A model generated the notes under the pieces. It was not told where the DNA came from and did not search any database. It was given only the letters and a program-made list of their open reading frames with translations. From a virus, in IMG/VR virus record IMGVR_UViG_3300020442_000098, positions 1 to 36,142 of that record: a DNA stretch of 36,142 nt. One strand, 5' to 3'. A program made the position numbers and the translations under genes. This document shows, in pieces, positions 1 through 36,142 of the stretch (its first letter is position 1; each line of letters begins with the position of its first letter).

Positions 1-1907
1 GCGCGTGCTCTTTGATGATCACCATCTTTATATGGTTTTCTCTTTGCGTTTGCTTCGCGAGAGATTCTCATCTGATCAGCGATAGACAACTCTTTCTCTT
101 GGAGTTCAGTCTCTTCCCTACGAGTCTTCATTGCTTTTACACGCTTAGAGTATTGCATGTAAGACTCACCAGGTTTCAGTTTAGGTCTACCTGAACTAGA
201 AGATGAACTACTAGATTTAGATGATCCACGATCTTCGCGAGCACGCTGGTTAGCACCAGGACCACCTAACTTACGGTCCTTATCAGGATCGGGATGCCAG
301 AAGTCACCACGTTCGTTGATGTCCTTCTTACCATAGTCACCCTGTGCATTGGGTCTACCTTTCTTCTTGGTAGCGACAGGAGATCCCTTTTTGAAGTCAG
401 AAGGATAAGTTGCTTCCTTTTGGATACCCTTTTCCTTACGCTTTGCTGCTGCCTTAGCAAGCAAACGTGCCTTCGCAGCTGCTCTCTTATCCTTAGGGAT
501 AGAGTAACCATCACGGTCAGTCTTGATCTTTTGATCTACATCACCAACACCATAACCTTCAACGTTCAGGGTCTCAGGATAGTCCTCGTCACCTTTCTTA
601 GCAGGTTTCTCACCACGCTTACGCTTGGCATGGATGTTATCCCAGAGTCCTTTCTTCTTACCTTCCTCCACAGCAGTCCATGGAGCATAGAGAGGACCGT
701 TATAGTTGTTAGCAGCGTCTGGTTTGTAGGACTCATCAACCTTTGCCATCTCCTTATCGATCATTTGTTTGATCGAATCGACAGAGTTGGATCTTAGATT
801 GAATCTAGGAACCTCATATCCAGACTCAGTTCTCTTGATTACAACACCTTTGTAAGAGGTTGCTTGTCCAGCGAACCCCTCTTCATCCTTTTTTTCGTCA
901 AGTACCTCCTGGTTCTTGGCGTGATTGATAGCATGTTCATGCATCTCCGAGACGAGAGTCTTGAGAACATCTACAGATACATTCTCTTCCAGACCATGCT
1001 CGAACTGCACATCATAGTGAGTGATGTTACCTTCCTGATCTAGAGTATGTTGCTCGCTAATGCAATCACCTACACCCCACTCAGCGTGCTCAACTTTAGT
1101 AGAGCAGCAGTGATGTACCTTACCAGGACACTTTTCTTTACCGCACTTCTTACACTTTCCTTCAGCGAGATAAGCGTTGAAACCAAGAAGAGTTTCTTCA
1201 CCCATGCGACGTGCTACACCACGAGCACCACGAGATACTGCCCGTGCTACCTTACCAATACCTTTCTTCAGTGCTCTCTTGATCTTATCGCGCTTACGCT
1301 CGCGAGGAGCGGAAGAAGTTGAGGAAGAGCTAGAAGAACTAGAACTAGAAGAACCAGAAGAAGATCCACCATCAGAACTGCCGTCACTTGACGGACGAGA
1401 CATTGCTTTTTCTTTCTGCTTTGCCTTAGCAGCAGAGAACTCACCAGCAACTTTACCAGCAGCACCTGCAACTTTCTTAGCAGCACCCTTCAGTGCAGAC
1501 TTGAGACGCTCACCACGAGAAGGTTTTGCAGACTTTTCTGCTGCTTTCTTCATTGCAGCACCAGTTGCCAGACGATCCTTTGCCTGGTCTCTACGGCGCT
1601 GGGTCTCTTTAGGATCCACACGTTCAGAAAGAATATCTTGATCACTTTCGATCGCTTCGCAGATGTCCAACAGGTTATCTGCATTGTATTCTGAAAGAAC
1701 TTCCTCAGCAATTTCAAGAAGTTCTTCATCGGTAAACTCATCCACCTCAATACAATCAAAAGAATCTTGATTCTCTCTAAGTGATTGTAGTTTGGATTGA
1801 ATAGATTCAACCGCTAGTTTATTATGACGTTCCATTACTTCTGTGGTTCGTGGGTTTACTTTGATAGTGGATTTCTTTCCAGTGATTTTCTTCTCTTTGT
1901 CTGCCAT
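1..1907 (-). CDS. Large charged probable virion protein (N-terminal 635 codons, runs off the window)
   Basis: An open frame runs without a stop from an ATG at 1907 to the left edge, so the 3' end is missing. The ATG overlaps the stop of the upstream gene (TGATG), which supports this start. The product is very rich in Lys, Arg, Glu, Ala and Ser. An acidic helical region (about 40-90) is followed by a basic Ala/Lys region, a Ser-rich linker around residues 175-200, a second basic region, a Cys cluster (CKKCGKEKC, then HHCC) near 255-275, and a second Ser tract near 585. AYLAE-G just before the Cys cluster fits the (L/I)xE cleavage rule of the T4 prohead protease gp21. No enzymatic domain was recognised. 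Composition and position beside other virion-like genes suggest a head-internal or structural protein; that role is inference. Confidence 0.75.
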   Translation of the reverse strand, partial: MADKEKKITGKKSTIKVNPRTTEVMERHNKLAVESIQSKLQSLRENQDSFDCIEVDEFTDEELLEIAEEVLSEYNADNLLDICEAIESDQDILSERVDPKETQRRRDQAKDRLATGAAMKKAAEKSAKPSRGERLKSALKGAAKKVAGAAGKVAGEFSAAKAKQKEKAMSRPSSDGSSDGGSSSGSSSSSSSSSSSTSSAPRERKRDKIKRALKKGIGKVARAVSRGARGVARRMGEETLLGFNAYLAEGKCKKCGKEKCPGKVHHCCSTKVEHAEWGVGDCISEQHTLDQEGNITHYDVQFEHGLEENVSVDVLKTLVSEMHEHAINHAKNQEVLDEKKDEEGFAGQATSYKGVVIKRTESGYEVPRFNLRSNSVDSIKQMIDKEMAKVDESYKPDAANNYNGPLYAPWTAVEEGKKKGLWDNIHAKRKRGEKPAKKGDEDYPETLNVEGYGVGDVDQKIKTDRDGYSIPKDKRAAAKARLLAKAAAKRKEKGIQKEATYPSDFKKGSPVATKKKGRPNAQGDYGKKDINERGDFWHPDPDKDRKLGGPGANQRAREDRGSSKSSSSSSSSGRPKLKPGESYMQYSKRVKAMKTRREETELQEKELSIADQMRISREANAKRKPYKDGDHQRAR

Positions 1908-2731
1908 CAGTCTTTCTTTTTCATGTTTGCTTTACGATACTGAAGTTCAGCACGAGCGCCACTGGTCATACGACCTTGACCCTGAGGTTTCTTAGATCCA
2001 CCTGCAGGATTAGGACCAGTATTCTTGACAGCACGGGAGGAATATGCTGCACCACTGTGCTTGCTATCACCCGATACCATCTTACCGCCATCAGAACGAC
2101 TATCCTGATACTCTTTCTCAGACTGACCGTGCTTACCCTTGTAGAGTTCTTCCAGTTCGTCGAACTTCTCGCCAATGATGTAGCGTACTTCATCGTCAGA
2201 GAACAGACCAGATTCCATCAGAGATGCTTCCATGGTCTCTAGTTCTTCATTAGCAGGAACGCAGTTAGGAACTTCCTTACCGTCCTTCATCTTAGTGCCT
2301 TTTGCCTTATATCCTTTCCAGCAGGTAGATGCACCAACGTTCTTGCGTGCTGCCTTCAGACCTTCTTCGAGATCTTCTTCTACTTCATGCTCAATAACCT
2401 TACCTTCAGCATCCTTTTCATGATGTTCTTTGAACTGTGGATGATCATCGAGTTTCATGCCACGCTTCTTCTCTAGCGCCGCTTTTCTTTTTGCCGTACC
2501 CTCAGGACCATCACCATGACGGTTACCTTTGGTGTTATCATATCCTTCGGCGCGGGTATCTTTCCCGTCTGCCTTCAAACCTTTCTTGCGCTGGATTGCG
2601 TTGTGAACAGCACCAGCATGTTCCTTAGAACCGCTTTCAACTTTGCCGTCACCGTCGTAATCCTTAGCAGCTTTCTTCTCCTGAACTAGTTTCAGGGCAT
2701 CTTCAATACCAGGGAGTGCTTCGTAATTCAT
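1907..2731 (-). CDS. Probable virion structural/internal protein with DxDxDG motif
   Basis: The frame encodes 274 residues starting at an ATG six bases after the stop of the nucleotidylyltransferase gene. Near the N-terminus (about 24-32) lies DYDGDGKVE, an EF-hand/dockerin-like calcium loop that recurs in cyanophage virion proteins. Around 130-160 is a Cys-containing motif (STCWKGYKAKGTKMKDGKEV followed by PNCVP) that I recall from other T4-like cyanophage structural proteins. DLEEG before it fits a gp21 protease site. The C-terminus is basic (KANMKKKD). The protein is hydrophilic, without membrane segments or a catalytic motif. A head-associated role is inferred from composition and neighbours; the exact function is unknown. 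Confidence 0.75.
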   Translation of the reverse strand: MNYEALPGIEDALKLVQEKKAAKDYDGDGKVESGSKEHAGAVHNAIQRKKGLKADGKDTRAEGYDNTKGNRHGDGPEGTAKRKAALEKKRGMKLDDHPQFKEHHEKDAEGKVIEHEVEEDLEEGLKAARKNVGASTCWKGYKAKGTKMKDGKEVPNCVPANEELETMEASLMESGLFSDDEVRYIIGEKFDELEELYKGKHGQSEKEYQDSRSDGGKMVSGDSKHSGAAYSSRAVKNTGPNPAGGSKKPQGQGRMTSGARAELQYRKANMKKKD

Positions 2732-2736
2732 CGGTA

Positions 2737-3912
2737 CTAGGAACTTTTGTTTCTTTTATTTATCTTTTGGATGAATTGTCCAGGAGTCATCGCCGCTAGT
2801 TTTTGTGCTAACTCGTCTGTTCCTAGTTCACCCAGTGGTGTAAAATCAAAACGTTTGATGTCATTTCTCTCTACGAGATCATGCAACCAACCGCGATAGA
2901 TTTGCTCATGCTCATCTATGTATATGACATAGTTGACCCCACGAGATACTACCTTGCCAAGTATCCCTGTATTGACGTTCTCAACAACACAACCAACTCT
3001 GAAAATTTCTTTGTTGTAGTATTGCTCTCGTAGTCCTTTAGGGTCTAACTTAGGTGCAATCTCATGAAGATTGTAAGATAGATCAGCAAAGTCTTCAACT
3101 TCCTCCATCTTCATGTTACCACGCAGATGTGAGAACATCTCTTTACGCTGGTCTGGTGTGAGATTCTTTGAACATCCTGTGCAGAATCCTTCAAAGTCAT
3201 TCTCTGCAGCAAATGCACGCATCTTAGATGCAGACATACCAGACACATCATCAGCATCTGGGTCACGATCACCAGCAGACTTTACGCTAATGTTGTTGAA
3301 GTTGTATAGTTTACCATTGTACTTGTTAGCGAGAGCATCAAACTCTTTGACGCGATCACCACCAACAACAATGTTTACGTCACTATATCCTTCAGCATAC
3401 AGACCCTCCAGAACATCAAAGATCGACTTGACCTTCTCATCGTTGTGGATTTTTGCTGCATGATCTGGATATGCATTACGCATATAGTGGACCTTAGTCT
3501 CAGGATCTAGAGGATTTTTCTTAGGATCATGAGACCGTGATGGATAGATTCTATAATCTCCATCCTCTGCCATGGACGCTACTTGGTTGATAAGTTTTTC
3601 ATGTCCAGTAGTAGGGGGATTGAATCTTCCAAATGTAATAGTAATTGGACCTTTAGAGACCTCGCCAGGTGCCTCAGGTACAGCGGGTTGTTCCGCCGCT
3701 GGTGGTTGTTCTTGTTCTTGTCCTGCATTATTAGGTGCGCTCTGCTGTTGCTGTGATACAGGGATTAGTTTTCCCTGCTGTGATACATGTGTAACCGTAC
3801 CTGATTTATCCATCCAGCGTCCATACCCAGCATGGGTCAGACCAAGTTTTTCTGCTTGCTGTCCTGCTGTAGATTTTGCTGCCTCGGAAAGAAAGGTGCT
3901 AAACTTTTTCAT
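2737..3912 (-). CDS. Cytidylyltransferase-like nucleotidylyltransferase with capsid-targeting N-terminus
   Basis: This 391-residue protein has two parts. Residues 90-240 carry an HIGH-type nucleotidylyltransferase core: TFGRFNPPTTGHEKL at 93-107 ((T/H)xGH signature), GGDRVKEF in the middle and SASK at 227-230 (the SxSK-type motif). Such enzymes move a nucleotidyl group onto a phosphorylated acceptor, as in NMN or phosphopantetheine adenylylation; the substrate cannot be read here. The N-terminus MKKFSTFLSEA closely resembles the capsid-targeting sequence of T4 internal proteins (MKTYQEFIAEA), including an LSE-A prohead-protease site after residue 10. A GLTHAGYGRW..GTVTH..GKL segment and a Gln/Pro-rich linker follow. 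The C-terminal 120 residues are unassigned. The ATG lies 14 nt inside the upstream ligase-like gene, suggesting coupled translation. Confidence 0.85.
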   Translation of the reverse strand: MKKFSTFLSEAAKSTAGQQAEKLGLTHAGYGRWMDKSGTVTHVSQQGKLIPVSQQQQSAPNNAGQEQEQPPAAEQPAVPEAPGEVSKGPITITFGRFNPPTTGHEKLINQVASMAEDGDYRIYPSRSHDPKKNPLDPETKVHYMRNAYPDHAAKIHNDEKVKSIFDVLEGLYAEGYSDVNIVVGGDRVKEFDALANKYNGKLYNFNNISVKSAGDRDPDADDVSGMSASKMRAFAAENDFEGFCTGCSKNLTPDQRKEMFSHLRGNMKMEEVEDFADLSYNLHEIAPKLDPKGLREQYYNKEIFRVGCVVENVNTGILGKVVSRGVNYVIYIDEHEQIYRGWLHDLVERNDIKRFDFTPLGELGTDELAQKLAAMTPGQFIQKINKRNKSS

Positions 3913-4864
3913 TCGTCCAATTTTTATCTAGTGTAAAGTTTGCCTTGCTAAACTCCAACCTATTTACAATTTTGTATGTTGTGTCAGAACTACTAATGAC
4001 GAAACCCTCATGATCGGTTGTTTGTCCATCAATATAACATTCTGCTTGGTTGTGTACGATGACCTTACCAAACGCACGCATCTTTAGATTATAGATGACA
4101 TGGTATAGACGAAAAATATCAACGTTCACCTGGCATTTATATTTATCAGGTAACGACTCATACAATTCAGTTGCAGTAGGAAGGAAACCACGACGAATAT
4201 ATTTGTTGACGTGGGTCTTCAGGTACTGACGTGTGGCGCGAGACTGAGGGAACTTGCTACGAGTAGCAAAGAACTTGACTTTGATGCTGTCAATTGCTTG
4301 CTTGAGTACATCATAGTAATCAATAGATGCATGGTTGGTGTCAACCATATAGCAACGATCTGTGCGCTCATCCGTAAACTCGATGTCGGGAACACGGACG
4401 CCAAAAGTGGGGGTGCAGTTTTGAAACTCGCCAGTGTAATATGTATGCACTGCAATCACCATGGATTGCTCGATGATCTGAGGGAAGCGATACTCAATAG
4501 TATTAGGACGGAACGTATCAGTATCACCGAAACCGATGAAGTCACCCTGAAGATAACCAGTCTTGGGAACAGGAAGACACTCGAAAGCAACGTGGAGGAT
4601 AGTAGCAACAGGACCCTCGTGGTTCTTGTCGATGTCATTGTGGTTGTAATTTACCTTGACCAGACGCTTATTGAACACAGACTTCGTGCCAACAAAAAAG
4701 CGTCCAGAAGTAGGGCAGATACCCCACACTAGAGCAGGGGCACCATCCCACTTCACAGACACTTGCTGATCTCGTGGCAGATTGTAGAAGAAATTGACTA
4801 GACTCTTGCCTTCACCATGGAAAACCATGTCTTCGGGGTGCTCAAGGTGAGTGTTGCCTGCCAT
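3899..4864 (-). CDS. DNA/RNA ligase-like nucleotidyltransferase (DUF6267-like)
   Basis: This 321-residue protein shows the ordered motifs of the covalent nucleotidyltransferase (ATP-dependent ligase/capping enzyme) superfamily. They are motif I VKWDGAPALVWG with candidate nucleophile Lys38, a FFVGTKS segment near 56-62, a motif III-like YLQGDFIGF at 104-112, motif IV HEGFVIS at 285-291 and motif V YKIVN with Lys298. Such proteins form a lysyl-NMP intermediate and pass it to a nucleic acid end or another acceptor. The acceptor is unknown, and there is no recognisable OB-fold tail because the protein ends 20 residues after motif V. It is the first gene behind a promoter (4887-4915), has an AGGA ribosome site close to the ATG, and leads an operon continuing into the nucleotidylyltransferase and two virion-like genes. 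The family name is from memory. Confidence 0.75.
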   Translation of the reverse strand: MAGNTHLEHPEDMVFHGEGKSLVNFFYNLPRDQQVSVKWDGAPALVWGICPTSGRFFVGTKSVFNKRLVKVNYNHNDIDKNHEGPVATILHVAFECLPVPKTGYLQGDFIGFGDTDTFRPNTIEYRFPQIIEQSMVIAVHTYYTGEFQNCTPTFGVRVPDIEFTDERTDRCYMVDTNHASIDYYDVLKQAIDSIKVKFFATRSKFPQSRATRQYLKTHVNKYIRRGFLPTATELYESLPDKYKCQVNVDIFRLYHVIYNLKMRAFGKVIVHNQAECYIDGQTTDHEGFVISSSDTTYKIVNRLEFSKANFTLDKNWTNEKV

Positions 4865-4886
4865 GTGTCCTGTGCTTTATACATGT

Positions 4887-4915
4887 ATTATAGCACGGAT
4901 CACGCTAGCGTGCTA
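4887..4915 (-). promoter_or_regulatory. Sigma70-type promoter with extended -10
   Basis: On the minus strand a perfect -10 box TATAAT (4887-4892) is preceded by TGC, giving an extended -10. Seventeen bases upstream is a weak -35, TAGCAC (4910-4915). It points at the ATG at 4864 with a leader of about 20 nt. The minus-strand bases TGATCCGTGCTATA are identical in the cobS promoter at 24907-24935. A perfect 12-bp palindrome, CACGCTAGCGTG (4901-4912), covers the spacer and the edge of the -35. Confidence 0.65.
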
Positions 4916-4919
4916 CCCC

Positions 4920-6347
4920 TTAGTACAGTTTGCCAAATGGACCAAAGCGTTTGCCCTTCTTGGCAGCGATGAACACCATATCAGTCATGAACTCATCACG
5001 CTTGTCATCATTCATGTCTAAGACAACTTCCAAAAACTTCATTTGCATACACTTACTGTTTGCAACTTCTGGTTTATTAGCATAGGTTTGCTGCATGTTA
5101 GTTACAAATTCATCTACGCTAGTAATTTCAGTTTCTACCTGATTGCTTCGTAACTTTTGGAAGAGTCTTTTATACTCATCTTGAGTTTTCTTTTCATTGA
5201 ACTGAGAAGCATTAGTAGGATACTTCTTATGGTCACTTTCAAATTTGACCTTGTTATCCTCAAGTAGTTTCTTGACCATATCAACTGGTGCCTTACCCAT
5301 ACGAGCAGCGGCAGCACCTGTCTCTGTAGGTTCCCACTTCAGATTAGAAAACTTAGTAGAATCATTACCTTTGATCTGGAAGTTGTACACAACATTTTCC
5401 TGACCCTCAACAAAGATTCTTGAGTCCTGTCCAATTCTACCATCACTATTTTTATATGCTAGTGGACATGTCATCCTAGCAGTCTTGAAGTTGTAGTTCG
5501 CTTCTAGGCCATCTTCGCGAATGTTATACTCTTCATACTTGGCAATGCCACCACTGACTTTCTTTAGAGATACACCAACAACTTTTCTGTCTGTATACAG
5601 TTTTCTAAGAACTGCATTGAGTTCTAGGATAGTTTGAGAACCATTACCATCGATAGTCTTATCAATAGTTCTCATGACTCCTGCTTCATCCTTGATACAC
5701 CAGATGTCTGCAGGGTTCCAAGTATCTTTCTTACTGATACCAAACTTTGATCGTACGATATCAGAGATATAATCCATAAATCCACCATCTCTGTTGAACT
5801 CATGGAAAGATTCGCCTTGGAATTCTTTTAGCATTCTTGCTTGCTGTGCATAGAATACTTTCAACCACTCTTCTTCTACGCCAGGGTAAATGTCTTCTAG
5901 TTCAGAATACTTTTTGTCTAATTTGATATCAGTCCACGCCTTGTAGCGTATGTTATCATTTAGAACTCTACGAAAAATCCATGCAGACGCTCGTTCTTGC
6001 ATGGCAGTGGTCTTAGCATCTGCTGCTTTAGCAGATTTTTTATTACTTGCAATAAACCTGACGTTGTAATTACCAAAGGTATAGTCAAGAGTTGCTTTAC
6101 CTGCTTTGATTTTGATATCAACCTCAGGATCATTCTTACTCAAGTTCTGTTCAATCTTGTCTAGGTTATCCTCACCTAGTTTGATTGTCCACATAGACCT
6201 ACCAGAGGCATTCCAATTAGAATCTGCAAAGAAATAATCTGGGTTTGGGATACCTTTAGTTGCGGCATCCCATACACCTTTGATTTTGAGTGACTTTGCC
6301 TTTGCAGTTGCCTTATCAAAAGGCATATTGTACATGACTTTAGCCAT
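4920..6347 (-). CDS. Conserved-looking hypothetical protein, 475 aa
   Basis: The frame encodes 475 residues from ATG at 6347, with a late-promoter-like CATAAATA and no other gene in the 50 bases upstream. I do not recognise a catalytic domain. The protein is soluble and mixed charged, with no signal or membrane segment. Landmarks are a Trp-rich motif DTWNPADIWCIKD near 207-219, a Lys/Ala stretch near 100-115, and a C-terminus ending GKRFGPFGKLY. WNPADIW-like motifs occur in several poorly characterised phage proteins, but I cannot tie this to a function. It ends immediately before the promoter of the ligase-like gene. It may form a unit with the 107- and 50-residue genes upstream. Confidence 0.7.
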   Translation of the reverse strand: MAKVMYNMPFDKATAKAKSLKIKGVWDAATKGIPNPDYFFADSNWNASGRSMWTIKLGEDNLDKIEQNLSKNDPEVDIKIKAGKATLDYTFGNYNVRFIASNKKSAKAADAKTTAMQERASAWIFRRVLNDNIRYKAWTDIKLDKKYSELEDIYPGVEEEWLKVFYAQQARMLKEFQGESFHEFNRDGGFMDYISDIVRSKFGISKKDTWNPADIWCIKDEAGVMRTIDKTIDGNGSQTILELNAVLRKLYTDRKVVGVSLKKVSGGIAKYEEYNIREDGLEANYNFKTARMTCPLAYKNSDGRIGQDSRIFVEGQENVVYNFQIKGNDSTKFSNLKWEPTETGAAAARMGKAPVDMVKKLLEDNKVKFESDHKKYPTNASQFNEKKTQDEYKRLFQKLRSNQVETEITSVDEFVTNMQQTYANKPEVANSKCMQMKFLEVVLDMNDDKRDEFMTDMVFIAAKKGKRFGPFGKLY

Positions 6348-6397
6348 CTTTTTTAGCAGGGTAGGTGATCAAAATACGTTGTACTCTAGTACCATTG

Positions 6398-6721
6398 CTA
6401 TTTATGATCTGCTGCTGATGAATCTTTAGGTCCCTGCGAAGGAGAAAAAGTATCCCTACTTTTATTTTTGATAACAATAAATGCATCTTTGTTGTACTTG
6501 CGTGTGCCTTTTTTTGGTGCCCATTTAGTACCAGCACCATCAATCATATAGACTGACGTGCCACCAACCTCTACAACTACATCATCATAACAATCCCATC
6601 CCAATTCTGCGATGGTATTCTTGATGTTATCATGTAGTGCCTTCATCAGGGCAGATGATTTGCGTTGTGCGATAATAGAATCATCCATAACGTCTTCGTC
6701 AGGATCAAGTCTTCCAATCAT
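6398..6721 (-). CDS. Hypothetical protein, 107 aa
   Basis: The gene starts at an ATG that overlaps the stop of the 50-codon gene upstream (ATGA). The product has an acidic N-terminus (MIGRLDPDEDVMDD), a helical centre, then an alternating segment with VVVEVGGTSVYMID near 48-61 and a basic region containing KWAPKKGTRKYNKD. The C-terminal 20 residues are polar and probably disordered. There is no signal peptide or membrane span and no family was recognised. It sits directly before the 475-residue unknown gene. Confidence 0.65.
   Translation of the reverse strand: MIGRLDPDEDVMDDSIIAQRKSSALMKALHDNIKNTIAELGWDCYDDVVVEVGGTSVYMIDGAGTKWAPKKGTRKYNKDAFIVIKNKSRDTFSPSQGPKDSSAADHK
6399..6406 (-). promoter_or_regulatory. 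Possible T4-type late promoter
   Basis: The minus-strand octamer CATAAATA matches the T4 late promoter consensus TATAAATA in seven of eight bases and lies about 50 nt before the ATG at 6347. It overlaps the stop codon (TAG) of the 107-residue gene. AT-rich octamers arise easily by chance, so this is tentative. Confidence 0.3.
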
Positions 6722-6870
6722 TTACCAACTCCATAATCAGGTGCTTCCTTTTCCAGGTCGCGAATACGTTCTGAGATATCACGTTGCAATCTTTTGATTG
6801 CTGCTCGGGTATCATCAGTTTCTTCCCATTCCCAGGTATCACTGCCAATGGTTTTTGTTCTTTTGGTCAT
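6718..6870 (-). CDS. Small hypothetical protein, 50 aa
   Basis: This short frame begins at ATG 6870 after a GAGGTAAACT leader containing a GAGG ribosome site, and ends in an ATGA overlap with the next gene. The preceding gene stops at 6867, so the starts and stops interlock. The product begins MTKRTKTIGSDTWEWEE and then forms a charged helix containing RLQRDISERIRDLEKE. The helix looks like a short coiled coil. Function unknown. Confidence 0.7.
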   Translation of the reverse strand: MTKRTKTIGSDTWEWEETDDTRAAIKRLQRDISERIRDLEKEAPDYGVGK

Positions 6871-7124
6871 AGTTTACCTCCTACTTTACCATCATTTACA
6901 ACACGACTGTAATCGTCTAGTGTACCATCTTGTAAGCATTTGAGGTGCCAACGGGTCATGTCTAGTACGATCTCTTTAGTGAGACCGAACAAGAAATCAT
7001 CACCGTTCTTTAGTACACTCTTCCACATGAACCTAGTTTCTTCCACACGGAATGCATCATCGATCCATTCATATTCTGGTTCAGTCTTGGGTGTCTGAGG
7101 AATCTGAGTCGTCTGTTGCTCCAT
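6867..7124 (-). CDS. Hypothetical protein, 85 aa
   Basis: I chose the start at MEQQTTQIPQ (7124). An in-frame ATG 15 nt upstream (7139) is possible, and neither has a clear ribosome site. The N-terminal 20 residues are Gln/Thr/Pro-rich. The rest looks globular, with WIDDAFRVEETRFMWKSVL and a central DDFLFGLTKEIVLDMTRWHL segment. It overlaps the upstream 79-residue gene by 44 nt. No domain was recognised; it belongs to the run of small genes after mazG. Confidence 0.6.
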   Translation of the reverse strand: MEQQTTQIPQTPKTEPEYEWIDDAFRVEETRFMWKSVLKNGDDFLFGLTKEIVLDMTRWHLKCLQDGTLDDYSRVVNDGKVGGKL

Positions 7125-7320
7125 TTTTGTTGAATCCAAAAGGTCCTACTTTGTTTTTTACACGGTCTTTCATGACAGCACCAGAGAGTGCTTCCATGAC
7201 TTTCAATACATCTTCTGCTTTAGCACCCAATCTAAGGCGCTCCTGCACGAAGTCGTACTTCTGGAAGAATTCATCTGAGACTAACTTATAGTCATCAACT
7301 GTGATCGGTTCGTCTTTCAT
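7081..7320 (-). CDS. Hypothetical acidic protein, 79 aa
   Basis: The start ATG overlaps the preceding stop (ATGA). The product is mostly helical and acidic (ITVDDYKLVSDEFFQKYDFV...), with an Ala/Leu helix AKAEDVLKVMEALSGAVM and a disordered Asp/Ser tail (TDDSDSSDTQD). No membrane span is present and no family was recognised. The tail is encoded within the overlap with the next gene. Confidence 0.65.
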   Translation of the reverse strand: MKDEPITVDDYKLVSDEFFQKYDFVQERLRLGAKAEDVLKVMEALSGAVMKDRVKNKVGPFGFNKNGATDDSDSSDTQD

Positions 7321-7502
7321 TTGTCATCAACCAGTTTGACTTTATATATCGTAGTCTTTGCTTGCTTCTTAGCGAAGTGCAAATCCAAACGCTTCTTTAC
7401 ATAATAGAGACCAACCAGAACAATAATAAACTGGATACCCTCTTCCCAACTCATGTTCCAGGCATCTACCAGGTCAAGTTGTGCTTGTGCTAGTAAGTTC
7501 AT
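7317..7502 (-). CDS. Small single-pass membrane protein, 61 aa
   Basis: The gene is joined to mazG and to the next gene by ATGA overlaps. It has one hydrophobic segment, IQFIIVLVGLYYVKK at about 23-37, flanked by an acidic N-terminal part and a basic C-terminal part (KKRLDLHFAKKQAK). This predicts one transmembrane helix with the C-terminus in the cytoplasm. Function unknown. Confidence 0.65.
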   Translation of the reverse strand: MNLLAQAQLDLVDAWNMSWEEGIQFIIVLVGLYYVKKRLDLHFAKKQAKTTIYKVKLVDDK

Positions 7503-7900
7503 ACATCACCTTGTTTACGATTTTCAGAGAAGTGTACATCAAATGTACCTTCAGGATAGCGTGCTGACAGTTTATCTACGTTCATCTCAATGATTTCATC
7601 GAGACAAGTTTCCAAACCAATACATGCTTGCATCATGTACCACATGATGTCACCAAGTTCACGCTTCATGTGGAAGAGATTTTCTTCGTTGACTGGTTTG
7701 CCTTGGAATACAATCTTCTTTACTACTTCAGTGAACTCACCTGCTTCAGCAGATAGTCCTACAGCAGCAGTAAGCAGTCGCTCGGAAGGAAATCCCTCCT
7801 TCTCAAGTTCAAAGAGTCGGGCGGTAAAACTAGGATAGTCTTTCGACGGGGACGACGTGACTGCATTGACAAACTCTGCATACTTTTTGGGGTCAATCAT
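7499..7900 (-). CDS. mazG: MazG-like nucleotide pyrophosphohydrolase
   Basis: This 133-residue all-alpha NTP pyrophosphohydrolase has the MazG magnesium-binding pattern: EAGE at 52-55 and ELGD at 81-84, about 26 residues apart. MazG enzymes hydrolyse (d)NTPs to the monophosphate and pyrophosphate. Cyanophage MazG has been discussed as acting on nucleotide pools or alarmones; the actual substrate cannot be read here. The length fits a single-domain phage MazG rather than the two-domain E. coli enzyme. The start overlaps the end of gp41 by eight bases, and the gene is linked to the following membrane protein by ATGA. Confidence 0.9.
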   Translation of the reverse strand: MIDPKKYAEFVNAVTSSPSKDYPSFTARLFELEKEGFPSERLLTAAVGLSAEAGEFTEVVKKIVFQGKPVNEENLFHMKRELGDIMWYMMQACIGLETCLDEIIEMNVDKLSARYPEGTFDVHFSENRKQGDV

Positions 7901-9275
7901 ACTTTAGATCTTGAAATGTTTTCTTTGCTTTGAATTTGTTTAGAATAGATGGTGCGGGTTCTTCAGTCTGACCAGAATCTTGTATGTCTTCTTGAGCAGA
8001 CTGCTCTACATCATACAACCTCATCTTCGCTCTGTCAATACCTACACAGAAACGTTTGTTTCTACTGAGATCGTTGTAACGATTCTTCAATTGCTTGACC
8101 ATGATCTGATTCATACCCTCCAACTCCTCAGTAGAAATAAGGGCAAACATAAGATCAGCAGTAGCAGGGAGGCCAAAGGATTCAGAAGTGTCAGTAATGT
8201 CAACATCAGAGCTACCATAACCTGCACGAGTGGTTTGTGTAGCAGAGACAATAGGTACATCATTCTCAACTGCCATACCCCGTAACTCTTCTGCGATTGC
8301 TTTGACGTAGGTATAGGAATTGACGAGCGATCCCTTATAGCGAGATGAAGCGCAGATATTGAGGTAATCCACAAAGATAATATCTGGTCGAAAATTCCGC
8401 TTGAGAGCAAGATCACTAAGAAGAGAATTGAAATGTCCAACGTGAGCAGAGGCAGTAGGATACTCTTTGATAATAAGTTGACCTTGAGTCTTCTTACTGA
8501 GACTAGTTATCTTCTTGTCGAACATAGGTTTAGGTAGAGAACCTATGTCTTGGATGTTGATGTTGAGAAGATTCGCATCAATACGCTCAGCGATCTTCTC
8601 CTCCGCCATCTCAAGTGTGATGTACAGGACATTCTTACCTTGGAGGAGCGTGGCAGCAGCGCAATGGCACATAAACAGGGATTTACCCACACCAGTTCCA
8701 GCAAGCGCAATGTTGAGCGACTTACTAACCAGACCTCCCTTCGTAATCTTATTGAAGAATTCCAAGTCAAAGGGAATCTTCGTTTCAACCTTGTGATAAG
8801 ATGCATATCTTTCATCTGAATCTTCGATGTAATCGTGACCAATATGTGTGTCAAATCCTACAGCGAGAGCATCAGATAAAATGCTAGGGATCGCTCCCTT
8901 GTCTCTCTTGTCGTCCTGTCCGTCTGCAATCTTGATAGATTCCATGAGTGCCAAGTAGATGGCACGTTCTTGACACCACTGTTCAGTGGAGTCTAGAATC
9001 CATTGCAGTTCACTGGTCTCACCAGAGATACTGTGGACCAGTGCTAGTGACTGTTTGAAGGTATCTTCAGTTAGATCACTACGGTTCTCAATCTCAATAA
9101 GAAGAACCTCCGAGGTGGGCAAGGTATTATACTTGTCCACATACTTGGAGGTTTCTTCAAAGACAACCTTCGATGAGATTGTACTAAAATAATCCTGCTT
9201 TATGAATGGAAGAACTTTTCTCGCGTATTCCTCTTGATGTAAAAGGTTATTTATAATGAGTTCTTCGATGCTCAT
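7893..9275 (-). CDS. 41: Replicative DNA helicase gp41
   Basis: This 460-residue DnaB-family hexameric helicase corresponds to T4 gp41, which unwinds DNA 5' to 3' at the fork and works with the primase. An N-terminal helical domain (1-150) precedes a RecA-like core with Walker A AGTGVGKS at 192-199, an ITLEM motif shortly after it, and the Walker B region DIIFVDYLNI. A Gln-Thr-Thr-Arg segment (SATQTTRAG) matches the DnaB motif near the arginine finger. Length is close to T4 gp41 (475). The start overlaps the oxygenase stop by ATGA. The partner primase gp61 is not in the window. Confidence 0.95.
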   Translation of the reverse strand: MSIEELIINNLLHQEEYARKVLPFIKQDYFSTISSKVVFEETSKYVDKYNTLPTSEVLLIEIENRSDLTEDTFKQSLALVHSISGETSELQWILDSTEQWCQERAIYLALMESIKIADGQDDKRDKGAIPSILSDALAVGFDTHIGHDYIEDSDERYASYHKVETKIPFDLEFFNKITKGGLVSKSLNIALAGTGVGKSLFMCHCAAATLLQGKNVLYITLEMAEEKIAERIDANLLNINIQDIGSLPKPMFDKKITSLSKKTQGQLIIKEYPTASAHVGHFNSLLSDLALKRNFRPDIIFVDYLNICASSRYKGSLVNSYTYVKAIAEELRGMAVENDVPIVSATQTTRAGYGSSDVDITDTSESFGLPATADLMFALISTEELEGMNQIMVKQLKNRYNDLSRNKRFCVGIDRAKMRLYDVEQSAQEDIQDSGQTEEPAPSILNKFKAKKTFQDLKYD

Positions 9276-9835
9276 AGGTAGTGCAGGTACGATCCGATAA
9301 TGTACTTGTTAGATTCGACAGTGGGTCGTCCTGCATGTCGGTACATCCAGTTTGCAGGGAACACTGCCACTCTTCCCTCCATAGGTTCGATTTCGTAATC
9401 GAGTTTGGGGAAGACAGTACGTCCCCCAACGGGAACGTTGTTCAAGTATAGCATGACTGAGAGGAAACGTCTAGCACTTGAATAGTCCTGTACGTCAACG
9501 TGATCATTGAACTGATCACTACTACCTTGCTCATACTTCTTGATACGATATTGTTCAAAACAATACTTGGCAGGGAAGTCAGGAGCACATGATACATCCT
9601 CCATGTACAACTGCACTGCATCTACAAAGTAATTTTGTATTGTGGTCTGATAGTGTTGCCACTGAGGTTCGGAATAATGCTGAGAGATGTTGAACTCCGT
9701 CCACTGTGGACGCTGCTCTCTAGCGACATACTCTTTCCTACGTTCCATCTCGAACTGGTTGATAAGTTCATGACAGAACGGTACTGGGACGAAATCATCA
9801 TACAACCTAATGTGATCAGTTAGACTAGTTGCCAT
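9272..9835 (-). CDS. 2OG-Fe(II) oxygenase (prolyl 4-hydroxylase-like)
   Basis: The product is a 187-residue double-stranded beta-helix dioxygenase. The metal triad reads H112-V-D114 and H167, with Lys177 as the likely 2-oxoglutarate ligand. The segments [18 protein letters not shown] and [10 protein letters not shown] are typical of P4H-like enzymes. The substrate is unknown; related cyanophage enzymes are proposed to hydroxylate protein side chains or nucleobases. The start at 9835 (MATSLTDH) lies just inside the uvsX 3' end with GGAG a few bases upstream, and is preferred over the longer frame. It is one of three such oxygenases here. Confidence 0.9.
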
Positions 9836-10835
9836 ACATAAACTCCGCTTCTGCTGCCTTGTCAAGTTTCATCATGATTTCTGGCGTGAAATACTTCTCA
9901 GGATCAGCGAGAATAGATTTAGGATAAACAGAGGTGCCATCAATCTTGATACGGTTACCAACCCGCTCGAAGACTCCGTGCTTCTCACCCAGTTCCAGTA
10001 ATCCATAATACTTGTCAAGTCCACGGTCGTAATAAAGACGGGTTTCAACTTCGCTATTCTCCTTTGTTAGACGTGATTTTGCTGCCTTACATTTGATAAT
10101 GTTACCAACAACTTCCTTACCATCCTTCTCTTTCTTTTTAGAGAGATAGATGATGGTTGAAGCAGCATACTTCAATCCCGATCCACCACCCATCTCTTTA
10201 GTAGGAACATAAGCACCTACCACATCATATGTATGGTTAGTTACCAGCATTGGTACGTTTGCTTTACCGAGTTTGAGAGTCAAGACTCGGAAGATAGACT
10301 TGACAATTTGTGCTCGTGTCATATCACGAGTCTCGTTACCTGCCTCAGCATCGGTAACTTCCTTGGTCGTAGATAGCATACCAAGAGAGTCAAGTACAAA
10401 CATAAGAGGTTTGCGATCCTTCTCATCTTGTTCTAGATACTTGTCTAGAATCCTGATTGATTGTGTACGGAACTCTTGTACCGTAGTGACAGGACAGATC
10501 ATCATACGAGTGCTATCAATACCACGATCTTCAATCATGCTCTTAGAGATAGCAGACTCAGATTCAAAATAAATTACCCCAGCATCGGGATTTGATTCCA
10601 GAAAATGCTGGACAATCCCAAGACAAAAGAAAGTCTTGCCAGTGCTAGACTCACCAGCGATAGCAGTGATCTTGTTTCCTGGGACTCCACCGTAGATTGA
10701 ACCACTAACCAAACCATTGAAAATGTAACTACCAGTATCAATGTAATTAGAGGTATCACCTGCTGCGACTCCATCAGATACGACTGAAGCATACTCATTA
10801 CCAATCTCCTTTACTACATCCTGTAGAAAATTCAC
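9825..10835 (-). CDS. uvsX: UvsX RecA-like recombinase
   Basis: This 336-residue strand-exchange protein is orthologous to T4 UvsX. It polymerises on ssDNA and drives homologous pairing and recombination-dependent replication. Walker A is GESSTGKT at 61-68, Walker B lies in [10 protein letters not shown], and the L2-type region is followed by [14 protein letters not shown] place the start at a GTG at 10835 ([10 protein letters not shown]). It has GGAGG upstream and overlaps the preceding stop as GTGA. The upstream in-frame extension codes for residues overlapping the 51-codon gene and looks spurious. It lies between gp43 and gp41, as expected for a replication cluster. Confidence 0.95.
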
Positions 10836-10987
10836 TCCTTGACCTCCATAATGTTTGTGATAAATTGTGCGCGTTTCATGGCACGGGCGAACCATTGTGC
10901 GTCTTCTAGTTTAGTAAATTGTTTTTCTTCTCGTACTGAGAATCCAAACGCTTTCTGATAGGATACTATAAACTTTGTTGTGGTCAT
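10832..10987 (-). CDS. Small hypothetical protein between gp43 and uvsX, 51 aa
   Basis: The start is taken at [10 protein letters not shown] because its ATG overlaps the gp43 stop (ATGA); the longer in-frame extension lies inside gp43. The stop overlaps the uvsX GTG. The basic product has the pattern beta-turn-beta-helix ([20 protein letters not shown], then [15 protein letters not shown]). That could be a small RNA- or protein-binding fold. Function unknown. Confidence 0.7.
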
Positions 10988-13485
10988 GCGAATAAAAATT
11001 CTAGTGTTGCTTTTTTCTCGGTGTCCCATCCGATAGTATCCATAATAACTTGCAGGGGTGCAAGGAACGACTTCTCGAATTGTAACTCATAATCAATATG
11101 TTTGTCAAGCTTTAGTTCCTTAGGCCACTCAGAAATGAAAGAGATAACATTCTCTCCCAAGTGGTTAGGGGTCTTCAGATACACATACTTGATCTTATCG
11201 CCGTTCTGAACAAGAGGATACTTGTGGGTGAGGTTATTTTTCTTGATATGGAAATTGTATAGTAGTGCTCCACGAACATGAATGGGGCAACCCTTAGTGT
11301 AGATGATAGTAGGGCTGCTGAACTTACCTAGGTTGTTACATCCTCTGGGGAATGCTACATCTGCAGGTGGCAAAGAGTTGAACTCTTTACGGAAGTCAGC
11401 AATAAACTTCTGAACTTCCTCCTCAGTACCATTCATAATAACTTTGAGCGCATCTTTGATTCGTTGCCTGCATGGTCCAGGTGTAGACGACTTCACTGCC
11501 TCAATGCCCATGATCTTGAGTTTTGGTTCGACGAATCGTACCCCCTCAACATCCCAAGCATTCAATATGTATCGTTTCTTCGCTGTCCAAATACCTTTGT
11601 TAGCGATAGTCTCACGTTTCATGAACATCTTTTGTTCGTAAGCGTTGACATACAACGCTAGTTCTTTGTAGGAGTTGTCGATGAAAGGTTCAAGTCTTTC
11701 TTTGCAAGCAGCGTCGAGGAAACTGACGATTCTCTCTTTAGAAACATCCTTACCAGCAAATACTGAGCGAACAAGTAGATCAAGACAGATGTAGATGCTG
11801 TCAGTATCGGAAGCAATAACATAATCGTGGTCCTCAGTTTTGAGTAGTTTGTTTAGGTACTGATTTACTTTGTTCTCAATCCAGCGAATCGAGACTTGAC
11901 CCGATAGAGTGATTGCCTCAGCATTTGCCAGATTGTAATATCGGAAGTATTGGTTTCCAATAGCACCATAGGCAGAGTTGAGTTGAATTTTTCTTGCCAT
12001 TTGGATGTTATTGAACTTTGCAACATCTTTTTGTAATGCCAAGGTCTCTGCAGGTGTCTTGGCATGTTCAAGGGATTGCTTTGCTTGTAGCATCCGTTTC
12101 TTGTAAATGGTACGTTCATCATAGATACGTTGCATCATTTTGGGTAGGAACCCCTGTGTCCTGGTATCATACATGGCACCATTAGCGCACACTGTTTGAC
12201 CACAAAGATCAGACAAATCAAGTTGCTGATTCAGAATACGATCCACAGTAGCAGTAGGATGCTTATGATCTTGCAATGTCTCAGGAGAGATATTGTATTG
12301 CATGATAAGGTGAGGGTACAGACTGTTGAGGTCAAATGATACCACCCACTCATATAGTCCAGGCACAGGTTCTTTGACATACGCACCAGCGTACTTCTCG
12401 TCTTTGCGTGATGTACGTTTTGGTGGGACTACGATATTATCCTTAGCAAGATAATTGTAGATGAGGGTATCCCACATCTTCACCTGTGAGTATACATCTT
12501 CAAAGTTCACCTTAGCATCGTATGCCATGGTGACAGCAAGTTCCAATAGTTTCATCTTATCTTCAAGACGATCTACCAGTTCTACGTCAATGATGTTGTA
12601 TTCTACAAACTTCTGCCAACCATGTGTATAGAAGTCTTTGAATGTATCAAACTCACTGTGATCCAACTTACGTTGTCCCAGTTCTACGTTTGCAATATGG
12701 TCTAGACGATAAGACTCCTGGTTCGTATAAGTAAATTTCTTATAAAGATCCATGTAATCAAGGATAGATACGCCAACAACTTCATACGAGATGTTAGTGC
12801 GACCCTGAATTACAATCTCACGTTCATTGACTTTGTTCCAAGGAGACAATGACTTCATCCACTTCTCACCCAATACACGATTGACTCGTCGTGCAATGTA
12901 TGGAATATCATATAGGTTACAGTTCCAACCTGTAACAATGTCGGGGGTGTTGTTGCACCACCAACCCATGAAGTCATTCAACAGTTCTTGCTCAGACCAG
13001 AACACACGAAATTCCACACCTTCAGGAGGATTACACTCGCGTGTACTCCAGGTGATCACCTTCTTTGTATTCATGTTCTTGATGGTGATGAGGAGAATGT
13101 CTTCTGCCGCAGATTCTACATCTGGGAATCCATTCTCACACTGCACCTCAATATCAATCGTGATGATATTCATCAACGACATATCATAATCAATATCACC
13201 AGGGTATTCCTTGGCGATGAACTGATAAAGGAACCTATCGTATCCGTGAATCTCTACACCATGCACGTCTTCATACTTTGCTATGAACTCTCTCGCCTCG
13301 CGAGGTGAGTCTAGTTGTATCGCTTTGACGTTCTTCCCTGTAAGAGTCTTGTATTTCTCTTTCTTGTTCGATGTCATGAACAAGGTAGGGGAGAACTTTG
13401 TGCGAGACTGTATGTACTGTCCGTTATCATAACCTCTGAAGAGGATGTTATCGCCCAGCAGTTCGACGTTGGTGTAGAAACTCAT
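10984..13485 (-). CDS. 43: Family B DNA polymerase gp43
   Basis: This 833-residue replicative polymerase with 3'-5' proofreading is the T4 gp43 counterpart, somewhat shorter than T4 (898). Exonuclease motif I is ITIDIEV with D111 and E113. Polymerase motif A is SFDLNSLYP with D385, motif B is KIQLNSAYG, and motif C is ASDTDS with D560 and D562. The C-terminus ([10 protein letters not shown]) resembles the clamp-binding tail of T4 polymerase. The frame is intact, with no intein or split as seen in some cyanophage gp43 genes. The start overlaps the preceding stop (ATGA). Expression in T4 is controlled by RegA and self-repression; no such operator was identified here. Confidence 0.97.
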   Translation of the reverse strand: MSFYTNVELLGDNILFRGYDNGQYIQSRTKFSPTLFMTSNKKEKYKTLTGKNVKAIQLDSPREAREFIAKYEDVHGVEIHGYDRFLYQFIAKEYPGDIDYDMSLMNIITIDIEVQCENGFPDVESAAEDILLITIKNMNTKKVITWSTRECNPPEGVEFRVFWSEQELLNDFMGWWCNNTPDIVTGWNCNLYDIPYIARRVNRVLGEKWMKSLSPWNKVNEREIVIQGRTNISYEVVGVSILDYMDLYKKFTYTNQESYRLDHIANVELGQRKLDHSEFDTFKDFYTHGWQKFVEYNIIDVELVDRLEDKMKLLELAVTMAYDAKVNFEDVYSQVKMWDTLIYNYLAKDNIVVPPKRTSRKDEKYAGAYVKEPVPGLYEWVVSFDLNSLYPHLIMQYNISPETLQDHKHPTATVDRILNQQLDLSDLCGQTVCANGAMYDTRTQGFLPKMMQRIYDERTIYKKRMLQAKQSLEHAKTPAETLALQKDVAKFNNIQMARKIQLNSAYGAIGNQYFRYYNLANAEAITLSGQVSIRWIENKVNQYLNKLLKTEDHDYVIASDTDSIYICLDLLVRSVFAGKDVSKERIVSFLDAACKERLEPFIDNSYKELALYVNAYEQKMFMKRETIANKGIWTAKKRYILNAWDVEGVRFVEPKLKIMGIEAVKSSTPGPCRQRIKDALKVIMNGTEEEVQKFIADFRKEFNSLPPADVAFPRGCNNLGKFSSPTIIYTKGCPIHVRGALLYNFHIKKNNLTHKYPLVQNGDKIKYVYLKTPNHLGENVISFISEWPKELKLDKHIDYELQFEKSFLAPLQVIMDTIGWDTEKKATLEFLFA

Positions 13486-13748
13486 TCGGTGGTTGGTTCG
13501 CTTTTCTCCTTGTCAAGGTACAGTTCAAGGACTGCCTTGTTCGGATCCACTATAGTAAAGATTGAGTCAGATGTCAAGAACAAGTCACGTTGCTTGCTGT
13601 ACCGTGGATACGGTTCCATGTCATCATCTTTGATAGCGTAGCATTTCTCTACGAACACAGATGGTTCTTCGTCTAGTTCAGTGACTCTACCAATTAGGTA
13701 ATCAGTCAGTCCCCCGTTTTTCAGGAGCAGGATTTTCACGTTGTCCAT
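13482..13748 (-). CDS. Small beta-rich protein, possibly Sm-like, 88 aa
   Basis: The gene lies directly before gp43 (ATGA). The product reads MDNVKILLLKNGGLTDYLIG, then an alternating strand pattern, then FLTSDSIFTIVDPNKAVLELY. This opening plus the S-D-x-I-h-h motif resembles the 123-residue product just upstream and the 148-residue product at 32015-32461. All three could share a small barrel (Sm-like) fold. That grouping is my inference; no catalytic residues are evident. The 5' end overlaps the upstream gene by 47 nt. Confidence 0.7.
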   Translation of the reverse strand: MDNVKILLLKNGGLTDYLIGRVTELDEEPSVFVEKCYAIKDDDMEPYPRYSKQRDLFLTSDSIFTIVDPNKAVLELYLDKEKSEPTTE

Positions 13749-14073
13749 CTTGGTGTGCCTCTATAATTTTTGTGTATTTTTCGCTGACTGCATCATGTGC
13801 GTCATACAAACTGATCACTTCATCCATACGAATGAAGATCTCGGACTCTTTGGACAATGGTGCCCAAGGTGAAAAGAATAGTTCGGGTTCGCTAATCTTG
13901 CGAATACGTCCGCGATTCTCTTCTACGTCAATTGGCAGAACTTGAATGGAGTATGGTAGTCCCATTTGATATGCAATGGGTCTTTGATTCTTTTCGTCAT
14001 CGCCAGAAAATACTTCCTTGAAGTCAGCAATGACATCTTCACCGCTTTTGAGTCTTCCGATCTTTACGGTCAT
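13702..14073 (-). CDS. Small beta-rich protein, possibly Sm-like, 123 aa
   Basis: The start is set at MTVKIGRLKS because AAAGGAGG sits four bases upstream of this ATG. The product has KIGRLKSGEDVIADFKEV, a Pro-containing centre (LPYSIQVLPIDVEE), a strand ending PELFFSPWAPLSKESEIFIR, then DEVISLYDAHDAVSEKY. The layout of a charged turn after the first strand, FSPW, and a final MDEVISLY strand matches the 148-residue gene at 32015. The C-terminus is polar and disordered. It has no known function and sits two genes before gp43. Confidence 0.7.
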   Translation of the reverse strand: MTVKIGRLKSGEDVIADFKEVFSGDDEKNQRPIAYQMGLPYSIQVLPIDVEENRGRIRKISEPELFFSPWAPLSKESEIFIRMDEVISLYDAHDAVSEKYTKIIEAHQDGQRENPAPEKRGTD

Positions 14074-14269
14074 AATACCTCCTTTCAATTTCCATAATAG
14101 ATGTTTTTACGATGTCTTTCATGACTCTCGTGTCCTCAATACCATAAGCATCAGATAGTGTCCGTACATATTGTAGCACATCTTCTGTCAATTTGCTAGG
14201 CACTTGGACCGTCACCAGTTCAGATTCACCGTTATACCCGCTAGGGCAGCAGTTTACAAATAGGTTCAT
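14039..14269 (-). CDS. Hypothetical protein, 76 aa
   Basis: A strong ribosome site (GGAGG, four bases before ATG 14269) supports this start. The N-terminus has MNLFVNCCPSGYNGE, followed by a strand with QVPSKLTEDVLQYVRTL and a helical basic C-terminus ending YYDRKDRKTQKR. No membrane span or family was recognised. It is the first gene after the terminator at 14284-14308, from which the polymerase gene group continues; I see no clear promoter between them. Confidence 0.65.
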   Translation of the reverse strand: MNLFVNCCPSGYNGESELVTVQVPSKLTEDVLQYVRTLSDAYGIEDTRVMKDIVKTSIMEIERRYYDRKDRKTQKR

Positions 14270-14283
14270 GTTACCTCCAATAC

Positions 14284-14308
14284 AAAAAGAGACCCCTTAG
14301 GGTCTCTT
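14284..14308 (-). terminator. Factor-independent terminator
   Basis: The minus-strand transcript forms AGAGACCC-TAAG-GGGTCTCT followed by a U run. The stem and the oligo-A/U flank make it a canonical terminator after the hsp20 and membrane-protein genes. The stem sequence is the same as that of the terminator at 35957-35982. Confidence 0.85.
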
Positions 14309-14325
14309 CTGTTGTACACTATATA

Positions 14326-14520
14326 TCAATAATCATCCAGGTAACTTTGGCAGGTGTCAGGGTTTTTCTTACACCATGCTCGAACGTAGGAATCGGCATC
14401 TTGATCCATAGTGTAGTGGGCATGGTTATGTGCCAAACCCACGATGATAAAAAATCCAACTAGCAGACTATTCAGCAGAGTCACTGGATGCCCCAGGACT
14501 TTCAGGATCTTCGATGTCAT
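14326..14520 (-). CDS. Small membrane protein downstream of hsp20, 64 aa
   Basis: The N-terminal half contains one hydrophobic helix, HPVTLLNSLLVGFFIIVGLA at about 11-30. It is followed by a His-rich turn (HNHAHYTMDQD) and a C-terminal part with two Cys (WCKKNPDTC). Similar short proteins are, as I recall, common in T4-like cyanophages. The start overlaps the hsp20 3' end by 53 nt, and a terminator lies just after its stop. A single-pass envelope location is predicted; function unknown. Confidence 0.75.
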   Translation of the reverse strand: MTSKILKVLGHPVTLLNSLLVGFFIIVGLAHNHAHYTMDQDADSYVRAWCKKNPDTCQSYLDDY

Positions 14521-14953
14521 AGAGTTTGAGTTGCTGGTGCTCAGGGATGATCTTCTGTAAGTTTACCACGAGCATCCCGTTTTGGAAAGAGACTTTCTTG
14601 ACTTCCACATCATCTGACAAATTGAAACCTCTAGCGAACGTCCGAGTAGACACGCCACGGTGCATGTACTCCTCTTCTCCCTTGGACTTCGCTGTCTTAG
14701 ATCTGACTAGGAGGACGTTACTCTCGGTAGAGACTTCAATTTCGTCCTTCGACCAGCCAGCAAGTGCTAGTTCAATCCTCCATTTGATCTCGGTTTCCTT
14801 TACGAGATTATATGGTGGATATGATTCGTTTGCAGTTCCCATACCATAGGAATGCAATCTATAAAATACGTCGTCTAGTCCGACACTGTATCTTTCTGCA
14901 GCGTCTACGATGGCACCAAGATCTTTCGTGCCGAACTTTCTAAGTCCTGTCAT
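14468..14953 (-). CDS. hsp20: Small heat shock protein (Hsp20/alpha-crystallin)
   Basis: This 161-residue protein has an alpha-crystallin domain at about 45-140: KWRIELALAGWSKDEIEVST, the long VLLVRSKTAKSK loop, a GFNLSDDVEV segment, and the signature strand NGMLVVNLQK (the A-x-x-x-G-x-L-type motif). A C-terminal acidic Ser-rich tail follows. Such proteins are ATP-independent holdases, and hsp20 is a core gene of T4-like cyanophages. A strong AAGGAG lies before the ATG, within a structured leader. The gene diverges from the plus-strand secreted-protein cassette. Confidence 0.93.
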   Translation of the reverse strand: MTGLRKFGTKDLGAIVDAAERYSVGLDDVFYRLHSYGMGTANESYPPYNLVKETEIKWRIELALAGWSKDEIEVSTESNVLLVRSKTAKSKGEEEYMHRGVSTRTFARGFNLSDDVEVKKVSFQNGMLVVNLQKIIPEHQQLKLYDIEDPESPGASSDSAE

Positions 14954-14976
14954 TTGTATCTACTCCTTATAAAGCG

Positions 14977-15036
14977 AGTGTGAATTGTATGGTCCCCGAA
15001 GGCAACCATATTATGTAGTAAGATTTCAGTCACACT
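14977..15036 (-). promoter_or_regulatory. Structured hsp20 leader (nested inverted repeats)
   Basis: The 178-bp divergent gap between hsp20 and the plus-strand cassette holds, on the hsp20 side, a 7-bp inverted repeat (AGTGTGA/TCACACT at 14977-14983 and 15030-15036). It encloses an inner hairpin, GGTTGCC-TTCG-GGGACC (14991-15007), with one bulge. In RNA this would close a stem just upstream of the AAGGAG site. Whether it acts as a regulator or an operator is unknown. On the cassette side lies an 8-bp inverted repeat, CCGATAAA (15074-15081)/TTTATCGG (15114-15121). I could not identify a convincing promoter for either direction. Confidence 0.4.
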
Positions 15037-15131
15037 TAGGGTAGTAACGACCGCATATGTTCGGTACGGACATCCGATAAAGAATAGCTAAACATATATA
15101 GTATAGAACCATTTTTATCGGCTAGCAACCA

Positions 15132-15638
15132 ATGAAATATACAAGCATTGCTCTTGGCATGATAATGATGACGACTCCTGCAATGGCAGGTGGTCTAGTG
15201 ACTAAGCACGCATCCAGCGTACAATTGACTGTAGATGCTGCTAGGACTACCGCTACGAGAATGGGTAATACCTATTCTATTTCTGGTAGTGGTGTAGTAA
15301 CTGACGTTGGCGGTGGAAGTTCCGCTGACCTGAACGTAGGTGGACTCGGTACTATTTCTAACGGTGTTGCTGGAGGATCTATTCCTACTGCAACCCAAGC
15401 AACTTCAGGAAACGCTTTCAGCTACAGTAATTCTTTTACTGCTGGCGATTCTGTAATTACATCTGCTCCCAGCGTGGGTGCAGTTAGTGCTTTCTCTAAT
15501 CAGACATCTTATGCCTCTGGAACTGCTGGTACTCTGGCAGGTACTGTGACCACTGGCGGTGCTCTAACCGTAACCGCAGGGGGAGCAGGTACTAGTGCGA
15601 CAGGACAGTACGTTAGCGAGATCACTGTAATTGATTGA
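15132..15638 (+). CDS. Secreted low-complexity protein, 168 aa
   Basis: This is the first gene of the plus-strand cassette. The N-terminus MKYTSIALGMIMMTTPAMA is a Sec signal peptide with an AMA-G type cleavage site. The mature part is almost entirely Gly, Ser, Thr, Ala and Val with no Cys, in alternating patterns (SGSGVVTDVGGGSSADLNVG; TLAGTVTTGGALTVTAGGAG), suggesting a repetitive beta structure. There is no clear ribosome site before the ATG. I believe similar proteins occur in other cyanophages, without a known role. Export to the periplasm or assembly outside the cell is inference. Its stop is followed by GAGGA, which serves the next gene. Confidence 0.8.
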   Translation: MKYTSIALGMIMMTTPAMAGGLVTKHASSVQLTVDAARTTATRMGNTYSISGSGVVTDVGGGSSADLNVGGLGTISNGVAGGSIPTATQATSGNAFSYSNSFTAGDSVITSAPSVGAVSAFSNQTSYASGTAGTLAGTVTTGGALTVTAGGAGTSATGQYVSEITVID

Positions 15639-15649
15639 GGACCCTCGTG

Positions 15650-16096
15650 ATGACCCGTTTTGGAAAGACGATACTTTGGTCTGTCCTAAGTGTGGTGGGT
15701 GCAAGTGCCATACTTGCTCCTGCCCAGGCGGTCCCCGTGGTCCCGAACTTCACACAGGGCTCAATGACGAGCCACACAGAGACGACCCAAAAGATAACCG
15801 AGACCATCAACTCGATGGACTACAACACTGGTTATCAATACTCAGCAACTGGCTCAGGAATTACCGCCAGCGGTAACCTATCACCTGGGACTGGTACGAA
15901 CAATGTAACTATTGATGGAGTAACATCGACATGGACAGGAGTGACAAGCAAACCAACCTTCACTCAAACGACACCAGGCGCAGCGTTTCAGTTCACAGAA
16001 ACATATTCAGGACCTGGTTTGAGCAACCACACAATTATCAACAGAGTAACAGAGGTCACAAGCGTAACAGACACTACAAGTATCTTCTCCCAGTAG
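15650..16096 (+). CDS. Secreted Thr-rich protein, 148 aa
   Basis: The start is ATG 15650 (MTRFGKTILWSV), eight bases after GAGGA, and is preferred over a TTG at 15635. A signal peptide with a hydrophobic core (ILWSVLSVVGASAILA) and a PAQA-V cleavage site precedes a Thr/Ser/Gly-rich mature chain with many short strands (TGVTSKPTFTQTTPGAAFQF). The C-terminus (INRVTEVTSVTDTTSIFSQ) is encoded over the presumptive signal peptide of the next gene. Function unknown; it is probably co-expressed with the preceding secreted protein. Confidence 0.8.
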   Translation: MTRFGKTILWSVLSVVGASAILAPAQAVPVVPNFTQGSMTSHTETTQKITETINSMDYNTGYQYSATGSGITASGNLSPGTGTNNVTIDGVTSTWTGVTSKPTFTQTTPGAAFQFTETYSGPGLSNHTIINRVTEVTSVTDTTSIFSQ

Positions 16097-16803
16097 TTGC
16101 TGCTATTGTAGCATCACCTGTAAATGCAGAGACAGTTGGTGGTGTGTCTGCAACAGCATCTCCAATCGCGAATAGCTCAGGCTCAGTGACCAACCAAGCT
16201 ATCCAGGTTTTACAGGGTCCATATATCACTAATACTTATGGGGCAGGGATCCAGTGTCAAGGTCCTACTAGAAATTTTACCCCCTTTGTGACTGCTAGTG
16301 CGTCAGCTCAAAGACCATATGAACCTTGGTATAATACACCAGTCTATGATATGCGTGACTTGGATGAAGATGGGGCACCAGATAATCCAGGTGCCATATT
16401 ATGGGAACAACCTACTAGAACTGGACAGAAAGATAACCTCAATCTATCTGTAGGTTTCTCTATCACTTGGTCTGAACCACTGGATAAGAAACTACAAGAT
16501 CAATGTAAGGAAGCAGCGCAAGCTAACATATCATTGATGCAGCAAGCACATGCTAATAAGAGGCTCGATTTTGAGATCGCGAGACTCAAGAATTGTGGAC
16601 AACTTTTACAGCAAGGTATTATGTTCCACCCAAAAAGTCCTATGGCGAAAGTGTGTGCTGACGTGGTTGTTCATAACGTGAACCATATCAAACCACATGT
16701 TCACTCTATTCCTTCACCCTCAACTTCCGAATCGCAAGATTCCTCTGACGCTGCTCAACTCGGCGCTGAGATAACGACTGGGCGGGAAGTTGCTTCCCCC
16801 TAA
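15931..16803 (+). CDS. Secreted protein of the plus-strand cassette; start uncertain
   Basis: The reliable part begins around 16060 with a signal peptide, RNRHYKYLLPVVAAIVASPV followed by NA-E. A mature domain follows with GVSATASPIANSSGSVTNQA, NTYGAGIQCQGPTRNFTPFV, a long DLDEDGAPDNPG acidic turn, KDNLNLSVGFS, and a helical stretch with NKRLDFEIARLKNCGQLL. I recall similar mature sequences in other cyanophages. The only canonical in-frame start before the signal peptide is ATG 15931, which would add over 40 polar residues and overlap the previous gene by 166 nt. An AAG at 16060, four bases after AGAGG, stands where an ATG would be expected. The 3' end overlaps a convergent gene by 98 nt. Confidence 0.7.
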   Translation: MDRSDKQTNLHSNDTRRSVSVHRNIFRTWFEQPHNYQQSNRGHKRNRHYKYLLPVVAAIVASPVNAETVGGVSATASPIANSSGSVTNQAIQVLQGPYITNTYGAGIQCQGPTRNFTPFVTASASAQRPYEPWYNTPVYDMRDLDEDGAPDNPGAILWEQPTRTGQKDNLNLSVGFSITWSEPLDKKLQDQCKEAAQANISLMQQAHANKRLDFEIARLKNCGQLLQQGIMFHPKSPMAKVCADVVVHNVNHIKPHVHSIPSPSTSESQDSSDAAQLGAEITTGREVASP

Positions 16804-17494
16804 TAGCAGCAATCTTCTTGATAACTTTCTTGACCGTTGGTTTGACTACTTTCAATAGTATGTCTGCCAGCGGTTTTGCTAATAGTGCTGATGTAGTTGC
16901 AACCACAGCAATGCCAGCAGTAGTTGTGATTGCTCCTGCTGTTGGGATTGCTTGAATAATTTGATCGGGTATCCCTATCTCTTCTGTGACTGGTATACAT
17001 TCCTTACCAACCAGTCTATACTCAATAATTTTTTTAGTACCGTTTTCTACTAGTGTACCTACAGGTTCTTTTAGTTTCTGTGCTTCTGTAGGACATTCAA
17101 CCTTAGCGGTTGCTGCAGTATTTGGGATGCTTGGTGCTTTGACCTCTGGTGCTTCTGGTGCCTTTACAGGTGGGACTTCTGCCTCACCTGTGTATATCAT
17201 CTGTTCAGGTTCAAAGCGAAGAGGATTGAAACTAGGAAGGCCAGCATCGCAAATTGTACTAGTTCCCTTGGGATCGTCCTCTTTGATTGCTTCATTTCTT
17301 CTATTATTAGTAGTGTGTACCTCTACACAGCCAGGGATATCAACGATAGGTGACCCCAATTCTACAGTGACAGGAGGTGCCGCTGGAATTGAGGGTGGTG
17401 TACGCTCAGTGAAAGTAGAAACGTTTACGTCTATGAGATCCAACCTAATTTCAGGGATGGGTCTAGAGTTGATTCTAATCTCTTTGATTTCCAT
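16706..17494 (-). CDS. Membrane-associated Pro-rich protein, 262 aa
   Basis: The start ATG 17494 overlaps the previous stop as TAATG, so the TTG two codons upstream is not needed. The first 60 residues are strand-like (MEIKEIRINSRPIPEIRLDL), followed by a Pro/Ala/Lys-rich linker around 105-130 (VPPVKAPEAPEVKAPSIP). A small Cys-containing domain comes next, then a hydrophobic segment, TTTAGIAVVATTSALLAKPL near 198-217, and a very basic C-terminus (KPTVKKVIKKIAAIRGK...). This predicts membrane anchoring with a cytoplasmic basic tail. It converges on the secreted cassette with a 98-nt overlap. No known family. Confidence 0.75.
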   Translation of the reverse strand: MEIKEIRINSRPIPEIRLDLIDVNVSTFTERTPPSIPAAPPVTVELGSPIVDIPGCVEVHTTNNRRNEAIKEDDPKGTSTICDAGLPSFNPLRFEPEQMIYTGEAEVPPVKAPEAPEVKAPSIPNTAATAKVECPTEAQKLKEPVGTLVENGTKKIIEYRLVGKECIPVTEEIGIPDQIIQAIPTAGAITTTAGIAVVATTSALLAKPLADILLKVVKPTVKKVIKKIAAIRGKQLPAQSLSQRRVEQRQRNLAIRKLRVKE

Positions 17495-18069
17495 TAGCAA
17501 TCATTGAATACTTCACCGACTTGTGATCCGATCTCAGACCCTGCCTTCTGTCCTAGAAGCAGTGCCCAACCACCTGCCAACCATCCAACATAAGGTACGC
17601 TAGCAACTGCTGGGACAACAGCACCAGCAGCGATAGCACTACCTGCCATTGCACCTTGTGACCGTGCTCCAGCGTCCGCCACTAAACACTCCACGTCTTT
17701 TGCACTCAACTTTCCCTCGGTGGTGTCTGCCGCGCCTCCCATGTTACGATAACCGTCCATGGTATATTGATCACGACGATACTCTGTTCTCTTCTCGTCT
17801 GTACCGCCAAAGAGTCCTTTCTTTTCACGGTCAAGATTCAAAGACTTTTCAGACTCCATCACTCTAGGATCATTGGCACGATACTCAATCTCATATCCTT
17901 CCTTTGTTGCCTTCAACCTATAGGAAGAGTATGGACCGTTTGGAATTTGAATAGTAGGAGGTTCCTGTACCTGAGGTGTAGGTCTAAGAACATATCCTAG
18001 CAAACCAATATGGGAGACTCCTACGAGTCCCCCAAGACCTATTGCAATCCACTTTAGTTTAGAAGTCAT
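17494..18069 (-). CDS. Membrane protein with N-terminal anchor, 191 aa
   Basis: The protein opens with a membrane anchor, LKWIAIGLGGLVGVSHIGLL at about 5-24, too long and lacking a clear cleavage site for a simple signal peptide. The middle is charged and strand-like (YRLKATKEGYEIEYRANDP, then an Arg/Asp-rich region). The C-terminal third is Gly/Ala-rich (AMAGSAIAAGAVVPAVASVP, WLAGGWALLLGQKAGSEIG), resembling a glycine-zipper membrane segment. The stop forms TAATG with the next gene. Glycine-zipper architecture suggests membrane insertion; the role is unknown. Confidence 0.78.
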   Translation of the reverse strand: MTSKLKWIAIGLGGLVGVSHIGLLGYVLRPTPQVQEPPTIQIPNGPYSSYRLKATKEGYEIEYRANDPRVMESEKSLNLDREKKGLFGGTDEKRTEYRRDQYTMDGYRNMGGAADTTEGKLSAKDVECLVADAGARSQGAMAGSAIAAGAVVPAVASVPYVGWLAGGWALLLGQKAGSEIGSQVGEVFNDC

Positions 18070-18071
18070 GA

Positions 18072-18362
18072 TTATACCCTAGGTTCTGTTTCTTCCTTTC
18101 TCTTGATCTCAGGTGCCTTTTTAGGTGCAGATCCATTCTTTGCTGGACTCAATCCGAACGCAGCTAAGGATCCACTAAAGACCGAGGCGATAAATGTAGG
18201 ATCGAAATCTAAAATCTTTTGACCGTTTGGAAGTCTAACGTAACTGAATGTAAGAAGAGAAGCACTCCAGATGAGTACCACTACCTTTACTAGATTACCA
18301 AGAACTTCACTCTTGTCTTCATCGTTATCTTTCTCTTCAGGTGTTGGGGGTGTTGTTGTCAT
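18072..18362 (-). CDS. Small membrane protein, 96 aa
   Basis: The start is taken at MTTTPPTPEEKD (18362), which overlaps the regA 3' end by 26 nt; the longer frame would overlap it further. A charged N-terminus (EEKDNDEDKSE) precedes one hydrophobic helix, LVKVVVLIWSASLLTFSYV at about 23-41. A weaker hydrophobic stretch follows (FIASVFSGSLAAFGL), then a basic Pro/Lys tail. The likely topology is one or two spans. Function unknown. Confidence 0.7.
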   Translation of the reverse strand: MTTTPPTPEEKDNDEDKSEVLGNLVKVVVLIWSASLLTFSYVRLPNGQKILDFDPTFIASVFSGSLAAFGLSPAKNGSAPKKAPEIKRKEETEPRV

Positions 18363-18780
18363 TTTCTGGTTGCCTCTTTTTGCCGATGTTATACTTCGAC
18401 TCAAGTTGCCAATCTCCCTTATCCTTATATGAAATCACTTTTATTTGACTCAGAGGAGCGAGATTTTGAACTGAATCTGGAGATACAATTTTCACCAGAC
18501 CCCAGTCAGATAGAAGTTGAATAATACGATTACGACGTTGGATGTCGTTCTCTGTAATATTCGCTTTCTTTCCGTCTAGAGCAAATAATTCCTTGAAGTG
18601 AACAATATAATACTGTCCCTTCTTATGAAGGATATGACAACTCTGATATAGTTTGCGTTCCTTCCTAGAAGCAACACCTATCCTAGTCAGAGTCTCACGA
18701 ACTTTGAGGAAGTCATCTGGTTCACCCAGAGTAACTTCAATCATGTCGGACTTATTCCAGAGAACTTCAGTTTCACTCAT
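18337..18780 (-). CDS. regA: RegA translational repressor
   Basis: This 147-residue protein matches T4 RegA in length and pattern: an N-terminal helix-containing segment (DMIEVTLGEPDDFLKVRETL), TRIGVASRKERKLYQSCHIL, and YYIVHFKELFALDGK followed by a helix, DIQRRNRIIQLLSDWGL. RegA binds near start codons of early phage mRNAs and blocks ribosomes. The order gp44, gp62, regA follows the T4 plan, but here other genes separate gp44 from gp62. The start overlaps the gp62 stop (ATGA). The C-terminal Asn/Pro tail is probably disordered. Confidence 0.95.
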   Translation of the reverse strand: MSETEVLWNKSDMIEVTLGEPDDFLKVRETLTRIGVASRKERKLYQSCHILHKKGQYYIVHFKELFALDGKKANITENDIQRRNRIIQLLSDWGLVKIVSPDSVQNLAPLSQIKVISYKDKGDWQLESKYNIGKKRQPENDNNTPNT

Positions 18781-19175
18781 TTTCCACCTGTATCCAATTT
18801 CGATTTTATAAATTCAAGTTGTTCGGAAGTCAAAATGCGAAGTGCATCTAGTGCCTTCTGATTTGAATACCCATAGTATTGTTTTACAATATCAAGGTCC
18901 GTGACTTTTTCCTTCTTACCCCAAGGAGAGAATCTCTTCCTGGGTCTAACCGTATTTATAAAAAAATCATATTGCAAGCGATTGTCAAGATCAGGTGCCA
19001 TATTCATCTCGTTAGCATACATTACTGTATCGAGATGATGTGATAAACACTTATTGACAATGAACGCTGGATACTTTTTCTCCCAGAGGGGATCCCCCTG
19101 TTCCATTAGATTCTTCTTCGTTAGATTGATCGTGTTTAGATAATCCTTGAGTGGATAGTTCTGATCGAATGCCAT
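18777..19175 (-). CDS. 62: Clamp loader small subunit gp62
   Basis: This 132-residue protein is the counterpart of T4 gp62 (187 residues), reduced in size as in cyanophages. Recognisable segments are YPAFIVNKCLSHHLDTVMYA, NEMN, LDNRLQYDFFINTVRPRKRF-SPW, and a C-terminal helical region with VKQYYGYSNQKALDALRILT. It forms the gp44/gp62 complex that opens and loads the gp45 clamp. It is separated from gp44 by dam, a hypothetical and a membrane-protein gene. The ATG lies inside the frame of the upstream membrane protein. Confidence 0.92.
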   Translation of the reverse strand: MAFDQNYPLKDYLNTINLTKKNLMEQGDPLWEKKYPAFIVNKCLSHHLDTVMYANEMNMAPDLDNRLQYDFFINTVRPRKRFSPWGKKEKVTDLDIVKQYYGYSNQKALDALRILTSEQLEFIKSKLDTGGK

Positions 19176-19326
19176 AGTTCCAATGACGGATCACTCCGCT
19201 AATAATAAAAAGGTTGGTAACCAAGTAAGAAATAAAAATAAAGGTGCGTATTACAGCAATACTATCTGCCTCTCTGTCTGTTCGTCCGTACTTCTCACCT
19301 AGTGCTTTTGCCCATATTCTCCACAT
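19051..19326 (-). CDS. Small membrane protein with anomalous long overlap into gp62
   Basis: The start ATG 19326 overlaps the previous stop as TAATG. The first 47 residues form a coherent small protein: MWRIWAKALGEKYGRTDREA, then a hydrophobic helix (VIRTFIFISYLVTNLFIISG) and VIRHWN. I recall cyanophage homologues ending at about this point. Here the frame continues another 44 residues, antiparallel in character to nothing known and lying wholly within the gp62 5' end. A missing A at the junction (ACTATGG where neighbouring junctions have CTAATG) would explain loss of the stop. Treat the C-terminal half as doubtful. Confidence 0.65.
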   Translation of the reverse strand: MWRIWAKALGEKYGRTDREADSIAVIRTFIFISYLVTNLFIISGVIRHWNYGIRSELSTQGLSKHDQSNEEESNGTGGSPLGEKVSSVHCQ

Positions 19327-19841
19327 TATACCCATTCTGGTTTGCGTTCGGGTCTACGCAAATAGTTATCTTTGACCCAAGGTTTAGATGCAATGTATCT
19401 TTTGTATGCAGTGAAGATGTCAATGGTGGTATCATACTTGAATTCATCTGGTCCTGCAAATACAAAGTCCTCAGAGAACTCTCTGGTAGACCTGATGTAT
19501 TGGAAACGAAAGATCTTCTCTGCATGTAGGAGAGTAGATTCGCAACTGTGAACCTTACCATACCTGTGTGTATACTCTTCGCACAATGCTAGACCGTGAC
19601 GGATCAACCACGACCAGTTATCTTGTGCCCAGATAGTGCAAGGGTGATTACGAAATGCACCCTTCTCTGTCTTGTATGGTGTTCCATCTAACTTAGGTAG
19701 TTCACCAAAACCACGACCCCATTTCTTAGAACCTACGATAGATAACATCTGACAGGTTTCTAGTGGCATCTTGACAATGTGCTTGTCGGGTAATACCTGA
19801 GCAGACTTGATAGGATCGGGATCAGTAACAAAAATGTTCAT
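19326..19841 (-). CDS. Conserved cyanophage hypothetical protein, 171 aa
   Basis: The start ATG overlaps the dam stop (TAATG). The protein begins MNIFVTDPDPIKSAQVLPDK, followed by HIVKMPLETCQMLS, a Trp-rich centre (NHPCTIWAQDNWSWLIRHGL) and a Tyr/Arg-rich C-terminus (YDTTIDIFTAYKRYIASKPW). The MNIFVTDPDPxxSAQxLPDKH opening is familiar from cyanophage genomes. In some it recalls pyrimidine-dimer glycosylase-related annotations, but I cannot identify catalytic residues. It lies between dam and gp62, so a role in DNA metabolism is plausible but unproven. Confidence 0.72.
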   Translation of the reverse strand: MNIFVTDPDPIKSAQVLPDKHIVKMPLETCQMLSIVGSKKWGRGFGELPKLDGTPYKTEKGAFRNHPCTIWAQDNWSWLIRHGLALCEEYTHRYGKVHSCESTLLHAEKIFRFQYIRSTREFSEDFVFAGPDEFKYDTTIDIFTAYKRYIASKPWVKDNYLRRPERKPEWV

Positions 19842-20671
19842 TAGTAATTCAACAGGAGTAATTCCTTACGCTCGTGCTGCTCCTTCATGTAGTCGCCAAC
19901 ACTACGCATAGTATAGGTCAAATCAAACGTCTGTGCATTCCAATCTTTGAAACGATCCAGGACGAGTTGACTAGAATTATATGATACCATCATTTTTACT
20001 GAATGTCGATAGGCATCACAATCTATCGCGAAGTGATCGTGGTTGAACTTAGAATGCATCTTACCATTCTTACCGTACAGATTATCTTTGATATCATACG
20101 GAGGATCAAGGTAGATGAAAATATCTTCACCCTTACCCATTACACTTCGATATGTGTAGTTAGTAATCTTCCAGTTGCGAATGAGTTGCTGGTAGTATGG
20201 CAGTTTATCAATACCACGCATCGAGAAGTTAGAGTCTGATGCCTGCTTACTGAAAGAAGATGACTCAGTAAGACCAGAGAACGAACACTTGTTCACAATA
20301 TAGAAACTGATAGCACTCTGAAGTGGATCAGGTTTTGTGTGATGTGCAAGATACTCCTTTGCATCTGAAAACAAAACCTTCGCTGACGTAGGATCTGGGT
20401 GGCGAATCTTGAGTTGAACCAGTTGATCACGCATCTTCTGACCGTCTGTCTGCAGAACCTTCCAGAAATTGATCAGAGGTTCATATAGATCATTGACCCA
20501 GATAGTCATGTCAGGATACATCTGTGTCATGTAGAGTGCTACAGAACCACCACCAACAAAGGGTTCACGAAACTCTCTGATACCAGTCATGTCAGGAAAG
20601 AACTGTGCCATCTTCTTAGTAGCACGAGACTTACCACCAGGATAGCGTAGAGGGGTCTTTAGGGCAATCAT
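19841..20671 (-). CDS. dam: DNA adenine methyltransferase (Dam-like)
   Basis: This 276-residue class alpha N6-adenine methylase has the AdoMet motif FVGGGSVAL at 38-46 and the catalytic DPPY at 189-192. The N-terminal TPLRYPGGKSR signature matches phage and bacterial Dam enzymes, which usually methylate GATC. Target specificity is inferred from the family, not shown. Methylation may protect phage DNA from host nucleases. The start is an ATGA overlap with gp44. Placement inside the clamp-loader operon, between gp44 and gp62, is unusual relative to T4. Confidence 0.92.
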   Translation of the reverse strand: MIALKTPLRYPGGKSRATKKMAQFFPDMTGIREFREPFVGGGSVALYMTQMYPDMTIWVNDLYEPLINFWKVLQTDGQKMRDQLVQLKIRHPDPTSAKVLFSDAKEYLAHHTKPDPLQSAISFYIVNKCSFSGLTESSSFSKQASDSNFSMRGIDKLPYYQQLIRNWKITNYTYRSVMGKGEDIFIYLDPPYDIKDNLYGKNGKMHSKFNHDHFAIDCDAYRHSVKMMVSYNSSQLVLDRFKDWNAQTFDLTYTMRSVGDYMKEQHERKELLLLNY

Positions 20672-21609
20672 ACGAATTCACACTCCATCATAAGTTGTGT
20701 CAGACAAGCGAGAAGATTGATCTCCTGATCTGCAACAAAGGCAGACTTATATTGATACTCAGCAATAATCAACACGGCAGCACCAATGCTTTGCTTGTTC
20801 AAAATATTATACATTCTATCATACAACCCACGCATAATCTGTGCAGGTGAGTTATCAAGGTTTTGTTCTACCCACTTCTTCACATCAGTGAACTTCTTTT
20901 CCTTCATAGACACAACCAATGAATCAAAGGTAGCGTCACTACACACTGCCATGATACCAGTATCAATCTTACCAGTGGCAGAGTATCGTTGCAGTTCATT
21001 GAGAGTACGACGGAAGTCAGGGAAGAACTTCATGATAAGTTCTGCGACTACCTTCGGTTCATACTCAACCTCATTCTCTTCAAGAATGTGTTGACAACGC
21101 TTCATGAACTGACCACACAATACCTGCTTTGTCTTACCAGAGATATTGAAATCTACAACTGTGGTACGAGAATGAAGAGGTTCGATAATCTTGTTCTTGA
21201 AGTTGCAAGTGAAGATGAACCTACAGTTCTTCTGGAACTCCTCAATAGATGCCCTCAGAAGTAGTTGTACGTCAGGGGTGGTGTTATCTGCCTCATCAAT
21301 GATGATGACCTTGTGGCGTGCCTCAGAGGTCAGCGAGAGCGTGCTCGCGAAAGACTTTGCTTTATCACGGATCGTATCCAGAAAGCGACCTTCATCAGAT
21401 CCGTTGATAAGAATATAATCGGTGCCCAGCATGTGGCATAACGCTTTTGCAATCGTAGTCTTGCCAACACCAGCGTTCCCGCTAAGAAGAAGATTAGGAA
21501 TCTCACCTTGCTCAACAAATCCTTGAAAGATTTGCTTAGTCTCTTCAGGAAGGATACATTCTTCAATCGTCTGAGGACGATACTTTTCAACCCAGAGGAA
21601 GTCATTCAT
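20668..21609 (-). CDS. 44: Clamp loader ATPase subunit gp44
   Basis: This 313-residue AAA+ ATPase is the counterpart of T4 gp44 (319). It opens with the clamp-loader signature LWVEKYRPQTIEECILPEE. Walker A is SGNAGVGKT at 43-51, Walker B is IIIDEADN with DEAD at 105-108, and a sensor region (CRFIFTCNFKNKIIEPLHSR) carries the arginine finger segment. Four gp44 copies plus gp62 load the sliding clamp. The gene follows a small membrane protein gene with a three-base gap. Confidence 0.96.
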   Translation of the reverse strand: MNDFLWVEKYRPQTIEECILPEETKQIFQGFVEQGEIPNLLLSGNAGVGKTTIAKALCHMLGTDYILINGSDEGRFLDTIRDKAKSFASTLSLTSEARHKVIIIDEADNTTPDVQLLLRASIEEFQKNCRFIFTCNFKNKIIEPLHSRTTVVDFNISGKTKQVLCGQFMKRCQHILEENEVEYEPKVVAELIMKFFPDFRRTLNELQRYSATGKIDTGIMAVCSDATFDSLVVSMKEKKFTDVKKWVEQNLDNSPAQIMRGLYDRMYNILNKQSIGAAVLIIAEYQYKSAFVADQEINLLACLTQLMMECEFV

Positions 21610-21612
21610 AAT

Positions 21613-21762
21613 TTAGTGAAAGTTATTCAAGTTGTGCCAGACGGCACCTACATTCATTTTACCATGGAAATACCCTGCGACAATAACTGACAGGGTAGCA
21701 GCGATAACGCCTAGAAACATTAGGACTGGCGTCAGACTACTTGATGGGGTTTTGTTGTCCAT
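21613..21762 (-). CDS. Small membrane protein, 49 aa
   Basis: The start is placed at MDNKTPSSSL (21762), because the longer frame overlaps the cysteine-cluster gene much further without benefit. One hydrophobic helix, TPVLMFLGVIAATLSVIVAG at about 11-30, is followed by YFHGKMNVGAVWHNLNNFH. It overlaps the previous gene by 26 nt and ends three bases before gp44. A single-pass membrane protein is predicted; role unknown. Confidence 0.6.
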   Translation of the reverse strand: MDNKTPSSSLTPVLMFLGVIAATLSVIVAGYFHGKMNVGAVWHNLNNFH

Positions 21763-22315
21763 TGTACAGAATGTCCTGTTGTAGTTCTTTAGACGAATCA
21801 ACGAATTGGTGGAACTGTTCAGATCCAAGATAGTGATCTTGACCTTTCAGTTGGTAGTGCAGGTTCCAGTTAGAGTAACGTGCCTGCTGGATCAACCAAG
21901 ACAATACGTTAGAGTCCATCTGCTGACCACACTCAACAGCAGAAATCCATTGCAAGGACTCACCAGGTCTCAGGAACTCACCAGTAGAATCTTTCCACTC
22001 ACGAGTATATACAAGGACCTTACTGTTATTTGGTTTCATCCACATAGGCATCTGCTTAGTCTGTTTCCAGAGGCAGTTGAACTGCACGCAGATAGCAGGG
22101 CGATCTTGGTGGATAGAGCACCCACCACAACCCCGTGTACCACCTTCAGGATCCCAATAGTGGCATGGATGATTGGGAAAGAATGGAGCATTGTATGCTT
22201 CGCCATACAAATATCCTTGACAGCACATACTGCAAGTACCACACTCACGATTCTGATAATCAAACTCAGCAATCTGAGTTGAACGCATCCCCTTGCTGTT
22301 CTGTTCGAGTTCCAT
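21737..22315 (-). CDS. YkgJ-type cysteine-cluster protein, 192 aa
   Basis: The protein has the zinc/iron-chelating Cys pattern of the YkgJ (UPF0153) family: CGTCSMCC at 25-32, Cys51, CGGC at 63-66, then SIHQDRPAICVQFNC with Cys76 and Cys81. The rest is helical and Trp-rich. The family is thought to bind a metal or Fe-S centre, but its biochemical role is uncertain. Its gene overlaps the 3' end of a 2OG-Fe(II) oxygenase by 50 nt, so the two are coupled and may act together. An alternative start at 22288 (MRSTQIAEF) would shorten the overlap; neither start has a good ribosome site. Confidence 0.82.
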   Translation of the reverse strand: MELEQNSKGMRSTQIAEFDYQNRECGTCSMCCQGYLYGEAYNAPFFPNHPCHYWDPEGGTRGCGGCSIHQDRPAICVQFNCLWKQTKQMPMWMKPNNSKVLVYTREWKDSTGEFLRPGESLQWISAVECGQQMDSNVLSWLIQQARYSNWNLHYQLKGQDHYLGSEQFHQFVDSSKELQQDILYNGQQNPIK

Positions 22316-22808
22316 TTGCTTTTACATAATGAAGGAATAGTTGAGTGTATCGATGACCTTTGTACGGTGTACGCCAGTGTTCGATATCACACCCTGCATA
22401 CAATACACCATCACCAGGTGGTGTGTCAAACGCTCTCTTCTTTCCGAAGCGATCACGCAGTCGTAGTTTCCAGGGTTCTGTCTGTTGTATATTCAGACTA
22501 ACAGAAATCTCACATGCATCACGATCTTTATGTGCTGCCATGTAAGACTTGTTATAGTATTGGGTACAAAACCAATACGTTGGAAGTAGATCAGTTCTCA
22601 ACCATCTCGTAAGAAAGTATTGAACTCTGTCATGTATTGTCTGAGCACATGGTGGTTTGTATACCATCTTGATCAGACCACGACCAGGATCATATTCCAT
22701 AGGCATCTCATAAAAGATGCTATCTAGTTCTCTCTCAAGTTGAACTGCTTCCTGATCATCTAAGAGACCAGGAAGATATTCGTAACCTTGGAGTGCAAAC
22801 TTACTCAA
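22266..22808 (-). CDS. 2OG-Fe(II) oxygenase, AlkB/P4H-like, 180 aa
   Basis: The product is a jelly-roll dioxygenase with the H93-K-D95 pair, a distal His (H144 in GCDIEHWRTPYKGHRY) and Arg153 as candidate 2-oxoglutarate ligand. The CTQYYNKSYMAAHKDRDACE segment and PGDGVLYAG strand are typical. The substrate is unknown. The frame starts at a TTG that overlaps the gp45 stop (TTGA); no ATG lies near, so the TTG start is likely though unproved. It is coupled downstream to the YkgJ-type gene. Confidence 0.85.
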   Translation of the reverse strand: MSKFALQGYEYLPGLLDDQEAVQLERELDSIFYEMPMEYDPGRGLIKMVYKPPCAQTIHDRVQYFLTRWLRTDLLPTYWFCTQYYNKSYMAAHKDRDACEISVSLNIQQTEPWKLRLRDRFGKKRAFDTPPGDGVLYAGCDIEHWRTPYKGHRYTQLFLHYVKANGTRTEQQGDAFNSDC

Positions 22809-23461
22809 GGTTCAAGTGCAATCCAATACTCAAGATCTGAAGCAGTGAACTTAGCAACTTTGCTAGAACTGATTTGTACAGTATAGTCACTAATCAGAAG
22901 ATTGAGATTCTCAACTTTGAAACAATGACAGAAGTCTTTGTCGGTTGTGCCAACTTCTACAGCAAATGTATTTGAAGTTTCATTCTTCTTGTCGGTAACA
23001 CACATAGTTACCTTACCATCAGCACCAAACACACAGCAATCAGGGACACGATAAAGACGTGCTGCCTTGATCAGATTCTCGAAGTCAGCACCAGCGATGT
23101 CAAAAGTAACATCAACGGAGGGAAGGTCGAGGTTTTTGTCAGGTGGTTGAACAATGATGTCAGGGTCGGCATAATAAAAACGGGTTTGACGACGAGCGTC
23201 GTTAGCATCTACGATTTGAACGTAGTTAGATTCGGGGCGAAGTTCAGCACCATTCACAAATAGATCAAGTCCACCAATGAAAGATGCCAAGTCATAGATA
23301 GAAATCTGCTGCTCGAAAGTCTCAGGGACCTTTGCTACAGCAAGAATATTTTTGTTGACACTCAGAGTCCGAAGGGAACTACCAGGTTTGATAACAATAG
23401 AATTGTTGATATTGGAAAAGTTCCGAAGGATAGATTGAGTGCGCTTTGAAAGAATTGTCAT
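22805..23461 (-). CDS. 45: Sliding clamp gp45
   Basis: This 218-residue protein fits T4 gp45 (228), the trimeric processivity clamp that also activates late transcription with gp55 and gp33. It opens TILSKRTQSILRNFSNINNS, with SIVIKPGSSLRTLS-type strands, then NILAVAKVPETFEQQISIYD and LASFIGGL, and ends SKVAKFTASDLEYWIALEP, as in other cyanophage clamps. The ATG overlaps the preceding stop (ATGA). It is followed by a 2OG oxygenase that uses an overlapping TTG. Confidence 0.95.
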   Translation of the reverse strand: MTILSKRTQSILRNFSNINNSIVIKPGSSLRTLSVNKNILAVAKVPETFEQQISIYDLASFIGGLDLFVNGAELRPESNYVQIVDANDARRQTRFYYADPDIIVQPPDKNLDLPSVDVTFDIAGADFENLIKAARLYRVPDCCVFGADGKVTMCVTDKKNETSNTFAVEVGTTDKDFCHCFKVENLNLLISDYTVQISSSKVAKFTASDLEYWIALEP

Positions 23462-23736
23462 CGGTTAGGGTAGTCCTCACGTTTTGCAGATTGGTCGCTG
23501 AAGTGAAGTAGCAGCAAACCATAATGTAGAATTTTGATGATATCACGTCGGGCAGTGCCCTTCTTATCATATCGAGAAGCATACTTTAGAATGTTAGATC
23601 TACAGAATGCTTCTGCATCACCACAGGCATCAATCAGGTCTAGCGTCTGAATCTTGTCAGTTGCATAGTGCTGATTGTAAGTACCTGCGATGTAGTCTCG
23701 CAACTCCTTCAGGAGTTCGTCTTCATTGTACTTCAT
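23458..23736 (-). CDS. DUF3310-like small protein, 92 aa
   Basis: The start is placed at MKYNEDELLKEL (23736), where the ATG overlaps the cobS stop (TGATG). The pattern TYNQHYATDKIQTLDLIDAC, then FCRSNILKYASRYDKKGT and RRDIIKILHYGLLLL, matches the DUF3310/SaV-like family (related to part of T7 gp1.7), in which a nucleotide-linked function has been proposed. It lies directly upstream of gp45 (ATGA), suggesting a role tied to replication. The family assignment is by pattern only. Confidence 0.75.
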   Translation of the reverse strand: MKYNEDELLKELRDYIAGTYNQHYATDKIQTLDLIDACGDAEAFCRSNILKYASRYDKKGTARRDIIKILHYGLLLLHFSDQSAKREDYPNR

Positions 23737-24881
23737 CAGTCGTTGTCGCAAAGGATGTTAGCATTGTCACCAGTATACTCGGTTTCTTCTCCCGCGTCAA
23801 TCTTAGTGTAGAGATCCAGGAAGGAATTCTTAGTGTCATCATCGAAACGATTGACACACACCTCAATAGACTTCAAGCGATCAGTGAAGATAGCAGATGC
23901 TTCAGCGATGTGTACAAGACGACGAGTGGTGATAACTTCATCAACACCACCATCGTAGAATGTCTTGCGGATAATACCTGCCCACTTGACAAGGTTCTCA
24001 GCAAACTTATTATCGCATCCGTTGTTAGTAAGGATCTTAGTTTCAATGGTAGCAGAAGGATATTCTTGCTCCAAGGTTACAGGGAACCTCTCAAGGAATG
24101 CTTCATTCAATACGTTGGTGCCGATGAAACGACCATCATCAGAACCTTTACCTTTAGTGTTAGCAGTTGCTAGTACGTTGAATCCTGCTGCTGGAGCAAC
24201 CCACTTGCCGATCTTCTTGAGAAAGACTCCCTTACCTTCAAGGATGGATTGCAAACATAGGATCTTGTTACTGGCAAGGTCGATTTCATCCAAGAGAAGA
24301 ACTGCTCCTCGCTGCAATGCTTCAACAACAGGACCGTTGTGCCAAACAGTATTACCGTCAATAAGACGGAAACCTCCGAGAAGATCGTCTTCATCAGTTT
24401 CAATAGTAATGTTTACACGAATCAACTCACGATCTAGTTGAGCACATGCTTGATCAACGGAATAAGTTTTACCGTTGCCAGACAGACCAGTAATGAAAAC
24501 AGGGTAGAACTTACTAGAACGAATAATCTTCTTGACATCGTTGAAGTTACCAAAAGGGACGTAGGTATCATCTTTGGAAGGTACGAGATGCTCAGAATTA
24601 GTTACAGGACTAACAGGAGTAACAGCAGGTGCTGGTGCAATTGCAGGTTTCTTAGTAGTCTTTTTCTTAGACTTCTTAGAAACAGGTGCAGAACAATTGA
24701 CATTGTAAACACCTGTCTTCACACGCAAGTGAGCAACACGCTTACGGACAGACTGAGTATCGAGACCGAACTCAAGAGAGATTTTTTTCAAGTGGTCAGA
24801 AGTAAACTCATCACTTCCAACATTGACCTTCACCCACTCGATGATCTGGTCAGTGGTCAGGGGGTGTGCCTCAAATGCCAT
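23736..24881 (-). CDS. cobS: CobS-like MoxR-type AAA+ ATPase
   Basis: This 381-residue protein has an N-terminal helix-turn-helix-like segment (to about 60) and a Lys/Pro/Ala linker (65-95). The AAA+ core follows, with Walker A GLSGNGKT at 132-139, Walker B LLLDEID at 195-201, and a sensor/arginine region near 240-260. It resembles the CobS subunit of aerobic cobaltochelatase and is a widespread cyanophage gene. Its chelatase role in phage has not been shown, and CobN is absent here. The ATG follows a sigma70-type promoter by about 25 nt and has no Shine-Dalgarno sequence. The vWA/peptidase gene at 25189 is the likely partner. Confidence 0.92.
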   Translation of the reverse strand: MAFEAHPLTTDQIIEWVKVNVGSDEFTSDHLKKISLEFGLDTQSVRKRVAHLRVKTGVYNVNCSAPVSKKSKKKTTKKPAIAPAPAVTPVSPVTNSEHLVPSKDDTYVPFGNFNDVKKIIRSSKFYPVFITGLSGNGKTYSVDQACAQLDRELIRVNITIETDEDDLLGGFRLIDGNTVWHNGPVVEALQRGAVLLLDEIDLASNKILCLQSILEGKGVFLKKIGKWVAPAAGFNVLATANTKGKGSDDGRFIGTNVLNEAFLERFPVTLEQEYPSATIETKILTNNGCDNKFAENLVKWAGIIRKTFYDGGVDEVITTRRLVHIAEASAIFTDRLKSIEVCVNRFDDDTKNSFLDLYTKIDAGEETEYTGDNANILCDND

Positions 24882-24906
24882 GGATTGTTTTGTATTGTAT
24901 GATCAT

Positions 24907-24935
24907 AGTATAGCACGGATCATAGCGTTGTGCAA
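24907..24935 (-). promoter_or_regulatory. Sigma70-type promoter of cobS
   Basis: On the minus strand TTGCAC (24930-24935), a 17-bp spacer and TATACT (24907-24912) with an extended -10 TGC form a good promoter for the cobS operon. The leader before the ATG at 24881 is short and lacks a ribosome site. The bases TGATCCGTGCTATA are shared with the promoter at 4887-4915. Confidence 0.75.
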
Positions 24936-24952
24936 GCTATTGTGCCAGTCTC

Positions 24953-25192
24953 TCAAGTGAACAATCCATTATTCTTACAGTATTGTAAAGTTTCTTTTAG
25001 ATTTCCAACGTGCTGAGAACCGATAGCAACTTGTGGATACGTTGCTTCCAAACCGAACTCAGTTTCAAATGCTTTCTGTGTAAAATGCTTATTCAATTTA
25101 TATTCTAAAAATTCGCCCCCCAGCGATCTAAGCAGGGAGGCGACTCGTTCACATTCTTGACTACCATTAGAGTAGATAACTGCTGTGTTCAT
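24953..25192 (-). CDS. Glutaredoxin-like protein with SxxC active site, 79 aa
   Basis: This 79-residue thioredoxin-fold protein has the layout of small glutaredoxins: a first strand and active-site turn MNTAVIYSNGSQEC, a helix RVASLLRSLG, a strand with TYPQVAIGSQHVG (cis-Pro region) and a final helix LKETLQYCKNN. It parallels the cyanophage NrdC group. The first active-site Cys is Ser11 in SQEC, leaving a single Cys14, so dithiol chemistry is not expected; glutathione-dependent monothiol activity is possible. The start overlaps the CobT-like stop (ATGA), and the gene is followed by the cobS promoter. Confidence 0.8.
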   Translation of the reverse strand: MNTAVIYSNGSQECERVASLLRSLGGEFLEYKLNKHFTQKAFETEFGLEATYPQVAIGSQHVGNLKETLQYCKNNGLFT

Positions 25193-27354
25193 GCGATAAC
25201 TTCTACGAATTTGTTTAGAATTGTTTTGTTTGTCATCTTAGAACCCATGTGCTTTTTGAATGCACGTTGGAGTTCTGCTTTTGTGGCAACCTCGTTCTTT
25301 GCTTTGACTTCAAGATCTTCAGTACCTGTTCCGATATTACGGTTAGGTATGATGTACTGGACAGAGAATCCTAGTAGATCTTTTACCTCAACGAACTTAT
25401 CTTTCTGCCAAGACTTGGCATAGTCACCTTGGTCAATATCTGAGATCATACACATTGCCTCACGCTTATTGCAGAGACGGAACCCAATCCAGTTGTAGTC
25501 AGTGATCTCACGGAAGAAGGATACAATTTCCTTCGTGGTAGTATATGGGGATTGATTGATCTTACGTTGATATTTAGTGACGGGATCACGAAGAATGAAT
25601 ACTTTATCAAGACGGTGACACATTAGACCAGATGCCCAATATTCTTCCTGATGATAGTTGTATCGTTTCTCCACAACATATCCCATGGGGTTTGCTTCAC
25701 CATCAGACAGACAAATTACATTGACTTTCTGTACATTGTTTGCTCTCTTGAACTTAGTTACAATCTCACGAGTGCAGATAACTGCTTCAGCAAGAGGTGT
25801 ACCACCAAGTGTCAAGTGTGGAGAGTAACCATGTGCGGTGTAGTAATTGTTTGCCATACCATAGCATTGTGCCCACACAAGCATCATCATCTCATCAAGA
25901 TCTTTCTGCTTCATTTTAGAATGAAACAACTTGAGCAGATGGAAGTCATCACCGATATAAATGGTGTTGATCTCTTTCTGTTGAGCAGTAGGGTGCCAAG
26001 GTGACAGGGAGTTATATCCAGTCGATTGGAATGCATAGACTTCAAAAGGAATCTGTGCTTTCTTGCAGAACCAGATAAGATTATACAGTTGACGGAGAGT
26101 ATCCATCAAACAATTGGACATAGATCCAGACCAGTCAAGTTGGAATACTAGACCGTGGTTCTTACCCTCAGTTACTGTAGTGACTTTCTTGAAGATGTCA
26201 TCAGTAAGTTTATATTTGTATAGAGAATTGGTATCAAGAACACCACTCTTAGCAGTTGTAGCACGCTTATATTCATCAGCGGACTTCTTCATCTCGAACT
26301 GCTTGACGAGATAGTTTACAGAAGGGTTAGAATCTTTCTTATACTTTTTGAATGCAGAGAACGATTTCTCACGAGAGTATACACGCTCCTCTGCAATATG
26401 ATAGAAATGATTGCGGAGGACTTCTAGAATCTTGTCGCTTTCAACAACAATACTTTTCAAATCAAACTTAGGAAGATCAAGATAGATCCACTCCTTTGCA
26501 TTATCATCAATCAGATCTTGCTGAGAACGCTCGAATGCTTGATTAGTGAGAGACTCAGTTGGATCTGCATCACCGAACTGTTCTTGATAGGAGGGTGTAT
26601 CTAGATCAGGATCAACATCCTTATCGTCTCCACTATCAGTCCTGTCAGTGCTATCATCACTACTAGGTTCTGAATCTTCGGATGGGTCGCCACCCTCTCC
26701 AGAACCTCCTGGGTCGCCTGTAGGGTCCTTAGTGTCTTCAGGAAGATCCATCTCAGGCATCTCAGGAGCAGGTTCTTGCTGCTTTTTGATATACTCATGA
26801 AGTTCTTCAGCAAGCGTGACAACATCTTCAAACGTAACAGTGTTCTCTGCACGTTGGATCCAAACCTTCTCCTCTTCTTTGAAGGGGATGTCATTTCCTA
26901 CTTTGAAATACAGGTTGATACGATCGATCAAATTCATTTCAGACAAATCAACGCCACGGATGGCAAAGAAATCTCTGTCATTTAGTTCACGATATCCTTT
27001 GAAGAAAGACTTACGAAGACCAGGATAAGTGACCTTCATCTTACGTTCAATACGAGCGTCTTCCAGAACGTTTACAAAATCCTTAGGAGCATCGCCAAAG
27101 GATTGGTTAGGAGTATACAGAGCATGTCCTACTTCATGACCTACCAGGAGGTCATAGACATCTCCAGTTACATCCTTCCAGATAGGAAGTGCAAGCACTC
27201 GGCGTTGCACATCAAAGTATGCTGTAGAGATCTTACGGTGTTCTACATGCAGGTTTTCAGTCGCGAGGAGACGGGCAAGATTGCCTTTTACCTCTGTGTT
27301 GACTGCTTTCATGAAGTGTTCTGTGTCGCGTATGATCCTATTATAGCGTGCCAT
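25189..27354 (-). CDS. CobT-like vWA protein with HExxH metallopeptidase motif
   Basis: The frame encodes 721 residues from ATG 27354. Near residue 73 is HEVGH within GHEVGHALYTP, a zinc metallopeptidase signature. An acidic, Asp/Ser/Pro-rich linker spans about 190-270 (GDPGGSGEGGDPSEDSEPSS). A vWFA domain with a MIDAS motif, DWSGS at 407-411, follows, as in CobT and other partners of MoxR ATPases. It probably works with the CobS-like ATPase encoded two genes downstream. The promoter -10 box lies inside codons 4-5, so a transcript from it would have to use a later start, such as Met15 (27312). Confidence 0.88.
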   Translation of the reverse strand: MARYNRIIRDTEHFMKAVNTEVKGNLARLLATENLHVEHRKISTAYFDVQRRVLALPIWKDVTGDVYDLLVGHEVGHALYTPNQSFGDAPKDFVNVLEDARIERKMKVTYPGLRKSFFKGYRELNDRDFFAIRGVDLSEMNLIDRINLYFKVGNDIPFKEEEKVWIQRAENTVTFEDVVTLAEELHEYIKKQQEPAPEMPEMDLPEDTKDPTGDPGGSGEGGDPSEDSEPSSDDSTDRTDSGDDKDVDPDLDTPSYQEQFGDADPTESLTNQAFERSQQDLIDDNAKEWIYLDLPKFDLKSIVVESDKILEVLRNHFYHIAEERVYSREKSFSAFKKYKKDSNPSVNYLVKQFEMKKSADEYKRATTAKSGVLDTNSLYKYKLTDDIFKKVTTVTEGKNHGLVFQLDWSGSMSNCLMDTLRQLYNLIWFCKKAQIPFEVYAFQSTGYNSLSPWHPTAQQKEINTIYIGDDFHLLKLFHSKMKQKDLDEMMMLVWAQCYGMANNYYTAHGYSPHLTLGGTPLAEAVICTREIVTKFKRANNVQKVNVICLSDGEANPMGYVVEKRYNYHQEEYWASGLMCHRLDKVFILRDPVTKYQRKINQSPYTTTKEIVSFFREITDYNWIGFRLCNKREAMCMISDIDQGDYAKSWQKDKFVEVKDLLGFSVQYIIPNRNIGTGTEDLEVKAKNEVATKAELQRAFKKHMGSKMTNKTILNKFVEVIA

Positions 27355-27369
27355 GGATCAAATAGTCAA
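27340..27369 (-). promoter_or_regulatory. Sigma70-type promoter overlapping the CobT-like 5' end
   Basis: On the minus strand TTGACT (27364-27369), an 18-bp spacer and TATAAT (27340-27345) form a near-consensus promoter. The ATG at 27354 lies in the spacer, and transcription would begin near 27333. It resembles the other extended promoters in the window (GC directly before the -10). Confidence 0.6.
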
Positions 27370-27380
27370 CCCATGTGACA

Positions 27381-27692
27381 CTAATCTCTCTGTCTCCAGT
27401 CATCGGGTTTGTCCCGCTGGAACCAGTCTACAATTTCATCAGCACCTTCAAACCCCGTTCTATGATTGGATGGGTCGGGGTCTCCTAGTCCCATCCTATT
27501 CATAAAATCGTCGATACTGCCTTCTTCTATACCATTAGATTGGCGACGTGCTTTGTTCAACCAATCTCTAGCAAGAGTATGTGCTTTCGCAAGTTTCTCT
27601 GCCCAGATCATGTCCTCTAGGGGGACTTGTTCGTTGTTAGCGATACATCTGCAAATGGACTCTAGTCGGAGTCGGTAAGCAGTAGATAGCAT
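27381..27692 (-). CDS. Hypothetical protein, 103 aa
   Basis: The gene begins two bases after the stop of the 63-residue gene. The product is helical in its first half (MLSTAYRLRLESICRCIANN, then WAEKLAKAHTLARDWLNKAR). A Gly/Asp/Pro-rich segment follows (MNRMGLGDPDPSNHRTGFEG), ending IVDWFQRDKPDDWRQRD. I recall similar small proteins in other cyanophages. No motif indicates a function. Confidence 0.72.
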   Translation of the reverse strand: MLSTAYRLRLESICRCIANNEQVPLEDMIWAEKLAKAHTLARDWLNKARRQSNGIEEGSIDDFMNRMGLGDPDPSNHRTGFEGADEIVDWFQRDKPDDWRQRD

Positions 27693-27694
27693 AA

Positions 27695-27886
27695 TTACTC
27701 CCGCAGTTTTTGTTCTAGATCCTCTAGTCTGTGATACTCAGCATGTGCTGCTTCTTGTCTATCACACACTATATTTAGGATGTCTCTCATGATAACATCA
27801 TTATCAACGTAGTCATCCAAGTATTTGTCGATGGCTTCTTTGAGGTAGCGATACCTATGCCACTCTGGGGAGTAAGGTTTGTACAT
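27695..27886 (-). CDS. Conserved small cyanophage protein, 63 aa
   Basis: The N-terminus MYKPYSPEWHRYRYLKEAID is familiar from T4-like cyanophage genomes. The rest is an acidic helical protein (YLDDYVDNDVIMRDILNIVC, ending EYHRLEDLEQKLRE). It is the first gene behind the promoter at 27909-27936 and has no clear ribosome site in its short leader. Function unknown. Confidence 0.75.
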   Translation of the reverse strand: MYKPYSPEWHRYRYLKEAIDKYLDDYVDNDVIMRDILNIVCDRQEAAHAEYHRLEDLEQKLRE

Positions 27887-27908
27887 GGGGATAACGTGTT
27901 TCCACTAG

Positions 27909-27936
27909 TATAGCATAAAAAAGGAGGGCGTCAAGC
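27909..27936 (-). promoter_or_regulatory. Sigma70-type promoter overlapping a terminator
   Basis: On the minus strand TTGACG (27931-27936), a 16-bp spacer and TATACT (27909-27914) with an extended -10 TGC form a promoter for the genes starting at 27886. The -35 lies at the loop of the terminator hairpin at 27919-27943, so the two signals share bases. Confidence 0.75.
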
Positions 27937-27943
27937 CCTCCCC
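27919..27943 (-). terminator. Factor-independent terminator
   Basis: The minus-strand RNA forms GGAGGGC-TTGAC-GCCCTCC followed by six U residues, just after the stop of the 58-codon gene. It is a textbook terminator, with the next promoter's -35 in its loop. Confidence 0.88.
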
Positions 27944-27953
27944 GTAATAAAGG

Positions 27954-28130
27954 TCATACTTCCATAAGAATCCTCCTGCAAATCCTTTTGCAAGTAGACT
28001 GGGAGTCATCGCATTCAATCAGACATTCATAGTAGTCATTGACTCTATCTAACTCAATGTTGAGCTCATCTATAGTATTTTCAAAATGACGCCATTCATC
28101 CAGTTGACTGCGTGATAGTAAGTTTCGCAT
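27954..28130 (-). CDS. Small hypothetical protein, 58 aa
   Basis: I take the start at the second ATG (MRNLLSRSQL, 28130), since GGAG lies six bases upstream of it; the first ATG (28142) has no such site. The acidic helical product (FENTIDELNIELDRVNDYYE) has three or four Cys in its C-terminal half (ECDDSQSTCKRICRR). It is flanked by terminators on both sides, so it may be a single-gene unit. Function unknown. Confidence 0.65.
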   Translation of the reverse strand: MRNLLSRSQLDEWRHFENTIDELNIELDRVNDYYECLIECDDSQSTCKRICRRILMEV

Positions 28131-28201
28131 GACGATCTCCATAAGCGAACAGCATCATGTAGACCAGTTTGGAATCATTTCTCCTTTCTCAATTCTATTA
28201 T

Positions 28202-28209
28202 TACTTATA
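28202..28209 (-). promoter_or_regulatory. Possible T4-type late promoter
   Basis: In the 150-base AT-rich gap between the terminator at 28282 and the gene at 28130, the minus strand has TATAAGTA, seven of eight bases of the T4 late consensus TATAAATA, about 70 nt before the gene. The rest of this gap holds no further gene that I can support. Confidence 0.3.
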
Positions 28210-28281
28210 TTGATAAACCCCAAATTTGGAATGTAACATACAAAATGTATCATGTTATACAATTGTAATATTTTATTGCAG

Positions 28282-28305
28282 AAAAAAGGAGTGTCGAAAC
28301 ACTCC
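28282..28305 (-). terminator. Factor-independent terminator after tRNA-Pro
   Basis: The minus-strand RNA forms GGAGTGT-UUCG-ACACTCC followed by six U residues. It closes the transcript carrying gp46 and tRNA-Pro. Confidence 0.9.
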
Positions 28306-28326
28306 TTACACTTCCTTCACACGGAA

Positions 28327-28400
28327 TCGGGGCGATAGGATTTGAACCTACGGCCTGACGCTCCCAAAGCGCCTGCTCTACCAAACTGAGCTACACCCCG
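28327..28400 (-). tRNA. tRNA-Pro (UGG)
   Basis: The minus strand folds into a full cloverleaf of 74 nt. The acceptor arms are CGGGGTG and CGCCCCG with discriminator A, the D-arm contains AGCTCAGTTTGGTAGAGC, and the T-arm contains GGTTCAAATCC. The anticodon stem GGCGC/GCGTC closes the loop TTTGGGA, giving anticodon TGG for proline. CCA is not encoded (TTCC follows). It sits 29 bases after the gp46 stop and before a terminator, so it is probably processed from the gp46 transcript. It would read CCA and, by wobble, other proline codons. Confidence 0.96.
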
Positions 28401-28404
28401 TAGC

Positions 28405-28420
28405 GGGGACCGAAGTCCCC
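28405..28420 (-). other. UUCG hairpin between gp46 and tRNA-Pro
   Basis: The minus-strand RNA has GGGGAC-UUCG-GUCCCC with no U run, so it is not a terminator. Its 3' arm with the adjacent bases (CCCCG) can also pair with the tRNA 5' end (CGGGG), across a three-base gap at 28396-28408. It may influence tRNA 5' processing or protect the gp46 mRNA 3' end. Confidence 0.5.
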
Positions 28421-28429
28421 TAGAAACTG

Positions 28430-30151
28430 TCATCCATCATAACGCATTTTGGAAAAGTCATTGACTTTCTCAAAGATAGCAGTCTTCAGGAACTTATCGA
28501 CTAGGATTTCTCCCTTGTGGGAGATGACGAATATGTTAGCATCATTTCCCAGATTACGCAAGATCTTCATGAGTTCTTGTGTACCGCCCTCGTCAAGCGA
28601 GGAGTCGAAGACTTCATCAAGGATCAAAAGATTGGTGGATACACTGTTCTTCATTCGTGCGATCTCTCGCCAAGTGAACAATAGTGCCAAGTCAATCTTC
28701 TGCTTCTCACCTTCAGAGAACGAAGAGTAGGAGAAGTCATCACGGAAACGTGATTTGATTCTCTCATCAAAGTTCTCATCAATAGTGAAGTTGACATAGA
28801 AGTCCATGCTATGTAGGTACTTATTGATAAGTGTATTGAACACAGGAATGTACTTCCTGATGATTCTACTCTTGATACCAGAATCTTTCAAGAGGTTAGA
28901 TACAATCCTATACTCATCGTACTCTTTACTAATACTAGCACAGTCAGAACTTTGAGTATTGTATGCCTCTTGTAGTTCCTGTAAGATACTTCTTTCCTTC
29001 TCGATATTAGGTTGATTAGTTTGAAGATCAACAATCTGTTTATTGAGATCTAGATTTTCAAACTCAAACCTTACGATATCACGCTCGTGAGTATTCAAGT
29101 TGCTGCGAAGTGTAGCAAGTTCTTTAGACTTCTCTTCCATCTCACCAAGTTGATCTACACTATCTTTGATAGCGTCGTTCATTTGATTGATAGCATTAGT
29201 GAACTCAATCTCTTTAGCATCGAGTTCTGTCATCCTATGCTGTTTGAAATCTTGTGCAATCTCCTGAGAGCATGTAGGGCAGGTGCTATTGTCTGTAAGG
29301 AACTTGAATTCTTTGCCAACTGTGCTACGCTTCTGCGATACCTTAGCACGCATGGTCTTGAGTTTATCGATGCGTCCAGACAGATCGACCCTAGCACCTT
29401 GGTTATCTTCCTTGGTACTAATCTCGTCTTTGAGTTTTTGTAATCTACGTTGTAGTTCTAGGATGCTGTTAGTATTATCCTGAACTTTCTGCTTCTTCTC
29501 ATCAACACGATTTTCCATCGCGTTTGAAAGATTCAAGATGTTGCGCTCCTGCATACTAACCTTCTCAGATGCTAACTTTAGCATATGATCACAGTCAGTC
29601 TTACGTTGGTTCAGGGTGCTCACACGGTCTTTCAGGACAGTGTTCATGTTAGAGAAGATACCAATGTCTAACAGGTCTTCAATTACTTCCCTTCGATGTG
29701 ATGCTGGGAGCTGCATGAACGGTACAAATGTTGAGCTTCCCAGGATGACGACTTGTGTAAAAGACTTATAGTTGAGTTTGAGGACTTGCTGTTCAAGATA
29801 CTTTTGAGTATCTTTAGCTGCTGCGTCCTGATCGAGTAATCTTCCATCTTTGTATACTTCAAATGTGTTAGGTTTGATCCCACGGACCACCCTATAGTGA
29901 CTCATAGAGACGCTGAATTCTACTTCAACGACACATTCTTTTTCGTTTACAGTGTTGATTAGTTGCGATTTATTTATCTTACGAAACGGTTTGTTGAAGA
30001 GACCGAAACATAATGCGTCTAGAATTGTTGACTTTCCAGCACCGTTCCTCCCAATTATTAGGGTAGACGGACATTCCATCAGATCGAACTCTGTGAACTG
30101 GTTACCAGTAGACAGGAAGTTCTTCCAACGAATCTTTTCAAATAAAATCAT
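28430..30151 (-). CDS. 46: Recombination endonuclease subunit gp46 (Rad50/SbcC-like)
   Basis: This 573-residue SMC-like ATPase matches T4 gp46 (560). Walker A is IGRNGAGKST at 33-42, a long coiled coil follows, a zinc-hook CPTC lies at 291-294, and the second ATPase half has SEGEKQKIDLALLF followed by Walker B NLLILDEVFDSSLD. With gp47 it resects DNA ends for recombination and degrades host DNA. The start ATG overlaps the preceding stop (ATGA) and has no Shine-Dalgarno sequence, so translation is probably coupled. tRNA-Pro follows. Confidence 0.96.
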   Translation of the reverse strand: MILFEKIRWKNFLSTGNQFTEFDLMECPSTLIIGRNGAGKSTILDALCFGLFNKPFRKINKSQLINTVNEKECVVEVEFSVSMSHYRVVRGIKPNTFEVYKDGRLLDQDAAAKDTQKYLEQQVLKLNYKSFTQVVILGSSTFVPFMQLPASHRREVIEDLLDIGIFSNMNTVLKDRVSTLNQRKTDCDHMLKLASEKVSMQERNILNLSNAMENRVDEKKQKVQDNTNSILELQRRLQKLKDEISTKEDNQGARVDLSGRIDKLKTMRAKVSQKRSTVGKEFKFLTDNSTCPTCSQEIAQDFKQHRMTELDAKEIEFTNAINQMNDAIKDSVDQLGEMEEKSKELATLRSNLNTHERDIVRFEFENLDLNKQIVDLQTNQPNIEKERSILQELQEAYNTQSSDCASISKEYDEYRIVSNLLKDSGIKSRIIRKYIPVFNTLINKYLHSMDFYVNFTIDENFDERIKSRFRDDFSYSSFSEGEKQKIDLALLFTWREIARMKNSVSTNLLILDEVFDSSLDEGGTQELMKILRNLGNDANIFVISHKGEILVDKFLKTAIFEKVNDFSKMRYDG

Positions 30152-30399
30152 GGGGGAGGAATAACGAGATCGTCTTTCTTGATAATGGTGTAACTATAAC
30201 CGTATTTGTTGCAGTTGGCAACTACCTGTGGTAGTTCAACTTCTTCCACTGTGAGGACATCTTTGAAGTCTTCTGCTTCTAGCAACCCGTGATATCTTAC
30301 AGCGTCGTCTTCTTCCTCAAACAACTGAACAACTTTCTTGCCCAGCATGTCTTTGGCAGCGTAGACTCCGCCGCTCTGGGGTGCCACAAGTATCCACAT
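30148..30399 (-). CDS. DUF3110-like small protein, 83 aa
   Basis: The start is placed at MWILVAPQSGGVYAAKD (30399), where the ATG overlaps the gp47 stop (TAATG); a GTG four codons earlier is less likely. The pattern of a short strand, GGVYAAKDMLGKKVVQLFEE, an E-rich helix DDAVRYHGLLEAEDF and a final strand resembles DUF3110, a small family of cyanobacteria and their phages. No function is known. Its placement between gp47 and gp46 is, as far as I recall, conserved in cyanophages. Confidence 0.75.
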   Translation of the reverse strand: MWILVAPQSGGVYAAKDMLGKKVVQLFEEEDDAVRYHGLLEAEDFKDVLTVEEVELPQVVANCNKYGYSYTIIKKDDLVIPPP

Positions 30400-31442
30400 T
30401 AGATTTCGCACGCTTCGATGTACAGTGATTTTATCAGTTTTTTGATAGACTCGTGGTCTGCCTTTATATTTTCTTTTGCTTCATCTATGTAGGTCTCTAA
30501 CAGAGTAAGAGTATCTTCGGTTTCCAGTACCTCAACACCCTCTTCTAGTTCTACACCTAGGTTTTCGATGACATTCAAATCGGCAGGACCCTCATCCTGT
30601 ACTTGACGAAGGAACTCGTCAAATGCAGCGTGGTTATTTTTTTCTTCTACGATAAGTTTGACGTACTTACCTTTGATGCTATCTTCCTTATCCATACGGA
30701 TGTCACCATCCTTGTAATAGATCTTTCGGAACATATCATTAGGATTACGATAGAACGTAGTTCTCATGGTGTTAGTATCAAACACATGGAATCCACGCTT
30801 GCATCCATAATCATTCCAATAGAGTTGATATGGATTGCCAAGATAGGTTACATTGCCCTTACTGGACTTCATGTGGAAATGACCTGAGAAGACTTTCTTG
30901 AATTTACTCAAGGTCTTCTTGTCCATACCACCCTTCATATAAGCACCAGGGTGAGCTTCAAACCCATCAAGCTCAAGATGCCCCATGCAGACAGCAGCAT
31001 CAGTTTCTGAGATAGCACGGATGGATCCTTCTCGGTTTCCATCACATATCCAAGGCAAAAGAAGAATATCGCAACTATCAAACTCAACAACACTAGGTTC
31101 TGTGTATACCCTGATGTTGTCGTATTCTCCAAGTAACTCACTTGGGGCGTTGATTCGTAGAGTGTTCTTGTAATAGATGTCATGGTTCCCGACTAGCATG
31201 TGCATTGTCACGCCAAGTTCGCGAAGAGGATCAAACCACATATCTTTCGCTGCTTCCAGCGAATTGAAGTTGATGCTCTTACGTTTATCAAACGTATCAC
31301 CTAGACAAATAACAGTGTCAATTCCACTCTCTTTGATGAAAGGGATTACAAGATCGCCATAGAACTGGCGGTACATTTCAATGTATGCTTGGTTGTCATT
31401 ACGAACACCGAAGTGTTGATCTGTGATAAGAAGAATCTTCAT
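30399..31442 (-). CDS. 47: Recombination endonuclease subunit gp47 (Mre11/SbcD-like)
   Basis: This 347-residue metallophosphoesterase, close to T4 gp47 (339), carries the phosphoesterase motifs in order: ITDQHFG at 6-12, CLGDTFDKR, MLVGNHDIYY, and the metal-binding GHFHMKS. It is the nuclease partner of gp46. The start overlaps the gp55 stop (TGATG). A C-terminal acidic segment (ENLGVELEEGVEVLETED) resembles the capping region that contacts the ATPase. Confidence 0.96.
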   Translation of the reverse strand: MKILLITDQHFGVRNDNQAYIEMYRQFYGDLVIPFIKESGIDTVICLGDTFDKRKSINFNSLEAAKDMWFDPLRELGVTMHMLVGNHDIYYKNTLRINAPSELLGEYDNIRVYTEPSVVEFDSCDILLLPWICDGNREGSIRAISETDAAVCMGHLELDGFEAHPGAYMKGGMDKKTLSKFKKVFSGHFHMKSSKGNVTYLGNPYQLYWNDYGCKRGFHVFDTNTMRTTFYRNPNDMFRKIYYKDGDIRMDKEDSIKGKYVKLIVEEKNNHAAFDEFLRQVQDEGPADLNVIENLGVELEEGVEVLETEDTLTLLETYIDEAKENIKADHESIKKLIKSLYIEACEI

Positions 31443-31915
31443 CAGTAATTCATTCGCATTTCAATACGGGACTTGATCTGGTGGTATGACGGATCAGTCT
31501 CATCCACTGATGCAATATCATCAAACCCAGACTTCTCGATAATTTTATCTTTGATGTCTAGTTGACGCTTTTCCTTTTGGATACGGCGTAGAAATGCATA
31601 GTAGATAATTTGCGTAAAGTATGCAAATGGATTGTTAGATTTCTTAGGGTCGAAGTTATCGATGTATTGGATACAGTTCTCTACTCCATCGCAGATCATG
31701 TCATCCTTATACATGTAGTTGATGAAGTTAGGACGATATGAGAGGTGAGTTGCAATCTTTAGAAAGCAATCTCCAATGTAATTATCTACACGAGGTTTAG
31801 GTTTACCTTGAATCTCATTGATCTCCTTCTGGTCCCTGTACTTTACAAGGGCAGCTAAGAACTTCTTGTTATCAACATAATGTTCTTTCTTTCGTTTCAC
31901 AGGCGTAGTAAGCAT
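31442..31915 (-). CDS. 55: Late transcription sigma factor gp55
   Basis: This 157-residue minimal sigma factor corresponds to T4 gp55 (185). It directs host RNA polymerase to TATAAATA-type late promoters with gp33 and gp45. The recognisable region is YIGDCFLKIATHLSYRPNFI, followed by YKDDMICDGVENCIQYIDNF and a sigma region 2-like segment, NPFAYFTQIIYYAFLRRIQK. The C-terminus ends RIEMRMNY. The gene is the first behind the promoter at 31939-31967 and leads the gp47, DUF3110, gp46, tRNA transcript. No ribosome site is visible before the ATG. Confidence 0.95.
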   Translation of the reverse strand: MLTTPVKRKKEHYVDNKKFLAALVKYRDQKEINEIQGKPKPRVDNYIGDCFLKIATHLSYRPNFINYMYKDDMICDGVENCIQYIDNFDPKKSNNPFAYFTQIIYYAFLRRIQKEKRQLDIKDKIIEKSGFDDIASVDETDPSYHQIKSRIEMRMNY

Positions 31916-31938
31916 ACGGTGATTGAATCAACACACAT

Positions 31939-31967
31939 AGTATAGCACAGAACAGGGGGGTTGACAA
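31939..31967 (-). promoter_or_regulatory. Sigma70-type promoter of the gp55 operon
   Basis: On the minus strand TTGTCA (31962-31967), a 17-bp spacer and TATACT (31939-31944) with an extended -10 TGC form a promoter for gp55. An 11-bp inverted repeat, GGTTGACAACC (31959-31969), is centred on the -35 box and could be an operator. Confidence 0.75.
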
Positions 31968-32014
31968 CCTCTGCATTTCCCTATAGACTAACACTGTGGG
32001 GTTCAAAGGGCACT

Positions 32015-32461
32015 TTAGGCTTTATCTTTGAACATACGCTCAAATCTTTTGCGGGCGTCCTCAATCTTACCTACACTCCCTTTGATCTTGTCAGCGGGGG
32101 TCGCGTTCTTCGCTAGGTCAACGTCTTTGATCTTTTCCTCTTCTTCTGATATGAGGTAACCTTCATACATTCCTATCATTTCCTTACCGAGTGCTGACAT
32201 AGTAAGGATCTGGTCACCATCAAGTATATAAAATTCTTCATCTGAGAAGGCGCACCAGCGAGAGAAACCTAATCCTCTAACTGTTTTGCCATCAGGTCTT
32301 TCCTGTATCATCACATTGACTTCAACAGGATTTTGTACATATACAATATGTTTACCAGTCTCTTCATCTAGTGATACTAGACACAGACCAATAATCTCTG
32401 CACCGTAGTTTAGACGTATGCTACAGTGAAACTCTTCATCATGTCTTACATAGTTGAGCAT
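32015..32461 (-). CDS. Small beta-rich protein, possibly Sm-like, 148 aa
   Basis: The gene follows uvsW with a four-base gap. The product reads FHCSIRLNYGAEIIGLCLVS, then HIVYVQNPVEVNVMIQERPD, GLGFSRWCAFSDEEFYILDG and DQILTMSALGKEMIGMYEGY, then a charged helical tail. The strand order, the NPVEV segment, the FSxW motif and the final DQI strand resemble the products at 13702-14073 and 13482-13748. A shared small barrel is my inference. The role is unknown; it is near recombination genes. Confidence 0.72.
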   Translation of the reverse strand: MLNYVRHDEEFHCSIRLNYGAEIIGLCLVSLDEETGKHIVYVQNPVEVNVMIQERPDGKTVRGLGFSRWCAFSDEEFYILDGDQILTMSALGKEMIGMYEGYLISEEEEKIKDVDLAKNATPADKIKGSVGKIEDARKRFERMFKDKA

Positions 32462-32465
32462 AGTT

Positions 32466-33929
32466 TTACTTGATCTTTACGTTCAGAATTTCATAATCAA
32501 ATTTTTCCTCGTTATACACCTTGACTCTTTCGATCAGATGATTGAGGGTGTAATTACGCCTAGATGCTCCCTTGGAAGTATCGTCAGCGAGATCGTATAG
32601 TATTGCTTGCGACTTGTTTTCACCTTTCCGTAGTACACGACCAATAGATTGTAGGTTGCGAACTCTGGACTTCGACGGAGAGGCAAAGATTACATTATGT
32701 AGATTACGAATATTGATACCTGTTGAGAATGTTCCGTAGGATGCAACGATGATAGAGTTATTACTCTTCTCCGTAATCTCACGAATTGCTTCGCGATCTC
32801 CTACATCAACACCTCCATGTACAAAGTGAACTGGTTTGTCCACGCTATTATTTATCAACTCAAAAAGTGGTTCTCCGTGGCGCTCTACATAGTTGAAGAG
32901 TATTAGAGTATTGCCTTCTAGGTCTTTCGCTAGATTACGGATGAAGTTATTACGCCTGGGGTTTTCTACAATCCAGTCAATCTCGTCCTGATATGATGCA
33001 AAGTTCTGTACGGGATGTTCAAACACAAGGACTCTTACCTTTAGTTTGGCAACGTGCCCTGCTTTCATCAGGTCTTTAGTCTTGGTAACCTGAGTACACT
33101 TACCAAACAATCCCTCCAGTACAAGTTGGTTGGTGTTACTACCATCAAGCGTACCAGTAAATCCAACACGGTGTTTGCACGAATGAAGTTTAGTCATAAG
33201 GGTCGTGAGAGATTTCGACTTGAAAAGGTGCGCCTCGTCACCGATCACTACGTCAAACCTGTCAAACCACTTACGCGGTTCCTTGTACACAGACTGCCAA
33301 GTGGTGATTATTACATCATGGTCCGTGTATTTTTCTGCCCCCGCATATATTTTGTGGCAATATTTGGACGCCATCCATCCATATTCCTCAAAATCTTTAT
33401 ACATCTGCTCGACCAGAGACGTAGTAGGTACTACGATTAGAATATTCCTATCCATATTGAGGTGGTATCGTACCAATGCATAGATCATCAAAGACTTTCC
33501 TGATGCTGTTGGTGATAACAGTAACCGCCTGTTATATCTTAGAGCTTCATAGATACCACGGTACTGATAATCTCTTACGCGATGGGGCAATCGAAGGGAC
33601 TTTACGAAACCAACCACTGCCTCTGGCGTCACTAGTTCATTCTCATCGTACGGATGACCAAACCATTCCGACTCCTGATACGTTACCGTGTGACCATGCT
33701 CGTACGCCCAGTCAATTAGATAATCGATCAGACCCACATAAATTTCCCCAGTACCAGGGGAGTATAAGCGGATCTTACCATCCCAACGTTTGTAACGTTG
33801 CTGGCGTTGCATGAACTTCGCTTGTTCTACCTCAAAGCAGAAGAACTCTGAGAGTTCATAATGCACATGTGGTTCTGTTTCAACTTGTAGATATACTTCA
33901 TTCTTTTTTCTGATGACCAAATTAGACAT
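32466..33929 (-). CDS. uvsW: UvsW RNA-DNA and recombination helicase
   Basis: This 487-residue superfamily 2 helicase corresponds to T4 UvsW. An N-terminal domain of about 110 residues precedes motif I LLLSPTASGKS (Walker A 141-146), motif II GDEAH at 230-234, motif III FTGTL, and motif VI QSIGRVLRKG near the end. UvsW unwinds R-loops and branched DNA, shifting T4 from origin- to recombination-dependent replication. The start overlaps the oxygenase stop by eight bases. uvsY lies one gene upstream, as in T4. Confidence 0.96.
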   Translation of the reverse strand: MSNLVIRKKNEVYLQVETEPHVHYELSEFFCFEVEQAKFMQRQQRYKRWDGKIRLYSPGTGEIYVGLIDYLIDWAYEHGHTVTYQESEWFGHPYDENELVTPEAVVGFVKSLRLPHRVRDYQYRGIYEALRYNRRLLLSPTASGKSLMIYALVRYHLNMDRNILIVVPTTSLVEQMYKDFEEYGWMASKYCHKIYAGAEKYTDHDVIITTWQSVYKEPRKWFDRFDVVIGDEAHLFKSKSLTTLMTKLHSCKHRVGFTGTLDGSNTNQLVLEGLFGKCTQVTKTKDLMKAGHVAKLKVRVLVFEHPVQNFASYQDEIDWIVENPRRNNFIRNLAKDLEGNTLILFNYVERHGEPLFELINNSVDKPVHFVHGGVDVGDREAIREITEKSNNSIIVASYGTFSTGINIRNLHNVIFASPSKSRVRNLQSIGRVLRKGENKSQAILYDLADDTSKGASRRNYTLNHLIERVKVYNEEKFDYEILNVKIK

Positions 33930-34497
33930 ACGGCGGACCTGAGAACCATCCTACTAACGACTTTCGTACGCCTGATGTAATCGGACGCACTCTATGAAAC
34001 TGATCAGAAAGAAAAAAGATAACCTTACCTGGTTTTGCCACAAAGGATTTATATCTAGGATTTGTATTTGGATTGTAAATCTCTAGATCGAATTCACCAC
34101 CTTTATATTCATCGTTGACCCAGCATGTGCAAGATATTTTACGCACTTGATTCTCAGCGTTGGGTTGTTCAAACTGATCAACGTGCCAGTCGTAGTGACC
34201 ATCCTCATTATAAATGGTGTATTGCATTGGTTCTAGGTAATCAATACCTAAGTTCCAACCACATACCTTATTTGCTTCCTCTGCCATGTCAAAGAACAAG
34301 TTGAGGACATCATCATCACGAATCCAACCTACACGAGAATCGCGATTGGTTGACAAATACTCTTCGGTCTTATCTTGCCAAACTGCTTTCCTACCTAACT
34401 TAGCAGGTTCAGTTGGCAAAACATCTAGACGTTGTTTGATTTTACTCCAAGTGATTGGAGGTACGTCCATAATGATGTAAGGTTCACCGTATCTCAT
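33922..34497 (-). CDS. 2OG-Fe(II) oxygenase (prolyl 4-hydroxylase-like), 191 aa
   Basis: I take the start at MRYGEPYIIM (34497), because its ATG overlaps the uvsY stop (ATGA); an ATG 24 nt upstream is also open. The jelly-roll enzyme has the triad H105-V-D107 and H168, with Arg178 as 2-oxoglutarate ligand. GGEFDLEIYNP and GKVIFFLSDQFHRV are typical of the PKHD-type family. The substrate is unknown. Its position between uvsY and uvsW separates two genes that are close neighbours in T4. Confidence 0.92.
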   Translation of the reverse strand: MRYGEPYIIMDVPPITWSKIKQRLDVLPTEPAKLGRKAVWQDKTEEYLSTNRDSRVGWIRDDDVLNLFFDMAEEANKVCGWNLGIDYLEPMQYTIYNEDGHYDWHVDQFEQPNAENQVRKISCTCWVNDEYKGGEFDLEIYNPNTNPRYKSFVAKPGKVIFFLSDQFHRVRPITSGVRKSLVGWFSGPPYV

Positions 34498-34922
34498 AAT
34501 CCATTCTGAAATTTCTCCCACTCAATAGCGTTCTTGATTTGATAAGTGCGGTTATTGATTTGCCGCAGAACGCTGTCTAGAAATGAAAGAGTCTGCTCTA
34601 TGTAGTCTACTTTTAGAACAGTCTTCTGGTACTCCTCGTCTGCCTCAATGAACATGTCAATCTCTTCTCTCGTAGTGAGTTTGAGGTCAAACGGCATATT
34701 TTTATAGATCTCTGCAGATGCTCTGCCTTTGTAATACAACCACTTGTCACGTCGAAGTGTTTTGATCTTTGCTTCCGTCTCTTTCTTCATCAAAAAGAAA
34801 GTGTTGTACAATTCCATGTATCGTTGATGCAACTGCGGACACCTCAACGATTCATCACATAGTAGAGAACGATCAATCTTGCTGTCCTTCTCCCACAGTT
34901 CCTGAATTTTTTCTAGATTCAT
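34494..34922 (-). CDS. uvsY: UvsY recombination mediator
   Basis: This 142-residue helical protein matches T4 UvsY (137) in length and pattern: MNLEKIQELWEKDSKIDRSL, then FFLMKKETEAKIKTLRRDKW, LYYKGRASAEIY, and VLKVDYIEQTLSFLDSVLRQ followed by INNRTYQIKNAIEWEKFQ. UvsY displaces gp32 and loads UvsX on ssDNA. The 5' end overlaps the upstream unknown gene by 50 nt. GGGAG lies one base before the ATG, so the start probably depends on coupling. Confidence 0.92.
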   Translation of the reverse strand: MNLEKIQELWEKDSKIDRSLLCDESLRCPQLHQRYMELYNTFFLMKKETEAKIKTLRRDKWLYYKGRASAEIYKNMPFDLKLTTREEIDMFIEADEEYQKTVLKVDYIEQTLSFLDSVLRQINNRTYQIKNAIEWEKFQNGL

Positions 34923-35361
34923 ACTCCCATCCTAGAACGGCATCGTTCCAATCATCATATACATCATACCATGCTTTCTCTATTTTGTCTTCCCCCACTT
35001 GATCGTGTAGTCCCTCTTCATTGCCTGTAGTGCCCACGATTGAGCTAGACTCGTCGGTCCCTCTTTCAACAATTGTACTTGATATGCTGAGAGTTGGGAG
35101 CCCATCAACGTCAGATAGTCGTTCCTCCAGTTTCCATCTTGGTTCATCATCTTCTTCTTCCCATTGTTTTACTAGTTCTTCTGCCTGCTTATCGACAGAT
35201 GCCATTTCTAATTGCACTTTGCCTGCAACCCATTTTTCCCAAACCCACTCAATGATAGCTTTATAGATTTGGTTCCATGGGTACTTTTGATTCCGTGCCC
35301 ACATCTTTGCTTTGGTATACCAAGTATCTTTACCGCCCCAAGTGTGTTGGAATTTTATCAT
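34873..35361 (-). CDS. Hypothetical Trp- and Glu-rich protein, 162 aa
   Basis: The start ATG overlaps the tail-tube stop (ATGA). The N-terminal half is Trp- and Lys-rich and helical (MIKFQHTWGGKDTWYTKAKM, then IYKAIIEWVWEKWVAGKVQL). The middle is acidic (LVKQWEEEDDEPRWKLEERL) and the C-terminal third is polar and low complexity (SISSTIVERGTDESSSIVGT). Its last 17 residues are encoded over the uvsY 5' end. Position after a tail gene suggests a baseplate or tail assembly role, which is inference; no family was recognised. Confidence 0.68.
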   Translation of the reverse strand: MIKFQHTWGGKDTWYTKAKMWARNQKYPWNQIYKAIIEWVWEKWVAGKVQLEMASVDKQAEELVKQWEEEDDEPRWKLEERLSDVDGLPTLSISSTIVERGTDESSSIVGTTGNEEGLHDQVGEDKIEKAWYDVYDDWNDAVLGWEYESRKNSGTVGEGQQD

Positions 35362-35924
35362 CCTGTATACCCCTCGTCTCCTGGGAATAAGAACTCATAG
35401 AAGTTATATCTAAAAGTCGCACCTACAGTAAAATAGTTATTGTCTCCAGCAGTGACATCGAATGTCATTGGATCTAGTGCCACTGGGAACATATCATAGA
35501 ATCTAACTTGGAAGTTAGTTTGATTGTTATTGTTTAGAACTGATAGAGTAGCATCAGAGAACTCTTCGATGTTCGCGAACTCAGGATACTTCGTGTCACT
35601 CATTTGCTTCATGAAGTTATCGCGCTCATCTTGAGATGTAGGAACTCCAAGTCCTACCATCCAGTCATGCAATTCCAAATAGTTTTCTAGGTTCTCATCA
35701 ACCAAGAATTCAACACGGAAATCACCGAACTTGATATTACCTTCAGTAGGTACAGCAGCATATCCACGGTAATTGAGTTCGACAACTCCCAACTCCATTG
35801 TGGGAATTGACACCTCTTGACAGAGATATGATACCTTAGGTGCTTTCCTAATACCCAACCTAAACCCAATAGGTGACAGGTAGTTCCTGTTCTTTAGTTG
35901 AGTGTCATACCAGGGCGTCGCCAT
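35358..35924 (-). CDS. Tail-tube-like protein (gp19 superfamily)
   Basis: This 188-residue protein has the layout of T4-like tail tube proteins: NYLSPIGFRLGIRKAPKVSY near 14-33, SIPTMELGVVELNYRGYAAV, GNIKFGDFRVEFLVDENLEN, then YLELHDWMVGLGVP and a C-terminal strand YFTVGATFRYNFYEF. Length is somewhat above T4 gp19 (163). It could be the tube protein itself or a related tube-initiator or baseplate paralogue. A late-promoter-like TCTAAATA lies about 20 nt upstream and a terminator ends the preceding unit. Confidence 0.8.
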   Translation of the reverse strand: MATPWYDTQLKNRNYLSPIGFRLGIRKAPKVSYLCQEVSIPTMELGVVELNYRGYAAVPTEGNIKFGDFRVEFLVDENLENYLELHDWMVGLGVPTSQDERDNFMKQMSDTKYPEFANIEEFSDATLSVLNNNNQTNFQVRFYDMFPVALDPMTFDVTAGDNNYFTVGATFRYNFYEFLFPGDEGYTG

Positions 35925-35945
35925 TTGCTTACAGTATCTTTCTTG

Positions 35946-35953
35946 TATTTAGA
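35946..35953 (-). promoter_or_regulatory. Possible T4-type late promoter for the tail-tube-like gene
   Basis: The minus-strand TCTAAATA (seven of eight bases of TATAAATA) lies between the terminator and the ATG at 35924, at a distance suited to a short late leader. A structural gene downstream fits late expression by gp55. Still tentative from a single short motif. Confidence 0.4.
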
Positions 35954-35956
35954 CAT

Positions 35957-35982
35957 AAAAAAAGAGACCCCGTAGGGTCTCT
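35957..35982 (-). terminator. Factor-independent terminator
   Basis: The minus-strand RNA forms AGAGACCC-UACG-GGGUCUCU followed by a run of U residues, after the stop of the partial gene at the right edge. The stem is identical to that at 14284-14308. Confidence 0.9.
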
Positions 35983-35989
35983 ATATTTA

Positions 35990-36142
35990 TTATCGCATAA
36001 TAAAATCTCTTCGATGTCCTCCCCGTGGCATTGGGACTACCTCACCTGGTAAAAATGGAATCTCTGGCATTCTGGAACAGGGGCGTTTCTTAGTACAACG
36101 CTTTTTGGGAGGTGAGACCCATCCTGGATGACCACCAGGTGA
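35990..36142 (-). CDS. C-terminal end of an unidentified basic Pro-rich protein
   Basis: An open frame enters from the right edge and stops at a TAA at 35990-35992, giving the last 50 residues of a longer protein. It reads SPGGHPGWVSPPKKRCTKKR, then PCSRMPEIPFLPGEVVPMPR and GGHRRDFIMR. It is basic and rich in Pro and Gly, with no membrane span. The terminator directly follows. Function cannot be assigned from this fragment. Confidence 0.6.
   Translation of the reverse strand, partial: SPGGHPGWVSPPKKRCTKKRPCSRMPEIPFLPGEVVPMPRGGHRRDFIMR

Follow-up and report, generated by a model that had tools for sequence, protein, structure and literature searches.

What is the function of a six-gene island, three genes of which encode apparently secreted and three of which encode membrane proteins, in the genome of a T4-like cyanomyovirus? 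The window, i.e., the whole stretch of 36,142 nucleotides that was analysed, is a 36-kb fragment of such a phage with S-IOM18 and S-RIM2 as nearest relatives over this stretch (~73% DNA identity), and the island sits between hsp20 and regA, both on the minus strand. The original prediction, made from the letters alone, had proposed three plus-strand genes at 15132-16803 as the only genes on that strand. These genes are real, as ORF1, ORF2 and ORF3 each strongly match a PHROG family of their own (phrog_564, 650 and 848), and relatives of the three were found in 368, 412 and 436 phage records, respectively; none of six other long plus-strand ORFs tested had a PHROG match. The three facing minus-strand membrane proteins at 16706-18362 were also recovered, as ORF4, ORF5 and a DUF6450 protein that are convergent with the plus-strand genes. 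The PHROG families of all six island genes (564, 650, 848, 570, 605 and 721) are annotated as unknown function. At the left end of the window, the seemingly empty positions 1-1900 match a minus-strand gene of S-RIM14.

ORF1 (15132-15638, +; Syn9 gp167, phrog_564, T4-GC237) has a signal-peptide-like N-terminus and a Gly/Ser/Thr-rich mature chain. ORF2 (15650-16096, +, with a possible alternative TTG start at 15635; Syn9 gp166, DUF6322/phrog_650, T4-GC236) also has a signal-peptide-like N-terminus, followed by a Thr/Ser-rich mature chain that is all-beta in the structure model. The two proteins are mutually related, the profile of each family matching the other. ORF3 (15931-16803, +; Syn9 gp165, phrog_848, T4-GC235) starts with a long N-terminal extension, which precedes a signal peptide and a predicted mature chain from 16129. 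On the minus strand, ORF4 (16706-17500; Syn9 gp164, phrog_570, T4-GC234), the 3' end of which overlaps ORF3, encodes a Pro-rich region, one transmembrane segment near the C-terminus (about residues 190-208) and a Lys-rich tail. ORF5 (17494-18069; Syn9 gp163, phrog_605, T4-GC219) has an N-terminal transmembrane segment and a C-terminal Gly/Ala-rich hydrophobic segment, and the previously noted glycine-zipper-like segment could be located here, at about residues 140-158. The DUF6450 protein (18072-18362; Syn9 gp161, phrog_721, T4-GC218), encoded by the first gene of the minus-strand arm, is a small membrane protein with charged ends. Another small membrane protein, gp162, is present in Syn9 and most relatives and missing from the window arm (17494-18362); its label 'plasmid stability' is without support from any Pfam match above cut-off.

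The myovirus version of this gene cluster has been recorded before. According to the accessible parts of Sullivan et al. 2010 (PMC3037559), T4-GC 218, 219, 234, 235 and 237 form a 'mobile hypothetical genes cluster' that is present in 15 of 16 cyanomyoviruses, all but S-PM2, and these are the same genes at the same locus. The notion of an undescribed system has to be narrowed accordingly: the cluster was listed in 2010, as hypothetical genes and with no function given in these parts of the paper, which also do not describe export signals, the gene overlap, promoters, podovirus and siphovirus versions or exclusivity with endolysins. New in the present analysis are the occurrence of a four-gene core as one block in T7-like podoviruses and MED4-184-like siphoviruses, the start of ORF3 within ORF2, the late-promoter motifs of both myovirus arms and the near-exclusivity with endolysin. 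Our literature searches, directed at lysis genes of marine cyanophages and at DUF6322 or DUF6450, gave nothing relevant, and we found no publication that explains host opening by the common T4-like and T7-like phages that infect Prochlorococcus and marine Synechococcus.

Gene order was determined by profile search in 240 IMG/VR loci (80 each from the myovirus, siphovirus-query and podovirus-query sets) and in named phages. In myoviruses, ORF1, ORF2 and ORF3 run in this order towards ORF4, then ORF5 and gp162, then DUF6450 on the opposite strand. The siphovirus-query loci, a mixed set including a few loci with podovirus terminase genes and a P-RSP2-like arrangement, have DUF6450, ORF1, ORF2 and ORF3 facing ORF4 and gp162. 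In podoviruses, ORF4, DUF6450, ORF2 and ORF3 all point towards the small terminase gene, with the large terminase gene further on. ORF2, ORF3, ORF4 and DUF6450 are common to all three layouts and thus represent the core of the module. ORF1 is found in myoviruses and siphoviruses and is missing from most podoviruses, and ORF5 is an accessory member of myoviruses only. Co-conservation of the genes had been suggested as a check; they are linked in all three locus sets (80 + 80 + 80), and scattered, unlinked occurrence was not encountered. A conserved protein of ~53 aa (phrog_2738/402) is additionally encoded beside the module in podoviruses and siphoviruses (L007:4273-4434, L005:1426-1584 and equivalents).

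Searches with tblastn placed ORF3 relatives in T7-like podoviruses and in MED4-184/P-HS2 siphoviruses. The podovirus block lies between the tail fibre and small terminase genes (KBS-P-1A, P-SSP7, S-TIP37), and the block of MED4-184, which its tape-measure and minor-tail genes identify as a true siphovirus, is a few genes away from a tail-fibre protein. All phages with module matches carry names that refer to Synechococcus, Prochlorococcus, cyanophage, marine or uncultured sources; the freshwater lake phages DSL-LC02 and DSL-LC03 are among them. In the ORF3 tree, siphovirus sequences form one clade and podovirus sequences fall on one side of a branch; branches are long and the deeper order is unsure, but the pattern suggests that the exchange between tail types is old. 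We rejected a host origin of the module, as nine matches in genome collections are cyanophage fragments in MAGs or SAGs with full phage gene order. Cyanophage contigs (L254-L257, L260, L262) were binned in MAGs labelled Euryarchaeota, Lewinella, Formosa, Bacteroidetes, Crocinitomicaceae and Neomarinimicrobiota.

Export signals were assessed by a simple hydropathy/AXA criterion, not SignalP, under which 5 of 43 other window genes were positive. Signal-peptide-like N-termini were present in 73/83 and 72/74 ORF1 sequences by group and in 85/87, 76/79 and 78/83 ORF2 sequences of the three phage groups. The claim that all three proteins begin with a Sec signal peptide thus holds for ORF1 and ORF2, whereas that of ORF3 lies about 50-66 residues in: an internal signal-peptide-like segment, at about residue 57-67, was found in 80/80, 65/65 and 68/70 sequences. 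For ORF1, ORF2 and full-length ORF3, at most one sequence in each group contained a lipobox. Four cysteines are invariant in ORF3, as expected for an oxidising compartment. Independent agreement with these results comes from GenBank annotations of the P-SSP7 orthologues, which list one transmembrane segment for gp42 (ORF4), '2 transmembrane regions predicted by TMHMM' for gp43 (DUF6450) and a possible SignalP signal for gp44 (ORF2). Cyanobacterial Sec signals lead to the thylakoid lumen as well as to the periplasm, and we infer that the exported proteins reside in the periplasm rather than in the lumen. The export signals, the membrane proteins and their linkage support the original prediction of an envelope-directed multi-gene system.

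Late expression and, in podoviruses, the neighbouring tail-fibre and terminase genes would also suit minor virion or assembly components with misleading signal peptides. This is very improbable in view of the consistent signal-peptide and AXA features in all three groups, the four invariant cysteines of ORF3 and the sharing of the module among three different virion architectures. In addition, Table 2 of Sullivan et al. 2010 (PMC3037559) has 12 genes present in 15/16 genomes, at most one of which is a virion protein; if the five cluster families belong to this class, at least four of them were undetected in virions. The 'hypothetical' labels in the S-SM1 GenBank record are no proof of absence from virions, as T4-GC969, which was detected in virions, has the same label.

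The signal peptide of ORF3 is located at the ORF2 stop and has no start codon just upstream. The ORF3 frame extends back into ORF2, in its -1 frame, at 219 of 221 loci, and its ATG has a fixed distance from the ORF2 stop in each phage group (-165 in 83/84 myoviruses, -138 in 77/78 siphoviruses, -192 in 75/83 podoviruses). ORF3 thus starts within ORF2 in all three phage groups and 138-192 nt are read in two frames, with a ribosome-site-like motif at the internal ATG in most loci. In the window, the dual-coded overlap spans 15931..16096 (+), with GGAG upstream of the ATG and a 55-codon N-terminal extension. When ORF2 codons were redrawn synonymously from the usage of the same region and sequences were clustered at 85% identity, the ORF3 frame was open across the overlap in 44/44, 12/12 and 38/42 clustered sequences as compared to 7.4, 2.1 and 2.1 expected. 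Pooled over divergent sequences, 94/98 were open versus about 12 expected, and the third frame was never open. These patterns indicate that the open frame is under selection and, together with the fixed internal ATG, suggest that ORF3 is most likely synthesised as a preprotein that carries an N-terminal extension of 46-64 residues. The His/Asn/Arg-rich composition of the extension resembles what shifted Thr codons give, and we thus assign no function to it. A frameshift fusion of ORF2 and ORF3 is less likely, as the ATG and the ribosome-site-like motif are at a fixed place in each group and stops are often found directly upstream. The conserved dual-coded overlap in three phage types is an addition of this analysis.

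Late promoters of T4-like cyanophages (gp55-type) are characterized by the NATAAATA motif (PMC2984593). A TAAATA core is located no more than 75 nt upstream of ORF1 in 26/28 myoviruses (shuffle mean 1.7); it lies 9-49 nt before the gene in relatives, in the divergent intergenic region between hsp20 (-) and ORF1 (+) that corresponds to 14954..15131 of the window. For DUF6450, the same core is found at most 80 nt before the start in 55 of 64 myovirus relatives (shuffles 6.5), but before ORF4, ORF5 and gp162, the genes further downstream on the same strand, it occurs in 1-3 of 55-75 sequences. Both myovirus arms therefore look like convergent late operons, with the gp55-type promoter feature of T4-like late genes found in relatives at ORF1 and DUF6450. 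The window itself has no perfect late-promoter motif before either gene; its copies are degenerate. The divergently oriented hsp20 (14468-14953, -) also has a late-promoter motif in 19/24 relatives and may be part of the same late programme.

Exported proteins could alternatively coat or alter the host surface against superinfection or re-adsorption of progeny, i.e., late envelope remodelling without lysis by lom/bor-like or exclusion functions. Such a role would be in accordance with proteins that are exported or membrane-bound, with the restriction of the module to picocyanobacterial phages, and with its presence in three tail types, which ties it to the host envelope and not to the virion. 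However, we consider it rather unlikely, because the genes have late-promoter motifs instead of early expression and because remodelling gives no reason for the relationship of the module with endolysin genes.

This relationship is seen in S-PM2, in which RegA is directly followed by Hsp20 and no match to any module profile was found genome-wide, while the Hsp20 and RegA controls matched. Instead, a single cluster at 115534-118229 of S-PM2 encodes a C39 peptidase and, after it, a GH24 lysozyme, together with an RlpA-like and a small lipoprotein-like protein. Relatives of the C39 protein occur in 106 cyanophage records. We compared 24 chosen records, which are mutually related and were picked partly for having one gene or the other. 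ORF2 was absent from 10 of 11 phages with the C39/lysozyme endolysin (S-PM2, S-CBP1, S-SRM01, S-CREM1, S-SZBM1, ACG-2014f, S-CAM7, S-N03, PSS2, S-CBS2), and 13 of 14 module-bearing phages had no stand-alone lysozyme, the same 13 also being devoid of RlpA and C39. Assuming that the module is carried by 50-70% of cyanophages, the chance of finding it in one or fewer of 11 endolysin phages is 0.006 to 0.00005, a guide only as the records are related. Two lysozyme matches in module phages lie within ORFs of 925-935 aa and presumably represent the gp5 tail lysozyme; lysozyme or amidase domains are known from baseplate proteins. No peptidoglycan hydrolase was found among 28 proteins of MED4-184 scanned with Pfam. 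In the podovirus S-CBP1, the lysozyme gene is located between tail fibre and small terminase, the slot of the module in KBS-P-1A, P-SSP7 and S-TIP37. The C39/GH24 cassette (S-PM2, S-CBP1, ACG-2014f) is thus found in the same genomic slot in S-CBP1; it occurs in a minority of picocyanobacterial phages and differs from the module in that it encodes recognisable peptidoglycan-cleaving enzymes, with no sequence relation between the two. Neither the near-absence of the module alongside endolysin nor the S-CBP1 endolysin in the same slot is explained by surface remodelling.

The sole exception is the freshwater cyanomyovirus DSL-LC02 (OR032571, about 81938-89634), which has module and endolysin within 8 kb, next to psbA/psbD; the two are thus not strictly exclusive. 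Adjacency to psbA/psbD, together with the dual destination of cyanobacterial Sec export, could point to a thylakoid-directed module, in which ORF1-3 would be delivered by Sec to the lumen and photosynthetic membranes would be the target of the membrane proteins. We regard this as improbable, since the module is also present in MED4-184, whose annotated gene list has no photosynthesis gene, is positioned by the terminase in podoviruses and is nearly exclusive with endolysin.

Being late, linked, envelope-directed, common to several tail types, restricted to picocyanophages and replaced by endolysin cassettes, the module is best explained by host lysis; it probably lyses the picocyanobacterial host in place of a standard endolysin cassette. 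Among the roles offered initially, exclusion, adhesion or lysis timing, lysis fits best, while late promoters and endolysin replacement argue against early exclusion and we found nothing in support of adhesion.

T7 keeps its gene 17.5 holin and 18.5/18.7 spanins between tail fibre and terminase genes. The podovirus module has the same position and likewise combines a small membrane protein (P-SSP7 gp43, two transmembrane segments by TMHMM) with an overlapping exported pair, but PHROG, Pfam and PDB sequence matches between these T7 proteins and the module were absent. More generally, PHROG, Pfam and sequence searches gave no holin, spanin or hydrolase homology for any module protein, and no Pfam hydrolase domain, the hallmark of a phage endolysin as peptidoglycan hydrolase, was detected in the six window proteins. 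Two-component spanins of the Rz/Rz1 type are encoded by overlapping or nested genes in different frames, a feature shared by ORF2/ORF3. However, their outer-membrane component is a lipoprotein with a lipobox, which ORF1, ORF2 and ORF3 lack, and canonical spanins were therefore ruled out. The partner in Rz/Rz1 is an inner-membrane-anchored periplasmic coiled coil; in the module, ORF2 has a signal-peptide-like N-terminus with an AXA site and an all-beta model, and ORF4 is membrane-anchored. The T7 spanins are an anchored i-spanin and a lipoprotein o-spanin, in contrast to ORF2 and ORF3 as exported proteins of signal-peptidase-I type. Class II holins have about 65-95 aa, two transmembrane segments and a charged hydrophilic C-terminus (PMC9096620). 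DUF6450 proteins (71-104 aa, charged ends) resemble them in size and membrane nature, a likeness and not membership; our hydropathy scan mostly gave one strong segment versus the two predicted by TMHMM for P-SSP7 gp43.

The model of mature ORF2 has modest confidence (mean pLDDT 75, pTM 0.34) and consists of a small beta domain and two strands that are each 24-25 residues long. Its hairpin gave weak Foldseek and VIA-align matches to beta-stems of pore-forming proteins and to phage collar proteins (Z at most 4.0), from which we draw no function. A plain membrane barrel was rejected for ORF2, as alternate strand faces are insufficiently hydrophobic. The ORF3 model is poor (pLDDT 60), with a beta region followed by a long helix that weakly matched unrelated helices only, and sequence searches for relatives with solved structures returned nothing significant for either ORF2 or ORF3.

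It is tempting to propose how such a module could operate. As the form that this cyanophage envelope module takes in cyanomyoviruses, the six genes would act late and carry out or complete lysis. Briefly, DUF6450 might function at the inner membrane as a small two-TM holin does, and ORF4, joined in myoviruses by ORF5 and gp162, might extend from this membrane into the periplasm. There, beta-stalks of ORF1/ORF2 and the disulphide-bearing ORF3 would form an assembly that abuts the wall or outer membrane and breaks through it. As no component has a recognisable hydrolase domain, the wall would be breached without a dedicated endolysin or by an enzyme that escaped recognition. We tentatively suggest, as a possibility that we hold with some doubt, that picocyanobacterial phages with three kinds of tail achieve host lysis through a non-homologous, multi-protein trans-envelope system without a dedicated endolysin, which comprises a small inner-membrane protein, a proline-rich anchor, periplasmic Thr-rich ORF1/ORF2 beta-stalks and a disulphide-bonded ORF3 with its start within ORF2, and which was exchanged against endolysin cassettes in evolution. 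The cyanophage-restricted unknown families DUF6322, DUF6450 and phrog_564, 570, 650, 721 and 848 would thereby be explained as parts of one system. When phages lyse Prochlorococcus and marine Synechococcus, they fuel a large part of the carbon cycling in the ocean, and a module that rarely coexists with endolysin provides named candidate lysis genes and a testable hypothesis.

Two endolysin-bearing phages harbour module-like sequences. S-CAM7 (KU686213, 32478-32720) has a broken ORF3-like remnant with two in-frame stops, and S-N03 (NC_070959, 143438-143596) encodes a DUF6450-like gene; both are possible traces of module loss.
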